This document shows positions 1 to 64,000 of a stretch of 64,000 bases of DNA, in pieces. A program made the position numbers and the translations under genes. Location of the stretch: NCBI RefSeq assembly GCF_003337435.1, contig NZ_QPJS01000001.1, positions 202,513 to 266,512 of the forward strand, read 5' to 3'. This DNA is from Schleiferia thermophila. Lineage in GTDB: Bacteria; Bacteroidota; Bacteroidia; Flavobacteriales; Schleiferiaceae. Under the pieces are notes generated by a model. It made no database searches. It was not told the DNA's origin and saw only the letters and a list, made by a program, of their open reading frames with translations. The number at the start of each line of letters is the position of its first letter. Positions within the stretch are counted from its first letter, which is position 1.

Positions 1-1
1 C

Positions 2-280
2 GTCGATTTAAGAACTTTGATTCCACTGGATACAGAAACAATTTTTAAATCTGTGATTAAAACAGGCCGGGCACTGGTTCTTTATGAAGATACATATACC
101 GGTGCTTTTGGTGCTGAAATTTCTTCTCTGATTTCAGAACATTGTTTTAAATGGCTTGATGCTCCCGTGATGAGGGTAGGGTCACTGGATACTCCTGTGC
201 CTTTTAATGCTAAGCTGGAGCAAGGTTTTCTTGCCAAAAGCAGGTTGGGTGCAGCAATAGAATACTTGCTGCGGTTCTGA
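2..280 (+). CDS. 2-oxoacid dehydrogenase E1, beta (transketolase C-terminal) part, 3' fragment
   Basis: Only the last ~92 codons are in the window; the reading frame is open to the left edge, so the start is outside. The peptide begins with DLRTLIPLD, followed by LVLYEDTYTGAFGAEI and APVMRVGSLDTPVPF. These are conserved in the C-terminal transketolase-like domain of E1-beta subunits of branched-chain or pyruvate-type 2-oxoacid dehydrogenases. E1 uses thiamine diphosphate to decarboxylate a 2-oxoacid and acylate the lipoyl group of E2. In Bacteroidota, alpha and beta parts are often fused in one chain, which cannot be judged here. The stop codon abuts the stop of the convergent sugar transferase with no intergenic base. 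The likely E3 partner, lpdA, lies 50 kb away. Which 2-oxoacid is used cannot be told from this fragment. Confidence 0.85.
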   Translation, partial: VDLRTLIPLDTETIFKSVIKTGRALVLYEDTYTGAFGAEISSLISEHCFKWLDAPVMRVGSLDTPVPFNAKLEQGFLAKSRLGAAIEYLLRF

Positions 281-1714
281 TTACTTTCCTCTTCCCTGAA
301 GGACTATCAGAATAGTGTAAAACAGTATCTTTATATCGTTCAATAGATTGACATTTTCCAGGTACACAAGGTCATACTTTAGACGCTGAATCATTTCATC
401 TACATTTTCAGCATAGCCAAATTTGACCATGCCCCAAGAGGTGATTCCTGGTTTTATTTTGTGAAGCTGTTTGTAATAAGGAGCCTTTTCCACTATTTTC
501 TTTATGTAATATTCCCTTTCAGGCCTGGGGCCTACAATGGACATTTCTCCTTTAATAACATTAAAAAATTGGGGTAACTCATCGATTCTGTACTTTCTCA
601 TTATTCGCCCCCATGGTGTAATTCTAGGGTCTTCTTTGCAGCTGAGCTGAGGACCATTGGTTTCGGCATCTGCCACCATCGATCTGAATTTTATGATGTT
701 GAATTTTTTCCCCTTATATCCCACTCTTTCCTGTCGAAAAAAAATATCCCCTTTACTGCTTAATTTCACCAAAACCATTGACGCCAAAAAAATTGGTGAA
801 AAAACAATCAATACAATGATTGAAACTACAATGTCAAATACCCTTTTTATAAATGCACCTGTGACACTAAGAGGGCGATTGGGTATTTCGACCAAAGGCT
901 CTCCATAGGACTCCAGCTTAACCTTTCCACTTAATATATCATAAGTGTCAGGTATCATTTTGATTTTTACATTTTCATCTTCGAGGAGATTCAGAATATT
1001 TTGCACCTTATTGTGCTCTTTGGATTCCACAGCTATAATCACTTCTTCGATGTCATTTTCAGAAAGAATTTTATCCAGGTCTGTATAATTTCCCAAGTAA
1101 TTGAGTTTCTTTTCCAGCAAGAATTTTATGTTGTTATCCACACTTACAAAACCAACAAAGTTGTGACCGGTTGAAAAGTTTTTATTACGTAGTTTATTGT
1201 ATAAGTCAACTGCATTTTGATTGCTTCCAATGATTAAGGTATTATAGGATATTTTGCCTTTTTGAATCAAAAAGTTAGTTCTCGAAGAAAGAATAAATCT
1301 GAATAAATATGTGAGTAAAAAATGATATGAAAAGAAGATGAAGAAGGATTTGTAATAATCTTTATAATTAGTCACAATATCATCAAGTATAAACAGGAAA
1401 AAAAGCAATATGGAACCAAATAATGACTGATTAAATGTCTGAAAAAATTCTTTTAGTCTTGATCTTCTGAAAATATCATTGTAAAATCCAGAAATTTGGT
1501 AAATTGAAATCCATAGTGCTGTAAATACAAATGCACCAAATAAAAAATTAATGTCAAAATCAAAGGGACTTTTTATATCAAAAAGCTTCGTTTCAATATA
1601 TTTTTTACGGTAAAAAAATAGTACTGAGTAGGAGAGTATAGACGATATAATATCGAAAGTTATATAGAATGCTCTTTGTTTGGCTTCTCGCTTTTTGCGT
1701 TGCGTTGATATCAT
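281..1714 (-). CDS. Polyprenyl-phosphate sugar-1-phosphate transferase (WcaJ/WbaP-like)
   Basis: A 477-residue membrane enzyme that probably transfers a sugar-1-phosphate from a nucleotide sugar to undecaprenyl phosphate, the first step of exopolysaccharide or O-antigen repeat-unit assembly. The N-terminal ~140 residues hold four hydrophobic segments. A CoA-binding-like/NAD-fold middle region follows (around YNTLIIGSNQNAVDLYNKL). The C-terminal ~190 residues are the bacterial sugar transferase domain: membrane hairpin KRVFDIVVSIIVLIVFSPIF, then FRQERVGYKGKKFNIIKFRS, DELPQFFNVIKGEMSIVGPR and the GITSWG motif. Length and order match the full-length two-domain family. It is the last gene of a three-gene minus-strand cluster with a lipoprotein (13-bp gap) and a Gfo/Idh/MocA oxidoreductase. 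The gene is AT-rich compared with its neighbours, as is common for polysaccharide genes. The sugar specificity cannot be read from sequence. Confidence 0.9.
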   Translation of the reverse strand: MISTQRKKREAKQRAFYITFDIISSILSYSVLFFYRKKYIETKLFDIKSPFDFDINFLFGAFVFTALWISIYQISGFYNDIFRRSRLKEFFQTFNQSLFGSILLFFLFILDDIVTNYKDYYKSFFIFFSYHFLLTYLFRFILSSRTNFLIQKGKISYNTLIIGSNQNAVDLYNKLRNKNFSTGHNFVGFVSVDNNIKFLLEKKLNYLGNYTDLDKILSENDIEEVIIAVESKEHNKVQNILNLLEDENVKIKMIPDTYDILSGKVKLESYGEPLVEIPNRPLSVTGAFIKRVFDIVVSIIVLIVFSPIFLASMVLVKLSSKGDIFFRQERVGYKGKKFNIIKFRSMVADAETNGPQLSCKEDPRITPWGRIMRKYRIDELPQFFNVIKGEMSIVGPRPEREYYIKKIVEKAPYYKQLHKIKPGITSWGMVKFGYAENVDEMIQRLKYDLVYLENVNLLNDIKILFYTILIVLQGRGK

Positions 1715-1727
1715 TATTTGCCGTTCA

Positions 1728-2630
1728 CTATTCCAGGTAGAGTATTTTTATGTTGTCCAACAAAAATTCAGTTGAGCCGGAATTAGGGTCTGCTTTTACT
1801 GCTCCAAAAAAAATCTGATAGTCCAAAGCATTAACATTTCCAGAAATTTCCGGTGTCAGGTCAATATAAATTTTTCTCCACTCTCCGGGTGTTGGTCGAA
1901 TTTGTACAACAGGAGCTTGAACCAGTCTGTCAAATAAATGAGCAAATACACCGACCGTAAATGGTTGATTACCTGTGAAATTCATTTCCAGAAACACCTT
2001 GTTACCGCCCTTTGGTAAAACATATCTGTTGGATGTGGCAATTTCAACCAGTGTCTGTCCGGGTGGAAGCACTACCTTGCCTGATGCGGAATTGTGTTCC
2101 GGTCGTTGCAAATTTCTGAATATGCTATCCTGGTGCGTCACTTTTACTATATCCGCGTCCGATTTATCGGTTCGTTGCAACGATATGCCGACTCCTTCAA
2201 AATCTTCAACCAATAGTACCTTGGCATTTGTACGATATCTGGCTCTGGGTAGAGAATCTGTTTCTGGTTCAAAGTAGTAGGTTTCTCCTGGTTTGAGGTC
2301 AAATGTTGTATTTGTTACTTCCAACATTGGGTATACATCCCGCATGGAACGAATTCCATTCACCGATATTCCATACCTCACCTGGACTGATTGGTTTCCT
2401 GAAAATGGAATTATAATTCTGGCAGGCAATTCGTACACTCCCAATTCCCTGTTTTCTAAAGTAACCCAGGCGCTGTTAATGGCATGTGAAGATGTGCCCT
2501 GAGTGATGTAGTCGGTTTCCATCACTACATCATCTATGACCAGATATGACGGTATGGTGGCTTTTTCAAATTGACAGGAGGCAAATCCTGATAGTACAAT
2601 AATCAAAATGGAAATAACTCGTAAAATCAT
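1728..2630 (-). CDS. Putative lipoprotein of unknown function in a polysaccharide cluster
   Basis: A 300-residue protein with a short hydrophobic leader ending in a lipobox (GFASC, Cys at about residue 19), so it is probably lipid-anchored. I do not recognise a named family. The body looks all-beta and repeats a hydrophobic/polar alternation (for example VWLDN-like stretches, EFLLDNIKILYLE at the C-terminus). The last ~120 residues (KVFLEMNFTGNQPFTVGVF ... RKIYIDLTPEI ... LDYQIFFGAV) resemble a carbohydrate-binding-module-like jelly roll; this is inference. The start ATG overlaps the TGA stop of the upstream oxidoreductase by four bases (ATGA), so translation is coupled and the two are in one operon. 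The context suggests a role in surface polysaccharide handling, but nothing catalytic is visible. Confidence 0.8.
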   Translation of the reverse strand: MILRVISILIIVLSGFASCQFEKATIPSYLVIDDVVMETDYITQGTSSHAINSAWVTLENRELGVYELPARIIIPFSGNQSVQVRYGISVNGIRSMRDVYPMLEVTNTTFDLKPGETYYFEPETDSLPRARYRTNAKVLLVEDFEGVGISLQRTDKSDADIVKVTHQDSIFRNLQRPEHNSASGKVVLPPGQTLVEIATSNRYVLPKGGNKVFLEMNFTGNQPFTVGVFAHLFDRLVQAPVVQIRPTPGEWRKIYIDLTPEISGNVNALDYQIFFGAVKADPNSGSTEFLLDNIKILYLE

Positions 2631-3610
2631 TGAATAAGCGTCAGATTTACCTTAATTTTCTGAAGAATTTCATGCGCCACCTCAAGCGAATTGATCCCAT
2701 CGTCCAATGAAACTTCTTCAGGAGTATTGTTTTTGATTGAATGATAAAACGATTTTAATTCTGCTTCTATTGCATTGATTTGAGGAGATTCTGGTTTAAA
2801 ATATTCGAGTTCTTTTACATCGCCATTTGCACTCGTTAGCGTCATAGCAAAGGGATTTTTTCCCCTATCAGCTTCAGGCACTAAGGAGATGATTTCGCTT
2901 TCTTTTTTCAGAAAGTCTATACTGATATAGGCTTCTTTTTGAAAAATTCTCATTTTCCTCATCCTCTTCATGCTGATTCGGCTCGCCGTGAGATTGGCCA
3001 CAGCACCATTTACAAATTCAATCCGAGCATTTGTAATATCCGGGGTTTCGCTAATGACCGCTACACCACTGGCGCTGATTTTTTTGACCGGACTTTGAAT
3101 AGCTGCCAACACCACATCAATGTCATGAATCATTAAGTCCAGGACTACAGGCACATCGGTGCCACGGGGGTTAAATTCTGCCAGTCGGTGGGCTTCGATA
3201 AACATTGGATTCTTAATCCTGTCTTTCACCGATATAAAAGCCGGATTGTAACGCTCCACATGGCCAATCTGTATTTTTACATCAGCCTCAGCATACAGTT
3301 TCTGAAGCTTGCGGGCCTCTGTAAGGGTATGTGTTACAGGTTTTTCGATAAAAAGGTGTTTTCTGCTTTTCAAGGCTTGGCTGGCCAGCTCGAAATGAGT
3401 GGTGGTAGGTGTGACCAGGTCAATGGCATCTGAAGCATCCAGCAGCGCTTCAAAGGTCGGAAATACTCTGACCCCAAACTCCTGGCCTACTTCTTCAGCA
3501 GTCTTTGGATTGGCATCGTAAATGCCACCAACTTCCCATTCCGGGATGTTTTTTAGACATTTTAAGTGAATTTTACCCAGATGTCCGACTCCTGCTAATC
3601 CGATTCGCAT
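2627..3610 (-). CDS. Gfo/Idh/MocA family NAD(P)-dependent oxidoreductase
   Basis: A 327-residue oxidoreductase of the glucose-fructose oxidoreductase/inositol dehydrogenase family. The N-terminal Rossmann fold starts MRIGLAGVGHLGKIH (G-x-G-x-x-G), with the family's EKP motif at residues 89-91 (FIEKPVTHT), where the lysine sits at the active site. The C-terminal alpha/beta domain includes LDLMIHDIDVVLA, with the conserved Asp/His positions. Such enzymes oxidise or reduce sugars and nucleotide sugars such as UDP-GlcNAc or UDP-GlcNAcA. It is the first gene of a three-gene minus-strand operon with a lipoprotein and a sugar transferase, which supports a nucleotide-sugar substrate. A TATTTTTG -7 box and a palindrome lie directly upstream. 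The substrate is not determined. Confidence 0.88.
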   Translation of the reverse strand: MRIGLAGVGHLGKIHLKCLKNIPEWEVGGIYDANPKTAEEVGQEFGVRVFPTFEALLDASDAIDLVTPTTTHFELASQALKSRKHLFIEKPVTHTLTEARKLQKLYAEADVKIQIGHVERYNPAFISVKDRIKNPMFIEAHRLAEFNPRGTDVPVVLDLMIHDIDVVLAAIQSPVKKISASGVAVISETPDITNARIEFVNGAVANLTASRISMKRMRKMRIFQKEAYISIDFLKKESEIISLVPEADRGKNPFAMTLTSANGDVKELEYFKPESPQINAIEAELKSFYHSIKNNTPEEVSLDDGINSLEVAHEILQKIKVNLTLIQ

Positions 3611-3632
3611 TTGTTAAGTGAACTTTAAGGGA

Positions 3633-3658
3633 CAAAAATATTTATCCATCTGATGGAT
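3633..3658 (-). promoter_or_regulatory. Promoter -7 box with adjacent operator-like palindrome for the oxidoreductase operon
   Basis: On the minus strand TATTTTTG (3640-3633) fits the Bacteroidota -7 consensus TAnnTTTG and lies 22 bases before the ATG at 3610. Just upstream, ATCCATC-T-GATGGAT (3644-3658) is a perfect 7-bp-arm inverted repeat in the -7/-33 spacer, where a repressor could bind. No clear -33 TTTG is seen. This is a motif match only. Confidence 0.45.
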
Positions 3659-3804
3659 ATACTACCCATATGAAATCGTGTTATACACATTTAGATATTG
3701 ATTTGTATTTATCAGTAGTTAAGTCAATATGAGAAAGCCGGCTGATGACCTGCCTGTAAAGGAAAAATTTAATGTCTTGTGAATGCAGTGTATATCATAT
3801 ATCG

Positions 3805-3822
3805 TCCAAAAAATTTTTTGGA
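3805..3822. repeat. Perfect 18-bp palindrome (A6T6 core)
   Basis: TCCAAAAAATTTTTTGGA is its own reverse complement over 18 bases. It consists of an A6/T6 tract, which should be intrinsically bent, capped by TCC/GGA. It lies in the middle of the long spacer, about 165 bp from the nearest start codon. It could be a protein-binding site. A factor-independent terminator is less likely because the stem has no loop. Confidence 0.5.
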
Positions 3823-4093
3823 TTAGCTCTATGATCGAATAAATTGATTCATTGTGGAATAACCTACTTGTAAAAATCTATTGTTTGCGGATTGCTGGGA
3901 GGTCATTTATAATGAATGTCAACCTCATTGTATGGTTAAATATGTAACTTAATCACAAGTATTCCATAATTCCACCAGCTAATACAGTTCATTTAAAAGC
4001 TTATGACCAATTTTCTATTTTGATGAATGACAGCTCCACTTCTATGATGTGTTTAACAAGAGAGAAACTTTCAAAAAGTTTTAATAAGAGCGG

Positions 4094-4101
4094 TATTTTT
4101 G
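4094..4101 (+). promoter_or_regulatory. Candidate -7 box (TATTTTTG) upstream of holA
   Basis: TATTTTTG matches TAnnTTTG on the plus strand. Initiation would fall near 4108, giving a ~180-base leader before the holA ATG at 4291, or a separate small transcript. No -33 TTTG stands at the expected 18-22 base spacing, so confidence is low. Confidence 0.3.
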
Positions 4102-4290
4102 CAAAAAGGATGGTTGTGTTGATAAAATTAAATGCAATTTAATCAATTGGTTCATTGAACAAGTTAAGATAATGAATTTATTTTGTGAAAGTGTTCAATA
4201 GAGAGGAAAATAAAAGTTCGTTGCAATTCATTACTTTTTGAAAAAAAATAATTTTTCAGGTTTATTTATCAATCAAAGAAAATAATATCC

Positions 4291-5313
4291 ATGTCTGATT
4301 TTGAAAAAATAAAACAACAAATTAGTAGTAAAAATCTATCACAATTTTACCTTCTACATGGTGAAGAGCCATTTTTTATTGATAGGCTTGTAGAATTGTT
4401 TGAAAAATCTGTACTTCTGCCTGAAGAAAGAGATTTTAATCAAGTTGTTTTATATGGGGCAGAAGTTTCTGCAAAGAGAATTGTTGAAGAAGCTAAGCAA
4501 TTTCCGTTTGGTAGTCCATATAGACTCGTGATTGTAAAAGAAGCCCAAAGTTTGGCTAAAAGTGATATAGAGGAATTGGAAAATTACCTTAAAAATCCCA
4601 ACCCAGGGTGTGTGTTGGTGATAAGTGCAAAAGGAAAAAAAATAGATGGTAGGTCATCACTGGTTCAGCTTGCAAAAAAGAAATATGTTGAATTTTATTC
4701 ACCTAAAATCAAAGACTATGAAATGGTGAATTTTATACAACAGTATTTGACTCAAAATGGAATTACAGCAAACAGGCAAGTTTGCGAATTAATCTATGAA
4801 GGGGTTGGAACAGAATTATCGGTTTTACAAAATGAAGTCGAAAAGATTAAAATTTACTACGGAAATTCCCCGATTCATTTGAGGCCGGAGGATGTTGAAA
4901 AACATCTTGGTGTCAGCAGGGAATTTAATTCATATGAATTAATTGATGCAATTTTTAACAGGGATATAGCAAAAGCACTGAGGATAATTACTTTTTATAA
5001 AAAAAATCCAAAGCAGCATGCACCGATTGGTATACTTGCTGGAATATTTAATTCATTTCAACAACTTTATACACTTCATGTAGCGGGAATAATGGATAAA
5101 GATTCTGCTTCAGAAGTATTGAAAATTCACCCATATAGAGCAGGTAATTTCTTATCATTTAAACGAAATTATTCAATGGAAGACTGCGAATTTGCATTAC
5201 TGTTTTGTACTAATTGCGATGCAAGGCTGAAGGGTGTAGACAATGCAAATACTGAAGATTTTGATGTGTTGTTTGAATTGGTATACAGATTAATAAATAA
5301 ATATTGGATGTGA
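4291..5313 (+). CDS. holA: DNA polymerase III delta subunit
   Basis: A 340-residue clamp-loader delta subunit, which opens the beta sliding clamp and loads it on primed DNA. The start of the family pattern is clear: FYLLHGEEPFFIDRLVELF at residues ~20-38, then the P-loop-like but degenerate domain I, VLVISAKGKKIDGRSSLVQL (~106-125), and a helical C-terminal domain with LIDAIFNRDIAKALRIITF and the QLYTLHVAGIMDK segment. Length matches HolA of Bacteroidota. The final codons overlap the start of mnmE, so both are probably made from one transcript. The gene is AT-rich. No ribosome-binding site is obvious before the ATG, as is usual in this phylum. Confidence 0.93.
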   Translation: MSDFEKIKQQISSKNLSQFYLLHGEEPFFIDRLVELFEKSVLLPEERDFNQVVLYGAEVSAKRIVEEAKQFPFGSPYRLVIVKEAQSLAKSDIEELENYLKNPNPGCVLVISAKGKKIDGRSSLVQLAKKKYVEFYSPKIKDYEMVNFIQQYLTQNGITANRQVCELIYEGVGTELSVLQNEVEKIKIYYGNSPIHLRPEDVEKHLGVSREFNSYELIDAIFNRDIAKALRIITFYKKNPKQHAPIGILAGIFNSFQQLYTLHVAGIMDKDSASEVLKIHPYRAGNFLSFKRNYSMEDCEFALLFCTNCDARLKGVDNANTEDFDVLFELVYRLINKYWM

Positions 5314-6680
5314 ATTCAGATACCATAGTAGCTCCTGCCACTTCAGTTGGCTCAGGAGCATTAACAATTATTCGGATTTCGGGAGATAAAGCCTTTGAAA
5401 TACTTTCAAATTACTTCCGCCCCGTCAAACAAAAATCTTTTGATATAGCATTTGTTAAGAGCCAAACCATAAAATTTGGAGAGTGGCGTTCAGATGGTGA
5501 ACTGATCGATGAAGTGTTGGTGTCGTTTTTTAAAGCGCCGAAATCATATACAGGGGAGAATGTTGCAGAAATCAGCTGTCATGCATCTCCGTACATTGTT
5601 AATAAAATTTTGGATTGCTGCATACAAGCAGGAGCCCGAATTGCTGAACCTGGTGAATTTACGTTTCGAGCCTACAAAAACGGTAAAATGGACCTTGGAC
5701 AAGCCGAAGCTGTTGCCGACCTGATTGCCTCCGAAAGCAAAGCTGCACATGATGTGGCCATAAGCCAGCTAAAAGGTCACTTTAGCATGGAATTGGAAGA
5801 TATGCGAAGCAAATTGATCGAATTTACCGGATTGCTTGAATTAGAGCTTGACTTTGCTGAAGAAGATGTTGAATTTGCCGAAAGAAAGAGGTTTTTTGAA
5901 TTAATAGATTCTATTAAAACACGACTTCAGTCACTTATTAATAGCTATTCACTCGGAAATGTAATTAAAAACGGAGTACCGGTGGCTATTTTGGGTGCTC
6001 CAAATGCCGGAAAATCTACTTTGCTTAATGCCTTGCTGGGTGAAGAAAGAGCAATCGTATCGCATATAGCTGGGACAACGAGGGATGTGATTGAAGATGT
6101 CATAGTTATTGATGGAATTAAATTTCGATTTATCGATACTGCCGGTCTTCGAAATACTTCTGACGAAATAGAAGAAATTGGTATAAAAAAAGCCCTGGAA
6201 AAAGCTTCTAAAGCGAGATTAATAATTTATCTTTTTGATGTAAACAATTTTTCTGAAATTGAACAAAGTGAAATCATTTCGAAAATTAATGATGCTGCAC
6301 CTGATGCTACTCTCATTCAAGTGGCTAACAAGATAGATGAATGTAAAAATTTATCTGAAAAAGATAGTAAATACATTTACATATCAGCTAAAGAAAAAAT
6401 TGGTCTAGAGGAGCTTAAAAAGGTGTTGATTAGCGAAATAATTACAAATAAAATTACCGAAAATCAGATTATAGTTACAAATGCCAGGCATGTAGAGGCA
6501 TTAAAGAAAACTTTGCAGGCCATACAGGATGCAGAAGTTGGATTAAAGAGTGGACTTTCAGGTGATTTGGTGGCAATAGATTTGCGACAGGCATTGTATT
6601 ATATGGGTTCTATTACTGGACAGGTGGCAGCTGACGATATACTCGGATACATCTTTGCTAACTTTTGTATTGGAAAGTAA
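5310..6680 (+). CDS. mnmE: tRNA uridine-5-carboxymethylaminomethyl modification GTPase MnmE
   Basis: With MnmG, MnmE installs the carboxymethylaminomethyl group on U34 of tRNAs reading NNA/NNG codons. Domains in order: N-terminal tetrahydrofolate-binding domain (DTIVAPATSVGSGALTIIRI; GEFTFRAYKNGKMDL), helical domain, and the inserted G domain with GAPNAGKST (G1), GTTRD (G2), DTAG (G3) and NKID (G4). The C-terminal motif is CIGK, whose cysteine is essential. I prefer GTG at 5310 (reads MNSDTIVAP, and GTGA overlaps the holA stop by four bases). A TTG at 5304 would add two residues. It is followed by a strong hairpin terminator. MnmD, another U34-modification enzyme, is encoded at 39.7-40.3 kb. 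Confidence 0.95.
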   Translation: MNSDTIVAPATSVGSGALTIIRISGDKAFEILSNYFRPVKQKSFDIAFVKSQTIKFGEWRSDGELIDEVLVSFFKAPKSYTGENVAEISCHASPYIVNKILDCCIQAGARIAEPGEFTFRAYKNGKMDLGQAEAVADLIASESKAAHDVAISQLKGHFSMELEDMRSKLIEFTGLLELELDFAEEDVEFAERKRFFELIDSIKTRLQSLINSYSLGNVIKNGVPVAILGAPNAGKSTLLNALLGEERAIVSHIAGTTRDVIEDVIVIDGIKFRFIDTAGLRNTSDEIEEIGIKKALEKASKARLIIYLFDVNNFSEIEQSEIISKINDAAPDATLIQVANKIDECKNLSEKDSKYIYISAKEKIGLEELKKVLISEIITNKITENQIIVTNARHVEALKKTLQAIQDAEVGLKSGLSGDLVAIDLRQALYYMGSITGQVAADDILGYIFANFCIGK

Positions 6681-6681
6681 G

Positions 6682-6710
6682 AAAATCCCGACTCATTGAG
6701 TCGGGATTTT
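6682..6710. terminator. Bidirectional intrinsic terminator between mnmE and the TonB receptor
   Basis: AAAATCCCGACTCA (6682-6695) pairs perfectly with TGAGTCGGGATTTT (6697-6710). The A-rich and T-rich ends give a U-tract on both strands, so it can end the converging mnmE and TonB-receptor transcripts. Confidence 0.88.
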
Positions 6711-6727
6711 TAGCCAATCTTTTCCCT

Positions 6728-9145
6728 TTACAAATGAATGGTGGCATTTAGCAAAAAGTTTTGCGTAGCCTGGGGGAAAAAATAGGCAGTTCCATCAAAC
6801 ACATATCCGTTGGATGCATAGAGGTTTGAAAAAATGTTGTTGATAAACAGATTCAACGTAAATTCTCTGCACCAAGTGACAGGAATCCGACCAGAGATGC
6901 GTATGTCAGTCACATGGTAGGGATTTAAACTAAGTGCCAAATCGCCGGTGTTGTCCAGGTATTGTCTACCTACAAACCGATGAATCAGCGCTGCATTGAA
7001 GTAATTTGAAAAATACCTTGTGATGCCCCCTTGAACAATTTCGCCGGCTGATAGAGCAATGGGGGTGTTTCCAAGTGAGGTAATCAAAGTGTCGTTGACA
7101 GGTTCTTTCCAGTCAATATTGATGTGTCTGGAAAGTGCAAGGTTGGCAAAAATCTCCCATTTGCCGGTCCTGTAATTTCCAACGAACTCGATTCCCGTGC
7201 GATAACTCCTACCTACATTCTTTCTCAATGCGAATCCTACATCCGAAAATTCGCCGGTGACGACCAACTGATTAAAATAGTCCATGTAGTAAGCATTGGC
7301 TTCGAGGGTCAAATTGCTTTTAGAAATCCTAGTACCCAGTTCGTAATTGATGAGAGTTTCGGGCTGAGGTAGGTCTTCGTTTTCTAGATAGTCCCTTCTA
7401 GCTGGCTCTCTGTTGGCCACAGCTATTGAAGCATATGCTTCCACAGTAGGTGATAGTTTATATAATATACCTGCCTTTGGATTGAAAAAGTCAAGTCTGT
7501 CGTCGATGCTTATATTTCGTAGATTTCTGTCGATACCTTGACCGACATAGGTCACAGCTCTATACTGAAGGTCACCGTAGAAGAAAAGATGTTCTGAATA
7601 CTGGTAGTCAGCTCTGACATATGATGTAAAATCCCGTTTCCTCGCATCGTTAAAGTAAAATCTTTGATATGGTGCCAATTCACCTGAATATCGCGCCCAG
7701 AGAATCTCACCAAAATGGTCTCCTATGTAGTTGTAGTACGACACTCCTCCGACCACATTCCATCCACCCGAATGGTATCTTATATTGGCTGTTCCCACAT
7801 AGAGGTCATTGTCAAGCCAAAGCCTGCGTATCAGATCAGTTCTTCTTATGGTATCCGTTCCGGAGACCATTGGTGGAAGGTTGTATCGGTTCAGTCGGTC
7901 GTTTTGGCGAAATTGTTCATAGAATCCGGCTCCTTTCGTATAATTTCCTGTAATTTGAAGCGTCCAGGATGGATTAAACGTATGTCTTAAATGAAGCTGA
8001 AAGTGCTGCTGACCGTAATTATCCACTTCATCTCTGTAAAAATCAATGACTTCTCCATCAGGGCCAAATTTGGCACCGGCGAAATTAAATCTTCTGCCTA
8101 ATGTGCTGATGGATGCACTGTCGAGGCCATACCATGCCTGATAGGTGATTTCCCTGCCACCAAATGTAACTAATTTAAATGAGGTCTTTTTACCCAGCCA
8201 ATTGAGGTTAAACATCCAGGATTGCAGATCGCTGGAGGCTCGGTCCATATATCCATCACTTTGAATACGGGAGATTCTTCCATCCAGTGACCAGCGATTC
8301 AGAAGTATTCCGGTGCCAAATAGTGCACTCAATCTTCTTGTATTGAAACTGCCTCCGCCTAATATAATCTTAGCAAATGGGTCTTTTTCAGCTTCATTGG
8401 TTTCGATATTTATGCTTGCCCCAAAAGCTCCGGGGCCATTTACTGAAGTTCCTACACCTCTTTGAATTTGGATGGAATTGACTGACGAAATCAAATCCGG
8501 CATGTTTACCCAGAAGACCCCTTGGCTTTCGGCGTCGTTGATCGTCACCCCATTGATGGTTACATTAATTCTCGTAGGATCACTGCCTCTGATCCGAAGT
8601 CCAGTATACCCGATGCCTGCTCCAGCATCCGAAAAGGATACCACACCAGGTACATTTTCCAAGGCCACCGGAATGTCGCGTCCATCGTTGAGCTTAGTGA
8701 TTTGTTCGCCATCTAGTTTGGTTTGAGTTACGGGGGTGGTGCTCAGTGCTCTGTAAGCCAGTACATCCACGGGATTTAGTTGTGTGGCCAATGCCTCCAG
8801 CAGAATGGTGATATCTCCTTCAGACCAGGCAATATCAACTTTTTTGGTACTATATCCATCTGCTTCCAGGATGACTGTCGCTTTGCTGAAAAGTCTTGTC
8901 AAACAGACTTTGCCGACATGATCTGATGGCAGTCGCTCTCCGGTAGATGGGACGAAAACTGATACACCCTCTAAAGGTTGACCGGAAGAGGCATCTTTGA
9001 TTGCAAGACACAGACCTGATTGACCTTGTGCTTTCAGGAGAGAACCGAAAAACAGGGCTAAAAGAAGTGCCCATGCCCTTATAGAAAGGGCCACAGTAGA
9101 TATACCTGATATCCACTGCACACTGTACCGTTGTAACTTTCTCAT
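6728..9145 (-). CDS. TonB-dependent outer-membrane receptor, TPP-riboswitch controlled (probable thiamine-type importer)
   Basis: An 805-residue outer-membrane beta-barrel transporter energised by TonB-ExbBD. After a long signal peptide (hydrophobic ISTVALSIRAWALLLALFF) comes a carboxypeptidase-regulatory-like domain (~45-115: IKDASSGQPLEGVSVFVPST). The plug (~125-245) contains DIPVALENVPGVVSFSDAG, LRIRGSDPTRINVTINGV and IQIQRGVGTSVNGPGAFG. The rest is a barrel ending in the expected aromatic strand (FFPQATQNFLLNATIHL). The plug resembles siderophore/vitamin receptors of the FecA/CirA type, which alone would suggest iron. But a TPP riboswitch directly precedes the gene, which points to thiamine or a thiamine precursor as ligand (inference; TPP-controlled TonB receptors are known in Bacteroidota). 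No pnuT or thi gene is adjacent. Confidence 0.9.
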   Translation of the reverse strand: MRKLQRYSVQWISGISTVALSIRAWALLLALFFGSLLKAQGQSGLCLAIKDASSGQPLEGVSVFVPSTGERLPSDHVGKVCLTRLFSKATVILEADGYSTKKVDIAWSEGDITILLEALATQLNPVDVLAYRALSTTPVTQTKLDGEQITKLNDGRDIPVALENVPGVVSFSDAGAGIGYTGLRIRGSDPTRINVTINGVTINDAESQGVFWVNMPDLISSVNSIQIQRGVGTSVNGPGAFGASINIETNEAEKDPFAKIILGGGSFNTRRLSALFGTGILLNRWSLDGRISRIQSDGYMDRASSDLQSWMFNLNWLGKKTSFKLVTFGGREITYQAWYGLDSASISTLGRRFNFAGAKFGPDGEVIDFYRDEVDNYGQQHFQLHLRHTFNPSWTLQITGNYTKGAGFYEQFRQNDRLNRYNLPPMVSGTDTIRRTDLIRRLWLDNDLYVGTANIRYHSGGWNVVGGVSYYNYIGDHFGEILWARYSGELAPYQRFYFNDARKRDFTSYVRADYQYSEHLFFYGDLQYRAVTYVGQGIDRNLRNISIDDRLDFFNPKAGILYKLSPTVEAYASIAVANREPARRDYLENEDLPQPETLINYELGTRISKSNLTLEANAYYMDYFNQLVVTGEFSDVGFALRKNVGRSYRTGIEFVGNYRTGKWEIFANLALSRHINIDWKEPVNDTLITSLGNTPIALSAGEIVQGGITRYFSNYFNAALIHRFVGRQYLDNTGDLALSLNPYHVTDIRISGRIPVTWCREFTLNLFINNIFSNLYASNGYVFDGTAYFFPQATQNFLLNATIHL

Positions 9146-9208
9146 GATTAATTATTTAAATTAATCACAAGTAACAGGGGCGGTTACCCGTGTGCATCAC
9201 TTGTAAAA

Positions 9209-9305
9209 GAACCATGACTCCCTTGGCAGCATTACCTGCCCAGGTTCAATGGGTGTAATCTCAGCCAAGGTATCGCGCGCCTACCTTAGCACCCCTTAAG
9301 ATTCG
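9209..9305 (-). promoter_or_regulatory. TPP (thiamine pyrophosphate) riboswitch, THI element
   Basis: Read on the minus strand, the element has the hallmarks of the THI box. GGGGTGCT opens P2, which closes with ACACCC. A P3 hairpin AAGGTA/TACCTT follows (around 9268-9287). The invariant GGCTGAGA has CTGAGA at 9264-9259 and binds the pyrimidine ring. P4/P5 contain ACCTGGGCAGG and AATGCTGCCAAGGGA (9233-9219), the pyrophosphate-sensing arm. It ends about 65 bases before the TonB-receptor ATG at 9145. The spacer contains competing short hairpins (GTAAC/GTTAC, ACAAGT/ACTTGT) that could form the expression platform. With TPP bound, expression is expected to fall. Confidence 0.92.
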
Positions 9306-9390
9306 CCGACAAAGCTATGTTGGTTAAGCGAATGTTTATCGGTAAATTTTTTAAACAAAAAGTAAAAACATTTTTTTAAAATATCAAAAT

Positions 9391-9428
9391 AAAAAAACCG
9401 CCTTTTGTTCTGGGAATAAGGCGGTTTT
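9391..9428 (-). terminator. Intrinsic terminator of the rplM-rpsI-rpsB-tsf operon
   Basis: An 11-bp stem (9394-9404 with 9418-9428, core ACCGCCTT/AAGGCGGT) with a 13-base loop is followed, on the minus strand, by a run of seven T. It lies 27 bp after the tsf stop. Confidence 0.88.
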
Positions 9429-9454
9429 ATTTTCGTGAACGGACTTCTGCAGAA

Positions 9455-10276
9455 TTATCCTAAAGCTATTCTTTTAAATCCGGTAACTGTGAGTCCTTTA
9501 TGAACAGTTTCTAAATATTGAGCAACGGTCATTTTACCCTCTTTCATAAATTCTTGTTCCAGGAGTGTATTTTCAGCAAAGAATTTTCCAAGGCGGCCTT
9601 GAGCGATTTTTTCTATCATATTTTCAGGCTTTCCTTCCTGACGTGCAAGTTCTTTTCCTATTTCCAATTCGCGATCAATGATCTCCTGGGGTACTGAATT
9701 TCTGTCGAGGGCCATTGGATTCATTGCTGCTACCTGCATGGCGATGTCTTTGGCAGCTTCCGGAGCAGGTGCTGACAGTGCAACGAGCACTGCTATTTTT
9801 TTGTTGTGATGAATATAGGAGGCCACATAAGTGCCGTGAAGAGTAGCATACCCTACAAGATCGATTTTTTCTCCAATTACTCCTGTTTGCTCGATGAGCT
9901 TATCTGCCACAGTTAGATTTTCATAGGGGAGGTTTTTTAAAGATTCCACATCTGAAGGTCTATGTGCAATAGCGATATCCAGGATGCTCTGGGTTAATTG
10001 TACAAATCCATCGTTTTTAGCCACAAAGTCTGTTTCGCATCCCAGTGCTACAATAGCTCCGAAGGTATTTTCAGAATTGATTGCCGCCAAAGCACATCCC
10101 TCTGAGGTAGTTCTGTCTGCTCTGTTGGCAGCTACTTTTTGTCCCTTTTTTCTAAGGATATCAATAGCTTTTTCAACATCGCCCTCTGCTTCCATAAGGG
10201 CTTTTTTACAATCCATCATTCCAGCCCCGGTGATTTTCCGAAGGTTATTAACGTCAGCAGCTGTTATGTTTGTCAT
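9455..10276 (-). CDS. tsf: Translation elongation factor Ts
   Basis: A 273-residue guanine-nucleotide exchange factor that recharges EF-Tu with GTP. It begins with the UBA-like N-terminal domain: TAADVNNLRKITGAGMMDCK, then KALMEAEGDVEKAIDILRKK. The TDFVAKN motif (~residues 80-86) contacts the EF-Tu nucleotide site. Two dimerisation subdomains follow, with VASYIHHNKKIAVLVAL and the C-terminal EQEFMKEGKMTVAQYL. Length fits the family. It is the last gene of the ribosomal cluster, 105 bp after rpsB. That gap holds a hairpin that could tune tsf relative to rpsB, and a terminator follows the gene. Confidence 0.97.
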   Translation of the reverse strand: MTNITAADVNNLRKITGAGMMDCKKALMEAEGDVEKAIDILRKKGQKVAANRADRTTSEGCALAAINSENTFGAIVALGCETDFVAKNDGFVQLTQSILDIAIAHRPSDVESLKNLPYENLTVADKLIEQTGVIGEKIDLVGYATLHGTYVASYIHHNKKIAVLVALSAPAPEAAKDIAMQVAAMNPMALDRNSVPQEIIDRELEIGKELARQEGKPENMIEKIAQGRLGKFFAENTLLEQEFMKEGKMTVAQYLETVHKGLTVTGFKRIALG

Positions 10277-10313
10277 TTCAATTAATTGATTTATAGGTTA
10301 TTACTAAGAAAAT

Positions 10314-10338
10314 AAGGGCAAAGTTAGCTTTTGCCCTT
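10314..10338 (-). terminator. Intra-operon hairpin between rpsB and tsf (candidate attenuator)
   Basis: AAGGGCAAA (10314-10322) pairs with TTTGCCCTT (10330-10338) around a 7-base loop. On the minus strand it is followed by ATTTTC, a weak U-rich tail, so it may end part of the transcripts or protect the 3' end of rpsB mRNA. Confidence 0.5.
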
Positions 10339-10381
10339 ACGGATATGGTTAGTCGAATGTTAAGTTTAGCAGGCAGCTCAT

Positions 10382-11152
10382 TTAGTCTTCATCAGAAACT
10401 GCCATTTTTGAAGCTTTCTTGGCTACTTTTTCAGTAGCTCCTTTGTCTTTGTCGGATTTTCTCTCATTTAATCCCTCCAACATATATGTTCTTATGTATT
10501 CGAGAATTTTTGCGATTGCCTTTGATGAATCATCATTACCGGGAATCGGAAAATCCACTTCGTAGGGATTTGTATTTGTATCTACTATGGCGAATACCGG
10601 GATGTTTAGCTTATGAGCTTCGCTTACGGCAATATGTTCTCTGTTGATATCAACGACAAATAGAGCAGCTGGTAATCGGGTCATTTCGGCAATTGATCCC
10701 AGGTTTTTCTCCAGCTTGGCCCTTAGACGCTCCACTTGCAATCGTTCTCTTTTTGAAAGAGTATCAAAGGTGCCATCGGCTTTCATCCGGTCGATGTTGG
10801 CCATTTTTTTCACTGCTTTTCGGATGGTAACGAAATTGGTGAGCATCCCTCCTGGCCAGCGTTCTGTGATGTAAGGCATGTTCAGCTCGGTAGCGAGTGC
10901 CGTTACGGCCTCTTTGGCCTGTTTTTTAGTAGCAACAAAAAGTATTTTCTTTCCTCCGGAAACCAGTTTTTTTAGCGCTTCACCAGCTTGTTCAAGTTTT
11001 TGAACTGACTTGTACAAATCGATGATGTGAATTCCATTGCGCTCCATAAAAATGTAGGGAGCCATTGCCGGATTCCATTTGCGGGTGAGGTGTCCGAAGT
11101 GCACGCCGGCTTCGAGCAACTCTTTTACTACTTCTTCGTGATTGAGATTCAT
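10382..11152 (-). CDS. rpsB: 30S ribosomal protein S2
   Basis: A 256-residue S2 protein of the small subunit. Family landmarks are LLEAGVHFGHLTRKWNPAM near the N-terminus, YIFMERNGIHIIDLYKS, KKILFVATKKQAKEAV, ITERWPGGMLTNFVTIRKAV and IPVFAIVDTNTNPYEVDFPI with the GNDDSSKAI segment. The C-terminal ~25 residues are charged (ERKSDKDKGATEKVAKKASK), an extension often seen in Bacteroidota. It is third in the rplM-rpsI-rpsB-tsf order typical of this phylum. The 111-bp spacer from rpsI is longer than expected inside an operon and carries a hairpin, so a separate S2-responsive leader is possible. Confidence 0.97.
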   Translation of the reverse strand: MNLNHEEVVKELLEAGVHFGHLTRKWNPAMAPYIFMERNGIHIIDLYKSVQKLEQAGEALKKLVSGGKKILFVATKKQAKEAVTALATELNMPYITERWPGGMLTNFVTIRKAVKKMANIDRMKADGTFDTLSKRERLQVERLRAKLEKNLGSIAEMTRLPAALFVVDINREHIAVSEAHKLNIPVFAIVDTNTNPYEVDFPIPGNDDSSKAIAKILEYIRTYMLEGLNERKSDKDKGATEKVAKKASKMAVSDED

Positions 11153-11263
11153 TTATGGAGATTGATTATTGGTTATTTACTTTCCTTTAACTAAGCAGCA
11201 AGCTTAGCAACTTCGGGGTAGCGTTGAATTCCGGTCCCTGAAGTTTGGATGCTAAACACCCTG
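11153..11263 (-). promoter_or_regulatory. rpsI-rpsB spacer with hairpin; possible S2 leader
   Basis: The spacer includes CTAAGC-AGCAA-GCTTAG (11191-11207), a perfect 6-bp stem with 5-base loop, about 40 bases before the rpsB start. A further G/C-rich stretch is near 11218-11240. In other bacteria, S2 represses its own mRNA through an rpsB leader; that this spacer does so is inference. Confidence 0.3.
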
Positions 11264-11650
11264 TTATCTTTTGGAGAATTGAAATCTTTTCCGGGCTTTT
11301 TTCTGGCCGTATTTTTTTCTTTCTACCATTCTGGGATCTCTGGTGAGTAAGCCTTCTGCTTTTAAAATCGGACGATATTCTGGGTTGATACTGCATAGTG
11401 CTCTGCTGAGCCCATGGCGCACTGCTTCAGCCTGACCTGTTATGCCTCCGCCTTGTACGTTTACTTTAATGTCAAACGCATCTGCGGTGTTTGTAAGTTT
11501 AAGGGGCTGTAGCACTTTGGATTGAAGGATCATTGTAGTAAAGAAATCCTTCAAATCACGACCATTAAGAGTAATTTTTCCTGTACCTTCTTTTACAAAA
11601 ACTCTGGCTACGGCTGTTTTTCTGCGGCCTATTGCATGTGTCATAGACAT
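11264..11650 (-). CDS. rpsI: 30S ribosomal protein S9
   Basis: A 128-residue S9 protein, whose C-terminal tail reaches the P-site tRNA. Seen directly: HAIGRRKTAVARVFVKEGTG at the N-terminus, VQGGGITGQAEAVRHGLSRA in the middle, and the basic tail RKKYGQKKARKRFQFSKR, ending in the invariant SKR. ATG at 11650 gives MSMTHA; the next ATG two codons on is equally possible. It follows rplM after 4 bp, the usual rplM-rpsI pair. Confidence 0.97.
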   Translation of the reverse strand: MSMTHAIGRRKTAVARVFVKEGTGKITLNGRDLKDFFTTMILQSKVLQPLKLTNTADAFDIKVNVQGGGITGQAEAVRHGLSRALCSINPEYRPILKAEGLLTRDPRMVERKKYGQKKARKRFQFSKR

Positions 11651-11654
11651 ATTG

Positions 11655-12107
11655 TTAAATCCATTCGTTAATGTTCAAAACTTCTGGTTTTTGGGCTTCA
11701 TGGTTGTGCTCAGCCCCTGCATATACTTTAACATTTCTAAAAAGGTCACGCCCCAACTTATTTTTTGGAAGCATTCCTTTCAATGCCAATTCGACCACTC
11801 GTGTAGGATTTTTCGACATAAGTTCTTTTGGACTGCGGTGATATTGCCCCCCGGGATAGCCTGTGTGAAATACATATTCCTTGTCTGTCAACTTATTGCC
11901 AGAAAGTGCTACCTTATCTGCATTTATAATTATTACATGGTCCCCACAATTGATATGTGGAGTGAAGGAAGGCTTATGTTTTCCGCGCGCTATTTTCGCC
12001 ACTACAGAAACTAACCTGCCTAAAGTAAGGCCAGTGGCATCGACTATGTACCATTTCTTTTCTAAATTGGGCGCCACAGAAACGGTTTTATAACTTATTG
12101 TATCCAC
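11655..12107 (-). CDS. rplM: 50S ribosomal protein L13
   Basis: A 150-residue L13, an early-assembly protein of the large subunit. Motifs seen: [20 protein letters not shown] (~19-38), the helix-turn [39 protein letters not shown], and [20 protein letters not shown] followed by [17 protein letters not shown]. First gene of the operon. A strong phylum-type promoter (TTTG-N18-TACTTTTG) lies 58-87 bases upstream of its ATG. Confidence 0.97.
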
Positions 12108-12164
12108 TTTGCTCGGATTTATAATCGTTTAAACATAATAATTTCTTCCCCTAAAAACGGGCTG

Positions 12165-12194
12165 CAAAAGTAATTCATTTTTTAATATTACAAA
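12165..12194 (-). promoter_or_regulatory. Promoter of the rplM-rpsI-rpsB-tsf operon
   Basis: On the minus strand TTTG (12194-12191), 18 bases, then TACTTTTG (12172-12165) reproduces the Bacteroidota -33 TTTG / -7 TAnnTTTG consensus at the right spacing. Initiation near 12158 leaves a ~50-base leader before rplM. This is the best-formed promoter in the window. Confidence 0.8.
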
Positions 12195-12334
12195 TCCTCT
12201 TGAATTATTTTATGTTGCATTACTGTGATTTAAGATTTTATAAGTGTTTGTCCTTTGTGCCAATAAACACTTGAAGAAGGCACAATTGAGCCAGTCATTT
12301 CTTTTGTGTGAAAAAATGTATCATCAGGTCAATC

Positions 12335-12342
12335 TATCTTTG
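12335..12342 (+). promoter_or_regulatory. -7 box of gpmI (TATCTTTG), placing transcription start at the ATG
   Basis: TATCTTTG matches TAnnTTTG and ends only six bases before the ATG at 12349, so the transcript may be almost leaderless. It also argues against starts further upstream in the same frame (for example at 12244). A -33 TTTG is present at 12303-12306 but 28 bases away, wider than usual. Confidence 0.45.
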
Positions 12343-12348
12343 CGGCCT

Positions 12349-13884
12349 ATGAGCGCAAAAGTTTTACTCTGCATTTTAGATGGGTGGGGCTTAACTACAG
12401 ATCCCGAAAAATCAGCCATCCACAAAGCCCATACACCATTTATCGATAGTCTCTACAAGCGCTTTCCAAATGCTACTTTGAAAACATCCGGACTGGATGT
12501 AGGCTTACCGGATGGACAAATGGGAAACAGCGAGGTAGGCCATATGAACCTGGGAGCAGGTAGGGTGGTGTACCAAGACCTGGTGAAAATTTCACTGGCA
12601 CTACAAGACGGGACTCTTGCTTCCAATGAGGTTTTGAAAAAGGCTTTTTTATATCTGAATGAAAATCCTGATCAAACACTTCATTTCATTGGCTTACTCA
12701 GCGATGGAGGCATTCATTCTCACATTGACCATTTACTTGGTTTATTGGAAATTTCATCAAATGCGGGCATAAAAAATTTGGCCGTTCATGCATTTACCGA
12801 TGGTCGTGATACGGACCCTAAGTCTGGCGTGAGATATATACGCAAATTGCTCGAAAAGCTCTCTGAAACCGGTGGAAGGTTATCAACCATCGTCGGCAGA
12901 TATTACGCAATGGACAGAGACAAACGATGGGAACGGATAAAAGTTGCTTACGACGCTATGGTAAATGGAGTTGGAAAGTTTGCCAACTCACCTTTGGATG
13001 CTGTAGAAGAAGAATATAAAAATGGTCTTACAGATGAATTTTTAAAGCCGATTATTGTGGCTGAAAGTGCTGAAAAAGCCGTAAAAATCAAAAATGGTGA
13101 TGTGGTCATTAATTTTAACTTCCGCACTGACCGGGGAAGACAGATTACTACAGTACTAACGCAGCAAAACTTTCCCGATTATCAGATGAGCACACTTCGT
13201 CTTAAATATATAACACTTACTAGATACGACGATACATTTAAAAATGTAGAGGTTTTATTTGAGAAAGATAATCTCAGTATGACATTGGGTGAAGTTTTGG
13301 AGTTGCATGGCAGGGGTCAAATCAGAATAGCTGAGACTGAAAAGTATCCACATGTTACCTTTTTTTTCTCTGGAGGAAGGGAAGAGCCTTTTAAAGGCGA
13401 GCGTAGAATATTGATACCATCTCCAAAAGTACCTACTTACGATTTGAAACCCGAAATGAGTGCTTTTGAAGTTACAGAGGCCATTTTACCAGAAATTGAA
13501 GGTAAAACAGCTGATTTTATTTGCCTAAATTTCGCAAATCCGGATATGGTTGGGCATACAGGTGTGATGGAAGCAGCAATTAAAGCCTGTGAAACAGTGG
13601 ACCAATGTACCAGGACTGTGGTAATTAAAGCCCTGGACAACGGATATACCACTATAGTATTGGCCGACCATGGCAATGCCGAGTACATGGTCAATCCTGA
13701 TGGCAGTCCTAATACTGCGCATACCACTAATCCGGTCCCAATATTTCTATGTGAGCCAAAGCAAAAACACTTAGTTTATGATGGAAGATTAGGAGATGTA
13801 GCTCCTACAATCCTGCATTTGATGGGATTGCCTGTCCCTGAAGAAATGACCGGTAACATTCTTGTTAAAGAAATATCCAATTAG
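12349..13884 (+). CDS. gpmI: 2,3-bisphosphoglycerate-independent phosphoglycerate mutase
   Basis: A 511-residue glycolytic enzyme interconverting 3- and 2-phosphoglycerate, of the alkaline-phosphatase superfamily with two Mn ions. Seen: KVLLCILDGWGL (metal ligand Asp11), LPDGQMGNSEVGHMNLGAGR with the phosphoserine Ser61, HAFTDGRDTDP, GRYYAMDRDKRWER, and the C-terminal metal sites NFANPDMVGHTG, VLADHGNAE and NTAHTTNPVP. The frame stays open 105 bases further upstream, but the ATG at 12349 gives the normal family N-terminus and follows a -7 box. It is the first of three closely packed genes with the HAD-like protein and map. Confidence 0.96.
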   Translation: MSAKVLLCILDGWGLTTDPEKSAIHKAHTPFIDSLYKRFPNATLKTSGLDVGLPDGQMGNSEVGHMNLGAGRVVYQDLVKISLALQDGTLASNEVLKKAFLYLNENPDQTLHFIGLLSDGGIHSHIDHLLGLLEISSNAGIKNLAVHAFTDGRDTDPKSGVRYIRKLLEKLSETGGRLSTIVGRYYAMDRDKRWERIKVAYDAMVNGVGKFANSPLDAVEEEYKNGLTDEFLKPIIVAESAEKAVKIKNGDVVINFNFRTDRGRQITTVLTQQNFPDYQMSTLRLKYITLTRYDDTFKNVEVLFEKDNLSMTLGEVLELHGRGQIRIAETEKYPHVTFFFSGGREEPFKGERRILIPSPKVPTYDLKPEMSAFEVTEAILPEIEGKTADFICLNFANPDMVGHTGVMEAAIKACETVDQCTRTVVIKALDNGYTTIVLADHGNAEYMVNPDGSPNTAHTTNPVPIFLCEPKQKHLVYDGRLGDVAPTILHLMGLPVPEEMTGNILVKEISN

Positions 13885-13886
13885 CA

Positions 13887-14312
13887 ATGTTTAGAAAAGA
13901 TTCCAAAATCATTGCAATTGATTTTGATGGTACAATAGTCGAAGATAAATATCCTGAAATAGGAAAACCCCTTGTTTTTGCTTTTGAAACCCTGAAAAAA
14001 TTGCAAGCTGACGGACATAGACTCATTTTGTGGACTTACAGGACAGGGGCCAGATTGGAAGAAGCAGTGGAATTCTGTAGAAAAAATGGTATAGAGTTTT
14101 ATGCCGTCAACAAATCGTATCCAGAAGAAAAGTTTGATGAACTGCAAACTTCCCGCAAAATTCACGCTGACCTGTTTATTGACGACAGAAATTTTGGAGG
14201 TTTTCCCGGTTGGGGGGTTATTTATCAAAATCTCTACGGCAGCGAAGAGGATATAGAAACGATATTAAACCGCTCCAAAAAGTCAATTTTTTCCAAATTG
14301 TTTGGCAAATAA
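13887..14312 (+). CDS. HAD-superfamily-like small hydrolase
   Basis: A 141-residue protein with the HAD motif I IIAIDFDGTIVED (Asp12 and Asp14), motif II-like LILWTYRTG and a motif IV-like LFIDDRNFGG. It resembles the compact cap-less HAD proteins common in Bacteroidota (the BT0820 group). These are phosphatase-like, but their substrates are not established. It starts two bases after the gpmI stop and ends nine bases before map, so it is in the same operon. The link to glycolysis or protein maturation is only positional. Confidence 0.8.
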   Translation: MFRKDSKIIAIDFDGTIVEDKYPEIGKPLVFAFETLKKLQADGHRLILWTYRTGARLEEAVEFCRKNGIEFYAVNKSYPEEKFDELQTSRKIHADLFIDDRNFGGFPGWGVIYQNLYGSEEDIETILNRSKKSIFSKLFGK

Positions 14313-14321
14313 AAACTATTA

Positions 14322-15107
14322 ATGATTTATCTGAAAACCGAAGAAGAAATTGAACTCATAAGACAAGCTGCACTCCTTGTGAGCAAAACGTTAGGACTTC
14401 TGGCAAGCGAGATTAAACCCGGAATTACACCATTACACCTTGATAAACTAGCTGAAGAATTCATTCGCGACAATGGAGGAATTCCAGCATTTTTGGGATT
14501 ATACAAATTTCCCAACACCCTCTGCATAAGTGTCAACGAAGTGGTGGTCCATGGAATTCCGGGTAATAAACCATTCCAAGAAGGCGATATCGTATCAATT
14601 GATTGCGGAGTCAATTTAAATGGATATATGGGCGATCATGCCTATACTTTTATGGTTGGAGAAGTAAGAGAAGAAACAAAAAAACTCCTCCAGGTCACCC
14701 TAGAATGTCTCTATCTCGGTATTGAGCAATGCAAGGCCGGCAATAGAATCGGCGACATTGGATTTGCAATACAAAGTCACGCCGAAAAACACGGATATGG
14801 AGTTGTACGAGAACTCGTTGGACATGGACTCGGCAAACAACTACACGAAGACCCTCAGGTTCCTAATTACGGAAAACGCGGCAAGGGAAAAAAGATCGAA
14901 AACGGATTGGTCGTGGCCATTGAGCCTATGATTAATTTGGGCACTTATCGAGTGTTGCAATTATCAGATAAATGGAGTATCGTAACTGCTGATGGCCTTC
15001 CTTCGGCACACTTCGAACACAATGTCGCAGTCATCGATGGCAAACCCGAAATACTTTCTACATTCCAATATATTTATGACGCTCTTGGTAAAGACCCATT
15101 GCAGTAG
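14322..15107 (+). CDS. map: Type I methionine aminopeptidase
   Basis: A 261-residue metalloprotease that removes the initiator methionine from nascent proteins. Characteristic segments: IELIRQAALLVSKTLGLLAS, FPNTLCISVNEVVVHGIPG (substrate pocket His), DIVSIDCGVNLNGYMGDHAY with two Asp metal ligands, VRELVGHGLGKQLHEDPQVP with the His ligand, VVAIEPMINLG (Glu ligand) and AHFEHNVAVIDG (second Glu). Length is that of the bare catalytic domain without N-terminal zinc fingers. Last gene of the gpmI cluster. No terminator is evident in the 102 bp after it. Confidence 0.95.
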   Translation: MIYLKTEEEIELIRQAALLVSKTLGLLASEIKPGITPLHLDKLAEEFIRDNGGIPAFLGLYKFPNTLCISVNEVVVHGIPGNKPFQEGDIVSIDCGVNLNGYMGDHAYTFMVGEVREETKKLLQVTLECLYLGIEQCKAGNRIGDIGFAIQSHAEKHGYGVVRELVGHGLGKQLHEDPQVPNYGKRGKGKKIENGLVVAIEPMINLGTYRVLQLSDKWSIVTADGLPSAHFEHNVAVIDGKPEILSTFQYIYDALGKDPLQ

Positions 15108-15180
15108 CTTTTCAAAAATTAACATTATGCTTGCATAATAATTATAAAAATTTTTCTTCCTGATTTCCTAATTTGGCAGT

Positions 15181-15198
15181 TACATTTGTGTAACAAAT
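15181..15198 (+). promoter_or_regulatory. -7 box and overlapping inverted repeat before the giant T9SS gene
   Basis: TACATTTG (15181-15188) fits TAnnTTTG, 21 bases before the ATG at 15210. The perfect inverted repeat ATTTGT-GTA-ACAAAT (15184-15198) overlaps the box and the expected transcription start. A protein bound there would block initiation. No -33 TTTG at good spacing. Confidence 0.45.
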
Positions 15199-15209
15199 CA
15201 TGACCAAAT

Positions 15210-18200
15210 ATGAAAAACAATTACTTTGGAGTATCTATCAGGGCATTTTTCTTTTTGATAGGTCTTTTAACGCTGAGCAATCATGTGCGGGCACAGACCT
15301 ATTGCATTCCTACCAGTTCTTGTGCTTCCGGTGATCAAATTGATAATTTTTCTACTACCGGTGGAGTGACCAATATTAGCAATCTCAACTCCGGTTGTTC
15401 GCCAAATGCATATCAGTTTTTTTCAAATCAAATTGTGACCGCCCTTCCAGGCACTCAAATCAATTTTACTGTCCAGTCAGGGCCAAGTTGGTCACAAGGC
15501 TTCAGAATTTGGGCAGACTGGAATAACGATGGTGATTTTAACGACCCCGGTGAAGACTTGTGGAATTCGGTAACCTGGGCAACTACCCCATTTTCCGGAA
15601 ACTTTACCATCCCTGTGGGCACACCTCCGGGAAATATCCGGTTAAGAGTCAGATGTAATTACGTAGCTGTACCTTCAGATCCATGTGCAGCTCAAACTTT
15701 TGGAGAAACGGAAGACTATGTCATAAATGTACTGCCGACTTCACCCTGTACCTCACCTCCTCCGGTAGCCACTACCGTGGCTTCCGATACTTCAGTTTGT
15801 CCGGGGGCAACTGTCAATTTTTCGTTGGCCAATATCACATTTGGTGCCGGTCAGACCTATCAATGGCAGTCTGCATCTTCATCTACCGGTCCCTGGACGG
15901 ATATTACCGGTGCTACTTCACCTTTTTACTCTCAGGCTGTTTCCACTACGACTTGGTTTAGATGTAATGTTACCTGCGGTTCGGCCACGACTGCCTCCAC
16001 ACCGAGACAGGTTGTCGCATCAGGTAATGTTTTTAGCGGCACATATACAATTAATCCAAATGGCACCGGAGCGACCAATTTTATATCTTTCACAGCTCTG
16101 GCCAATGCCTTGGCCTGTGGAACCGTAACAGGCCCCGTTACCATCAATGTAGTACCCAACTCCGGACCCTATAACGAGCAGATTGTTTTGCCCTTTGTTC
16201 CAGGAACCTCCCCAACAAATAAAATCGTCATCAACGGAAACAATAACATACTCCAATTCAACGCCATCGATGGAAATAACAGACATACCATCGAGCTCAA
16301 TGGTGCAAAACACTTTGAATTTAACAATCTGCAGATACTTTCTACAGGGGCTACATTTGGGCATGCACTTGAATTTAGAAACAGTGCCGACTCCAATAAA
16401 TTTACAGGATGTGTCATCGGGCATGCTGATATCGAAAACACATCCTTTTCAACAGGTGCAATAGTTTTTACCAATTTAAAGACTACTTCTACAGGCCAAG
16501 GTAACAATGGTAACTTTAATGAATTTGTCAACAACACCATCCAGGGTGGCTATTACACTATATCCTTGAATGGAACATCAACCACTCCAAATATAGGAAA
16601 CAAATTCATTAACAACATCATCCGAGAAAGTTATATATATACTGTGTATGGGGCAAATACTGAAGATCTCGTATTTGAAGGAAATGAGTTTCGTAGAACT
16701 GACAGAAATTCTCTGACGACTTGTTATTACATGTATTTCTGGTCTTCATTTAACAGAGGCCTTCGAATTGTTGGCAATAAATTTCATGCACCTTTTGCCC
16801 AAAATACATTATCGACCCTGTCTTTTTACGGAATATGGTTATCAGCGGCATCTGATGATACATCAAAAATTAACCTTATTGCCAACAATGTCTTCTACAA
16901 CATTCGTACTAATGGTCTGGCGTATACAATTTATCATACTGCATCACAGGGAAATACAGACTATGTGCACAATACAATTTCTGTCAACAACCCTCAGTCT
17001 ACGTCAGCATCAGCAAACCGACTTGTATTTATAAGTACAACACCCGCTAATCTGCGAATAGTAAACAATGTGTTCACTTGTAACAGAGGTGGATCCGGAC
17101 AAAACCATTTGATTTATCTTTCAAGCAGTACGTACACCCCTATCATCAATCACAATGTTTATTTCATAGACACGATTGGCGCGTCAAATTTCATTGGCTT
17201 CAGAGGCACAAACGTCAAAACCTGGAGCAACTGGCAATCCGTAGCCTCAGGAGCTTTTGATCAAAACGGAGCATATGCCAATCCAATTTATGAAAATGAA
17301 AATGCAGGAAACTTGAGACCGATCAACCCTGTAATCAATAACATTGGATTGAATCTCACCTCTATAGTTCCAGTCGACATCAATAATGTAACAAGGTCAT
17401 CCACTCCCGACCCTGGTGCTTATGAATTTACACCCCTCCCGGGAGTTGATGCTGTGCTAACAGCATTTATCTCGCCAGTACCTGGTAGTGGATGCTCGGG
17501 TAACATTGCTGCTTCCGTAAATTTGAGTAACTACGGCCAAACTACACTTACCTATGCCAGAATTCAGTGGTCAGTAAATGGTGTGTTACAATCACCTGTT
17601 GCCTTTACTGGCAGTATTCCCACTGCAGCAAATCAGGTAGTTTCTCTTGGTACTTTCCCGGTAGTAGCTAATCAGACCTACAATTTGGTTGCTTATGTCG
17701 ACAGTGTGGCACCTGGTACAGATGCCAATCCTTCAAATGATACGACTTCCACCACCTATCAGACAAGCGGATTATCAGGGGTTTATACCATAAATGCCGG
17801 CCAGCCTGCTTCTGCCACTAACTTTCAATCATTCAATGCTTTGGCTTCTGCTCTCAACACATTTGGTGTCTGTGGTCCAGTCACTGTTAATGTCGTTGCA
17901 GCTTCTGGTCCTTACAACGAACAAGTTCAATTCAATCAGGTCATAGGCGCCAGCCCTGTGAACAGGATCACAATCAATGGCAATGGCGATACTATCAAAT
18001 TTGATGCGACAAGCAGCGCTTCGAATTATGTGATCAGACTTAACGGAGCTGACTTCTTTACCATCGATAGCTTAAACATAGTTGCAACGAATGCTTCAAA
18101 CAGCTGGGCACTGCATCTGACCAATGGTGCAGATCACAATATCATTCGCAAGTGTCAGATTCTGTGTCCAATAAACACCACCTTCAACAATGTCGCTATA

Positions 18201-21200
18201 GTCATTTCTGGTAGTAATACCAGTTCTACAACGTATGGACCATCAGGCAACTACAACCTTATTGAAAATAACACGATAATAGGTGGTTATTATGGTATTA
18301 CCTTAATGGGTCTTAGCTCCGCATTGGGAGGTGAAGTATTAGGAAATAAAATTCTGAATAACAAATTTTTAGATTTCTATTTATATGGACTGTATGCGGC
18401 CTCTCATGACAGCCTTGAAGTAAGTGGTAATGAATTTGCTCAACCCACCCGGACAACATTCTCTACCTATTACGGAATATTTTTAGCAGGTGCTATCCGC
18501 AACTCCAGAATAATCGGTAATTTGATTCATCAAATCTATTGGGGAGCAACTACACCTCCTACTAGCAGTGTATATCCTATTTATATTTCCGCTCTTAATA
18601 GTCCCGGAAATTGGAATGTACTAGCCAACAATATTGTTAAAGATATCAGGAGTAATGGACTTATTTATGGTCTTTACTTCTTGTCATCCAGCAATTACTG
18701 GAAAGTGTATCACAATACCTTTGCCATCTATACGCCGACCTCTACCACAGGTTCAGCTACTCGTGTTATTTGGCATTCAACAGCCAACGACAGTATCCGA
18801 TACTTCAACAACCTAATTTATCTCATGAGGGGCGGATCTGGGCAAAAGCATGTCTTTTATTTGAACAATGCTTCTAGCCGTCCCTTAATCAATCACAATG
18901 CCTACTTCATCCATGATTCTGTTGGTACCAACTATTTCTTTGGATGGAGGGGATCCAATGTCAACACATTTTCAGACTGGCAGAGCCTGGCTAGCAATGC
19001 CTTTGACCAACAAGGAAGATATGCCAATCCAAATTTCGTCAATCTTTGGGCAGGTAATGTTCAGCCAACCAATGTGCTTTTTAATGGAATGGGAGCAAAT
19101 CTCTCCGCATGGGTGCCTACCGATTTCTTTGGAGTCCCAAGAGGAGCATTTCCGGATGCCGGGGCGATCGAATTTAATCCACCTCCCGGTCCAGATCCTG
19201 CTATAGTATCCTTCCTTCAGCCGACTGGAGCTATCTGTGATACATTCGCCACAGCTCAGGTTCAGATAGCCAACCTTGGCCTAGATACAGTAACTTCTCT
19301 TACAATTGGTTGGACTGTAGATAACGTTCCTCAAACACCCGTATCATGGACTGGAATATTAGCCAGCTCTCAATCGGTTAATATTACACTTGGTACTTTC
19401 AATATACCCGCCAATGCCACCGTAGATCTGACTGCCACCATCACAGCCAGTGGCCCTGGTGTAGATACAGATCCATCCAACAATACCTTGAACAAAAACG
19501 GTGTTCGTAGAAGCTTGCAAGGTACCTACACCATAAATGCTTTCTCAGCACCCTCTGCCACCAACTTCCCAAGTTTTACCGATTTTGCTTCAACTCTTAA
19601 TCAGGTGGGAGTTTGCGGTCCGATAACCGTTAATGTTGTGACCGGTTCAGGCCCATACACAGAGCAAGTATATTTTAAAACAATTCCAAACTCCTCCCCA
19701 GCCAATACGGTAACACTGAAAGGCAACGGTGAAACCATCTCCTTTAATTCGACCAATACCGACAAAAGAGCCATTATTGGTTTTGAAGGTACCAAAAACT
19801 TTGTCATCGACTCGCTCAACATAGTTTCCAACGGCACAACCTCTCAATTTGCCACAGGAGTATTTATCACAGGAAATGCAGAAAACATCACCATTAAAAA
19901 TTGTTCGATCGTGATGCCCAACAATTTTACCAATCTCAATTACAATGGTATCATCGCCAGCGGAGTCGAATCCAGTGTTACAGCAATTGGAAAGGTGTGT
20001 GACAGAATTACTATTGAAAACAATTTCATCTCCGGAGGCTACAATAATATTTACATCGGAGGTAATACTGTAGCTGCAGGTCCATATGTTGTAGGATTAA
20101 AAATCAACAACAATGTATTGGCAGACGCCTACATCTATGGTATCTTCCTTCGGGGTGTAGATAGTCTTGAGATACATGGCAATGATTTACATAGATTGAA
20201 CAGGCAAACGGTTACTACCTATTATGGAATCTATGTTACCAATGAAATCAGAAATTCCAAGATCACCAACAACCGAATAAGAAATACACATGCATCTGCA
20301 AGTTCACTGACAGGATCTGTGTTTGGGTTTTATAATTTTACATCTACTGGAAATCCAAATAATCGTAACCTTTTTGCCAACAACTGGATGTATGGTTGGG
20401 AAAACACAGGATTCAATTACGGATTTTACCTATCCAGTTCAAGTAACTGGAATGTATATCACAATTCCATTTCAATCGAGCATTCTACCACTGGTACCGG
20501 AGGCGAATATCTCATCTACCTACTAGGTACAATGAGCGATATTGATTTCAGAAATAACCTTATTACCAGCAGCCGTCCAACCACAGGAACAAGCTATATG
20601 ATTTATCAGTCTTCTACTGTAACTAATATTACCTACAACAACAATGCGTACTGGCGACAAACCAATTCAACCAATGCATTTTTCGGTTTTAATGGGACAA
20701 ACATCAACACTTTTGCAAATTGGCAATCATCTACCGGTAATCCTGATGCAAATAGTCAATTCGGACAACCCTTTTATGTAAATCCAACAGCAAATAACTT
20801 TACACCAGGTTCACCACAGTTTAATAACATAGGCGCCAACCTGTTATCCGTAGTTCCTACAGACATAAATGGTATAGCCAGAACAGCAACACCTGATCCG
20901 GGAGCGGTTGAATTTGTGCCTCTTCCCTGTACAGGGCCATTCAATTTCGTACTGGTCAGTACAACGCCTACCTCAGCGACTCTCAACTGGGGTAGCTTCG
21001 ACAACAATCACCAAATTGAGTGGGGACCAGTCGGATTTACTCCCGGTTCATTACAAGGCACATTGATTACCAATATTACGACCAAACCCTACACTGTCAC
21101 AGGCTTGACATCGAATGTCTGTTACGACATGTATGTTCGTGACAGTTGCGGTCCAAATCAATACAGTCAATGGGTAGGTCCGGTTACTGTGTGTACACCT

Positions 21201-22712
21201 ATCGCTTTCGATGCAAGTTTGGAAGCCCTTGTAAATCCAAAGAATGGTCAGTGTGGAGATAGTGTAATGGATGTAAAAGTAGTAGTACATAATCTCGGAG
21301 CCAATACCATCACCAATGTACCGGTAACCTGCCAGATTACCGGTGACATTAATCAGACCTTTAACTCTACCATCAGCTCTTTGGCACCCGGAGCCAGAGA
21401 TACCGTAACTTTTGGTGCGATTAACGGTTATCAGGGTTTGAGCTTAAACATCCTAAGCTATACCTCTTTGCCAAACGACCAGGTAACCTCTAACGACTCC
21501 CTCAACCTGGTAGTATTCATCAAACCCAGAGATCCGGTTGTGTTGCCTTACACCGTTTGCGCCGGTGTCGATACGGTTACACTTATAGCTAAACCAGGAC
21601 CTGGTCTGCTGTATGAGTGGTATGACCAACCCACCGGAGGTACGCTACTGTCTACATCCGATACGTTTTTTGTACCTTCTATTTCCACCAAAAACGACTA
21701 CTACCTGCAGTACAAACAAATCTCCGGCGATTCAGCTTCAGCTACCCATGGCCCTCTGATCCAAAGTGCAGGTACATTTATCAATTCTCCGACATCTTTC
21801 AGCCCATGTCCCGGAATTCTCAAAATTCCAGTGCCTAATGGAGCTGTTATCGACTCCGTACGGATTTCTTATCAAATTACGGCGACCGGAGGAGGTTGGA
21901 TTTCTGAGCAACTATCAAGAATCAGAGTAGTGAACAACAATGCAGCAGAGCCTGTAGTAACCGGTCCTTCAATTACAACAGGAGGAACCCAAAACTACAG
22001 TAGGACACTTACCATCGCCAATGGACAAATCAATGCAGATACACTGACCCTTGAGTTACATGTTGGCCGTACATGGCCTGATGGAGGTACCGGTCCGTGC
22101 AACGATCTGTACCAATTCGTACCAGCTAATACTTTTACAGCTACGGTGTACTATCAAGGTCAGGCATGTTCGCAGGTACGAACACCGGTGATTATTACAC
22201 CTACTCCCTTGCCTACCGTGTCTTTTACATATAACCAACAGCCAACCAGCTATACAGTAACATTCAACGGTACAGCTACTGATGCTGATTCGGTGCTTTG
22301 GGACTTTGCAGGATTGGGCACTGCCAGCACTCTGAATGCAACATTCACCTTCCCTCAGAATGGCTCCTACACGGTTTGCTTCACAGCTTTCAATAGCTGT
22401 GGAACTGCTACCAGCTGTGATACACTCGATTTCAAAGTATCTATAGCCGAAAACCTGCTCGGCAGCTTCCTAAAGATCTATCCTAATCCCAACAGTGGAG
22501 TATTCGAAGTTACCTTCAGCGACGATCTGGCCTCTATGCCCGTGGAAATAGTCGATCTTACCGGAAAAGTAGTGTATCGGAATGAATGGATTAGCGCCGG
22601 CGGATACTTCAAAGAGGTCATCAAACTTAACAATATAGCAGCAGGTACATACATGATACGTGTGTACTCATCTGCAGGTGTCATCAACCGTAAGGTGGTC
22701 ATCGGAAAATAA
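15210..22712 (+). CDS. Giant secreted multi-repeat protein with GEVED, beta-helix, PKD and T9SS type A sorting domains
   Basis: A 2500-residue exported protein. Order: signal peptide 1-29 (ending HVRAQ); GEVED domain ~30-178 (GFRIWADWNNDGDFNDPGED, ending FGETEDYVINVL); Ig-like segment ~180-270; three homologous parallel-beta-helix modules at 277-740, 857-1322 and 1438-1902. Each module opens G(T/V)YTIN...ATNF and closes PD(P/A)GA-EF. The modules are separated by ~116-residue CARDB/Ig-like linkers. Then come a fibronectin-III-like domain (~1907-1990), another CARDB-like region, Ig-like and jelly-roll-like stretches, a PKD domain (~2335-2415) and a T9SS type A sorting domain (2421-2500: LKIYPNPNSGVFEV ... 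INRKVVIGK). It should cross the outer membrane by T9SS and be attached or released at the surface. The role is likely adhesion or polysaccharide binding. No catalytic residues are evident, but beta-helix lyase activity cannot be excluded. Confidence 0.92.
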   Translation: MKNNYFGVSIRAFFFLIGLLTLSNHVRAQTYCIPTSSCASGDQIDNFSTTGGVTNISNLNSGCSPNAYQFFSNQIVTALPGTQINFTVQSGPSWSQGFRIWADWNNDGDFNDPGEDLWNSVTWATTPFSGNFTIPVGTPPGNIRLRVRCNYVAVPSDPCAAQTFGETEDYVINVLPTSPCTSPPPVATTVASDTSVCPGATVNFSLANITFGAGQTYQWQSASSSTGPWTDITGATSPFYSQAVSTTTWFRCNVTCGSATTASTPRQVVASGNVFSGTYTINPNGTGATNFISFTALANALACGTVTGPVTINVVPNSGPYNEQIVLPFVPGTSPTNKIVINGNNNILQFNAIDGNNRHTIELNGAKHFEFNNLQILSTGATFGHALEFRNSADSNKFTGCVIGHADIENTSFSTGAIVFTNLKTTSTGQGNNGNFNEFVNNTIQGGYYTISLNGTSTTPNIGNKFINNIIRESYIYTVYGANTEDLVFEGNEFRRTDRNSLTTCYYMYFWSSFNRGLRIVGNKFHAPFAQNTLSTLSFYGIWLSAASDDTSKINLIANNVFYNIRTNGLAYTIYHTASQGNTDYVHNTISVNNPQSTSASANRLVFISTTPANLRIVNNVFTCNRGGSGQNHLIYLSSSTYTPIINHNVYFIDTIGASNFIGFRGTNVKTWSNWQSVASGAFDQNGAYANPIYENENAGNLRPINPVINNIGLNLTSIVPVDINNVTRSSTPDPGAYEFTPLPGVDAVLTAFISPVPGSGCSGNIAASVNLSNYGQTTLTYARIQWSVNGVLQSPVAFTGSIPTAANQVVSLGTFPVVANQTYNLVAYVDSVAPGTDANPSNDTTSTTYQTSGLSGVYTINAGQPASATNFQSFNALASALNTFGVCGPVTVNVVAASGPYNEQVQFNQVIGASPVNRITINGNGDTIKFDATSSASNYVIRLNGADFFTIDSLNIVATNASNSWALHLTNGADHNIIRKCQILCPINTTFNNVAIVISGSNTSSTTYGPSGNYNLIENNTIIGGYYGITLMGLSSALGGEVLGNKILNNKFLDFYLYGLYAASHDSLEVSGNEFAQPTRTTFSTYYGIFLAGAIRNSRIIGNLIHQIYWGATTPPTSSVYPIYISALNSPGNWNVLANNIVKDIRSNGLIYGLYFLSSSNYWKVYHNTFAIYTPTSTTGSATRVIWHSTANDSIRYFNNLIYLMRGGSGQKHVFYLNNASSRPLINHNAYFIHDSVGTNYFFGWRGSNVNTFSDWQSLASNAFDQQGRYANPNFVNLWAGNVQPTNVLFNGMGANLSAWVPTDFFGVPRGAFPDAGAIEFNPPPGPDPAIVSFLQPTGAICDTFATAQVQIANLGLDTVTSLTIGWTVDNVPQTPVSWTGILASSQSVNITLGTFNIPANATVDLTATITASGPGVDTDPSNNTLNKNGVRRSLQGTYTINAFSAPSATNFPSFTDFASTLNQVGVCGPITVNVVTGSGPYTEQVYFKTIPNSSPANTVTLKGNGETISFNSTNTDKRAIIGFEGTKNFVIDSLNIVSNGTTSQFATGVFITGNAENITIKNCSIVMPNNFTNLNYNGIIASGVESSVTAIGKVCDRITIENNFISGGYNNIYIGGNTVAAGPYVVGLKINNNVLADAYIYGIFLRGVDSLEIHGNDLHRLNRQTVTTYYGIYVTNEIRNSKITNNRIRNTHASASSLTGSVFGFYNFTSTGNPNNRNLFANNWMYGWENTGFNYGFYLSSSSNWNVYHNSISIEHSTTGTGGEYLIYLLGTMSDIDFRNNLITSSRPTTGTSYMIYQSSTVTNITYNNNAYWRQTNSTNAFFGFNGTNINTFANWQSSTGNPDANSQFGQPFYVNPTANNFTPGSPQFNNIGANLLSVVPTDINGIARTATPDPGAVEFVPLPCTGPFNFVLVSTTPTSATLNWGSFDNNHQIEWGPVGFTPGSLQGTLITNITTKPYTVTGLTSNVCYDMYVRDSCGPNQYSQWVGPVTVCTPIAFDASLEALVNPKNGQCGDSVMDVKVVVHNLGANTITNVPVTCQITGDINQTFNSTISSLAPGARDTVTFGAINGYQGLSLNILSYTSLPNDQVTSNDSLNLVVFIKPRDPVVLPYTVCAGVDTVTLIAKPGPGLLYEWYDQPTGGTLLSTSDTFFVPSISTKNDYYLQYKQISGDSASATHGPLIQSAGTFINSPTSFSPCPGILKIPVPNGAVIDSVRISYQITATGGGWISEQLSRIRVVNNNAAEPVVTGPSITTGGTQNYSRTLTIANGQINADTLTLELHVGRTWPDGGTGPCNDLYQFVPANTFTATVYYQGQACSQVRTPVIITPTPLPTVSFTYNQQPTSYTVTFNGTATDADSVLWDFAGLGTASTLNATFTFPQNGSYTVCFTAFNSCGTATSCDTLDFKVSIAENLLGSFLKIYPNPNSGVFEVTFSDDLASMPVEIVDLTGKVVYRNEWISAGGYFKEVIKLNNIAAGTYMIRVYSSAGVINRKVVIGK
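16038..17429 (+). repeat. Beta-helix module 1 of the giant T9SS protein
   Basis: Residues 277-740. It opens GTYTINPNGTGATNF, contains GPYNEQIVLPFVPGTSP and short N-rich turns (INNIIRESYIYTVYG), and closes PDPGAYEF. Homologous to modules 2 and 3 at a period of 1740-1743 bases. Diverged at the DNA level, so an old internal duplication. Confidence 0.85.
17778..19175 (+). repeat. Beta-helix module 2 of the giant T9SS protein
   Basis: Residues 857-1322. It opens GVYTINAGQPASATNF, has GPYNEQVQFNQVIGASP in register with module 1, and closes PDAGAIEF. The preceding ~116-residue linker is CARDB-like (IQWSVNGVLQSPVAFTGSIP). Confidence 0.85.
19521..20916 (+). repeat. Beta-helix module 3 of the giant T9SS protein
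   Basis: Residues 1438-1902. It opens GTYTINAFSAPSATNF, has GPYTEQVYFKTIPNSSP in register with modules 1 and 2, and closes PDPGAVEF. The linker before it (IGWTVDNVPQTPVSWTGILA) matches the linker before module 2, so the duplicated unit is helix plus linker. Confidence 0.85.
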
Positions 22713-22743
22713 CATCGAGGACTCTTATTCAACCATCTACATC

Positions 22744-22777
22744 AAAACCTGTCTGCAGCCTTCTGCAGACAGGTTTT
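22744..22777 (+). terminator. Intrinsic terminator of the giant T9SS gene
   Basis: A 15-bp perfect stem, AAAACCTGTCTGCAG with CTGCAGACAGGTTTT, around a CCTT loop and followed by T-rich sequence. It lies 31 bp after the stop. Confidence 0.93.
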
Positions 22778-22786
22778 TGATTTTCT

Positions 22787-22824
22787 TAGGTTTGTTCAAA
22801 TTCATGATTTGAATTGTAGGTTTG
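22787..22824 (+). promoter_or_regulatory. Promoter of the YfhO-like gene, with repeated boxes around a palindrome
   Basis: TAGGTTTG occurs twice (22787-22794 and 22817-22824). The TTTG of the first copy stands 22 bases before the second, so the pair reads as -33 TTTG / -7 TAGGTTTG. Between them lies TTCAAAT-TCATG-ATTTGAA (22795-22813), a perfect 7-bp-arm inverted repeat filling the spacer. Initiation near 22831 fits the ATG at 22845. Confidence 0.65.
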
Positions 22825-22844
22825 TACACATAAGTCAAAAGCTC

Positions 22845-25295
22845 ATGGATGCACTGAAAAAGTTACTTATCCCACTGGTTATCCTGGTTATTATAAACAT
22901 TTTATATTTTGCTCCTGCTCTCACTGGCAAAGTCATCCCACAAGATGATATCCTTCACGGTCTTGGCATCAGTAAAGAAATCAGAGACTGGAGAGAAAAA
23001 ACTGGTGAAGAAGCACTTTGGACGAATGCGCTATTCTCAGGAATGCCTGGTTTCCAGTGCGGAGTTTTGTATTGGAACAACATTTTTCACTACTTCCAAA
23101 TCAATCTGGCAAGACTTTTTGTCCTTAGTGCTGAAATCTACACCATCGCATGGCTAATGGCCGGGATGTATTTTCTGCTGATAGTATTAGGTGTAGAACC
23201 CAGGCTGGCTGCTATTGGTGGATTGGCGTTCGGATTTTCTGCATTTTTCATTATTTCCTTTGGAGCCGGCCACGTCGCAAAAGTGCGTACCGCTGCATTA
23301 ATAGCTCCCACACTTGCTTCCGTCATCCTCGCATATAATGGCAAAAAGTGGTTGGGATGGGCATTGACATCCATGTTTGTAGGTCTGGCAGTCACCTCCA
23401 ATCACATTCAAATCACTTACTACAGTGCCTTTATGATCCTGGCCATTGTCATATACTACGCTGTCGAACACGTAAAACAGAAAAACCTGACCCAATGGTT
23501 TACGGTATCCGTTGGGTTGGTATTTGCAGCCGTTCTAGGCATTTTGCCAAACATCAGTCACCTCTGGACCAACTACACCTACCAAAAAGAAACCATGCGG
23601 GGTGGAATTTCTGAGCTTAGCAAAAACCAACCCTTCAAAGGCGGACTCGACTTCGACTACGCAATGATGTGGAGCTACAGCCCTGCCGAAACTTTTAACC
23701 TTGTAATTGCAAACGCTACAGGAGGCGGTATCGCCCAAAATTACCAGGGCACAAAAACCCATGAAGCCTACTTTACGCGATTCAGGCAGATGTACATCGA
23801 GCAAGGAATGAACAAAAAAGCCGCAGAAGAGCAAGCCAATCGAGCGATAGCTTCCTTTTTTTATTGGGGCGAACAGAGTCTTGTCAATGGAGGATACTAC
23901 ATTGGAGCAGTGGTGTTCTTTCTTTTAGTTCTTGCTTTTTTCACCGTAGAGCGCTCATGGCTTATTGCTTTCGGTGTACTTATCGTTCTCTCCATTATGA
24001 TGGCTTGGGGAAAATACCTGGAAAGCTTCAACCGATTCTTGTTCGAGCATCTTCCCTTGTATAAAAAATTCCGCGTTCCATCCATGGCCTTTACGATACT
24101 GTTCGTTGCCACACCTGTTTTGGGATTTATGGGACTTCAGCGATTTTTGAAAATTTCCAATCAAAAACAAGCAGTCAAAATATTGCTCAAAACCCTTTAC
24201 ATCACCAGCGGACTTTGCCTGTTCTCTATTCTGTTTGGAGGTGCATTATTTGATTTTACCGGAAACAACGACGAAATGCTCCGTCAAAACGGACTGAACG
24301 TTGACCAACTCATCGATGACCGAAAATCCTTGCTCCGCTCCAGCGCATTCAAAACTCTGTTTTTCATACTACTGACAGCCGGTACACTATGGATCTACAT
24401 CAAGGGAAATCTGAAAAAAAAATACCTACCCATTGTACTCGGCTCCCTTGTCTTATTAGACCAATGGTCATTTACACTCCAGCATCTGAGTTGGAAAGAT
24501 TTCGTGACCAAACAGGAATTTGAAAAACCCTTAAGACCCACACAAGCCAATATACAAATCAGTCAAGACCCTGATCCGCACTTCCGCGTCTTCAATGCCC
24601 AACGCGGGCTCACCAGCGACGCCTTCACAAGCTACCATCATCACTCCATCGCAGGCTATCATGGAGCAAAACTCCAACGCTACCAGGACCTCATCGACTA
24701 TCACCTCTCCAAAGGCAATCAAGCGGTATTCGATATGCTCAATACCAAGTATATCATCTACAATGACCAACCACAGCTCAATCCCAATGCCTGCGGCAAT
24801 GCCTGGTTTGTAAATGAAATCAAATGGGCAGCCAATGCCGATGAAGAGATAAACGCCTTAAGCGAACCCTTCAATCCGAAAACCACCGTAGTAATTGATG
24901 AGCGCTACCGGGGAAGAGTCAGCAGAAATGAATACAACCCCTCCTCAGCACAAATAAAACTCACTTCCTACAGCCCCAACGTGTTGAAATATTCAGTCAA
25001 AAACCCTGAAGGTTTACAGTTTGCCGTTTTCTCTGAAATCTACTATGAAGGCTCAGGAAACGACTGGAAATCCCTGGTCGATGGCAAAGAAGTCCGCCAT
25101 ATACGAGTCAACTATGCCCTGAGAGGTATGGAACTGCCAGCCGGCGAGTACGAAGTAGAATTCCGCTTTGAGCCCGAAAGCTACCTCAAAGGCGAACAAT
25201 ATGCCCGCTATGCCTCCGTCAGCTTCGCAATCCTTATTGCTGCCAGTTTGTTTTTCTCCTACAAAACCGGCGAATTTGGACAAATCAAAACATAA
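22845..25295 (+). CDS. YfhO-family polytopic membrane protein
   Basis: About 816 residues from the ATG at 22845. An earlier ATG in frame at 22809 would begin upstream of the -7 box and is unlikely. The N-terminus is a membrane anchor (LLIPLVILVIINILYFAPAL) followed by a loop, QDDILHGLGISKEIRDW. About 12 hydrophobic segments run to ~residue 530, then a soluble C-terminal domain and a last membrane segment. The C-terminal pattern (IYYEGSGNDWKSLVDGKEV, RVNYALRGMELPAGEYEVEF) is typical of YfhO (PF09586), a GT-C-like group implicated in lipoteichoic-acid or lipid glycosylation in Firmicutes. In Bacteroidota its substrate is not established. The stop lies inside the next gene's start region, so they are co-transcribed. 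Confidence 0.85.
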   Translation: MDALKKLLIPLVILVIINILYFAPALTGKVIPQDDILHGLGISKEIRDWREKTGEEALWTNALFSGMPGFQCGVLYWNNIFHYFQINLARLFVLSAEIYTIAWLMAGMYFLLIVLGVEPRLAAIGGLAFGFSAFFIISFGAGHVAKVRTAALIAPTLASVILAYNGKKWLGWALTSMFVGLAVTSNHIQITYYSAFMILAIVIYYAVEHVKQKNLTQWFTVSVGLVFAAVLGILPNISHLWTNYTYQKETMRGGISELSKNQPFKGGLDFDYAMMWSYSPAETFNLVIANATGGGIAQNYQGTKTHEAYFTRFRQMYIEQGMNKKAAEEQANRAIASFFYWGEQSLVNGGYYIGAVVFFLLVLAFFTVERSWLIAFGVLIVLSIMMAWGKYLESFNRFLFEHLPLYKKFRVPSMAFTILFVATPVLGFMGLQRFLKISNQKQAVKILLKTLYITSGLCLFSILFGGALFDFTGNNDEMLRQNGLNVDQLIDDRKSLLRSSAFKTLFFILLTAGTLWIYIKGNLKKKYLPIVLGSLVLLDQWSFTLQHLSWKDFVTKQEFEKPLRPTQANIQISQDPDPHFRVFNAQRGLTSDAFTSYHHHSIAGYHGAKLQRYQDLIDYHLSKGNQAVFDMLNTKYIIYNDQPQLNPNACGNAWFVNEIKWAANADEEINALSEPFNPKTTVVIDERYRGRVSRNEYNPSSAQIKLTSYSPNVLKYSVKNPEGLQFAVFSEIYYEGSGNDWKSLVDGKEVRHIRVNYALRGMELPAGEYEVEFRFEPESYLKGEQYARYASVSFAILIAASLFFSYKTGEFGQIKT

Positions 25296-25578
25296 CAAAA
25301 TACAATCTATAGAATCCCGGCCGCATTTGCTCGATCGGGTTATCGAAATGGCTTGGGAAGATCGAACCCCCTTTGAGGCTATAAAAGCACAATTTAACCT
25401 ATCGGAGCCCGAAGTCATCGACCTCATGCGCCGAAATCTCAAACCCTCCTCCTTCCGATTATGGCGAAAACGAGTCTCCGGACGCTCTACTAAACACCAG
25501 GCACTTAGAGGATTTCGGGTAGGAACACACAAATGCGACCGACAACGCCACATCACCGGCAATAAATACCGAAAATGA
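25276..25578 (+). CDS. TIGR03643-family small protein
   Basis: A small basic protein of unknown function. The core VIEMAWEDRTPFEAIKAQF followed by NLSEPEVIDLMRRNLKPSSF and RLWRKRVSGRSTKHQALR matches the conserved TIGR03643 family, which looks like a helix-turn-helix with a basic tail. The start is uncertain. No ATG precedes the core in this frame after the YfhO stop. TTG at 25276 (20-bp overlap with YfhO) gives 100 residues and TTG at 25327 gives 83. The stop overlaps the next start as ATGA, so it sits translationally coupled between the YfhO protein and the dehydrogenase. It may bind nucleic acid, by fold analogy only. Confidence 0.75.
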   Translation: MDKSKHNKIQSIESRPHLLDRVIEMAWEDRTPFEAIKAQFNLSEPEVIDLMRRNLKPSSFRLWRKRVSGRSTKHQALRGFRVGTHKCDRQRHITGNKYRK

Positions 25579-26513
25579 ACACCATAGCACTTCTCGACAG
25601 CGTTCACCCACAATTTCTGCAAATCTGCAAGCTTCATCAGACCGAAGTCCTGGATTTTACAAAAGTTCAACCCGACCAACTACCATCCTACCTCCGCGGA
25701 GTCCATGCCATCGTCATTCGCAGCAGATTTCTCATCGACAAAACCTTTATCGACCTTCTACCGCCCACTGTCAAAGTAATCGGCCGTTACGGCAGTGGTA
25801 TGGAAAATATCGATGTCGCCTATGCCCAATCCAAAGGAATATCCTGCGTACATGCACCGGAAGGCAACCGCCAGGCCGTTGCCGAACATGCCCTAGGCAT
25901 GTTGCTTACACTCTTCAACCACATCTGCAGAGCCGATGCACAAGTCAAATGCGGCATTTGGCAGCGCGAATCCAATCGCGGTGAAGAACTCGCCGGCAAA
26001 ACTATCGGAATCATAGGATATGGCAATACTGGTTCCGCCTTCGCCCGCCTGCTCGCAGCCTTCCCGGATACAGAAATCCTCGTTTACGACAAATACAAAT
26101 CCGGATTCTCCCATCAAAATATCATCGAATCCACCCCCACCGAACTACAGCATCGGGCTGATATTCTCTCCCTCCATATCCCCCTCACACCTGAAACCCA
26201 CCACCTTATCAACAGTCACTGGATCGCAGCACACCACAAGCCTTTTTATCTCATTAATACATCCCGCGGACCCTGCGTCAGGACTCCCGATTTGGTTTCA
26301 GCACTTACTCAGGGCAAAATACTCGGCGCGTGTCTTGACGTGCTCGAACACGAAAAAACCTCCTTCGAAGGACTTCAGTCCGATCAACATCTCGACTATC
26401 TCTACCAGCATCCACGCGTCCTGATCACACCTCACATCGCTGGCTGGTCCCATCAGAGTCACATCAAGCTCGCCGAAATACTGGCCCGGCGCATCCTTTC
26501 GCACCTGACTTAA
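25575..26513 (+). CDS. D-2-hydroxyacid dehydrogenase (3-phosphoglycerate dehydrogenase-like)
   Basis: A 312-residue NAD-dependent dehydrogenase of the SerA/formate dehydrogenase fold. The catalytic and nucleotide-binding parts are visible: VIGRYGSGMENIDV, EGNRQAVAEHALGML, the dinucleotide motif TIGIIGYGNTGSAFARLL, NTSRGPCVRTPDLV (catalytic Arg), LDVLEHEKTSF (Glu) and ITPHIAGWSH (His). It lacks the C-terminal ACT domain of classical SerA, as do many Bacteroidota homologues. The substrate could be 3-phosphoglycerate (serine synthesis) or another 2-oxoacid. Four-base overlap with the preceding small gene. It is followed by a GC-rich hairpin element rather than a simple terminator. Confidence 0.88.
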   Translation: MNTIALLDSVHPQFLQICKLHQTEVLDFTKVQPDQLPSYLRGVHAIVIRSRFLIDKTFIDLLPPTVKVIGRYGSGMENIDVAYAQSKGISCVHAPEGNRQAVAEHALGMLLTLFNHICRADAQVKCGIWQRESNRGEELAGKTIGIIGYGNTGSAFARLLAAFPDTEILVYDKYKSGFSHQNIIESTPTELQHRADILSLHIPLTPETHHLINSHWIAAHHKPFYLINTSRGPCVRTPDLVSALTQGKILGACLDVLEHEKTSFEGLQSDQHLDYLYQHPRVLITPHIAGWSHQSHIKLAEILARRILSHLT

Positions 26514-26591
26514 AAAAACCTCCTTTCATCCCGTACAGGAAACAACCCATAAAGCTACAGAGCTATGACGGATACTATGGGATTTTTGTAT

Positions 26592-26710
26592 TTGGGCGTG
26601 CCCCTCACATCGCTTTCGCTCTGTGAGGGTCGGCGTCTTTCGGAGTTCCGTCCGGCAGAGTGGGTGCTTGTGCCACCCGCTCTGCCGGACCACCCTGGCG
26701 GGTGTCCTCC
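26592..26710. repeat. GC-rich double-hairpin element (candidate dispersed repeat)
   Basis: In a 240-bp gap between converging genes, this ~120-bp stretch is far richer in G+C than its surroundings. It forms two strong inverted repeats. CCCTCACA (26602-26609) pairs with TGTGAGGG (26622-26629). A 17-base arm (26650-26666, core GTCCGGCAGAG) pairs with 26674-26690 across a 7-base loop with one G-T wobble. The opening TTTGGGCGTGCCCCT resembles palindromic GGGCGT...-type repeats that I recall in other Bacteroidota genomes. No U-tract follows the stems, so it is not a standard terminator. Confidence 0.6.
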
Positions 26711-26753
26711 AGCCGCCTCACGCAGAAACAATCAGCCATTCACCCCACCAGGA

Positions 26754-27530
26754 TCAGGGCTGCATGATGATGGGCTGATTTCCACTGCCAATTATAATCT
26801 TGGTATTTGGAGAGCGCGACAACTCGCGGTAGGCTTCTATAGTCTTGTATTGTAAAATAGCCGGTGTCAGCCCTTCCGATATCAACTTGTTGGCATCTCT
26901 GATGCCTTGTGCCTCTACTAGTTTTCGCTCGGCTTCCAATTTTTCTCTTTGCAGTATAAACTTCATTCGCTCTGCATCTTGCTCGGCTTCAAGCTTTTCT
27001 TCAATAGCCCTGTACAGACCGGGAGGTAGCTGAATGGTTTTCAGCAGCACAGCTTCAATCACAAATCCACGTGGCTCCAGAAGCTCAGCCATTGTATTTC
27101 TGATTTCATTCTCAATTCCCAATCGGTTGCCACTGTGCATGTCCTTTGCCATGTATTTGGCAGTCACATCCGAGGCAGCAGCCCTGAAGACCGGCAAAAT
27201 CATGCTGGTTTCAAAGTCTTTTCCTATCGTTGCAATCACATCCGTCGCCTTTCGCTCATTTACGTGGTACAAAATCGAAATATCCGCCTTTACATTTAAT
27301 CCCTCCTTACTCGGAAGATCCATTCGGATCTCAATATTCGTGGTCCTTGTTGGTACCCTAAGTATGGTTGTAAAAAAAGGATTGTAAAATGTCAGACCAG
27401 GCTGTACCTCCCGCTTACTGATTTTTCCCAGAGTTCTTTTGACTCCCACATCGCCTTGCCTGATTACTGCACAGCCAGGGAGTACAACGGATAGAATTAG
27501 GAGCGATACTGCTAATTTTATAGTTTTCAT
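26754..27530 (-). CDS. SPFH/prohibitin-family lipoprotein
   Basis: A 258-residue protein with a lipoprotein leader ending LPGC (Cys20 from the ATG at 27530). A TTG two codons earlier is a poorer start. The SPFH (band-7) domain follows: GDVGVKRTLGKISKREVQPG, TFYNPFFTTILRVPTRT, EGLNVKADISILYHVNE, LEPRGFVIEAVLLKTIQLP. Then comes a charged helix rich in Glu/Lys/Arg/Ala (EKLEAEQDAERMKFILQREK), the coiled coil through which prohibitins and HflKC assemble into rings. It probably forms a membrane microdomain scaffold. A lipid anchor instead of a membrane helix is common in Bacteroidota homologues. Convergent with the dehydrogenase gene across the GC-rich element. Confidence 0.88.
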   Translation of the reverse strand: MKTIKLAVSLLILSVVLPGCAVIRQGDVGVKRTLGKISKREVQPGLTFYNPFFTTILRVPTRTTNIEIRMDLPSKEGLNVKADISILYHVNERKATDVIATIGKDFETSMILPVFRAAASDVTAKYMAKDMHSGNRLGIENEIRNTMAELLEPRGFVIEAVLLKTIQLPPGLYRAIEEKLEAEQDAERMKFILQREKLEAERKLVEAQGIRDANKLISEGLTPAILQYKTIEAYRELSRSPNTKIIIGSGNQPIIMQP

Positions 27531-27663
27531 AATCAATGATTTAAGTTTTTTTATTAATCGAAAAAATCACGCCAAAAAATACACAAAAGTCACTTTTTCT
27601 TACTTGTTTAACAACGTCAAGCCCCCATTCCGTACCTTTATCCAAGGAATTTACCTTGCCAAA

Positions 27664-28944
27664 ATGCAGCCCACCAACGAAGCCATTTTGCAATTTATTT
27701 GGAAAAACAGACTTTTTCCAGCCCAAAATCTTTTCACTACAGATGGCAAGCCCATTGAAATCCTTCATCCCGGTTATTACAACACAGATTCCGGCCCTGA
27801 TTTTCAAAATGCCCGCATACGCATCGACCAACAACTTTGGGCGGGCAATGTAGAAGTGCACATACGAACATCAGATTGGTATCGTCATGGCCATCACACC
27901 GACAAGGCTTACCAGAATGTAGTGCTACATGTAGTAGCAGTCCACGACAAGAAGGATTGCCCTGCCGGTCTTCCGGTACTTGAGCTGAAGGACCTTATCG
28001 ACCAAGAACTCATCAGCCGGGCAGAACACCTCCTTCACTCAGCCGACGACATACCTTGTCACGCACATATTTCCAGTGTACCACCCAACCTTTTGCAGGC
28101 CATGGTACATCGTACAGCAGTAGAAAGGATGGAGAACAAATACCGGGAAAAGCTATCCACTCTTCAAGAGCTTGATTTTGACTTTCACCGATGGTTTCAG
28201 ATAGAGTTGTTTACCGCCTTTGGTCTGAAAGCCAATTCCGAGCCTATGCGCTCGCTTGCCCGCAAAATACCTTTGCAATATCTCTTGAAATCTTCCGACC
28301 AGCGAGTATCTCTGGAAGCCCTGCTCTATGGAGTAGCTTCCTTGCTTCCTGCAGAGCCGACCGACCCCTACACACAAGAGCTTCTTTTAGAATTCGATTT
28401 TCTCAAACACAAATATCAAATCACCGATGTACTTCCGGCTCATGTATGGAAATTTCACCGCTTACAGCCAGTAAGCTTTCCTACATTAAGACTTTCGCAA
28501 TTGGCTGCCGTCTTCAGCCGTTGGGAAGCTTTAATTTCGGCAGTCTTCAAACTGCCGGATTTACTTGCCGTGCAACACCTACTTACCACTACGGCATCGC
28601 CATACTGGTCGGAGCACTATCGCTTCGGTGTAAAATCATCATCTCCTCATTCCAGGTCAGTAGGGCGCGACCTGGTTGGGCGTATTATCATCAATGCCGT
28701 ACTACCCGTAATGACGGGTTTTAGCAAATACAGCGGACGTCATGAGTTACAAGAGGCAGCCATCGAATGGCTCGAAACACTCCCACCCGAAAGCAATCGG
28801 ATCACACGATTGATGAGCACTTATGGCTTTACCAATCAAAGTGCACTCGAAAGCCAAGGTCTCCTGGAGCTAAAAAACAATTATTGTCTGCGGAAAAAAT
28901 GTTTGTACTGCTCTATCGGTTACAAAATCATCAAATCTCAGTAA
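27664..28944 (+). CDS. DUF2851 family protein
   Basis: A 426-residue protein of the Bacteroidota family DUF2851; function unknown. Typical N-terminus ILQFIWKNRLFPAQNLFTTD with HPGYYNTDSGPDFQNARIRI and WAGNVEVHIRTSDWYRHGH. The Asp/Glu/His-rich pattern (GPDF, VEVHIR, SDWYRHGHH, NVVLHVV) looks nuclease- or metal-site-like, which is inference. The C-terminus has a Cys-rich patch (YCLRKKCLYCSIGY) that could bind metal. The frame extends upstream to 27439, but the ATG at 27664 matches the family start and the upstream peptide is low-complexity. No operon partner is evident. Confidence 0.87.
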   Translation: MQPTNEAILQFIWKNRLFPAQNLFTTDGKPIEILHPGYYNTDSGPDFQNARIRIDQQLWAGNVEVHIRTSDWYRHGHHTDKAYQNVVLHVVAVHDKKDCPAGLPVLELKDLIDQELISRAEHLLHSADDIPCHAHISSVPPNLLQAMVHRTAVERMENKYREKLSTLQELDFDFHRWFQIELFTAFGLKANSEPMRSLARKIPLQYLLKSSDQRVSLEALLYGVASLLPAEPTDPYTQELLLEFDFLKHKYQITDVLPAHVWKFHRLQPVSFPTLRLSQLAAVFSRWEALISAVFKLPDLLAVQHLLTTTASPYWSEHYRFGVKSSSPHSRSVGRDLVGRIIINAVLPVMTGFSKYSGRHELQEAAIEWLETLPPESNRITRLMSTYGFTNQSALESQGLLELKNNYCLRKKCLYCSIGYKIIKSQ

Positions 28945-29315
28945 GTAAATTCATAAATCAAAACCGATAGGTTTGGCTGTATTTGGCTGATTCAGCAACT
29001 TGTGCAGAAATCAAGTTTCACAGTCAATTCCCGTCTGCCCGCATTAAATATAATTTCCCGGAACCTCTACAATACATTCTTCCTCAGCTTAAAAGCCTTT
29101 CCCATTCTATTGAAAAGGTTTTGTTCACAGAGCAAAACCAATTCAGGAGTCGGCCAAAATACCAGGTATATTTCATCAACCAAATTCTGGATAATCCCTC
29201 CTGCAATTACAATCAGTTTCTCGGCCATAGAGGTATCCACAGAGTACCTTACCCCTTTATTTAGAAAACCAGCTCCTTTTTTTTTCGCAAAAAACAGGCT
29301 TACACTTCGCAAAAA
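28945..29315. other. Intergenic region of ~370 bp with no supported gene
   Basis: Open frames exist on both strands (for example 28983-29264 plus and 29067-29348 minus) but overlap each other. Neither shows a recognisable family or a good start context. The minus frame has a passable hydrophobic pattern and could be a gene remnant. Otherwise the region is AT-rich with homopolymer runs. Confidence 0.5.
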
Positions 29316-29342
29316 GTATTTACTTTGTTTCATAGTAAATAC
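29316..29342 (+). promoter_or_regulatory. Operator-like inverted repeat at the PspC-like gene promoter
   Basis: GTATTTAC (29316-29323) and GTAAATAC (29335-29342) form a perfect 8-bp inverted repeat with an 11-base centre, TTTGTTTCATA, ending nine bases before the ATG at 29352. TACTTTG in the left arm is one base short of a -7 box. The arrangement resembles a dimeric regulator site covering the transcription start. Confidence 0.5.
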
Positions 29343-29351
29343 AGGCAAGGT

Positions 29352-29582
29352 ATGAGAGCAGATATCGAATACATCAGATCTTTTTTCGAAAAGTTTGGAT
29401 TCGAAGTCTGTGAACGACTTGGAGACTACCTGGGCATACAGGCCGCTCGCATTCGGTTGTTTTTTATATACGCAGCATTTCTTACCATGGGATCCCCTGT
29501 TATTATCTACATGATTCTTTTGTTTATCAAAGAAATCCGTTTCTACATCCGCAAGCGGAAGACCTCTGTTTTTGACTTGTAA
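29352..29582 (+). CDS. PspC-domain small membrane protein
   Basis: A 76-residue protein with the PspC-like segment VCERLGDYLGIQAARIRLFF followed by one or two hydrophobic stretches (IYAAFLTMGSPVIIYMILLF) and a basic tail (RFYIRKRKTS). In Bacteroidota such short proteins accompany stress or PadR-type regulatory genes and may sense envelope stress. No PadR gene is adjacent here. The ATG at 29352 follows a perfect inverted repeat. A TTG-type start 27 bases earlier would overlap that repeat and is unlikely. The thioredoxin-fold gene starts 29 bp downstream. Confidence 0.78.
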   Translation: MRADIEYIRSFFEKFGFEVCERLGDYLGIQAARIRLFFIYAAFLTMGSPVIIYMILLFIKEIRFYIRKRKTSVFDL

Positions 29583-29611
29583 TTTTTCTAAGCTAAATGT
29601 AAAATTATCAA

Positions 29612-30808
29612 ATGAAACAATTCGGTGCTTTATTTCTCTTTTTCATTGTAAACATTTCAGTATCTCAAGGAATTCGGTTTGAGAATTCCACTTTTGCTGA
29701 AGCATTACAAAAAGCCAAAGAACAGGATAAGCTCCTGTTTGTAGATGCCTATACGGTGTGGTGTGGTCCGTGTAAATGGCTGGCTCGTGAGGTCTTTCCT
29801 GACCCGGACCTCGGCGATTACTACAACCGGCATTTTGTGAGTCTTCAGCTCGATATGGAAAAGGGAGAAGGCATCGATTTTTCCAAAAAGTACAACATCA
29901 CAGCTTTCCCTACCTTATTGTATTTCGACAACGAAGGCAATGAAATCCATCGCCTTTTGGGAGCCAGGGCAGCTGTCCGCCTTCTAGAGGAGACCCGCCC
30001 TATTGTATCCGGCGAAAACAGGCTCTCTACACTCAGAACCAAGGTCGAACAATCCTCTGAAGTCGACAAGAGTTCTCTGGTGAAGTACCTCATCTCCCTT
30101 TTTAATGCCGGAGAGATCGATACCAAAAGGCTTCGGCAGTTGCTTCCCATGATGCAGCCCGATGATTGGAAAAATCCTGAGCTTGTTTTCATAATCTTAA
30201 CTGCTTCCGGCGAAACCAACGACTGCAACGATGACTTCACCCGGGCACTTTTTGCCAACTATCAGAATCTGCTCGACGTCTATTCAGATATACCTGACTT
30301 TAAGTCTTCCATTGAATCTTTTTTCTACGAAAAGTTGGCTAGCTCATTTGCTCATAAAATTGACGATAAAACCTACGACAATTCAGCAGCCGAGACTTTC
30401 TTATCTACACAGAGCAGGACATTTGACCGAAAGCGCATTGAACTCCTTGCCGAAAGGAAAGCTAAAAAAAATCAAAACAATTTCCGAAAACTTCTTGAGC
30501 TGGACCATAAAATTTTTATGAGATATTCCGAAAATGAAACCGAACTTAACAATGCAGCCTGGCAAATCGCAGAAAATGCTGAGCCCACAAAAAAAGAGCT
30601 TAAATATGCTATTCTCTGGGCCAAAAAGTCCATTTCAATAGATGAAAACTACTACAACACCGATACCTTGGCCCATCTGTTGTACAAAAGCAAAAAATAC
30701 CACCAGGCCAAATACTGGGCTGAGAGAGCCATTGCCCTGGGAAAAAAGGTCGGTGAAGATGTTACCTTAACTGAAATATTGCTTCAAAAAATTCAGACAA
30801 AAATTTAA
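29612..30808 (+). CDS. Secreted thioredoxin-fold protein
   Basis: A 398-residue exported protein. The signal peptide is the first ~20 residues (LFLFFIVNISVSQG). A thioredoxin-like domain follows with the redox motif in YTVWCGPCKWLARE (Cys51-Cys54) and the cis-Pro region KKYNITAFPTLLYFDNEGNE, so it is probably a periplasmic disulfide reductase or thiol chaperone. The ~250-residue C-terminal part is helical and contains TPR-like segments (LAHLLYKSKKYHQAKYWAER), suggesting a protein-binding arm. It may share a transcript with the PspC-like gene. The partner protein is not known. No Shine-Dalgarno is seen. Confidence 0.83.
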   Translation: MKQFGALFLFFIVNISVSQGIRFENSTFAEALQKAKEQDKLLFVDAYTVWCGPCKWLAREVFPDPDLGDYYNRHFVSLQLDMEKGEGIDFSKKYNITAFPTLLYFDNEGNEIHRLLGARAAVRLLEETRPIVSGENRLSTLRTKVEQSSEVDKSSLVKYLISLFNAGEIDTKRLRQLLPMMQPDDWKNPELVFIILTASGETNDCNDDFTRALFANYQNLLDVYSDIPDFKSSIESFFYEKLASSFAHKIDDKTYDNSAAETFLSTQSRTFDRKRIELLAERKAKKNQNNFRKLLELDHKIFMRYSENETELNNAAWQIAENAEPTKKELKYAILWAKKSISIDENYYNTDTLAHLLYKSKKYHQAKYWAERAIALGKKVGEDVTLTEILLQKIQTKI

Positions 30809-30986
30809 AACATTATTTGTCAGCAAGGATTAGATACACTCCATCAGGTGGTGCGTTTTAATGGTTTGCTTTAACAGTATCTCCTCAGCACCAATACATA
30901 CGAAGCTGGAAAAGAAAGTCAAGTACAACCCTAAACAGTCGATAATGCTTTTTACATACAACATTATTAAATAACACACTGGTACC

Positions 30987-30994
30987 TATTTTTG
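30987..30994 (+). promoter_or_regulatory. -7 box of recO (TATTTTTG)
   Basis: TATTTTTG fits TAnnTTTG and ends seven bases before the recO ATG at 31002, implying a very short or absent leader. The 193-bp gap upstream holds no other supported feature. Confidence 0.4.
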
Positions 30995-31001
30995 AATCCG
31001 A

Positions 31002-31715
31002 ATGCTTCGCTCACTAAATGCTATTGTATTATCTTCTGTCCCTGTTGGAAGTGGGGGAGTAGTGATCCGGACGTTTACCGATTTGGAAGGGAAATTGAGT
31101 TTTTTGGTCAGAGGATTGCACAGCAAAAATGCCATATTTAAACCCTCCTACCTGCAACCTCTTGTAGTGCTTAAAGTATCAGCAGATATCCGTGCAAATC
31201 GCCAACTCCATTATATCCGAGATGCTACCATTGAGCCTGCACCCCAATCGCTTTTTACCAATCCTTCTACTCGTGCGTTGTCTTTTTTTGTCGCTGAGGT
31301 GCTCCAGCGCAGCCTCCACGATTTTCAGCCGCTTAAGCCCTTATTTGAGTTTACTGTCACATGGATAGGGCAGCTTGACCAATATAAAGGAGCGCAGGGG
31401 TATCGGGTACTTTGGTATCTATCAGAATTGATCAAAATACTCGGCATAGCCCCTAGAATTCTTCCACATCATGCCTGGCTCGATCTGGCTGAAGGCATCA
31501 GCACTGCCGTTGAACCCTCTCATCCGTATAAAAGCCCCCCGCAAATTACTGAACTACTTCATACGCTCTTTAACCAGCCCGATGAGCAGTTCATTACTCA
31601 GAGCTCCGGCTTTAAATCCGAATTACTCGATGTCCTCTTGCTGTATCTTCGCCTCCACATTCCGGGCTTTGGAGAGCCAAAGTCTCTTAATGTGTTAAAA
31701 TATATTTTTCTCTAA
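31002..31715 (+). CDS. recO: DNA repair protein RecO
   Basis: A 237-residue recombination mediator that, with RecR, loads RecA on SSB-coated single-stranded DNA and anneals strands. The N-terminal OB fold is visible (NAIVLSSVPVGSGGVVIRTF, GKLSFLVRGLHSKNAIFKPS, LQPLVVLKVSADI), then the helical domain (FFVAEVLQRSLHDFQPLKPL, GYRVLWYLSELIKILGIAPR). The zinc-finger cysteines of some RecO proteins are absent, as in other Bacteroidota. It ends two bases before the CPBP protease gene. The pairing with the following genes looks positional only. Confidence 0.88.
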   Translation: MLRSLNAIVLSSVPVGSGGVVIRTFTDLEGKLSFLVRGLHSKNAIFKPSYLQPLVVLKVSADIRANRQLHYIRDATIEPAPQSLFTNPSTRALSFFVAEVLQRSLHDFQPLKPLFEFTVTWIGQLDQYKGAQGYRVLWYLSELIKILGIAPRILPHHAWLDLAEGISTAVEPSHPYKSPPQITELLHTLFNQPDEQFITQSSGFKSELLDVLLLYLRLHIPGFGEPKSLNVLKYIFL

Positions 31716-31716
31716 T

Positions 31717-32646
31717 ATGCAAGAAACAGATTACCAACCCGAGGAGTACAGACCTAAACCCTTTTGGCTCACGCTGCTATCATTGGTAGCAAGCGTATTT
31801 GCTGGTATTTTCATCGGATCCTTCATAGCCTCGCTCACGGCTCCATTGGTTTTTAAAATCTCTGTAGACCAGGTGGCAGATATCATCCTTGATACCAAAG
31901 AACACCCGCTGAAAGGAGCACTCTTGCGATACATCCAGCTTTGGACTTCTGGATTGGGATTTGTCGGTGGCGGTTGGTTTTTTCTCGCCCGCATCGTAAA
32001 GTCCATTGACCAGGTTGGACTGGATCTTAAGTCACTGCCGAGCCCTCCCATTTTTTTTATGGCCATCGGCTCAATGGCCATGTTGCTTCCCGCCACGGAG
32101 TGGCTTCAATGGCTCAACAACCAAATCAACTTTCCCGAATCAATGGCCACTCTGGAAGCCAACCTCCGTTACCTTCAAAAGCTCAACTTGGATCAGATAA
32201 AGCTTATGATCGAACCGGAAAATACTTCTCTCTGGCTTTATAATCTTATCTTGATAGCTGTTTTACCCGCCGTTGGTGAGGAACTGGTCTTCAGAGGGGC
32301 TTTGCAAAATTTACTGATTGGCAAGTTTGGTGCACGCTTTGGCATCTTGCTTACTGCCGTCATATTCACGCTCATTCATCGGCAGTTTTACAACATTCTG
32401 CCCATGTTTGTACTTTCATTGCTGCTCGGGTATGTGTATTATCTTACCGGCTCATTGTTCACCACCATTGCCATGCATTTGCTCAACAATGCTCTATCGC
32501 TATTTATGGTCTATTATTTTGGCTGGACCGACGATATAACTCAACCTGAATTTTCTCCACTTATATCTTTCCCATTAGCTGTTGTGGGCGTAATACTTTT
32601 GATATGGATGAATTCCCTGATTGACAGCCAATCTTCTGAAAATTAA
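31717..32646 (+). CDS. CPBP-family intramembrane metalloprotease
   Basis: A 309-residue membrane protein with about eight hydrophobic segments. All three CPBP/CAAX-protease motifs are present: EELVFRGAL (EExxxR), FTLIHRQFYN (FxxxH) and HLLNNAL (HxxxN), which form the metal site within the membrane. The family includes Rce1-like prenyl-protein proteases and bacteriocin self-immunity proteins; the substrate here is unknown. The stop TAA shares one base with the ATG of the saccharopine dehydrogenase gene (TAATG), so expression is coupled. Confidence 0.88.
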   Translation: MQETDYQPEEYRPKPFWLTLLSLVASVFAGIFIGSFIASLTAPLVFKISVDQVADIILDTKEHPLKGALLRYIQLWTSGLGFVGGGWFFLARIVKSIDQVGLDLKSLPSPPIFFMAIGSMAMLLPATEWLQWLNNQINFPESMATLEANLRYLQKLNLDQIKLMIEPENTSLWLYNLILIAVLPAVGEELVFRGALQNLLIGKFGARFGILLTAVIFTLIHRQFYNILPMFVLSLLLGYVYYLTGSLFTTIAMHLLNNALSLFMVYYFGWTDDITQPEFSPLISFPLAVVGVILLIWMNSLIDSQSSEN

Positions 32647-34001
32647 TGAAAACGGTACTTATTATCGGCGCAGGTAGATCTACCCTGAGCCTTATCAATT
32701 ACATGCTCAACATAGCCGAACAAAAAAACTGGAAGATCCAGGTAGCCGATCTCGATCTCAGCCTGGTCCATGAAAAAATTGCTGACAATCCACGCGCAGA
32801 GGCCTTACAAGTCGATGTAACAGACGAAATAAGCCGCGTGAGAGCCATAGCCGGTGCCGATTTAGTAATCAGTATGCTCCCGGCCGATATGCACGTGCCT
32901 GTGGCTGTCGACTGTATAGCTCTCCGAAAGCATCTGGTTACTGCTTCTTATGTGTCCGAAGGGATGCAACAGCTCCATCAAAGAGCAGTGGATGCTGGAG
33001 TCATTCTTATGAACGAAGTTGGGGTAGACCCTGGAATCGACCACATCAGCGCAAAAAAGGTAATCGATCACATCACCGGTCTAGGGGGGCGTATGCTCAT
33101 CTTTGAGAGTTTTACCGGTGGTCTGCCTGCTCCTGAATCGGACGACAACCCCTGGCATTATAAATTTTCATGGAACCCCCGGAATGTCGTACTTGCCGGA
33201 AGTGGTGGAGCCGTCAAATTCATCCAGGAAGGGCAGTACAAATACATTCCCTATCATATGGTCTTCAGGCGTACAGAGCTGATTGACATTGAAAATTATG
33301 GACGCTTCGAAGGATATGCCAACCGCGATAGCCTTCGCTACCGGTCTGTGTATGGGCTCGATGACATTCCCACCATTTACAGAGGTACACTCAGGCGCCC
33401 CGGGTTTTGCCGCGCCTGGGACATTTTTGTGAAGCTCGGCATGACCGATGATTCCTATTTGATGGAGAAAGCGCATACCCTCACCCGAAGACAGTTTCTC
33501 AACTCCTTCCTTGCATATCATCCTACGGACTCCGTGGAGCTTAAGCTCATGCACTATATGAACATACCGCAAGACCAGGCAGATTTGCTTGAAAAATTCA
33601 GTTATCTAGGACTATTTGAGGACATTCCTTTGCCTGAAAAAGCCCTGGAAAAACCCACCCCGGCTCGAATCCTCCAGGCGATTCTGGAAGAAAAATGGCA
33701 AATGAAACCCGGTGACCGCGACATGATCGTCATGTGGCATAAATTCGGCTTCGAACTCCATGGACGACGTCGCATGATTACCTCCCACATGGTTTTTAAA
33801 GGGGTCGATCATCGAAATACTGCCATGGCACATACCGTAGGTATACCAGTGGCCATTGCGGCCCGCCTCATCATGGAAGGGAAAATCCTTAAAACCGGTG
33901 TACAGATCCCCACTACTCCTCAAATCTATGAACCTATGCTTGATGAACTAAAAACATATGGCATCACATTCACAGAAAGAGAAGTACCTTACCGCATCTG
34001 A
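32646..34001 (+). CDS. Saccharopine dehydrogenase family protein
   Basis: A 451-residue NAD(P)-dependent enzyme. The N-terminal Rossmann fold begins VLIIGAGRSTLSLINYML. The conserved middle includes NEVGVDPGIDHISAKKVID and ESFTGGLPAPESDDNPW, and the C-terminal part has KFGFELHGRRRMITSHMV and GIPVAIAARLIMEG. This fits saccharopine dehydrogenase (glutamate-forming), which splits saccharopine into glutamate and 2-aminoadipate semialdehyde in lysine breakdown. It could also be a spermidine-like or related member. A class III aminotransferase follows 14 bp later, consistent with lysine or 2-aminoadipate metabolism (inference from adjacency). Confidence 0.87.
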   Translation: MKTVLIIGAGRSTLSLINYMLNIAEQKNWKIQVADLDLSLVHEKIADNPRAEALQVDVTDEISRVRAIAGADLVISMLPADMHVPVAVDCIALRKHLVTASYVSEGMQQLHQRAVDAGVILMNEVGVDPGIDHISAKKVIDHITGLGGRMLIFESFTGGLPAPESDDNPWHYKFSWNPRNVVLAGSGGAVKFIQEGQYKYIPYHMVFRRTELIDIENYGRFEGYANRDSLRYRSVYGLDDIPTIYRGTLRRPGFCRAWDIFVKLGMTDDSYLMEKAHTLTRRQFLNSFLAYHPTDSVELKLMHYMNIPQDQADLLEKFSYLGLFEDIPLPEKALEKPTPARILQAILEEKWQMKPGDRDMIVMWHKFGFELHGRRRMITSHMVFKGVDHRNTAMAHTVGIPVAIAARLIMEGKILKTGVQIPTTPQIYEPMLDELKTYGITFTEREVPYRI

Positions 34002-34015
34002 AAATCTGTAATCTC

Positions 34016-35215
34016 ATGCCTACTACCGGTATACGGGCACTCTTTTACAATCACCTGGCGCCTACCTCTCCCTCACCCCTGGCGCTGCACATCGTGAGCG
34101 CAAATGGACACTACCTTTACGATGCCGACGGAGTTCGATATCTCGACCTGATAAGTGGAATATCCGTAAGTAACATCGGTCATTGCCACCCTAAAGTAGT
34201 CGAAGCGGTCAGTCGGCAGGCGTCTACGTATATGCATACCATGGTGTATGGTGAGTTCATTCAAAATCCTCAGGTACGCCTGGCGGAGGCGCTTCACCGG
34301 CATACCCACACCACACTTGATATGGTCTATCTGACCAATTCCGGGGCCGAAGCTACTGAAGGAGCTATTAAACTAGCCAAACGTTTTACTGCCCGTCCTG
34401 AAATCCTGTATTGTCGTCATTCATATCATGGCAGCACTCAAGGAGCACTCAGCCTTATGGGGGGAGAGGAATTTAAACAAGCTTACAGACCTCTGATTCC
34501 GGGATGCCGAATGATTGAATACAACAACTTCGACCACCTGCGCTACATTACCACCCGTACTGCAGCTGTCATTACAGAAGTGGTCCAAAGCGAATCTGGC
34601 TACATCCCGGCTGACCCTAACTGGATTGCCGAAATCCGACAGCGCTGCACGTCCGCCGGAGCACTCCTGATTCTCGACGAAATTCAGACCGGTTTCGGCC
34701 GTACAGGTCGGTTATTTGGCTTCCATCGTTTTGATATAGTACCCGACATTTTGCTTCTTGCCAAAGGTATGGGAGGGGGTATGCCTATCGGTGCTTTCCT
34801 CGCTCCTCGCCAAATCATGCTGAGCCTGGCCGAAAATCCCATACTTGGTCATATTACGACTTTCGGCGGTCATCCGGTATCTGCAGCTGCAGCTCTTGCC
34901 AATTTAGAAGTCATCGTGGAAGGTCGGCTCTGGGAGGCTGCTCCAAGTATCGAAGCTCGCTTCCGTTCGCAGCTCCAACACCCACTAATCCAGCGTATCA
35001 CGGGTATGGGTGCCATGCTTGCTGTACACCTGCCAGACGTTGATATCGTACAGCAGACTATTCAGTACTGCCTTGAAAATGGACTTATCATCGACTGGTT
35101 TCTGTTTAATCCCAACAGCTTGCGTATTTCCCCACCTCTGACTCTCACTCACGACGAGATCGACTTTGCTGCACAAACCATTATCGAGGCTCTCGAACTT
35201 GCCAGCAAATCCTGA
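34016..35215 (+). CDS. Class III PLP-dependent aminotransferase
   Basis: A 399-residue fold-type I aminotransferase, related to acetylornithine, 4-aminobutyrate and lysine-epsilon aminotransferases. Seen: YLDLISGISVSNIGHCHPKV, YLTNSGAEATEGAIKLAKRF (PLP phosphate binding), YHGSTQGALSL, LILDEIQTGFGRTGRLF with Asp221-Glu222 binding the pyridine ring, and LLLAKGMGGGMPIGAF with the Schiff-base Lys250. The donor cannot be fixed from sequence. Its position after a saccharopine dehydrogenase suggests lysine, ornithine or 2-aminoadipate semialdehyde chemistry. Its 3' end faces the convergent ABC transporter across 125 bp without a visible terminator. Confidence 0.88.
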   Translation: MPTTGIRALFYNHLAPTSPSPLALHIVSANGHYLYDADGVRYLDLISGISVSNIGHCHPKVVEAVSRQASTYMHTMVYGEFIQNPQVRLAEALHRHTHTTLDMVYLTNSGAEATEGAIKLAKRFTARPEILYCRHSYHGSTQGALSLMGGEEFKQAYRPLIPGCRMIEYNNFDHLRYITTRTAAVITEVVQSESGYIPADPNWIAEIRQRCTSAGALLILDEIQTGFGRTGRLFGFHRFDIVPDILLLAKGMGGGMPIGAFLAPRQIMLSLAENPILGHITTFGGHPVSAAAALANLEVIVEGRLWEAAPSIEARFRSQLQHPLIQRITGMGAMLAVHLPDVDIVQQTIQYCLENGLIIDWFLFNPNSLRISPPLTLTHDEIDFAAQTIIEALELASKS

Positions 35216-35340
35216 GCCGGCTGGTGTAGGTCTTTATTTCTTTTGACTACAAGTCAGTATCCGTATCTTGGATTCTAATTTGAATATGCCTGTTGAAAGC
35301 CAATGGTGCTACACAGGAAGGCTAACACCTGAAGTTGAAC

Positions 35341-37158
35341 TTAAAATTCTTGAAGCTTGATAAGTCGCGAATAGATTCCGCCAAACTGGAGGAGCTGTTC
35401 ATGTGTTCCGGTCTCGACTATTTGGCCGCGATCCATTACGACTATTTTGTCTGCATGACGAATGGTACTCAACCGATGCGCAATGATGATAGAGGTGCGG
35501 TTTTGCATCAGACGGGTAATGGCCTCCTGCACCAGGCGTTCGCTTTCGGTATCCAGTGCACTGGTAGCTTCATCCAGAATGAGAATCGGGGGATTTTTCA
35601 GAATTGCACGGGCGATGGCAATGCGCTGGCGCTGGCCACCGGAGAGGCGTGAGCCCATATCACCCACTATGGTATCAAATCCCATTTCCAGTTGGCATAT
35701 GAAATCGTAGGCATTAGCTATCCTGGCTGCATCTTCGATTTCTGACCACGAGGCATCCGGTTTGCCCAAGGCGATATTGTTGCGCACAGTGTCGTTGAAA
35801 AGGATGGGTTCCTGGGTGACGATTCCCATGAGTGAGCGGAGAGAGCGAAGCTCAATTGTACGGATATCTCTGCCATCAAGCGTGATGCAACCAGAGGAGA
35901 TGTCGTAGAAACGCGGTATAAGGTTGACAAGAGATGTCTTGCCGCTACCAGAGAGGCCTACAAGAGCGGTGGTGCTGCCACGAGGTATAGTGAGTTCAAT
36001 ATTTCGCAATATAAGATCCTCTCGATAGCCAAAACTTACTTGATGAAACTGTATGCAATCGCAAAATGCGGTAATGACTTTGGCATCAGGTGGTGAGGTG
36101 ATAGGGTTGGAACTTTCTAGAATTTCAAGCACGCGTTCTGCCGAAGCTGCTCCTTTCCGAAGGTTGTAGGAAGCCCTGCTTATTGCCTTACTGGGAGGAA
36201 TCATCTGATAAAAAAACAGGATATAAGCAATAAAATTGGCAGGACCAAATTGATCGGAAGCTATCACAATACGTCCACCAAACCATATAACGGCAGCCAT
36301 AATGACAGCTCCGAGCATTTCGCTGGTGGGAGAGGCCAGGTCAAAACGTCGCATGACGCGGTTGGAGGTTCGATAGTAAGCATCGTTGATGCGTTCGAAG
36401 GCCGATTGTTTTACGTGTTCAGCATTGAAGGCTTTAAGAATTCGGAGTCCGGTAATGGTTTCGTCTATGTGACTCATAAGAGAACCGAGCTGCGACTGGG
36501 CTGTGGTAGATTGGCGTTTGAGGGTACGTCCAATGCGGCTGATGACCCAGGAAACAAAAGGAAGTGTCAAAAGAACAAACAGAGTCAGTTTATAATTCAT
36601 CCAGAGAAGTACGGCCAATGACCCAATGATCATAAGGGGATCGCGGAAGACCATTTCCAGCAAGGTGATAAGAGCACTTTCAATTTCGCGAAGATCAACG
36701 GTAATGCGCGAGATGATATCCCCCTTTTGCCGGCGGGCATAGAAAGCCATAGGTAGCTCGAGAAGCTTGGCATGGAGCTGTCTGCGCAGCTGATACGAAA
36801 TTCCATTTCGCACGGGAGCTAATACATAAAGAGCGAGATAGTGGAATAAATTTTTGAAAAAAAACGCAGCTAAAACCCAAAGGACCACATAAAGGAGCGC
36901 TTCGGAAACGGTTGTGGTCTGAAGGCGAATTTCAATCTGGCGATAAAACTCGCGTTTGATCTGATCAAATAGCGTGGTGCCGGCTATGGAGTCTGACATT
37001 GAGCCATTAACGCCAAAGATGAGCTGTAGCACGGGAATTACAAGCCCTATAGACACCAGCGAAAAGAGTATACTCAGAGTACTAAACAACAGGCTGAGGC
37101 CTATCTTCCCCTTATAACGGAGGAGATATGGGTAGATTTTTCGAAGGGGATTTTTCAT
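35341..37158 (-). CDS. ABC transporter, fused permease-ATPase (MsbA-like)
   Basis: A 605-residue half-transporter: an N-terminal six-helix exporter domain (~1-320) and a C-terminal nucleotide-binding domain. The NBD shows Walker A GLSGSGKTS, the Q-loop region GIVTQEPILFNDTVRNNIAL, signature LSGGQRQRIAIARAI, Walker B ILILDEATSAL and H-loop IIAHRLSTI. This is the type that exports lipid A precursors, peptides or lipids; MsbA-like lipid flipping is the usual assignment in Bacteroidota. It works as a homodimer. It starts 9 bp after trpS on the same strand and so may be co-transcribed with it, with no functional link evident. Confidence 0.92.
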   Translation of the reverse strand: MKNPLRKIYPYLLRYKGKIGLSLLFSTLSILFSLVSIGLVIPVLQLIFGVNGSMSDSIAGTTLFDQIKREFYRQIEIRLQTTTVSEALLYVVLWVLAAFFFKNLFHYLALYVLAPVRNGISYQLRRQLHAKLLELPMAFYARRQKGDIISRITVDLREIESALITLLEMVFRDPLMIIGSLAVLLWMNYKLTLFVLLTLPFVSWVISRIGRTLKRQSTTAQSQLGSLMSHIDETITGLRILKAFNAEHVKQSAFERINDAYYRTSNRVMRRFDLASPTSEMLGAVIMAAVIWFGGRIVIASDQFGPANFIAYILFFYQMIPPSKAISRASYNLRKGAASAERVLEILESSNPITSPPDAKVITAFCDCIQFHQVSFGYREDLILRNIELTIPRGSTTALVGLSGSGKTSLVNLIPRFYDISSGCITLDGRDIRTIELRSLRSLMGIVTQEPILFNDTVRNNIALGKPDASWSEIEDAARIANAYDFICQLEMGFDTIVGDMGSRLSGGQRQRIAIARAILKNPPILILDEATSALDTESERLVQEAITRLMQNRTSIIIAHRLSTIRHADKIVVMDRGQIVETGTHEQLLQFGGIYSRLIKLQEF

Positions 37159-37167
37159 GTGATGAAA

Positions 37168-38139
37168 TTAAAAACCAAGTACCTCCCGGACACGCGAAAG
37201 TACCAGACTTCCTATGGCACGCGCTTTTTCTGCTCCATTTTTGAGCAATTGTTCGAGGGTGGCGGGGTCATCCATCAGGCGGTTGTATTCTGCGCGTGCT
37301 TGTGCAAAGTGGTCTAAAATCAGAGCAAGCAATTCTTTTTTAGCATGGCCATATCCATAGCCGCCGGACAAATATTTTCTACGCATCTCCTCAATGTGGC
37401 TGGGTGATGCCAGCAGACTGTAAAGAGCAAAAACAGTACAGGTATCCGGATTTTTTGGCTCCTCAAGCGGTGTTGAATCGGTGACAATGCTCATCACTTG
37501 TTTCTTGAGCTCCTTCTCAGGAGCAAAGATGTCAATCGTGTTTTTATATGATTTACTCATCTTTCGTCCATCGGTACCGGGTATCGTCATCACTTCCTCC
37601 CGAATAAGAGCTTCTGGTAGCTTTAGAACTTCCTTTCCTACTGTGCGATTGAGTGCAGATGCAATGTCGCGAGCGATTTCCAGGTGTTGTTTTTGATCTT
37701 TCCCAACAGGTACAAAATCGGCATCGTAGAGCAGAATATCAGCAGCCATCAATACAGGGTAATTAAACAATCCGGCATTCACGTCGCTCAGACGGTCGCT
37801 CTTGTCTTTGAAGCTGTGGGCGTTGGCCAGCATTGGATAGGGTGTAAAGCAGCTTAGATACCAGGTGAGCTCAGTGACTTCTGGCAGATCGCTCTGGCGG
37901 TAAAAAACATTTTTCTCAGCATCAAATCCACATGCAATCCATGATGCAGCTACACTTTGGGTGTTTGCTCTGCGCTGTGCAGCGTCTTTAATAGTAGTAA
38001 GTGAATGAAAATCAGCTATGAAAAAAAAACTTTCGGCATCCGGTTTTTTTGAAAATTCTACAGCTGGAGCAATGGCTCCCAGGACGTTTCCAAGGTGAGG
38101 TTGTCCGGAACTTTGTACACCGGTCAGATATCTAGGCAT
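37168..38139 (-). CDS. trpS: Tryptophanyl-tRNA synthetase
   Basis: A 323-residue class I aminoacyl-tRNA synthetase charging tRNA-Trp. The HIGH-equivalent is PHLGN (residues 14-18) and the KMSKS loop is GRKMSKSYKN (KMSKS 193-197). The specificity regions FTPYPMLANAHSFKDKS and FNYPVLMAADILLYDADFVP are typical. Length matches bacterial TrpS. A full promoter (TTTG-N22-TACCTTTG) lies upstream, giving a short leader. First gene of a pair with the ABC exporter. Confidence 0.96.
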   Translation of the reverse strand: MPRYLTGVQSSGQPHLGNVLGAIAPAVEFSKKPDAESFFFIADFHSLTTIKDAAQRRANTQSVAASWIACGFDAEKNVFYRQSDLPEVTELTWYLSCFTPYPMLANAHSFKDKSDRLSDVNAGLFNYPVLMAADILLYDADFVPVGKDQKQHLEIARDIASALNRTVGKEVLKLPEALIREEVMTIPGTDGRKMSKSYKNTIDIFAPEKELKKQVMSIVTDSTPLEEPKNPDTCTVFALYSLLASPSHIEEMRRKYLSGGYGYGHAKKELLALILDHFAQARAEYNRLMDDPATLEQLLKNGAEKARAIGSLVLSRVREVLGF

Positions 38140-38162
38140 AGCACAATATATTGAGACGGCAG

Positions 38163-38196
38163 CAAAGGTAAGAGGTTACAAAAGCTGAATCTCAAA
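38163..38196 (-). promoter_or_regulatory. Promoter of trpS
   Basis: On the minus strand TTTG (38196-38193), 22 bases, then TACCTTTG (38170-38163) matches the -33/-7 consensus. Initiation near 38156 leaves a leader of ~17 bases, too short for a T-box or attenuator. Confidence 0.7.
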
Positions 38197-38384
38197 GGAA
38201 GTGTTAGTAAAACAATAGCCTTGGTTTCAGAACCATTGAATAGGTCATCTGGCCATACATAGAATTAACCTAAAAAAATCATCAGTTAAGTTTTGGTTTA
38301 ATCCCTTACCCATTCTGTATTTTAAGAAATGGTATCAATTCAGATAGGGTGTTGAGCATAGTCAGACATGGAGATGGATTTCAC

Positions 38385-38392
38385 TACATTTG
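38385..38392 (+). promoter_or_regulatory. -7 box (TACATTTG) of the oxygenase gene
   Basis: TACATTTG fits TAnnTTTG and lies 18 bases before the ATG at 38410, supporting that start over the later in-frame ATG at 38446. The upstream TTG at 38352 is 30 bases away, wider than usual. Confidence 0.5.
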
Positions 38393-38409
38393 CCTAAAAT
38401 TAGTACTTC

Positions 38410-39222
38410 ATGATAGGAGATTCTGCAGTCATCAATCCAGAAATAATGGCGAAAAAAGAACTCTTTAAAAGGCAATTTGCTGAAGGAGTTCCTTGCAGAC
38501 ATGTGGTAATTGAAAATTTTTTGATACCTGAAATTGCAGATCAGTTGTATGAAAAGTTCCCGCCTTTTGAAACGCTGAATGTAAAGCGCAAGAGTATCAA
38601 CGAGGACAAGGCTGAAGACTATCATTTTGAACGTTGGGATCCGGTATTTGGCCGGGTAAGGGATGCTTTGCAAAGTGAAGCTTTCTGTATTTGGTTGAGT
38701 GAAGTGACTGGTGTAGAGGGACTTCGGTCAACGGACGACAGCTTGGGCAGCGGTCTGCACCAAGGTAAAAACGGAAGTTTCGTAGACGTTCATGTGGATG
38801 TAAATATGAATCCGGAAAAAGGACTATGGAGAAGAGTAAATCTGTTGATTTACTTAAATAAAAATTGGAAACCGGAGTATGGTGGAGATCTGGAGCTATG
38901 GGATGTGGCAATGCAGAACTGTGTTAAAAAGATTCCACCATTTCACAATGTTGCTGTTATTTTTTATACAGATGACAATTCACCTCATGGCTACAGCAAA
39001 ATACACGTTCCGGATTATGAGTCCAGAAAATCTTTTTACACATACTATTACACCTCAGTAGGTGAAGGATTTTCGTATCGAGACAGCAGGTTTTTACCCA
39101 GACCAGATGAAAGCTTTTTAAAAAAAGCAGTGACGACAGTAAAAGAAACACTGAAAATCAATGCAAAAAAAATTCTTAAGACCTTGGGCGTAAAAAAATT
39201 GGACTTTCAGGACAAAAATTAG
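38410..39222 (+). CDS. 2-oxoglutarate/Fe(II)-dependent oxygenase (prolyl-hydroxylase-like)
   Basis: A 270-residue non-haem iron oxygenase. The double-stranded beta-helix metal triad can be read: His128 and Asp130 in SFVDVHVDVNM, and His193 in DNSPHGYSKI, with Arg206 (YESRKSFYTYYYT) binding 2-oxoglutarate. The strand RRVNLLIYLNKNWKPEYGGD is characteristic of prolyl 4-hydroxylase-like members. They hydroxylate protein side chains or small molecules, or act in surface glycan or lipid modification; the substrate here is unknown. The C-terminal ~50 residues are Lys-rich. A -7 box precedes the gene. A lone receiver-domain gene follows after 45 bp. Confidence 0.87.
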   Translation: MIGDSAVINPEIMAKKELFKRQFAEGVPCRHVVIENFLIPEIADQLYEKFPPFETLNVKRKSINEDKAEDYHFERWDPVFGRVRDALQSEAFCIWLSEVTGVEGLRSTDDSLGSGLHQGKNGSFVDVHVDVNMNPEKGLWRRVNLLIYLNKNWKPEYGGDLELWDVAMQNCVKKIPPFHNVAVIFYTDDNSPHGYSKIHVPDYESRKSFYTYYYTSVGEGFSYRDSRFLPRPDESFLKKAVTTVKETLKINAKKILKTLGVKKLDFQDKN

Positions 39223-39267
39223 GATTGTTAAGAACATAGCGTCATATTTGCCTCATAGTCACAGAGG

Positions 39268-39666
39268 ATGAATGTCTTAGTAATTGATGACAATCAAATA
39301 GATTTATTGATCAACCAAAGAGTAATTCTGAATCTCAGACCCACAGCCCATGTAGTGAGTTGTTTATCCGGAATCGAGGGATTGAAGTTTATTGAGCAGT
39401 GCATATCCGGTGGTATATGCGAACAATTTCCGGATTTAATATTGCTCGACATCCGAATGCCACTGATGGATGGATATGAGTTTCTTGATAAAATGCTCGA
39501 TATGATCAAACACTGTGAAAAAAGGCCTTTTGTTGTAATGGTTACCTCATCGATTGATACCGGCGATTATGAAAAGTCGCAGACTTATCCAGAGGTAAAG
39601 GGATATCTGAGCAAACCTCTTAAGCAAACAGCAATGCTGGAAATATTGGAGAAATTAAATTTTTAA
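39268..39666 (+). CDS. Stand-alone response-regulator receiver protein
   Basis: A 132-residue protein made of a single CheY-like receiver domain with no output domain. The acidic pocket is VIDDNQID (Asp7, Asp8), the phosphoacceptor Asp61 lies in LILLDIRMPLMDGYEF, followed by the Thr/Ser of MVTSS and Lys116 in YLSKPLKQ. It belongs to the Rcp1-like single-domain group often paired with hybrid or bacteriophytochrome kinases. No kinase gene is adjacent. Its 3' end overlaps the convergent mnmD stop by 12 bp (39655-39666). Confidence 0.88.
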   Translation: MNVLVIDDNQIDLLINQRVILNLRPTAHVVSCLSGIEGLKFIEQCISGGICEQFPDLILLDIRMPLMDGYEFLDKMLDMIKHCEKRPFVVMVTSSIDTGDYEKSQTYPEVKGYLSKPLKQTAMLEILEKLNF

Positions 39667-40326
39667 GGCTCGGAGCATTTCTCTTTTTCCTGGCGGGCCA
39701 GGGATTTTTTCAACCTGAAAACCAGCTTTAATCAATGCTCTTCTAACATCACCTTTACATGAATACGTAACCCACACCCCCGGTACCGACAATGCCTGAA
39801 AACATGTGCGCATTATGTCTTCAGACCATAGTTCTGGTTGTACACTCGGCGAGAAGGCGTCGAAATACATCAGATCGATTGAGCCAGGAGATAAGAGAAC
39901 CTCCCGCATATCCAAATGTCCGACAGCAATCAGAAAGTCGTCATCGACGCACACTGCATTCGGAAAATGTTGAGAATGGTGAAATTGAGTAATCAGAGTC
40001 TCCGATACACCAAGAAAATGATGGAGATTAAGACTCAGAACCAAATCAACAGGCAGGGGGTGTTTTTCAACGGCTTGGTAGTGAATTTTTAGTCCGTGAG
40101 CTTTGGCATATTGATACGTGAGCAAAGCATTCAGCCCTGTGCCAAATCCCATTTCGAAAATGCGAATAACCGAATGCTGGAATTTAGAAGTAAAATACTG
40201 CAACCCTTCACCAATAAATACATGCATGGATTCCATCAGAGCTCCATGCATGCTGTGGTAGGATTGATTGAGCAAAGTATTGATGACTGTGGGCGTTCCG
40301 TCGCGGGTTTCAGCGATTTGAAACAT
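39655..40326 (-). CDS. mnmD: tRNA (mnm5s2U34) methyltransferase MnmD
   Basis: A 223-residue SAM-dependent methyltransferase matching the MnmC N-terminal domain found alone (MnmD). It makes the last methyl transfer to mnm5s2U at tRNA wobble U34. Motifs: YHSMHGALMESMHVFIGEGL, SAM-binding IFEMGFGTGLNALLTY, YFDAFSPSVQPELWS (substrate region) and the C-terminal GPPGKREMLRA. The FAD-dependent MnmC2 domain is absent, as in many Bacteroidota. Upstream cytochrome-like lipoprotein gene overlaps its start by 17 bp, so all three minus genes may be one operon. Functionally it belongs with mnmE at 5.3 kb. Confidence 0.88.
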   Translation of the reverse strand: MFQIAETRDGTPTVINTLLNQSYHSMHGALMESMHVFIGEGLQYFTSKFQHSVIRIFEMGFGTGLNALLTYQYAKAHGLKIHYQAVEKHPLPVDLVLSLNLHHFLGVSETLITQFHHSQHFPNAVCVDDDFLIAVGHLDMREVLLSPGSIDLMYFDAFSPSVQPELWSEDIMRTCFQALSVPGVWVTYSCKGDVRRALIKAGFQVEKIPGPPGKREMLRALKI

Positions 40327-40798
40327 CAGTGGAAGGCTCTACATACAATTTTTTAATTCTGGGAATGGGGCCCTGGCAATAGTGCTGATGACAAGTTATA
40401 CAGTTGCTGACTAATGTGTTGAAGGTTTTTGGTTTTTCTGCAGCGGGTGCATCTTTGAACTGCCTGACTGATTCAAGCCATGCAGTTGCCATTGGATGAT
40501 AAATTTCAGTAATCTCCGATGGATCTGTAGCTTCGGCCGTATGGATTTTTTCCAGCCAGTCAGGGAGCTCAATGTCTGTGTAATTGCCTTTCTCAGTAGC
40601 TTCTTTCCATTGGGCAGTGAGTTTTTCCATCCGGCGCATCAGAAGAGCGAGCTCGGACATATCGGCCCTTTTCACAAGGTCCCTGTCTGTGTCAGCAGGT
40701 TCTTTTTTTTCACCCAAGCTGCAGCCGGTAAGCATTGGGATAAACAGAACCACCAGCAGTAGGTAATTTTTATTTTGACTATTTAATAATGACGCCAT
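40310..40798 (-). CDS. Cytochrome c-like lipoprotein with one CxxCH site
   Basis: A 162-residue protein from the ATG at 40798 (MASLLNSQNK), with a lipobox LTGC (Cys26). Near the C-terminus is a single haem-binding motif CITCH (Cys133, Cys136, His137). The helical body before it (LALLMRRMEKLTAQWKEATE) and the C-terminal motif placement resemble cytochrome c'-type four-helix proteins (inference). It probably faces the periplasm and moves electrons or binds a small gas. The gene overlaps the DUF4920 gene by 20 bp upstream and mnmD by 17 bp downstream. The open frame extends upstream to 40870, but only the later ATG gives a lipoprotein leader. Confidence 0.75.
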   Translation of the reverse strand: MASLLNSQNKNYLLLVVLFIPMLTGCSLGEKKEPADTDRDLVKRADMSELALLMRRMEKLTAQWKEATEKGNYTDIELPDWLEKIHTAEATDPSEITEIYHPMATAWLESVRQFKDAPAAEKPKTFNTLVSNCITCHQHYCQGPIPRIKKLYVEPSTDVSNR

Positions 40799-41279
40799 TT
40801 GCCATAAAGGTAATACTGGTTTCCGGTTCGTTGATGGCAGCAATTTCTTCTTCAGATTTTCCAGCGTCATGAGCTTTGTGGCGAAGCCATTCTATGTCTT
40901 GTACTTCCAGTTTGGCATAGCCCTCCATGATAGCCGTATAACCTGCAGCATTCTTAGGTACAAAAAAATCATAATCTTTAAACCTTACCAGCATGCTCTG
41001 GCCATTACCGAGGTCCACATCCATCCAACAGCCTTTTTTTTGACAGCATGCGTTGATAGTTCCTTTCACTTTCACAAATACGGAGTCGCCCGGTTGCAGG
41101 ATGGTAAGCAATTCAGATGCGTCGATGGCTCCTTCCTCTGTAATTTGCTCACCAAAGACTCCGGTTGGAGTCTCCGCTTCTTCTTCGGACTGGGCTGAGA
41201 TTTGCTCAGTAGAATGGGTATCGCATGAAATAATATGAAATGTGAAAAAAAGAATAAAAATCCAGCTTTGAAATTTCAT
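40779..41279 (-). CDS. DUF4920-domain lipoprotein
   Basis: A 166-residue exported protein with lipobox HIISC (Cys19) and the DUF4920 body: VFGEQITEEGAIDASELLTI, VKGTINACCQKKGCWMDVDL with three cysteines, SMLVRFKDYDFFVPKNAAGY and TSITFMANGVIIK. The OB-like fold and conserved CC...C suggest metal or haem handling, but no function is established. It is first in a minus-strand group with the cytochrome-like lipoprotein (20-bp overlap) and mnmD, so the pairing with a CxxCH protein is notable. A TAAGTTTG -7 box stands 23 bases upstream of the ATG. Confidence 0.85.
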   Translation of the reverse strand: MKFQSWIFILFFTFHIISCDTHSTEQISAQSEEEAETPTGVFGEQITEEGAIDASELLTILQPGDSVFVKVKGTINACCQKKGCWMDVDLGNGQSMLVRFKDYDFFVPKNAAGYTAIMEGYAKLEVQDIEWLRHKAHDAGKSEEEIAAINEPETSITFMANGVIIK

Positions 41280-41301
41280 AAGTTCCTAATATTTAGACAG
41301 G

Positions 41302-41309
41302 CAAACTTA
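41302..41309 (-). promoter_or_regulatory. -7 box (TAAGTTTG) of the DUF4920 operon
   Basis: TAAGTTTG on the minus strand fits TAnnTTTG, 23 bases upstream of the ATG at 41279. No clear -33 element. Confidence 0.45.
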
Positions 41310-41363
41310 TCCCAAAACCTCTTAATTTATCCTAATTACATTCAAAAAAATTATTGAGGGTTT

Positions 41364-41371
41364 TACATTTG
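41364..41371 (+). promoter_or_regulatory. -7 box (TACATTTG) of ilvE
   Basis: TACATTTG fits TAnnTTTG. Initiation near 41378 leaves a ~30-base leader before ilvE at 41409. The -33 region is A-rich without TTTG. Confidence 0.5.
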
Positions 41372-41408
41372 TCCTAGGGGAAAACAGTTTTTGTAATACA
41401 ATACTTTC

Positions 41409-42482
41409 ATGAAAATCACAAGAATCAAAAATTCAAGGATTCATATGGTGGATTTTGATAATTTACCATTTGGAAAAGTATTTACCGATCATATGCTCAT
41501 CTGTGAATATAAAGATGGGAATTGGGGTGAACCGGAAATATTGCCGTATGGTCCAATTCCGATGACTCCAGCGCTACATGCTTTGCATTACGGGCAGGCA
41601 GTGTTTGAGGGCATGAAAGCATATAGAAAGGTGGATGGCACGGTGAGCATTTTTAGACCAGAAGCAAATTTCAACCGTCTCAACCGCAGTGCAGAGCGGA
41701 TGACAATACCAACTGTACCCAAAGAAATCTTTATGGATGGTCTTGTAGAGCTGATAAAACTGGACTACGACTGGGTGCCCTTTGGTGAAAACCTTTCACT
41801 GTATATACGACCATTTTTGTACGCTTCATCGGAGTTTATTGCAGCCCGACCTTCAGATTCCTACGTGTTTTGTATACTGTTAAGTCCTTCAGGTCCTTAT
41901 TACAGTGGTAGCGTAAAAGTGAAAATTGAAGAAAGATATGTGCGTTCGGCAGATGGTGGAGTGGGTTTTGCCAAAGCTGCCGGAAATTATGGAGCTGCTT
42001 TCTATCCTACCAGACTGGCCCAGCAGGAGGGTTACACACAAATAATATGGACAGATCACAAAAATCACCATTTGATTGAAGAATCAGGTACCATGAATAT
42101 AGCAGTGGTTATAGACGGTGTATTTAGAACCCCTGCCTTGAGCGAACGTATTCTGGCCGGTATTACACGCGACAGCATCCTCACTCTGTTAAACGACCAG
42201 AATTTTCCCATAAAAGAGGGGCCTATCACTGTAGATGAGCTGGTAACAGCCGCCCGGGAAAAGAGGGTTTCAGAAATGTTTGGCATGGGGACGGCCGCTG
42301 TAATAAGTCCAATTTCACATCTAGGTTTTAGAGATGAAGTCATTGAAATTCCCACTCCTGACAATGGCTTGTCGGCACTTGTAAAAAAATCACTGACCGA
42401 TATTCGTCTGGGTAAGGTAGAAGACACATTTGGATGGATGTACGATATTGAAAAACCGGTACAACACCCTACATATTCCTGA
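41409..42482 (+). CDS. ilvE: Branched-chain-amino-acid aminotransferase
   Basis: A 357-residue PLP enzyme (fold type IV) that transaminates leucine, isoleucine and valine. Landmarks: PALHALHYGQAVFEGMKAYR, the Schiff-base Lys189 in GGVGFAKAAGNYGAAF, the Glu in HHLIEESGTMNIAVVI, and LAGITRDSILTL with the SEMFGMGTAAVISPI phosphate loop. It serves both synthesis and breakdown, supplying 2-oxoacids to branched-chain 2-oxoacid dehydrogenase and possibly to fatty-acid primer formation. The 3' end overlaps the convergent acyl-CoA ligase stop by 14 bp (42469-42482). Own promoter candidate upstream. Confidence 0.95.
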   Translation: MKITRIKNSRIHMVDFDNLPFGKVFTDHMLICEYKDGNWGEPEILPYGPIPMTPALHALHYGQAVFEGMKAYRKVDGTVSIFRPEANFNRLNRSAERMTIPTVPKEIFMDGLVELIKLDYDWVPFGENLSLYIRPFLYASSEFIAARPSDSYVFCILLSPSGPYYSGSVKVKIEERYVRSADGGVGFAKAAGNYGAAFYPTRLAQQEGYTQIIWTDHKNHHLIEESGTMNIAVVIDGVFRTPALSERILAGITRDSILTLLNDQNFPIKEGPITVDELVTAAREKRVSEMFGMGTAAVISPISHLGFRDEVIEIPTPDNGLSALVKKSLTDIRLGKVEDTFGWMYDIEKPVQHPTYS

Positions 42483-43938
42483 GTTTTTTCCTATCGATTT
42501 TTCCGGTGTCACTTTTTGGAAGTGTATCCAGTAGCACCAGATGCTTGGGAATTTTATACTTCGCAAGACCTTTTTGACAAAACATCCTTAGCTCGTCGTA
42601 AGTAAGATGATGACCGGGTTTCAGGGAGATAAAGGCCTTGCCTGATTCTCCCCACCTTTCATCAGGCACCCCGATCACAGCTACTTCTGATACTGCCTCA
42701 TGCTTCTGAATGTACTTCTCCACTTCGGCTGGATATACATTCTCTCCACCGGAAATAAACATGTTTTTGATCCGGTCGACCACATAGAGGTATCCTTCTG
42801 AGTCTCGATATATGACATCGCCAGTTTTAAACCATCCGTTGAACAGACTGTTTTGTGTGGCTTCTGGGTTTTGCCAATAACCGGGTGTCACAATTGGCCC
42901 TTTGAGCCATAGCTCACCAGTGCCTTCACCGGTAATCACCTGACCCTGTTCATCCACTAATTGATGGTCTACATAAAAATTCAAAAATCCGATAGAGCCG
43001 CGCTTTCGGATAGCATCCTCTTCTGGAAGTGAGGTTACATTTGGACCACATTCGGTGAGTCCGTACCCTTGCCTGATGGGCACGCCTTTCTCAGCCCACA
43101 ATTGAATAAGAGTTACAGGCAAAGGTTCACCACCTACGATAAAATATTTGAGCTTGGAGAATTCTGCTGACTGAAAACCATCGGTCTCTGACAACATACG
43201 CACCATAGTGGGGACGAGCATAAAAAGTGTAATACCTTCCTGAAGAAGAATTTTGAGGCTGCTCTCCGGATCAAATTTTTTCATCAAGTAAACGGTACCT
43301 CCAAAGTGAAGCAAAGGAGTCAGCAAAACATTCCAGCCACCTGTATGAAAAGGAGGGGTTACAATGAGGGTGCTGTCGTCAGAGTGTAGTTTAAGCCTTA
43401 GAGCAGTGTTGATGGAGTTCCAAAAGAGCATTTTATGAGTGTAGATGGCGCCTTTTGGAAAGCCTGTCGTGCCACTGGTATAAAGAATAAAAATCGGGTC
43501 ATCTTCGGCGATTTCAACAGATAAATCCGGGTTATAACCTTCGGATAGGGGAAATAATTCCTCAATAAAACTTTCCTTCACATCCGCTTGTACATCTTTC
43601 CAAAGGCTTTTCAATTCGGCTGAACAAAACACCATGCTACATCCGGCATTTGAAATTATATAGGATACTTCAGGGGGCGTGAGTCGGTAATTGATTGGCA
43701 CCAAAATAAATCCGGCCTTCTGGGCAGCCAGAAAGAGAACAATATATTCAGCGCAAAATGCCGATAAGACACCTATTCTGTCACCTTTGCCGATGCCTGA
43801 CTTCTGCAAATAGCCAGCAGTCTGACGTGCCAGCCGATTCAGCTGTTCATACGTAAATTTTCGGCCGGTATCGGTTTCCTGTAATGCAACCTTATCAGGC
43901 AAATAAAGACTCCATCGGTCTGCCCAGTCAGCAATCAT
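42469..43938 (-). CDS. AMP-dependent acyl-CoA synthetase
   Basis: A 489-residue class I adenylate-forming enzyme that activates a carboxylic acid with ATP and joins it to CoA. Motifs: P-loop ILYTSGTTGFPKGA, QGYGLTECGPNVT, the adenylate-binding WFKTGDVIYRDSEGYLYVVD, GGENVYPAEVEKYI and the catalytic lysine in LPKSDTGKIDRKKL. It looks like long-chain or aromatic-acid CoA ligases; the acid cannot be assigned. I use the ATG at 43938 (MIADWADRWSLYLP); the frame continues 12 codons upstream without a better start. Convergent overlap with ilvE. Confidence 0.88.
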   Translation of the reverse strand: MIADWADRWSLYLPDKVALQETDTGRKFTYEQLNRLARQTAGYLQKSGIGKGDRIGVLSAFCAEYIVLFLAAQKAGFILVPINYRLTPPEVSYIISNAGCSMVFCSAELKSLWKDVQADVKESFIEELFPLSEGYNPDLSVEIAEDDPIFILYTSGTTGFPKGAIYTHKMLFWNSINTALRLKLHSDDSTLIVTPPFHTGGWNVLLTPLLHFGGTVYLMKKFDPESSLKILLQEGITLFMLVPTMVRMLSETDGFQSAEFSKLKYFIVGGEPLPVTLIQLWAEKGVPIRQGYGLTECGPNVTSLPEEDAIRKRGSIGFLNFYVDHQLVDEQGQVITGEGTGELWLKGPIVTPGYWQNPEATQNSLFNGWFKTGDVIYRDSEGYLYVVDRIKNMFISGGENVYPAEVEKYIQKHEAVSEVAVIGVPDERWGESGKAFISLKPGHHLTYDELRMFCQKGLAKYKIPKHLVLLDTLPKSDTGKIDRKKLRNM

Positions 43939-44309
43939 AATTTTAAAAATGAATGGATTGCAAACTAAGAACACTGTCTCAATCCGTCAATTTCAGCCAA
44001 CTGAATGTACATGAGACCCAAGGGTTTATTTGCCTTTTTAGAGATTAGTAAACTCCTGAAAGTTAATACGTACAATAATTTTTCACAAATCGGACTATCG
44101 ATTACCAGGTTTGATATGAGTTATCTTAGAGAAAATAACTTCATCTTCATTTGCTTTTTAAATTTCATGAGCCACATTAGAAGAGTTGGATTTTCTATGT
44201 TCATCCGATGCTTGAAAATTTTCAGGTGTACTAAAATTATCTTTCATAAGTATCGGTTTAGTGCCTGAACCAAAAATTCAAAGGATGGAAAAACATCAGT
44301 TTAATTTCC
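43939..44309. other. Intergenic region of ~370 bp, no supported gene
   Basis: Between the divergently transcribed acyl-CoA ligase (43938, minus) and the porZ stop. A plus frame at 44005-44268 encodes 87 residues rich in Phe, Ile and Lys without a recognisable family or promoter box, and I do not accept it as a gene. No terminator-like hairpin with a U-tract was seen downstream of porZ. Confidence 0.5.
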
Positions 44310-46628
44310 TCACCGGACGATTAATATTTTGGCAACATAGGTATTAAACCCCAGTTCGTCGCTCATGTATGCAAGGTAAACACCAGTTTGTACTTTGCGA
44401 CCTTTGAAGTCGCGTCCATCCCAGATGGCCTGACCTCCTTCAGCACGTGTTTCAAACACCAGATTTCCGGTCACGTCTGTGATTTTTACAAATGCACCTG
44501 TTACCAGGCCTCTGATGAAAATGGGACCTTCATAATCTGGCCTGACGGGATTGGGATAGGCATAGACATCGGTAAACTCTTCATTTCCTTCGGTAGCAGC
44601 TCCTTGATAGGCAACAATTCCTCTGTCAGTAGCGATGTACACAAGTCCTGTTTTACGGTCTATTTCAATGTCTAAAATGTTGTTTGAGGGAAGGGGAGAG
44701 TTGTTTCTATTGAAATTAAAAATCTGTTCTCTTCCATCTGCGGAAGTATAGAAAACCCCTGAATTTTGTGTGCCAAACCATTTTTTGTTGGCGCCATCCA
44801 CGGCTACTGCTGTCACGATTTCCTGTGCCAAAAGAGCTTGTACGATTCCATCTTCTTCAAAAGTAATCCGACGAACATCGTAGTTTCTGTTGGGTTCAAA
44901 AATGAATCGAGGGGTATATAAAACAGCTACACCTGCTGAAGTACCGATCCATACGGCTCCGTCCAGATCTTCGGCGAAGGCTCTGACGTCAGCAGACGGC
45001 AGGTTTCCACTGCCTTCGAGTTGTGTGAGCTGATTCAGTTGGAGGGTCCCGTTGTCATTGAGTTTTGCCACAGCTATGCCGCGATTTTGAATGCTCATCC
45101 AGATCTGGTCCTCACGGGTCACAAGCATTCTGCCGATATTGGTATTGGTTCCTGCGATGGTACCCATTGGAAAGTTTTCCCAGACACCCTGAGGCGTCCT
45201 TCGGGTAAGAGGTCTGTCGCTGAGCGATGTAGCCGTCCAGAGATTTCCCTTCGAATCGAATACTACATCATAGGCTCGAATCTGGTCCGGTGCTGTGACC
45301 ACGGGCGATAGCGCACCGTCGGTGTTGGAAGCGTTATAAGTGGTGATGTATTGCCCGTCGGAGATTTTAACAATCCCCTGTCCCCAGGCTGTAGCATACA
45401 CCGTACCCGGCTCTGAATGGGAAGGGGTGATTGAGAGGATATCGGTTCTGTTTTGTAGTTGGGCGGAAGGGATGTGTTGCCAATCAAAATTTTCATAGAA
45501 ATAAATACCCTTATTGTTGAATGTCGGACCCCATACACTGTTAATTGCACCAGGTGCGACCCATAACCTCCCATTGTGGTAGCGCATACGAAATACATCT
45601 TCATCGAAAGGCCCATCAGGAAGAAAGGTGAACAACCACCCCTCAGGATAAAAATATCCGTACAATCCTTCTAATTCGGATGCAATCCAATACCAGTTGC
45701 CATCGCGCGCCTGGATGGCTGCCATGGGTTTAAAGTTTGGATTAAAGAGGTTTCCGGGTTCAATATTTAGCCTTTTGGAGCGATTTGGCCGATAGCTCAC
45801 TACTGAAAAATCATTGGTTACAAGTAATTCGTCGTTACAGACTTCGAGGTCAAAGTTTTTGGAAATAAACACATCGCTCATCCATGTCCATGTTCCGTTT
45901 TCCCGGATAAAGAGACTGTCATCGTTGGTACCTGTAAGGCGGTTGGCTACAATTTTCCCTCCCCAGTTGACAATGTGGTTAAAAGGTCTGGTGGTCATGC
46001 CTGGTTCAGGTGTCCAATTGGCAAAAAACACCAGGCTGGATGAGAGGGAAGCAGAAAAAACTCCAATCTCGGTTGCGGCAAATACTCTGTTGCCTGCTTC
46101 GTCAAAGGCAATATCAAACACTTCTATTTGCGAGCCATTCGGGCCAATGATAAGTGTTTCGGGAAACAGACGGTTCTGAAGGTCAAAAACTACTATGCCA
46201 AATCCCATACAGATGTAGGCTCGGTCTTTGAATATACGAATTTTATTGAGTCTGCGTCGTCCAAGAAAAATATTGGAACGAACGATGTCGCTGACATTAC
46301 TTATGGTGTGTGTCGGAGTTATCAGGTCAATATTGCCGTTTCTGTAGCCTGCGATGACCAGGTCTTCTGGTTCGTACCAGGCCAGATGCTGAATGTCGAT
46401 GTCGCTGAGACCTTTGCTTTTTGTCAGAGTTTGGATTTCACTACGCTCTTTTTTATCAATGATGATAATTCCTTTTTCGGAAGCAGCCATTACTTCATTT
46501 CGTGTTTCAGTTACTGCTATGGTTCGTCGAAAGGACACATGTTCGATCCATCCACCGAGGGGAAGAGATTGATTTTGAGCTGTAATTGAAGTAAATGCCA
46601 ATGAAAAGATGACAATAGCGACTCTCAT
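44310..46628 (-). CDS. porZ: PorZ-like T9SS protein with beta-propellers
   Basis: A ~772-residue exported protein. Signal peptide MRVAIVIFSLAFTSITAQ; the start at ATG 46628 is chosen because the TTG seven codons earlier lies inside the promoter region. The N-terminal part is the PorZ propeller signature: GGWIEHVSFRRTIAVTETRN, SEKGIIIIDKKERSEIQTL, GLSDIDIQHLAWYEPEDLVI, GYRNGNIDLI. Two-component-regulator-like propeller blades follow (for example WIGTSAGVAVLYTPRF). The C-terminus is a T9SS sorting domain (VYAYPNPVRPDYEGPIFIRG ... VYLAYMSDELGFNTYVAKIL). In Porphyromonas, PorZ is part of the attachment complex with PorU, PorV and PorQ that fixes cargo to A-LPS. It probably serves the T9SS cargo encoded elsewhere in this window. 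Confidence 0.87.
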   Translation of the reverse strand: MRVAIVIFSLAFTSITAQNQSLPLGGWIEHVSFRRTIAVTETRNEVMAASEKGIIIIDKKERSEIQTLTKSKGLSDIDIQHLAWYEPEDLVIAGYRNGNIDLITPTHTISNVSDIVRSNIFLGRRRLNKIRIFKDRAYICMGFGIVVFDLQNRLFPETLIIGPNGSQIEVFDIAFDEAGNRVFAATEIGVFSASLSSSLVFFANWTPEPGMTTRPFNHIVNWGGKIVANRLTGTNDDSLFIRENGTWTWMSDVFISKNFDLEVCNDELLVTNDFSVVSYRPNRSKRLNIEPGNLFNPNFKPMAAIQARDGNWYWIASELEGLYGYFYPEGWLFTFLPDGPFDEDVFRMRYHNGRLWVAPGAINSVWGPTFNNKGIYFYENFDWQHIPSAQLQNRTDILSITPSHSEPGTVYATAWGQGIVKISDGQYITTYNASNTDGALSPVVTAPDQIRAYDVVFDSKGNLWTATSLSDRPLTRRTPQGVWENFPMGTIAGTNTNIGRMLVTREDQIWMSIQNRGIAVAKLNDNGTLQLNQLTQLEGSGNLPSADVRAFAEDLDGAVWIGTSAGVAVLYTPRFIFEPNRNYDVRRITFEEDGIVQALLAQEIVTAVAVDGANKKWFGTQNSGVFYTSADGREQIFNFNRNNSPLPSNNILDIEIDRKTGLVYIATDRGIVAYQGAATEGNEEFTDVYAYPNPVRPDYEGPIFIRGLVTGAFVKITDVTGNLVFETRAEGGQAIWDGRDFKGRKVQTGVYLAYMSDELGFNTYVAKILIVR

Positions 46629-46653
46629 GAGGTGTGGAAAAATTCTCAAGCTT

Positions 46654-46661
46654 CAAAAGTA
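46654..46661 (-). promoter_or_regulatory. -7 box (TACTTTTG) of porZ
   Basis: TACTTTTG on the minus strand fits TAnnTTTG and lies 26-33 bases before the ATG at 46628. Initiation near 46647 falls at the alternative TTG (46649), which argues for the ATG start. Confidence 0.5.
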
Positions 46662-46761
46662 ACGCTTATGAGGTGTTTTTAATTTTATAGTGTCCTGAGG
46701 AAGTTGGGTACCATTTCAACTTTAAGTAGCACAGAAAGATTTTTAGGATTGCTGTTGTCTG

Positions 46762-47937
46762 TTACAGAGTAGCGGGCAGGATTATTTTGAAGGTTGTCCC
46801 TTTACCAGGCTCAGAATACGCTACAAAGATTTTGCCTCTGTGATAATCGGTTATGATTCTTTTTGCCAACGAAAGACCTAATCCCCAACCTCGGTTTTTG
46901 GTCGTGAATCCCGGGCGAAAGATGGCTTTTTGAAGATGTCTGGGAATTCCTTTTCCCGTGTCAGAGACGGATATTTCGATCTTTTTGTCTTTATGTTCGA
47001 GGGAAATGGTTACTAATCCATGGCCTTCTATTGCATCCAAAGCGTTTCGGATGAGATTTTCCAATACCCATTCCATAAGCAATGGATTGAAGTAGGCCAT
47101 TACGGGCTGTTCGGGAAAAATTTGCTGAATCTGTACCCGCTTTGGAATGCGGGATTGCAAATATTCAGTGCTTTCGTTTATGATACTTCTTAAATCGCCA
47201 TAATCGAGATTGGGTTGACTTCCGATTTTTGAAAAGCGGCCAGTGATTTTCTGCAACCTGTCCAGGTCTTTCTGCATCTCGGCAACCATCAGCGGATCGT
47301 GTTCGCCGGTTTTTAAAATTTCCAACCAGCCAAGTAAAGAACTTAATGGTGTGCCAATTTGATGTGCAGTTTCCTTAGCCAGTCCGTTCCATACCCTGTC
47401 TTGTTCCGCCTTGCGTGCATTGCTGAAAGCCACATAAGCTAAAAGCATAAAGGATGCTATCACACCCAGCAGGATTCTGGGATATATTCTCAATTGGTAT
47501 AATAGTCTCGACTCATCGTAATACAACTTGTTGAAAAGCCCGTCTCCGAGATCTATGGTGATCACGTTTTTTTTCTGCTTCATTTTTTGAAGAGTGGTTT
47601 TGATTTTGCGCTCCTGTGAGGAGGATAGATTATTGGTGCTTATGATGTTGTCCTCTTCATCTGCAAGAATGATCGGTATGGTGGTGTTGTTAATCAAGAT
47701 TTTATTTGCCAGATTCAAATCTTCTCCCGGCTCGGCATAGGCTGCTATGTTGATGGCATCTGCCCAGAGTTCTACTTTTTTGCGTTCTTCGATGCGGAGT
47801 TCTTCAGCCAGACTTTCGGTATAATACAAAGTGACGCCTCCGATTAATACCATGAAGGTTAGGAGCACAATTTTCCAAAAGTTTTTTCTTGAATAAAAAT
47901 GGGTATAGGCAGGTCCCGAACTAAAGATGTTTTTCAA
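46762..47937 (-). CDS. Membrane sensor histidine kinase
   Basis: A 391-residue kinase. Two membrane segments (~22-40, KIVLLTFMVLIGGVTLYY; ~152-170, LLGVIASFMLLAYVAF) flank a ~110-residue periplasmic sensor. The H-box is AKETAHQIGTPLSSLLGWL with the phosphoacceptor His, and the ATPase core has NLIRNALDAIEGHG (N), VSDTGKGIPRHL (G1) and NRGWGLGLSLAKRI (G2). No response regulator is adjacent. The start is TTG at 47937; no ATG precedes the first membrane segment. It follows a glycosyltransferase gene after 12 bp on the same strand, so the two are probably one operon. Confidence 0.88.
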   Translation of the reverse strand: MKNIFSSGPAYTHFYSRKNFWKIVLLTFMVLIGGVTLYYTESLAEELRIEERKKVELWADAINIAAYAEPGEDLNLANKILINNTTIPIILADEEDNIISTNNLSSSQERKIKTTLQKMKQKKNVITIDLGDGLFNKLYYDESRLLYQLRIYPRILLGVIASFMLLAYVAFSNARKAEQDRVWNGLAKETAHQIGTPLSSLLGWLEILKTGEHDPLMVAEMQKDLDRLQKITGRFSKIGSQPNLDYGDLRSIINESTEYLQSRIPKRVQIQQIFPEQPVMAYFNPLLMEWVLENLIRNALDAIEGHGLVTISLEHKDKKIEISVSDTGKGIPRHLQKAIFRPGFTTKNRGWGLGLSLAKRIITDYHRGKIFVAYSEPGKGTTFKIILPATL

Positions 47938-47949
47938 ATTAAAACAGAT

Positions 47950-49047
47950 TTAGCCCCAACGTGGATTGGGATTGACAAGAATACGCAGAAAAACGATAGC
48001 CATAAAAATTGGGTACAACAATGTGGCAGCGGCCACTTGCCAGGGTTTAACTGGATGATGCACTTCTCGGGCGTATTTGTAAATAATCCGCACGTCTACC
48101 CATGCCTTTGTCAAGACGATCACCAATGCCATTAGAACCAATGGTACCGAGGGAATAGCTATAAAAAATATTCCGTAGGTCATCAATGAGCAGTACAAAA
48201 CTAAAACCGATAGTAGAAGTGAAAATACATCTCGATAGTATATGGCCTTGCCTCCCCACCTCTGTCGTTGTGATAAAAGCTGACCTAATGAAATGGGCAT
48301 ATCTGTGACTACATACGATTCCCTGTAATCATTGAATCCGATGGACTCAGGGCCGAATTTCTCTTTGATTTTGTACAGTAAAATCACATCATCACCCGAA
48401 GCAAAGTGATGATATCCTTTATACCCGTTAACATCCATGAAAGCCCCTCGTCTGAATGCCATATGGCTACCGGAGCACATCACCGGTTTTTGCTTTTTGA
48501 TAAGGACCTCACCTGCTGCCATAAGAGCCATAAAATCGATCGCTGCAAACCATTGTCCGTTGGCTGGAGCTACACGACCGCAAACCATTTGTATATTTTC
48601 ATCGGAAAATGTTTCCAGGATACCCTCTATCCAACACCTTCCTGGACGTGTATCTGCATCTGTGCAAATTATTATTTCACCCCTGGCAATGGACACTCCA
48701 TATTCGATAGAGCTTTTTTTTCCTCTGTGAATTCGGTCGACTAGTTTGATGTTTTTTTTACCATCACTCGCTAATTTTTTTCTGAGCTTCATAAGTGAAT
48801 TTACAGAGCCATCATTTATCAAAAGGACTTCCACTTGATCTGCCAGTGGCAAATTTTCAAATGATGCCAACCAGACGAGCAGCTGCTCTGTAGCATCTTT
48901 GAAGGGAACTATTACTGTTACCTTTGTGCCGGTAGGAAGGATTGATTTCTTAATTTCTTTTGTGTTAAGAAATTTCCAGGCATTAGCAAAAAGGTTGATG
49001 TAATAAGCAAAAGGCAACAGTAATATAGTAAATAAAATCAACTCCAC
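47950..49047 (-). CDS. Family 2 glycosyltransferase, membrane-anchored
   Basis: A 365-residue enzyme: N-terminal membrane segment (LILFTILLLPFAYYINLF), GT-A catalytic domain with VTVIVPFKDATEQLLVWL, the DxD-type motif ICTDADTRPG, the acceptor region CSGSHMAFRRGAFMDVNGYK and QxxRW-like LLSQRQRWGGKA, then three C-terminal membrane segments. This is the layout of processive or lipid-linked GT2 enzymes (cellulose/hyaluronan-synthase-like). The sugar is not known. Start is GTG at 49047. The histidine kinase gene follows 12 bp downstream. Confidence 0.88.
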   Translation of the reverse strand: MELILFTILLLPFAYYINLFANAWKFLNTKEIKKSILPTGTKVTVIVPFKDATEQLLVWLASFENLPLADQVEVLLINDGSVNSLMKLRKKLASDGKKNIKLVDRIHRGKKSSIEYGVSIARGEIIICTDADTRPGRCWIEGILETFSDENIQMVCGRVAPANGQWFAAIDFMALMAAGEVLIKKQKPVMCSGSHMAFRRGAFMDVNGYKGYHHFASGDDVILLYKIKEKFGPESIGFNDYRESYVVTDMPISLGQLLSQRQRWGGKAIYYRDVFSLLLSVLVLYCSLMTYGIFFIAIPSVPLVLMALVIVLTKAWVDVRIIYKYAREVHHPVKPWQVAAATLLYPIFMAIVFLRILVNPNPRWG

Positions 49048-49079
49048 ATGGTAAAGTTAAAACAGTCAAATATTGCATT

Positions 49080-49640
49080 ATGACAATTAAAAAAAAAATT
49101 ATTTTAGGAATTGATCCAGGCACTCAGGTAATGGGTTTTGCTGTAGTGCTGGCCCAAGGTCACAGCATAACTGTACTAGAGTGCAGTGCACTGAAAATAA
49201 AAGACAAAAAAGACCCACTGAATAAGCTCAAGACTATCTTTGACGAGACATTAAAAATAATTGATGCCTTTAAAACGGACGAATTAGCCATTGAGGCGCC
49301 ATTTTACGGAGAGAATGTACAATCCATGCACAAGCTGGGACGGGCGCAGGGGGTGGTCATAGCGGCTGCCCTCTACAGAGATATGACCGTGGCTGAATAT
49401 TCACCACGGAAAATAAAACAAAGCATTACCGGAAGGGGCAGCGCTACCAAACAACAAGTGGCCGCTCTTTTAAATGCTCAATACGCATTACCACCAAAGG
49501 CTGCCGGCTTGGATGCAACGGATGCTTTGGCAGTGGCTATTACACATTTGCAACAGCAGTCTGGAAAAGTCGTCGGATCAGGAATTTCCTCCAGTTGGGA
49601 AAAATTCATCAGACTACATCCTGAAAAGATTAAAAAATAG
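49080..49640 (+). CDS. ruvC: Holliday junction resolvase RuvC
   Basis: A 186-residue endonuclease that cuts four-way junctions during recombination, acting with RuvAB. The four catalytic acids are visible: Asp12 in IILGIDPGTQVMG, Glu72 in LAIEAPFYGENV, and Asp145 and Asp148 in GLDATDALAVAITH. LGRAQGVVIAA and the Lys/Arg-rich SPRKIKQSITGRGSA segment complete the fold. Transcribed away from the glycosyltransferase across 32 bp. Ends 80 bp before the dehydrogenase gene, with no certain operon link. Confidence 0.95.
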   Translation: MTIKKKIILGIDPGTQVMGFAVVLAQGHSITVLECSALKIKDKKDPLNKLKTIFDETLKIIDAFKTDELAIEAPFYGENVQSMHKLGRAQGVVIAAALYRDMTVAEYSPRKIKQSITGRGSATKQQVAALLNAQYALPPKAAGLDATDALAVAITHLQQQSGKVVGSGISSSWEKFIRLHPEKIKK

Positions 49641-49720
49641 CGGAAAGCGCGACTCTCTTGATCAGCCGCATAGACGCCATCACTTTATTTTAGCCCAAAA
49701 TTTTTTAAAAATCCAAGATA

Positions 49721-50611
49721 ATGAAAAACATTGCTGTAATAGGAGCAGGGACCATGGGGAATGGAATCGCTCAGGTATTTGCATCCAAAGGGTACTCTGT
49801 GCACATGGTGGATATAAGTGAAGAAAACCTTCAAAAAGGAATGGCCACCATTGCCAAAAGTTTAGACAGAATGCTTAACAAAGGCGTTATAAATGACGTG
49901 GATAAAAATCAAACATTGGCCAACATTTCAACTTTTACAGATTTAAAAGCGGCTGTAAGCAAGGCGGATCTGGTAGTAGAAGCTGCAAGTGAAAATTTGG
50001 ACATTAAACTTCGGATTTTCGCCGACTTGTGCGCTTATACACCTCCCCACACCATTCTGGCAACTAATACATCCTCAATTTCTATTACAAAAATTGCAGC
50101 GGCTACCAAAAGACCTGACAAGGTAATAGGAATGCACTTCATGAATCCAGTTCCTATCATGAAGCTGGTGGAAATCATCCGAGGCTACAGCACATCCGAT
50201 GAGACGACCGAAACCATTATATCCTTGTCTGAAAAGCTTGACAAAATCCCTGTAGCCTGTAACGATTATCCGGGATTTGTATCAAACCGCATTCTTATGC
50301 CCATGATCAATGAAGCCATTATTGCGTTACATGAAGGGGTAGCTGGTGTGGCCGAAATCGACTCCATCATGAAGCTAGGCATGGCACATCCGATGGGCCC
50401 GCTGCAGTTGGCTGACTTTATCGGTTTGGATGTGTGCCTGGCTATCTTAAGAGTCCTGCAAGAGGGGCTAGGAAATCAAAAATATGCTCCCTGCCCATTA
50501 CTGGTCAATATGGTGACAGCGGGCAAGCTGGGTGTCAAGAGCGGAGAAGGTTTCTATGATTATTCAGAAGGAGCGAAAGCTTCAAAAATAAGTAAAATGT
50601 TTTTGAAATAG
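49721..50611 (+). CDS. 3-hydroxyacyl-CoA (3-hydroxybutyryl-CoA) dehydrogenase
   Basis: A 296-residue NAD(P)-dependent dehydrogenase interconverting acetoacetyl-CoA and 3-hydroxybutyryl-CoA type substrates. The N-terminal Rossmann motif is NIAVIGAGTMGNGIAQVFAS. The active-site region VIGMHFMNPVPIMKLVEIIR carries the catalytic His of the family, with DYPGFVSNRILMPMINEAI and the helical C-terminal MKLGMAHPMGPLQLADFIGL. It is the single-function type, not fused to an enoyl-CoA hydratase. It could act in butyrate/polyhydroxybutyrate or in beta-oxidation; the direction is not resolved. Its terminator is shared with the convergent lpdA. Confidence 0.93.
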   Translation: MKNIAVIGAGTMGNGIAQVFASKGYSVHMVDISEENLQKGMATIAKSLDRMLNKGVINDVDKNQTLANISTFTDLKAAVSKADLVVEAASENLDIKLRIFADLCAYTPPHTILATNTSSISITKIAAATKRPDKVIGMHFMNPVPIMKLVEIIRGYSTSDETTETIISLSEKLDKIPVACNDYPGFVSNRILMPMINEAIIALHEGVAGVAEIDSIMKLGMAHPMGPLQLADFIGLDVCLAILRVLQEGLGNQKYAPCPLLVNMVTAGKLGVKSGEGFYDYSEGAKASKISKMFLK

Positions 50612-50633
50612 TTTGTTCGTTTTAATAAAAAAC

Positions 50634-50664
50634 AAAGAGCTGTCCGACATCGGACGGCTTTTTG
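50634..50664. terminator. Bidirectional terminator between the 3-hydroxyacyl-CoA dehydrogenase and lpdA
   Basis: AAAGAGCTGTCCGA pairs with TCGGACGGCTTTTT (one G-T wobble) around a short CA-containing loop. T-rich flanks on both strands fit termination in both directions. Confidence 0.85.
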
Positions 50665-50687
50665 TATTGCAAATCAGTAAAATGAAT

Positions 50688-52085
50688 TTACATATGCAGA
50701 GCTCTTTTGCCCGTTGCATCGAGAGCTGCTTCTTTGATAGCTTCGGCAAAGGTGGGGTGTGCATGTGATATGCGTGCCAGGTCTTCGGCAGATGCTCGGA
50801 ACTCCATGGCTACTACACCCTCTGCCACCAGATCGGCAGCACGTGCTCCAATCACGTGAAAACCGAGTATTTCGTCTGTTTCTTCATGAGCAATGATTTT
50901 GACCAGCCCGTCTATATCCCCGCTTGCACGGGCCCTTCCGAGAGCGCGCATTGGAAATGTACCCGTTTTGTAGGGGATTCCTGCCTCTTTAATTTCCTCC
51001 TCACTTCGGCCTACTGAGGCCACTTCCGGCCAGGTATAGACTACGTTTGGGATGAGATGGTAGTCGATGTGCGGTTTTTGACCGGCAATCCATTCCGCTA
51101 CAAAAACACCTTCCTCTTCAGCTTTATGAGCAAGCATTGGACCTCTGACTACATCGCCAATGGCAAAAATGTGTGGTACGGATGTCTGTAAATGGTCATT
51201 TACAGGGATACGACCACGATCGTCCGTTGTCAGTCCGGCGGCCTCAAGGTTAAGTCCTTCGGTGTAAGGTCTACGTCCAATACTTACCAGGCAGTAATCC
51301 CCGGTCAATATAACCTCTTTTCCGTCGGGAGCTGTGGCACTCACTCTGACCTCCTCACCATTTCTTTCTACCGATGTTACTTTGGTGCTGAGGTAAAAGT
51401 CCATTCCTTGCTTTTTGAGCACCTTGTAAAGTTCTTTGCTTAGTGCTGAATCAAAAGATGGAATTATCCTATCCATGTACTCCACCACGCTTACCTTAGC
51501 CCCAAGGCGTTTGTACACACTGCCCAATTCGACGCCTATGACACCTCCGCCGATCACGACTAGATGTTTGGGAACTTCTTGCAGCTCAAGAGCCTCTGTG
51601 CTGGTAATGATGCGCTCTTTATCAATTTTGACAAAAGGAAGGGAAGAGGGCTTGCTTCCGGTGGCTATTACAATATATTTAGCGTTGAGTGTTGTTTCGC
51701 GCTCACCTGCCACTTTTACGGTATGAGGATCAACAAATGAACCAAGGCCGTGATACACATCTACTTTGTTTTTTTTCATCAGAAAACGGATGCCATCCAC
51801 TGTCTGATTTACCACTTTGCGCTTTCGTTCTATCATCTGAGGCATATTGACCTTTGGAGTGTCTATTTCAATGCCGTGGATTTTAAAATTTTCGAGCGCA
51901 TTGTGGTAGTGCTCTGATGAGTCAAGTAAAGCCTTGGAGGGGATACACCCCACATTTAAGCAAGTACCGCCCAGGGAATTGTATTTTTCCACTAGGGCTG
52001 TCTTAAATCCCAGCTGCGCAGCCCTTATGGCACATACATACCCTCCCGGGCCGGAACCAATCACTACAATATCGTACGAATCCAT
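50688..52085 (-). CDS. lpdA: Dihydrolipoyl dehydrogenase (E3)
   Basis: A 465-residue FAD enzyme that reoxidises dihydrolipoyl groups of pyruvate, 2-oxoglutarate or branched-chain 2-oxoacid dehydrogenase complexes. Motifs: FAD-binding IVVIGSGPGGYVCAIRA, redox disulfide GGTCLNVGCIPSK (Cys42, Cys47), NAD-binding HLVVIGGGVIGVELGSVYKR, second FAD motif IFAIGDVVRGPMLAHKA, and the C-terminal His-Glu pair in SHAHPTFAEAIKEAA. Which complex it serves is not clear; no E1 or E2 gene is adjacent, although an E1 fragment is at the left end of the window. Confidence 0.96.
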   Translation of the reverse strand: MDSYDIVVIGSGPGGYVCAIRAAQLGFKTALVEKYNSLGGTCLNVGCIPSKALLDSSEHYHNALENFKIHGIEIDTPKVNMPQMIERKRKVVNQTVDGIRFLMKKNKVDVYHGLGSFVDPHTVKVAGERETTLNAKYIVIATGSKPSSLPFVKIDKERIITSTEALELQEVPKHLVVIGGGVIGVELGSVYKRLGAKVSVVEYMDRIIPSFDSALSKELYKVLKKQGMDFYLSTKVTSVERNGEEVRVSATAPDGKEVILTGDYCLVSIGRRPYTEGLNLEAAGLTTDDRGRIPVNDHLQTSVPHIFAIGDVVRGPMLAHKAEEEGVFVAEWIAGQKPHIDYHLIPNVVYTWPEVASVGRSEEEIKEAGIPYKTGTFPMRALGRARASGDIDGLVKIIAHEETDEILGFHVIGARAADLVAEGVVAMEFRASAEDLARISHAHPTFAEAIKEAALDATGKRALHM

Positions 52086-52104
52086 GTAATAATAAATTTA
52101 TTGG

Positions 52105-52647
52105 TTAATATTCATCGGGGTCAATCTCGTGAAACCCATCCTGGAAATCTTCATCGTCTGGATAGTCTTCGTCTTCGTCGAAGAGAAATTCATCTTCTGA
52201 TGTTCGTTTTGCTGATTTTCGGTCTTCCTCAGAAAAAAATCTCACCGGAGGCTCAGCGGGTAAGACTCCGATGCTGTGTATTAAGCCTACGGGAAGTGCA
52301 GGACCCTGCTTCTTCTTTTCAACATAAAAGGTCCACATGTTTAAGAAATCATAGACATACAACAGACGCTGATGATTTGTAAAATATGCTTCTACCGAAA
52401 CTTCATTCATTGAAAGTGGAACATTGTCGCCCTCCCCGAGTGGAATGAGGGGTATTTCGTCTAATTGTTCCCAGTTTTCATTGGTGCGATAGAAAGAAGC
52501 CAGTTCACCTGGCTGTAGACCAAAACTTTGGATTATCAAGGTGTGAAGGTCTTCTAGGGATTTACTGCCTTCAATTCCTAATTCTCTGATTACATTAGAG
52601 TTATCATCGTCAAGGGTGACTAGAAAAACAAAATTCTCCATGCTCAT
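52105..52647 (-). CDS. pRiA4b ORF-3-like protein with acidic tail
   Basis: A 180-residue protein with the pRiA4b ORF3-like fold (PF07929): FLVTLDDDNSNVIRELGIEG, LEDLHTLIIQSFGLQPGELA, SFYRTNENWEQLDEIPLIPL, QRLLYVYDFLNMWTFYVEKK. The last ~40 residues are strongly acidic (EDEFLFDEDEDYPDDEDFQD). In databases such proteins are sometimes labelled as IS1096 passenger proteins, but no transposase or terminal repeats are nearby. Function unknown. A TACCTTTG box overlaps the copA end just upstream, giving its own promoter. Nineteen bases separate it from lpdA. Confidence 0.78.
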   Translation of the reverse strand: MSMENFVFLVTLDDDNSNVIRELGIEGSKSLEDLHTLIIQSFGLQPGELASFYRTNENWEQLDEIPLIPLGEGDNVPLSMNEVSVEAYFTNHQRLLYVYDFLNMWTFYVEKKKQGPALPVGLIHSIGVLPAEPPVRFFSEEDRKSAKRTSEDEFLFDEDEDYPDDEDFQDGFHEIDPDEY

Positions 52648-52661
52648 GTATTGGATGGGGA

Positions 52662-52669
52662 CAAAGGTA
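52662..52669 (-). promoter_or_regulatory. -7 box (TACCTTTG) before the pRiA4b-like gene
   Basis: TACCTTTG on the minus strand fits TAnnTTTG and lies 15-22 bases before the ATG at 52647, within the 24-bp gap after copA. It implies a leader of about eight bases. Confidence 0.45.
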
Positions 52670-52671
52670 GC

Positions 52672-54867
52672 TTACAAGACCTTTGTGTCTGGAGAATGAT
52701 TTCTCAATCTTAAACTGTTTGCCACCACACTTACACTGCTGAGCGCCATGGCGGCTCCTGCCCAATGAGGCTTTAGCAGAATGCCAAAGGAAGGATACAA
52801 TGCCCCGGCAGCGATAGGAATAGCTAAAATGTTGTAAAAAAATGCCCAGAAGAGATTTTGATAAATGATGGTTCGAACCTTTTTGGAATATCCAAATATC
52901 CAGGCTATATGTTTGGGGTTATCGTCTTTGACAATTACCTGAGACGACTCAAGCGCCAAATGAGCTCCACTGCCCATGGCTATTCCCAGGTCGGCCGTTG
53001 AAAGTGCTGCGCTGTCGTTGATGCCATCACCAGCCATTGCTACTGTTATTCCTCGTTTTTTCCAATCATTAATAATTATCAGTTTTTCTTCAGGGCTACA
53101 CTGGCTGTAGTAGTTTTTTATGCCTGCTTCCCGGGCTATCATGGTCACTGAATCATGACTGTCACCTGAAATAATACTTGTGCCAATTCCTAATTCCTCC
53201 AGTTTTTTTACAGCTTCTTTTATTTCAGGACGAATGCTGTCTGACAGGGTCACAGACGCCAGCACTTCAGTGTCTGTAAACAGGAAAAAATGACTTTGTT
53301 CATTTGTTGACGGTTTGCTTTGGGATTGTATAAGAATTTGGTTCATCCAAAGGCTGCTACCCAGATAATACTTTAAACCTTTATGGATGGCTTCAGCCCC
53401 TTTGCCTGGAATATATCGGACCTGGTCGAGTGCAATTTCTGGAGTGAGACCTTTGAAGTATTCCAACACAGCCCCGGCAATTGGGTGATTGGAATGCATC
53501 TCCATGGCGACCAGGAGTTGGTCGACAAAGGTTTTCTTATCCTGGTGGTAATAGTTGATATTTTTTATTCTTAATTTTCCTGTGGTCACTGTACCGGTTT
53601 TGTCAAAGAATACATGTTTCACAGTAGATGCGATTTCCAGTGACTGAGCATTTTTTATCAAAATTCCCCTTCGAGCTGCACTCCCGATAGCATTGACTAC
53701 CGCTGTGGGTGTAGCAAGTCCTAATGCACATGGACATGCCACTACCAGCACTGCAAGGGTACAGGAGATCCCGGTGAGTAGAAATTCTTTCCCACCAAAA
53801 ATCAGCCATAAGAGCAAAGTCATCAAACTTATTGTTAAAACCACGGGAACAAATACCGCAGAGATTTGGTCAGCAATTCGTTGTACTGCTGGTTTTGAGG
53901 ACTTTGCATTTTCTACCAGTGTTAGAATTTTAGAAAATCGAGATTCGGCCCCTGTGCTTTGGGCTCTGTACGTAAAGCTACCATCTACGATCAAAGCTCC
54001 TGCAAATACTTGATGGCCTTTTTCTTTGGCTACGGGCAGTGATTCGCCGGTCAGCAGACTTTCGTCCACCCACGCATTTCCATCTTCCACCATGCCATCC
54101 ACGGCCACTCTGTCGCCGGTTCTACCCAGGAGCAGATCACCCGGCCGAAGAAGTTGAAGGGGTGTGTGTTCCTCACGACCGTTGACTATTCGGATGGCAC
54201 TGTCGGGAAGCATCGAGCTCAGCTCATCCATGTAGTCAGTGGCTTTCAGGCGCGATTGCTCCTCGAGAAATTTACCCAGCAATACAAAAGCGATGACCAT
54301 CGCTGCAGGTTCATAGTACGTGTGTATTCCAAAATAGGGTTTTGCAATCTCCGGAAAAAAAGTGATAAGCGAACTAAGCAAATAAGCTGTTCCGGTACTG
54401 ATGGCTACCAATGTGTCCATACCGGCTTGCTTTTTAAGAGCCATTTTCCAAGCATGTACAAAAAACCTTTTGCCCAGCAAAAGAATAGCTGATGTAAGTA
54501 CCCATAGTGTAAGGTTAGCTGCTTTGTGATGTATCCATCCCATGGCAATGACCATTACCGGCGCCGACAGTGCCAGGCTGGCAAAGGTTTTTGTCTTTAG
54601 CTTCCTGAAATTCTCAAGTTCAGTTTCCCTAATTTTTTTGTGGTTGTATTCAGTGATTTCAAGGTCATAGCCCAGTTGTCTGACGGCTATTTTTAGCTGT
54701 TGTGGGTCGATGGTTTCTTCGTCAAATTCTACCAATGCACTTGCTGATGCGTAGGAAACTTCGGCATGTTTTACACCAGGTTGTTTTTTCAGTTCCTTTT
54801 CAACGGCATTGGCACATGCAGCACACGACATGTCCAGTACCGGGAAGGAGGCTTTTACCGTTTTCAT
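52672..54867 (-). CDS. copA: Heavy-metal (copper-type) translocating P-type ATPase
   Basis: A 731-residue P1B-ATPase that exports copper(I) from the cytoplasm. Order: N-terminal heavy-metal-associated domain with the CxxC in LDMSCAACANAV (Cys15, Cys18), membrane helices, actuator loop (LLTGESLPVAKE), the intramembrane metal site CPC in VVACPCALGLATPTAVV, phosphorylation loop with FFDKTGTVTTG, ATP site with the SNHPIAGAVLE His-Pro motif, GDGINDSAAL hinge, and two last helices. CPC points to Cu(I)/Ag(I) rather than zinc. Twenty-five bases after a GAF histidine kinase on the same strand. No CopY/CueR-like regulator is visible. Confidence 0.92.
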   Translation of the reverse strand: MKTVKASFPVLDMSCAACANAVEKELKKQPGVKHAEVSYASASALVEFDEETIDPQQLKIAVRQLGYDLEITEYNHKKIRETELENFRKLKTKTFASLALSAPVMVIAMGWIHHKAANLTLWVLTSAILLLGKRFFVHAWKMALKKQAGMDTLVAISTGTAYLLSSLITFFPEIAKPYFGIHTYYEPAAMVIAFVLLGKFLEEQSRLKATDYMDELSSMLPDSAIRIVNGREEHTPLQLLRPGDLLLGRTGDRVAVDGMVEDGNAWVDESLLTGESLPVAKEKGHQVFAGALIVDGSFTYRAQSTGAESRFSKILTLVENAKSSKPAVQRIADQISAVFVPVVLTISLMTLLLWLIFGGKEFLLTGISCTLAVLVVACPCALGLATPTAVVNAIGSAARRGILIKNAQSLEIASTVKHVFFDKTGTVTTGKLRIKNINYYHQDKKTFVDQLLVAMEMHSNHPIAGAVLEYFKGLTPEIALDQVRYIPGKGAEAIHKGLKYYLGSSLWMNQILIQSQSKPSTNEQSHFFLFTDTEVLASVTLSDSIRPEIKEAVKKLEELGIGTSIISGDSHDSVTMIAREAGIKNYYSQCSPEEKLIIINDWKKRGITVAMAGDGINDSAALSTADLGIAMGSGAHLALESSQVIVKDDNPKHIAWIFGYSKKVRTIIYQNLFWAFFYNILAIPIAAGALYPSFGILLKPHWAGAAMALSSVSVVANSLRLRNHSPDTKVL

Positions 54868-54892
54868 TGTATTGCCCTAAGATTACATATCA

Positions 54893-56113
54893 TCAGAAAT
54901 TGTATAATGTAATAGCGAATTCACTTCCTTTACCGGGTTCAGAATAAGCTGTTATTTTTCCTCCCAGCATTTTAACCAGGTCAAAACACATTTTCAGTCC
55001 GAATCCTGTACCTTTTTCTCCATGCGTTCCGAAAGTTGATTGAATTTCGCTCATGGTATTAATGGCATCGAGCTGTTCTCTTGTCATTCCACATCCTGTA
55101 TCCTTTACTTTTATAGTGATGTGAAGGTCTGCAGAGACTGCAGCCAGGTGAATTTTTCCGTTTTGGGTAAATTTTGTTGCGTTTTGAATGATGTTTCGCA
55201 AGATTATTTCCAACAGATCGCGATCAGTGTTAAGAATGATATCGGCAGGAATATCATTGATGAGTGTAATATTTTTTGAGTTGAGAATCAGCTGAAAGAG
55301 TTTTACAATTTCATCAACCAGTTTTTTAAGACTCAGAGGTTCTAAATTTATCGACCGGTTGGAAGTATTTAAACTCCACTTTAGCGTGTCATTTACCATT
55401 CTGAGTGTAGAACGCACCGAGTCAGAAAGTTCTTTGAAGGTTTCAGTTTCATCTGTCGGGTGAAGATATCCATTTGAAATTAAATCCAAAATTCCGTTGA
55501 TGGATGTCAGAGGGCCGCGGATATCATGAGCCAATAGTTTCAGAGCTTTGCTGACAAAGTCGTTTTTTTCTTTTAATTCTTGTTTTTGCTTTTGGAGGCG
55601 CTCGATGAGTTTTTGTTGTTTATTGTTAATGAGTCTTAACTCAATGAGATTCATCACTTGTCGACCAAGTATTTCCAGTGCACGGTGTTGCAGTGGGGTG
55701 AGATCTCTTGATTCTGTATCGAGGATGCAGAGAGTACCTAATTTTTTTCCAGTTCGGGTTTTGAGAGGTATGCCGGCATAAAATCTGATACCGTCATTTA
55801 TTACAAATGGATTGTCGTAAAATCTTTCATCCAGTAGAGCATTTTCAACTATAAATACTTTGTCCTGGAGAATTGCGTGGGCACAAAAGGCCAATTCCCG
55901 AGGTGTTTCATCCAAATCAATCCCTTTTTTTGCTTTAAACCATTGTCGGTTTTTGTCGATCAGAGATACCAGGGAAATGGGAGCTTGGCAAATAGCGGAT
56001 GCAAGTTCTACCAATTGGTTGAAATCTTCTTCTGAAGGTGAATCGAGAATTTCATAACGATACAACTCTTTTAATCGCTCATCTTCATCTGCCGGAATTG
56101 GAGCGGCAATCAT
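54893..56113 (-). CDS. GAF-domain sensor histidine kinase
   Basis: A ~406-residue soluble kinase. The start is taken at ATG 56113 (MIAAPIPADEDERLKELYRY), because the longer frame begins with a TTG inside a -7 box. Domains: GAF (~15-165; FCAHAILQDKVFIVENALLD, RFYAGIPLKTRTGKKLGTLC), coiled coil (QQKLIERLQKQKQELKEKND), HisKA with phosphoacceptor His in KLLAHDIRGPLTSINGILDL, and HATPase with IIQNATKFTQNGKI (N), VKDTGCGMTREQL (G1) and HGEKGTGFGLKMCFDLV (G2). There are no membrane segments. It has no adjacent response regulator. The copA gene follows 25 bp later, so a metal-related signal is possible but unproven. Confidence 0.87.
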   Translation of the reverse strand: MIAAPIPADEDERLKELYRYEILDSPSEEDFNQLVELASAICQAPISLVSLIDKNRQWFKAKKGIDLDETPRELAFCAHAILQDKVFIVENALLDERFYDNPFVINDGIRFYAGIPLKTRTGKKLGTLCILDTESRDLTPLQHRALEILGRQVMNLIELRLINNKQQKLIERLQKQKQELKEKNDFVSKALKLLAHDIRGPLTSINGILDLISNGYLHPTDETETFKELSDSVRSTLRMVNDTLKWSLNTSNRSINLEPLSLKKLVDEIVKLFQLILNSKNITLINDIPADIILNTDRDLLEIILRNIIQNATKFTQNGKIHLAAVSADLHITIKVKDTGCGMTREQLDAINTMSEIQSTFGTHGEKGTGFGLKMCFDLVKMLGGKITAYSEPGKGSEFAITLYNF

Positions 56114-56131
56114 AATATCAAATATTTGATT

Positions 56132-56139
56132 CAAAATTA
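56132..56139 (-). promoter_or_regulatory. -7 box (TAATTTTG) of the GAF histidine kinase
   Basis: TAATTTTG on the minus strand fits TAnnTTTG. It overlaps the alternative TTG start codon (56134) and so supports the ATG at 56113, with a leader of roughly 12 bases. Confidence 0.5.
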
Positions 56140-56203
56140 GTACTACCTGTCATATTACTATGTGCCTAAGGACACAAAGATGGAGTCAGCTGTTGTGAGA
56201 AAT

Positions 56204-56689
56204 TTAAATAAAGTATTTAAAGGACCGGTTTGTAAAGGCAAATGGCAAAAAGGTATAGATATCGGGAGCTATCAACACCTTTCCACTTCCATTGACTAGG
56301 ACTATCTCGATGGGAGTGGATTGCATCGCTCTATATTCGGCAAACACCTGAAGGCAAGCTCCGCAAGGTGGTACTAGGTTTTCACCTTTGATTTGAGGCA
56401 CTGCTACAGCAGCCTTTACCAAGTATCGGTCTCTTTTGTCAAAACCAAATTTAAAAAGAGCCACCCGTTCGGCACAAAGTCCGCTGGGATAGGCTGCATT
56501 TTCCTGATTAGCGCCTGCCACTATTTCGCCGTCGCTTAGCAGCAAAGCCGCCCCTACATGGAATGACGAGTATGGGGCATGGGCATTTTGGGAAGCATTT
56601 TTTGCATGAATTATTAATTCTTTAGTTCGCTCATCCAGTTTGCTTTGGATAGTTTCCTTGTATGATAGTACTAACTTTACTTCACTCAT
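56204..56689 (-). CDS. cdd: Cytidine deaminase
   Basis: A 161-residue zinc enzyme deaminating cytidine and deoxycytidine to uridines in pyrimidine salvage. Zinc and proton-transfer residues: Cys72-Ala-Glu74 in YPSGLCAERVALFKF, and Cys109/Cys112 in LVPPCGACLQVFAEYR. NAHAPYSSFHVGAALLL is the substrate-binding N-terminal motif. The homotetrameric short type. The gap upstream holds the terminator of the preceding T9SS cargo gene, so cdd is probably transcribed on its own. Confidence 0.94.
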   Translation of the reverse strand: MSEVKLVLSYKETIQSKLDERTKELIIHAKNASQNAHAPYSSFHVGAALLLSDGEIVAGANQENAAYPSGLCAERVALFKFGFDKRDRYLVKAAVAVPQIKGENLVPPCGACLQVFAEYRAMQSTPIEIVLVNGSGKVLIAPDIYTFLPFAFTNRSFKYFI

Positions 56690-56715
56690 ATAGTATAGTA
56701 GCAGGGTTACAAAGA

Positions 56716-56744
56716 AATAAAAAGCCGCCCGATTTCGGGCGGCT
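56716..56744 (-). terminator. Intrinsic terminator of the 653-residue T9SS protein gene
   Basis: AGCCGCCCGA (56723-56732) pairs with TCGGGCGGCT (56735-56744). On the minus strand the stem is followed by TTTTTATTTC, a U-tract. It lies 27 bases after the stop at 56771. Confidence 0.88.
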
Positions 56745-56770
56745 ATTAGAGAAAGCGAAAGAATCGTGAC

Positions 56771-58732
56771 TCACCTTACTATCATACGTTGAGTGGCTAT
56801 ACCGCTGTTTCCTCTTACATTAATGAGGTATACACCGGAGGCCAGATCAGCTGTATTCACCTGTGTACGTTGAATTCCTTCACCTACAAATCCCAATGAA
56901 GAGCTTTGGATAATTTTACCTGTGATATCGGTAATCTCCAGTTGATAATATCCTGCTTCACTGTTTTCGAATATCACCTGAACAGGCCCTCTGTTAGATG
57001 GATTTGGGAAAATTCTCAGATTGCTGAGGCTGTTGAAGAATTCATTTGTTGAAGTTGCAGTCCAGGTATATTCGAAGTTAAAGTATTTATAGGTAACAGG
57101 CAGCAAGTCGTTGGCAATGTCTCCGTTTTGATACTCTTGTACCACTACAGGTACTCGTAGTTTTGGAATTGCTGCAGAAGTAGAGTCAATCAGGAAGTGG
57201 CTTAAACAGTGCTGATGACCTGCACCCTTATAGTTTAAATCTTGATCCATAAAATTCTTTATTGGATAAAGGGTAATGTTGTTTCCCTGAACTCTGAATC
57301 CTCTTGCTTTAACATCGGGAAATACGTTTCCCCCGCTAGGACTTCCCCAGAGATCAAAATCAGTATCACCCCATGTCATCACAATATACTCACCGTTTTC
57401 AGACCTTGATAGTTGAATCCTGTTGTCCTCGGCCAAATTGGCTCCAGAGCCATACAATCCTCTGAAAAATGAGATGGTATCCATAAAAATGGCAGACCAG
57501 GTACTGCCTCCATTTGGTGAATAGATATCAACAGCAAAGTTAAACGCGGAGTAAATGCTGAAAGGAGATCCCGAACCACCTGAACTTGTCAGCGTAGAAA
57601 CTGCAGCTGGATTGATGTTTACGCCAAAATGAGGGTTATTGTTGGCATCTACCACCACATCAATGTTAAAAGCTGTGGATATGTGGTTGATCGTCCATCC
57701 ATTGGCGGTTCCGTAGGCTTGCATAGAACCAAGAACACTACCTGTGAGACCATGAGAATACTGAAGTGTTTGAAGATTAATGGGGAATGGACCTGTCCAG
57801 GTTTGTCCTCCATTAGTGGTTTTCATGTAAAGTGGATGAAACGCTTGAACAGGAGAAAAATTCGTATCACCGGAATATCCGATAATTCCGATGTATCCTA
57901 CCTGTCCATCGGGTCCAAATGCGATTTTAGCATCTGCTATTTGCTTTGTGCCATTGGAATCCATTCCCATGGGGCAGTGCAGATATTGGTTGGTCCAGGT
58001 GAAAGACTTTGATGTATTGTTCCATGTGCCTACCGTCAGTACCAAGGTATCGTCGTATGCAGTTCCAATTCTTTTTTCTGCAATTCCGAATACCTTTTGT
58101 TGTGGGTTGTTTACATAAAAGTCATTAGGTACCTGCACTGCAAATGAAGCATCAGGCGTAAAGGAGCTGAATCTCGTGGTGTTTAAATTGGCATTGTCAG
58201 ATGCGCGTGAACTTCCGACCACTATACCACCCCAGTTAGAGTTAGAATTGTCCAAGACGGGAGCAAAGAAAACTACGTATACACTGTCGGGATTAGAATT
58301 TCCGGCAGGGTTGAATAATCCTCCTTGTGGATATCTCGCCACTTCTGTAGATGGCGTAGGGTTCCAAAGAGGGCCTTGATTGATGTTCCAGGACAAACCT
58401 TTGTTGGTAGAAAATCCATATCTCAGCGAACCTGTAGAGACATCATTCGTTATGGAAGGCGTTGATCGATATACCATTCCGGCAACATTTAACGAGGGAT
58501 GTACCCATAGGTACGTTTTTGCATCAAACATAATCCCATATGCATTGCCTCCGTTACCTATGGTAATGCCTAAATTGGCCACTTTAGATGCGGTTTGACT
58601 GTAGGGAGCCCAGGCGCCGGCATCATTGATTCCTTTAACCGGTGGATACGCTATGTCCTCACTGATAAAATTTTGCCCGGAAGCTATGATTCCTGAAGCA
58701 AATAGTGAAACGAGTAGTGATTTTTTCATCAT
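56771..58732 (-). CDS. Secreted T9SS type A protein with Asp-box-like repeats
   Basis: A 653-residue exported protein. Signal peptide of ~20 residues (MMKKSLLVSLFASGIIASGQ). The body has several BNR/Asp-box-like turns (STNKGLSW, TTNGGQTW, SPNGGSTW) spaced by 100-200 residues, so a sialidase-like beta-propeller is likely. Catalytic sialidase residues (Arg triad, Tyr/Glu) cannot be placed with confidence. The C-terminus is a T9SS type A sorting domain (LRIFPNPSNRGPVQVIFENS, TDITGKIIQSS, VYLINVRGNSGIATQRMIV). It is thus secreted and probably surface-attached; function unknown. A TAATTTTG box lies 24 bases upstream and a terminator 27 bp downstream, so it is monocistronic. Confidence 0.85.
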   Translation of the reverse strand: MMKKSLLVSLFASGIIASGQNFISEDIAYPPVKGINDAGAWAPYSQTASKVANLGITIGNGGNAYGIMFDAKTYLWVHPSLNVAGMVYRSTPSITNDVSTGSLRYGFSTNKGLSWNINQGPLWNPTPSTEVARYPQGGLFNPAGNSNPDSVYVVFFAPVLDNSNSNWGGIVVGSSRASDNANLNTTRFSSFTPDASFAVQVPNDFYVNNPQQKVFGIAEKRIGTAYDDTLVLTVGTWNNTSKSFTWTNQYLHCPMGMDSNGTKQIADAKIAFGPDGQVGYIGIIGYSGDTNFSPVQAFHPLYMKTTNGGQTWTGPFPINLQTLQYSHGLTGSVLGSMQAYGTANGWTINHISTAFNIDVVVDANNNPHFGVNINPAAVSTLTSSGGSGSPFSIYSAFNFAVDIYSPNGGSTWSAIFMDTISFFRGLYGSGANLAEDNRIQLSRSENGEYIVMTWGDTDFDLWGSPSGGNVFPDVKARGFRVQGNNITLYPIKNFMDQDLNYKGAGHQHCLSHFLIDSTSAAIPKLRVPVVVQEYQNGDIANDLLPVTYKYFNFEYTWTATSTNEFFNSLSNLRIFPNPSNRGPVQVIFENSEAGYYQLEITDITGKIIQSSSLGFVGEGIQRTQVNTADLASGVYLINVRGNSGIATQRMIVR

Positions 58733-58755
58733 TACTAAAATTTTTTGTGTTAGTA

Positions 58756-58763
58756 CAAAATTA
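58756..58763 (-). promoter_or_regulatory. -7 box (TAATTTTG) of the 653-residue T9SS protein gene
   Basis: TAATTTTG on the minus strand fits TAnnTTTG, 24-31 bases before the ATG at 58732. It falls in the 38-bp gap after the esterase gene, so the two genes need not share a transcript. Confidence 0.5.
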
Positions 58764-58770
58764 AAAAAAA

Positions 58771-59445
58771 TTAAAAATTGGATAACTGTTTGGTAACAAA
58801 TTTTTTTATTTCTTCAAAAGCTTGAATATCAATGGAATGCCCTGCTCTATATCCATAGAAGCGATGATTGATAAAGTTTTTTTCAAGAAATTCAGCGCTT
58901 TTCTTAGCCCAGTCATAGGGTATTACAGGGTCTTCCGTACCATGGGTAATTAAGATATTGAGGTGTTGAAGACGGCTGTATTCCATTTGTTCGGGGAGGA
59001 TTTGACGGTTCAGATATCCACTCATAGCCACCAATGCTGAAACAGATTCTGGATAAGTTAAGGCCACAGAATAGCCAAGAATAGCTCCTTGACTGAAACC
59101 CATAATGAGCACGTTAGCTGTCTCTATATTGAGATCGTGGTCTTTTAAAATGGAATTGATAAACTTGTGAATTAATTCTCTAGAGGCTAAAGCTTCTTCC
59201 AGATTTTGCCCGGTTACCTTTCCATCAGCTGAAAAGTCAATTGTATACCAACAAAATCCCCCCCAGGGCAGGCTAAACGGTGCTCGCAGGCTGTATATAT
59301 GAGCATCATCAGGAAGACTGTCAACCATAGAGTACAAGTCCATTTCATGGCTGCCGTAGCCATGCAACAGTAGTATAAACTTATTGGATTGTAAGTGATT
59401 TGCCTTTTTGCACTGATAAATCAGTCCCGTATTTCTGTCTTTCAT
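58771..59445 (-). CDS. Alpha/beta-hydrolase, phospholipase/carboxylesterase family
   Basis: A 224-residue serine hydrolase of the lysophospholipase/carboxylesterase group. The catalytic triad can be read: Ser118 in IMGFSQGAILGYS, Asp172 in ITHGTEDPVIPYDWA, and His203 in YRAGHSIDIQAF. The oxyanion region is LLLHGYGSHEMDLYSM. No signal peptide, so cytoplasmic. It hydrolyses ester bonds of lipids or small molecules; the substrate is unknown. The promoter is not clear in the 121 bp shared with the divergent choice-of-anchor gene. Confidence 0.9.
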   Translation of the reverse strand: MKDRNTGLIYQCKKANHLQSNKFILLLHGYGSHEMDLYSMVDSLPDDAHIYSLRAPFSLPWGGFCWYTIDFSADGKVTGQNLEEALASRELIHKFINSILKDHDLNIETANVLIMGFSQGAILGYSVALTYPESVSALVAMSGYLNRQILPEQMEYSRLQHLNILITHGTEDPVIPYDWAKKSAEFLEKNFINHRFYGYRAGHSIDIQAFEEIKKFVTKQLSNF

Positions 59446-59566
59446 AATGTGTAAGTCGTGGTAATTTTAAATTTATAGTAGTTGACTCAACAAAGTTGGA
59501 TTTTATTAAAGATAATTGATTCTTAAATTCAAATAAAATTAATTTTACAACACAATTTCTAGGATT

Positions 59567-61750
59567 ATGAAAACCTTTATAAAGGTCCTCTTTGGAATGT
59601 TGATATGCATTTTTACATCAGCTCAGCTGGTGGTAAATAATACAGGTCAATACCAAAACGGCCTTTGGTTGGTGAAAAACATCTTCGTACAGGATTCAAT
59701 GATTGTCTTTTGGTTTGGTCCTCAACCTCAATGGCCAAATACAAATCAAATTGGAGCGTTTAATGGCGTTAATACAAACATCGGCATTGACACAGGTATT
59801 CTCATGGTGACTGCTCCAGCTACGGATGCCTTGGTAGGAGGTAATGCCGTTGGGCCTGGAGGACCGATGACCGATGCTCAACTTCAGGCATTACAACAGC
59901 AAATGGGTATTACAGGTGGTCTGTTCAGTATTGCTCGTATTGAATTTGATTTTATCAGTTACGCTGACTCCCTGGAATTTGAATACGTATTCGCATCAAA
60001 AGAATATCAAAGCTATACCTGTACAAGCTTTAATGATGTATTTGGTTTTTTTCTGACGGGCCCGGGAATAAATGGTGCACCAGCTAATCAAATTACCACG
60101 CAAAACATAGCTCTGATTCCGGGCACCAACATCCCTGTGGCAATCAATACACTGAATGGTGGAGCTCCTACAGGAGGTGGAAGTGCTGCTATCTGTCTGG
60201 CTGCTAATCCAAATTTTGTGGCGCATAGCATTTATTTTAACAACAATCCTTCAGGTACGTCTTATAATGGAGCTACTAAAGTTTTGAAGGCTGTAGCTTC
60301 CGTTCAATGTGGTAACTACTATCGAATTAAGCTCGCTATTGCTAATGTGTCTGATAATGCCCTCAATTCGGCTGTATTTCTTCGGGCGAATAGCTTCAAA
60401 ATACCCAAGCTGGAAATGTATCATGTTGGCAACTCTCCAGGTTCCCAAATAGTTGGAGATACCATATCAGAAAGCTGTGGGGCATTTCCAATTGTATTAA
60501 AACGGACTTTTAATACTCAGATACCTTTGACCTTAAAATTTAATCTGGGAGGAACAGCTGTACCCGGTACAGATTACGTGGCATTTCCTGATTCTTTTGT
60601 AATTCCAGCCGGTAAAGTGTACGATACATTATGGATTACACCTATTAACAATAAGATTTCTCAACCGCCTAGATTGTTGTCATTTAATTTGGTAAGTTCA
60701 TGGAGTCCATGCTATCAATATCCTCTTGATACGGTAAGAATCTGGATCAGAGATCCAAAACCCTTCAACGCTGGAATACTCAATAAAACAGGAATTGATA
60801 CCGTGTACTGTCCGGGAGATCCTGTTACACTGGAGGTTATGAAAACGGGAGGCGAAGGGGGTACTTTTGGCTGGTGGCACGATGGTGACACCAGCAGCAC
60901 TCGAACCTTTACCATCACAGGTGATACTACTTTGTACTTTTATGTTACAGACTCATGTTATTCGGATACCCTTATCCTCTTTAAAGAGTTGTATGTTGAT
61001 AAGTCCAATGAAATTACTATTGAAACGTTTGACTATGGAATATGTCGAGGCGAAAAAATACAAATTGAAGCCAATTTCAATGGTGACAAGCCTCCTTTTA
61101 CTTACAACTGGCAAGGTGGATTTCCGCAAGATACCCGAATGACTGTACAACCAGCTGACACTTCGGTGTATTATTTTGTGGTTACAGATGCTTGTGGTAA
61201 TGTGATGATAGATTCATCTGTGGTGTATGTATATCCTGAGCCGGAAGCATCTTTCAGAGCTGAGCAAATAAGCTTTGTGGAGCTTGCCGTACAGATGTTT
61301 AACAACTCAAAAAATGCTACTGCCTATCAATGGGATTTTGGAGATGGAAATTCATCTATTCTCACAAATCCAAAACATATTTATTCAGCACCTGGAACTT
61401 ATACAATAACTTTGGTCGCATCCAACGAATATGGTTGCCAGGATACTTTAATCCGATCCATCAATGTACGGCGTGACTTTCTCATATATATACCCAACAG
61501 CTTCACTCCTAATGGGGACGGAATAAATGATGTTTTCAAAATACACGCTGAAGGTATTGAAGGATATCACCTACAGATTTTTAATCGTTGGGGTCAAATG
61601 GTATTTGAATCCTTTGATGTGAACAATTCATGGGATGGATCCTTTCAGAATCAAGAGGCTCCACAGGGCTTATATTTGTACAAGATAACACTGACTTTGA
61701 AAAATGATGTAAAAGAGTATAGATCAGGAAATATCTATCTAATACGATAA
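59567..61750 (+). CDS. Secreted choice-of-anchor L protein with PKD and T9SS type B sorting domains
   Basis: A 727-residue exported protein. Signal peptide ~1-19. The choice-of-anchor L domain (~20-275) shows SLEFEYVFASKEYQSYTCTS, FNDVFGFFLTGPGI, IALIPGTNIPVAINTLN and ALNSAVFLRANSFK. A Calx-beta-like domain follows (~295-390; LGGTAVPGTDYVAFPDSFVI), then Ig-like stretches, a PKD domain (~560-635; YQWDFGDGNSSILTNPKHIY), and a T9SS type B (gliding-motility-associated) sorting domain at ~638-727 (PNSFTPNGDGINDVF, LQIFNRWGQMVFES). Surface-exposed, likely adhesive. The next gene is a paralogue starting 3 bp later, so they form an operon. Confidence 0.9.
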   Translation: MKTFIKVLFGMLICIFTSAQLVVNNTGQYQNGLWLVKNIFVQDSMIVFWFGPQPQWPNTNQIGAFNGVNTNIGIDTGILMVTAPATDALVGGNAVGPGGPMTDAQLQALQQQMGITGGLFSIARIEFDFISYADSLEFEYVFASKEYQSYTCTSFNDVFGFFLTGPGINGAPANQITTQNIALIPGTNIPVAINTLNGGAPTGGGSAAICLAANPNFVAHSIYFNNNPSGTSYNGATKVLKAVASVQCGNYYRIKLAIANVSDNALNSAVFLRANSFKIPKLEMYHVGNSPGSQIVGDTISESCGAFPIVLKRTFNTQIPLTLKFNLGGTAVPGTDYVAFPDSFVIPAGKVYDTLWITPINNKISQPPRLLSFNLVSSWSPCYQYPLDTVRIWIRDPKPFNAGILNKTGIDTVYCPGDPVTLEVMKTGGEGGTFGWWHDGDTSSTRTFTITGDTTLYFYVTDSCYSDTLILFKELYVDKSNEITIETFDYGICRGEKIQIEANFNGDKPPFTYNWQGGFPQDTRMTVQPADTSVYYFVVTDACGNVMIDSSVVYVYPEPEASFRAEQISFVELAVQMFNNSKNATAYQWDFGDGNSSILTNPKHIYSAPGTYTITLVASNEYGCQDTLIRSINVRRDFLIYIPNSFTPNGDGINDVFKIHAEGIEGYHLQIFNRWGQMVFESFDVNNSWDGSFQNQEAPQGLYLYKITLTLKNDVKEYRSGNIYLIR

Positions 61751-61753
61751 ATT

Positions 61754-63544
61754 ATGAAAAGATTTATTACTATATTAACACTTATCATAAGTGCTCTCCT
61801 TGGGAGGATACAAGGTCAAATATCGGTAAGTCAGCAAGCACCCATGTATTCACCGGTAGCTAATCTGATTCAAAATATTTTGATTGGGACAGGTGTTACA
61901 GTATCCAATATAAATGCAGTTGGAGTGTCTGGAGTTGGTTTTTTCAATGGGGTAAATTCAAACATTGGTCTTGATAGTGGAGTCGTGATGTCAACAGGTG
62001 GCATTCAGCACGTAGTACCTCCAGGCACTGTCGCAGCACCTGTAGGGAATGCCGGAGGTAGCGATCCAGACCTACAGGCGTTGCTTGTATCTATGGGCTT
62101 ACCGGCTGCTTCCATTAACAACCTGATCAGAATTACCTTTGACTTTGTACCCATGGGGGATTCCATCAAGTTTCGGTACGTGTTTGCCTCAAGGGAATAT
62201 CCTGGATTCACTTGTTCGGTATTTAACGATGTCTTTGGATTTTTTCTCAGTGGACCAGGCATATCAGGCCCCTTCTCAAATAACTCAACCAATCTTGCAC
62301 TTATTCCAGGAACCAACATCCCTGTTGCCATCAATACCGTAAACAGTGGTGTGCCCAGTGGGGGGAATCCCGGACCCTGTCTGGCTGCAAATCCAAATTT
62401 TGTGGCTCATTCCATTTACTTCGTTAACAATTCTTCGATGACCACAGTAGCCATGCCAGGCTTTACTGTGCCCCTTACGGCTGAAGCAAAGGTACAGTGT
62501 GCTCAAACCTACACAATTAAAATGGCTATCGCAGATGCATCTGACGGAGCCTTGAATTCGGCTGTTTTCCTAGAAGCCGGAAGTTTCAAAGGTATTGAAC
62601 CAGAATTGCAAATAGCCAACCCATTCCCCAATGCACCTAACGACAGCACTTTGATTGAAGGCTGCAACTATGGATTGCTCAATTTTGTAAGTCTGTTTCC
62701 AGCAGTGGACACCACAATGATTTATTACAATGTTGCCGGTACTGCTACTAACGGTGTTGATTACGATTCGCTGGACGGAATCATCCGTTTTGAGCCTGGA
62801 AATACGGCAAAAGGCCTAATTGTTTATCCATTTGCTGATTCGATTCACGAAGGGGTAGAGACCGTTATCATTACCACTGCTGACAGTGGTTGTTTTACTC
62901 CAGGGGTTATGCGTACCTTTTACATAGTTGATAATGATCCCATATATGTTAGTAAATTGCCCGATACATTGTTTTATTGTGACCTTCCATTTCAGTACGT
63001 ACTCAATGCAGCTCCCGACAGCGGTGGAATTCCTCCTTATTTTATCGATTGGACCTATAGAAGCGTTACCTACTCTACAAACGATACGCTATGGGAATCG
63101 GAAACATGGGCTGAGCTTGACTCCGTCGAAGTTTTCATTTATGACAACTGTTTTGCCGGTCATACCTTCCGGAAGATGGTATATTTGGTCAAACCAGACA
63201 CCTGCCCAGTAGACACGACAACGCCTCCGCCTCCACCTCCACCCCCTGGTCCTGAAGAAATTACCATCCCCAATGTATTTACACCCAATGGCGATGGAAT
63301 AAACGATGTGTTTATTGTCATTAAACTTAATACACACCCTTCTGCAAGCATCCGAATATTTAACCGATGGGGAGAGATTGTCTTTCAATCAAACAATTAC
63401 CAAAACTGTGACGAAGCTAATCCATCTGCCTGCTGGAACGGACGACGAAACAACACCGGCGAAGCCCTTGCTGACGGAGTTTACTTCTATGAGTTAATCG
63501 TTGGTCAGGAACGCTATAATGGTACCATTACATTGACGAGATAA
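61754..63544 (+). CDS. Secreted choice-of-anchor L protein with T9SS type B sorting domain (paralogue)
   Basis: A 596-residue exported protein, paralogous to the gene before it. Signal peptide ~1-21 (ILTLIISALLGRIQGQ). The anchor-L domain has IKFRYVFASREYPGFTCSV, FNDVFGFFLSGPGI, LALIPGTNIPVAINTVN, FVAHSIYFVNN and ALNSAVFLEAGSFK. A Calx-beta-like domain follows (~300-395; YYNVAGTATNGVDYDSLDGI). It lacks the PKD domain of its neighbour. A proline-rich hinge (PPPPPPPPGP) leads to the type B sorting domain from ~503 (PNVFTPNGDGINDVF, IRIFNRWGEIVFQS). Role inferred as surface adhesion or matrix. A terminator follows. Confidence 0.9.
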   Translation: MKRFITILTLIISALLGRIQGQISVSQQAPMYSPVANLIQNILIGTGVTVSNINAVGVSGVGFFNGVNSNIGLDSGVVMSTGGIQHVVPPGTVAAPVGNAGGSDPDLQALLVSMGLPAASINNLIRITFDFVPMGDSIKFRYVFASREYPGFTCSVFNDVFGFFLSGPGISGPFSNNSTNLALIPGTNIPVAINTVNSGVPSGGNPGPCLAANPNFVAHSIYFVNNSSMTTVAMPGFTVPLTAEAKVQCAQTYTIKMAIADASDGALNSAVFLEAGSFKGIEPELQIANPFPNAPNDSTLIEGCNYGLLNFVSLFPAVDTTMIYYNVAGTATNGVDYDSLDGIIRFEPGNTAKGLIVYPFADSIHEGVETVIITTADSGCFTPGVMRTFYIVDNDPIYVSKLPDTLFYCDLPFQYVLNAAPDSGGIPPYFIDWTYRSVTYSTNDTLWESETWAELDSVEVFIYDNCFAGHTFRKMVYLVKPDTCPVDTTTPPPPPPPPGPEEITIPNVFTPNGDGINDVFIVIKLNTHPSASIRIFNRWGEIVFQSNNYQNCDEANPSACWNGRRNNTGEALADGVYFYELIVGQERYNGTITLTR

Positions 63545-63567
63545 TCCGTACAACAAATATCAAAGTT

Positions 63568-63597
63568 CGGAGGGACTACCCTCCCTCCGGCTATTTT
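63568..63597 (+). terminator. Intrinsic terminator of the choice-of-anchor L operon
   Basis: CGGAGGGA (63568-63575) pairs with TCCCTCCG (63582-63589) around CTACCC and is followed by GCTATTTTT. It lies 24 bases after the stop. Confidence 0.75.
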
Positions 63598-63602
63598 TAT
63601 AA

Positions 63603-64000
63603 ATGAAAAAAAAATTGAGTATTCGGGTCTATGCAATTTTTCAAACAGAAGATGGAAAAATTCCCGTTTTACGAGAGAAGTATCAAGGCCTTGAACTGTT
63701 AAAATTCCCGGGTGGCGGTATGGTCTGGGGTGAAGGGGTCATAGACACTCTTAAACGCGAATTGTACGAAGAGTTAGGAATGCGTCATTTTTCCTATGAA
63801 TTGTTCTTCATTTATGAAAAACCCATCATCTCCATATTCAATCCGGAAGTGTCGGTTGTGACTATATATTACATCGTGACTTCAAAAGAGAATCTTTCCA
63901 TCAGAAAACAAACTCCAGTTAAAAAAGACAATGCTCTTTTAGAGATACTTTATTTACCACTTGAAGAATCGTCGTGCAACCTGCTTACTTTTGAAAACGA
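63603..64000 (+). CDS. Nudix hydrolase, 5' part
   Basis: The frame opens at ATG 63603 and stays open to the window edge (132 codons), so the 3' end is missing. A complete Nudix box GGMVWGEGVIDTLKREL continued by YEELGM is present (pattern G-x5-E-x7-REUxEExGU), which binds the metal that hydrolyses a nucleoside diphosphate linked to some other moiety. The segment before it (SIRVYAIFQTEDGKIPVLRE) is the usual first strand. The substrate is not identified; the family includes MutT, ADP-ribose and sugar-nucleotide hydrolases. It starts right after the terminator of the choice-of-anchor operon. Confidence 0.85.
   Translation, partial: MKKKLSIRVYAIFQTEDGKIPVLREKYQGLELLKFPGGGMVWGEGVIDTLKRELYEELGMRHFSYELFFIYEKPIISIFNPEVSVVTIYYIVTSKENLSIRKQTPVKKDNALLEILYLPLEESSCNLLTFEN

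Follow-up and report, generated by a model that had tools for sequence, protein, structure and literature searches.

A gene for a TonB-dependent receptor that stands among housekeeping genes, preceded by an RNA element resembling a TPP riboswitch, raises the question of what the receptor imports and how it is controlled. The receptor, of 805 residues, is encoded at 6728..9145 (-) of the 64,000-nucleotide stretch of Schleiferia thermophila DNA that we analysed (hereafter the window), and its domains, together with the association of THI aptamers with its relatives, lead us to propose that it is a receptor for thiamine or thiamine phosphate. Domain searches located a CarbopepD_reg_2 domain at residues 49-126, a plug at 135-243 (PF07715) and a barrel at 352-771 (PF00593). 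Upstream lie rpsI, rpsB and tsf, downstream the convergent mnmE with holA beyond; both the minus-strand TonB receptor and the lack of an adjoining thi gene or thiamine transporter agree with the initial annotation of this DNA.

Using the TPP riboswitch covariance model (RF00059), we found a match at 9306-9201 on the minus strand with a score of 43.7 bits (E 2.4e-7). It spans model positions 1-105, i.e. the whole model, it is the sole RF00059 match across the whole 2.6-Mb genome (99.8% complete), and the first gene after it is the receptor. The predicted membership of the TPP family is upheld by this whole-model match, although the score falls under the Rfam gathering cut-off of 54.3 bits, and for that reason a default Rfam scan of the window did not report the THI element. 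A covariance model of the variant form described below (R1) scored the aptamer, 9201..9306 (-), at 76.3 bits, a value to be read in light of the window sequence itself being part of the R1 training set. The CUGAGA of the J3-2 T-loop, the pyrimidine sensor, is intact at 9264-9259, as had been annotated, and GGGG at 9292..9295 (-) forms the 5' strand of P2. Just 5' of the aptamer, TAGCTTTG at 9310..9317 (-) is a candidate Bacteroidota -7 promoter element by the consensus TAnnTTTG, and similar motifs were also found 5' of aptamers in relatives. Further sub-threshold matches at about 9350-9500, among them rliE and RefA9, were discarded as chance hits in the AT-rich terminator region after tsf. The distance from the end of the element to the start codon, estimated earlier at about 65 bases, is 73 nt when counted from A9219 to the ATG at 9145.

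The element had also been described as full, which it is not: its arm, AATGCTGCC/AGGGA, has no internal loop, whereas canonical elements read ...GCCGGCGTAGGGA. The P4-P5 arm, CCTGGGCAGGTAATGCTGCCAAGG, occupies 9221..9244 (-) and folds as (((.(((((......))))).))), compared with ((((..((((......))))..)))) for canonical arms. The 3x3 J4/5 loop is replaced in the variant by an additional base pair (G9240-C9225 in the window) and a 1x1 G.A mismatch (G9241.A9224); in thiM numbering, the loop of G60 A61 U62 and C77 G78 U79 becomes G60 opposite an A plus one extra pair. The pyrophosphate sensor, J4/5 with C77 and G78 left unpaired, was not found in the window aptamer. In Escherichia coli thiM, G60, C77 and G78 occupy highly conserved positions and interact with metal; of the three, G78 alone touches the pyrophosphate directly (PMC3764141). 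P2, P3, the CUGAGA pyrimidine sensor, J2-4, the UAAU of L5 and the 5' leader position are all shared with the TPP riboswitch (RF00059), from which the window aptamer differs in its missing J4/5 pyrophosphate-sensor loop and in its sub-threshold score. The HMP-PP (thiS motif) riboswitch (PMC6478431), also an RNA of thiamine metabolism, is unrelated in architecture.

Alignment of 30 variants revealed that the structure is paired in 98.9% of cells, versus 88.8% after shuffling and at most 58.8% after sliding. The P4-P5 pairs were kept at 99.2%, with two-sided changes at six of the eight, and the extra pair was present in 29 of the 30 sequences (GC 19, AU 5, CG 3, GU 1, UA 1). CUGAGA was invariant throughout, as were the equivalents of G60, U59 and A80, and the canonical C-G was retained in all 27 aligned canonical arms. 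The window aptamer is a non-canonical THI element with a strongly covarying extra pair where the J4/5 loop would be. Our literature search, in which subscription literature was covered incompletely, returned no report of an aptamer variant without J4/5; measured against the literature searched, the loss of the pyrophosphate sensor is new, and the same holds for the strict pairing of variant with receptor and for the CCCC hairpin found across the phylum, both described below.

We then asked which genes follow such elements. THI matches were present in 54 of 60 relatives, mostly one per genome, and exceeded the Rfam cut-off in only 14 of the 60, so that default Rfam scans miss the variant on account of its odd structure. 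The next gene after the 59 elements examined was a receptor homologue in 46 cases; two elements ended at a contig end, and the remaining 11 preceded seven thiC-type operons, three methyltransferase-ThiL-like cassettes and one pnuT. When the search was instead begun from the receptor and run across Bacteroidota, a THI-like leader element was found at 78 of the 80 named homologues. The pairing of THI element and receptor is a phylum-wide trait, and it supports the earlier claim that a THI-family element controls this gene. The canonical elements of the three cassettes (L034, L051 and L056, in genomes G003, G018 and G024) are followed by a methyltransferase, an AIRS/ThiL paralogue, a TMP-TENI paralogue and a Trm112p-like protein, and these genomes lack thiC; genome G016 has related genes, and the cassette may serve thiamine salvage or make a thiamine-like product. 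At L060 and L061 (G027 and G028), a receptor under a canonical element is directly followed by an NMT1/THI5-like substrate-binding protein.

For an unbiased sample we took only loci found by their RNA rather than by the receptor. Under a classification that left L165 in neither class and in which L180, L223 and L224 were assigned by hand, 40 of 41 variant elements in this sample preceded a receptor and one ran off its contig, while canonical elements stood before receptors in some cases and otherwise before thiC operons or other genes. A variant covariance model run against 296 genomes of the order gave the same picture: among its best 30 matches, all 29 with readable downstream sequence preceded a receptor. 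Canonical aptamers before other genes occur in genomes that also bear the variant (G003, G018, G024, G038, G041 and G054); in G003, for example, L034 and L035 are canonical and L036 is a variant. On the receptor tree the aptamer form changes at least eight times, and therefore does not stem from a single event. Close receptor relatives may differ in form, as with G002, whose canonical aptamer sits beside the window's clade.

Between aptamer and ATG, the window leader contains a 10-bp stem-loop, CACGGGTAAC-CGCCCCU-GTTACTTGTG, at 9166..9192 (-), with the CCCC of its loop at 9180-9177. A second hairpin, GATTAATT...AATTAATC at 9146..9166 (-), adjoins the start codon, and many relatives have a similar GATAA...TTATC-ATG arrangement. 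CCCCT was present in 44 of 72 receptor leaders with variant aptamers (4.1 after shuffling) and in 28 of 48 with canonical ones (2.8 after shuffling); it was found in none of 11 non-receptor leaders with canonical aptamers. In 60 of 81 cases, against 25.9 expected, CCCC lay inside a hairpin loop, on stems that differ widely. The CCCC-loop hairpin is common to leaders of both aptamer forms across Bacteroidota and probably serves as the expression platform. CCCC complements the P2 strand GGGG, which is invariant, and folding of the window leader predicts a GGGG-CCCC pairing, which we propose to be mutually exclusive with P2; covariation is not visible for this pairing because both sides hardly vary.

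Which ligand the altered aptamer recognizes was weighed between two readings. The variant may still bind TPP by way of a compact rebuilt site made up of the G60.A mismatch beside U59-A80 together with Mg2+; the affinity may be lower, which might suit an uptake gene. To this we assign a chance somewhat short of even. The invariance of the G60, U59 and A80 equivalents argues for it, as do the interchange of aptamer forms on the receptor tree and the expression platform that both share; against it, the residue that contacts pyrophosphate is deleted, C77 is paired, and all 27 canonical arms aligned have the C-G. Alternatively, and we advance this tentatively, the variant has switched ligand and, without a pyrophosphate pocket, senses unphosphorylated thiamine or TMP, i.e. 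the imported and not the activated vitamin. The altered loop is where the conserved, pyrophosphate-touching thiM positions fall (PMC3764141), and a covarying pair with a G.A mismatch has taken its place; the same genomes keep canonical aptamers before other genes, and every variant with readable downstream DNA precedes one gene family. This reading is tempered by the repeated changes of form, including swaps between close receptor relatives, and by the hairpin common to both forms, since interchangeable aptamers suggest a shared or closely related ligand. A broader proposal, that a widespread Flavobacteriales variant has lost its pyrophosphate pocket, senses thiamine or TMP and controls only thiamine receptors, in hosts many of which have a NadR-like kinase and ThiL and no TPK, is possible though rather doubtful as a whole. 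Binding of a different ligand by the variant would mean that a riboswitch among the most studied has changed its ligand naturally; should TPP binding persist, the pyrophosphate loop would be dispensable, against the usual picture.

We next considered the thiamine status of the organism. Its genome encodes seven Transket_pyr (TPP-enzyme) proteins, so TPP is needed, and it encodes ThiL (306.9 bits); genome profile searches gave no match to ThiC, ThiD, TMP-TENI (ThiE), TPK_catalytic or TIGR01378. From these presences and absences we predict a thiamine auxotroph without thiamine pyrophosphokinase. Thiamine uptake by the receptor is therefore well supported as a prediction, and of the substrates suggested in the initial annotation, thiamine is favoured by the element pairing, while HMP is unlikely: it would be unusable without ThiD and ThiE, which leaves thiamine or a phosphate ester as the useful substrate. 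The annotation had also placed the matching permease elsewhere in the genome, and the single PnuC/PnuT-family protein (G000:C1:843308-843832, G000 being the window's genome), about 630 kb from the receptor, fits as candidate. At this locus (L102:3465-4836) the gene of an XRE/LexA-like regulator overlaps pnuT, and in G001 a gene of similar size overlaps the pnuT start.

ThiL on its own requires TMP. A candidate for the step from thiamine to TMP, missing where bacteria have ThiL and neither ThiE nor TPK, is a NadR-RNK-like kinase present in one copy (G000:C5:17271-17795). Neither it nor PnuT is linked to the receptor in this genome. In relatives, pnuT lies immediately 5' of the kinase gene in 30 genomes and the kinase immediately 5' of the aptamer-receptor unit in 22, and one or other of these arrangements accounts for 41 of the 48 kinase genes. 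Of the 10 genomes with strong ThiE, 8 lack the kinase; among the 49 others, 46 encode it (Fisher p 3e-6, uncorrected for kinship). A second AAA_28 protein (G000:C4:104090), which almost every relative has, was set aside because it shows hardly any alignment to the PnuT-linked kinase. In G038 the kinase linked to PnuT forms one protein with DUF4301 (PF14134; L117:4769-6889), which hints at a thiamine role for that domain.

The main rival to a thiamine kinase is nicotinamide riboside kinase activity, PnuT and the kinase then serving nicotinamide riboside salvage unrelated to thiamine. The kinase is homologous to the kinase domain of NadR (PDB 9x6f, 8x7f, 6gye, 1lw7), a P-loop kinase by sequence that likewise has a Pnu transporter as partner. 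Unlike NadR, the protein is stand-alone, without an adenylyltransferase domain. We regard this rival as unlikely: the kinase is linked to the THI aptamer-receptor unit in those 22 genomes, its distribution is largely complementary to that of ThiE, and next to pnuT in relatives it fills the slot that in Bacteroides thetaiotaomicron belongs to the pyrophosphokinase gene tnr3 (PMC5613172). Thiamine is its proposed substrate; our literature search, incomplete for subscription literature, returned no reported NadR-like thiamine kinase.

Control of a thiamine-uptake receptor by a THI-family riboswitch is, as a kind of system, already known. OMthi (BT2390) of B. thetaiotaomicron is also a TonB-dependent receptor under a THI element with PnuT as inner-membrane partner (PMC5613172), and the window's receptor resembles it in plug, barrel and a leader THI element, here of variant form. 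Unlike OMthi and pnuT-tnr3, which set the precedent for the pathway (PMC5613172), the window's receptor stands alone in a genome without tnr3 and without the biosynthesis genes tested. We consider it probable that this auxotroph controls a thiamine-uptake receptor by negative feedback through an altered THI-family riboswitch, with PnuT, the kinase and ThiL acting downstream. In this scheme the receptor would take thiamine or a phosphate ester through the outer membrane and PnuT would move thiamine inward; the NadR-like P-loop kinase would probably phosphorylate it to TMP, and ThiL would convert TMP to TPP. As for the direction and level of control that we infer, plentiful vitamin would close P2 (GGGG with ACCC), freeing the CCCC-loop hairpin and shutting the start-codon region; when the vitamin is scarce, free GGGG would pair with CCCC and expression would rise. 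Transcripts of the predicted thiamine transport operons of B. thetaiotaomicron were unchanged by thiamine (PMC5613172), which counts against this model.

That the protein is an iron-siderophore, haem or B12 receptor bearing the element by chance is very improbable: the siderophore subfamily TIGR01783 is its best NCBIfam match, but at 92 bits this is far under the cut-off of 223.5, and, with the THI element paired with the receptor in 46 of 59 and 78 of 80 cases, the evidence is much stronger for a role in thiamine uptake than for one with siderophores. Weakest of all is a decaying, non-functional riboswitch remnant, which the sub-threshold score might suggest and which is hardly credible given the preserved, doubly changing P4-P5 pairs and the comparison with G001, where the aptamer core is nearly identical and the CCCC-hairpin block almost unchanged between genomes whose receptors are 70% identical. 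The THI element and CCCC hairpin together offer a sequence handle for thiamine receptors now annotated as iron-related.

Elsewhere in the window, 15210-22712 (+) encodes a secreted 2500-residue protein with GEVED, Ig-like, PKD and T9SS C-terminal sorting domains, and a 300-residue open reading frame at 1728-2630 (-), without Pfam or NCBIfam matches, lies in an exopolysaccharide-type cluster.
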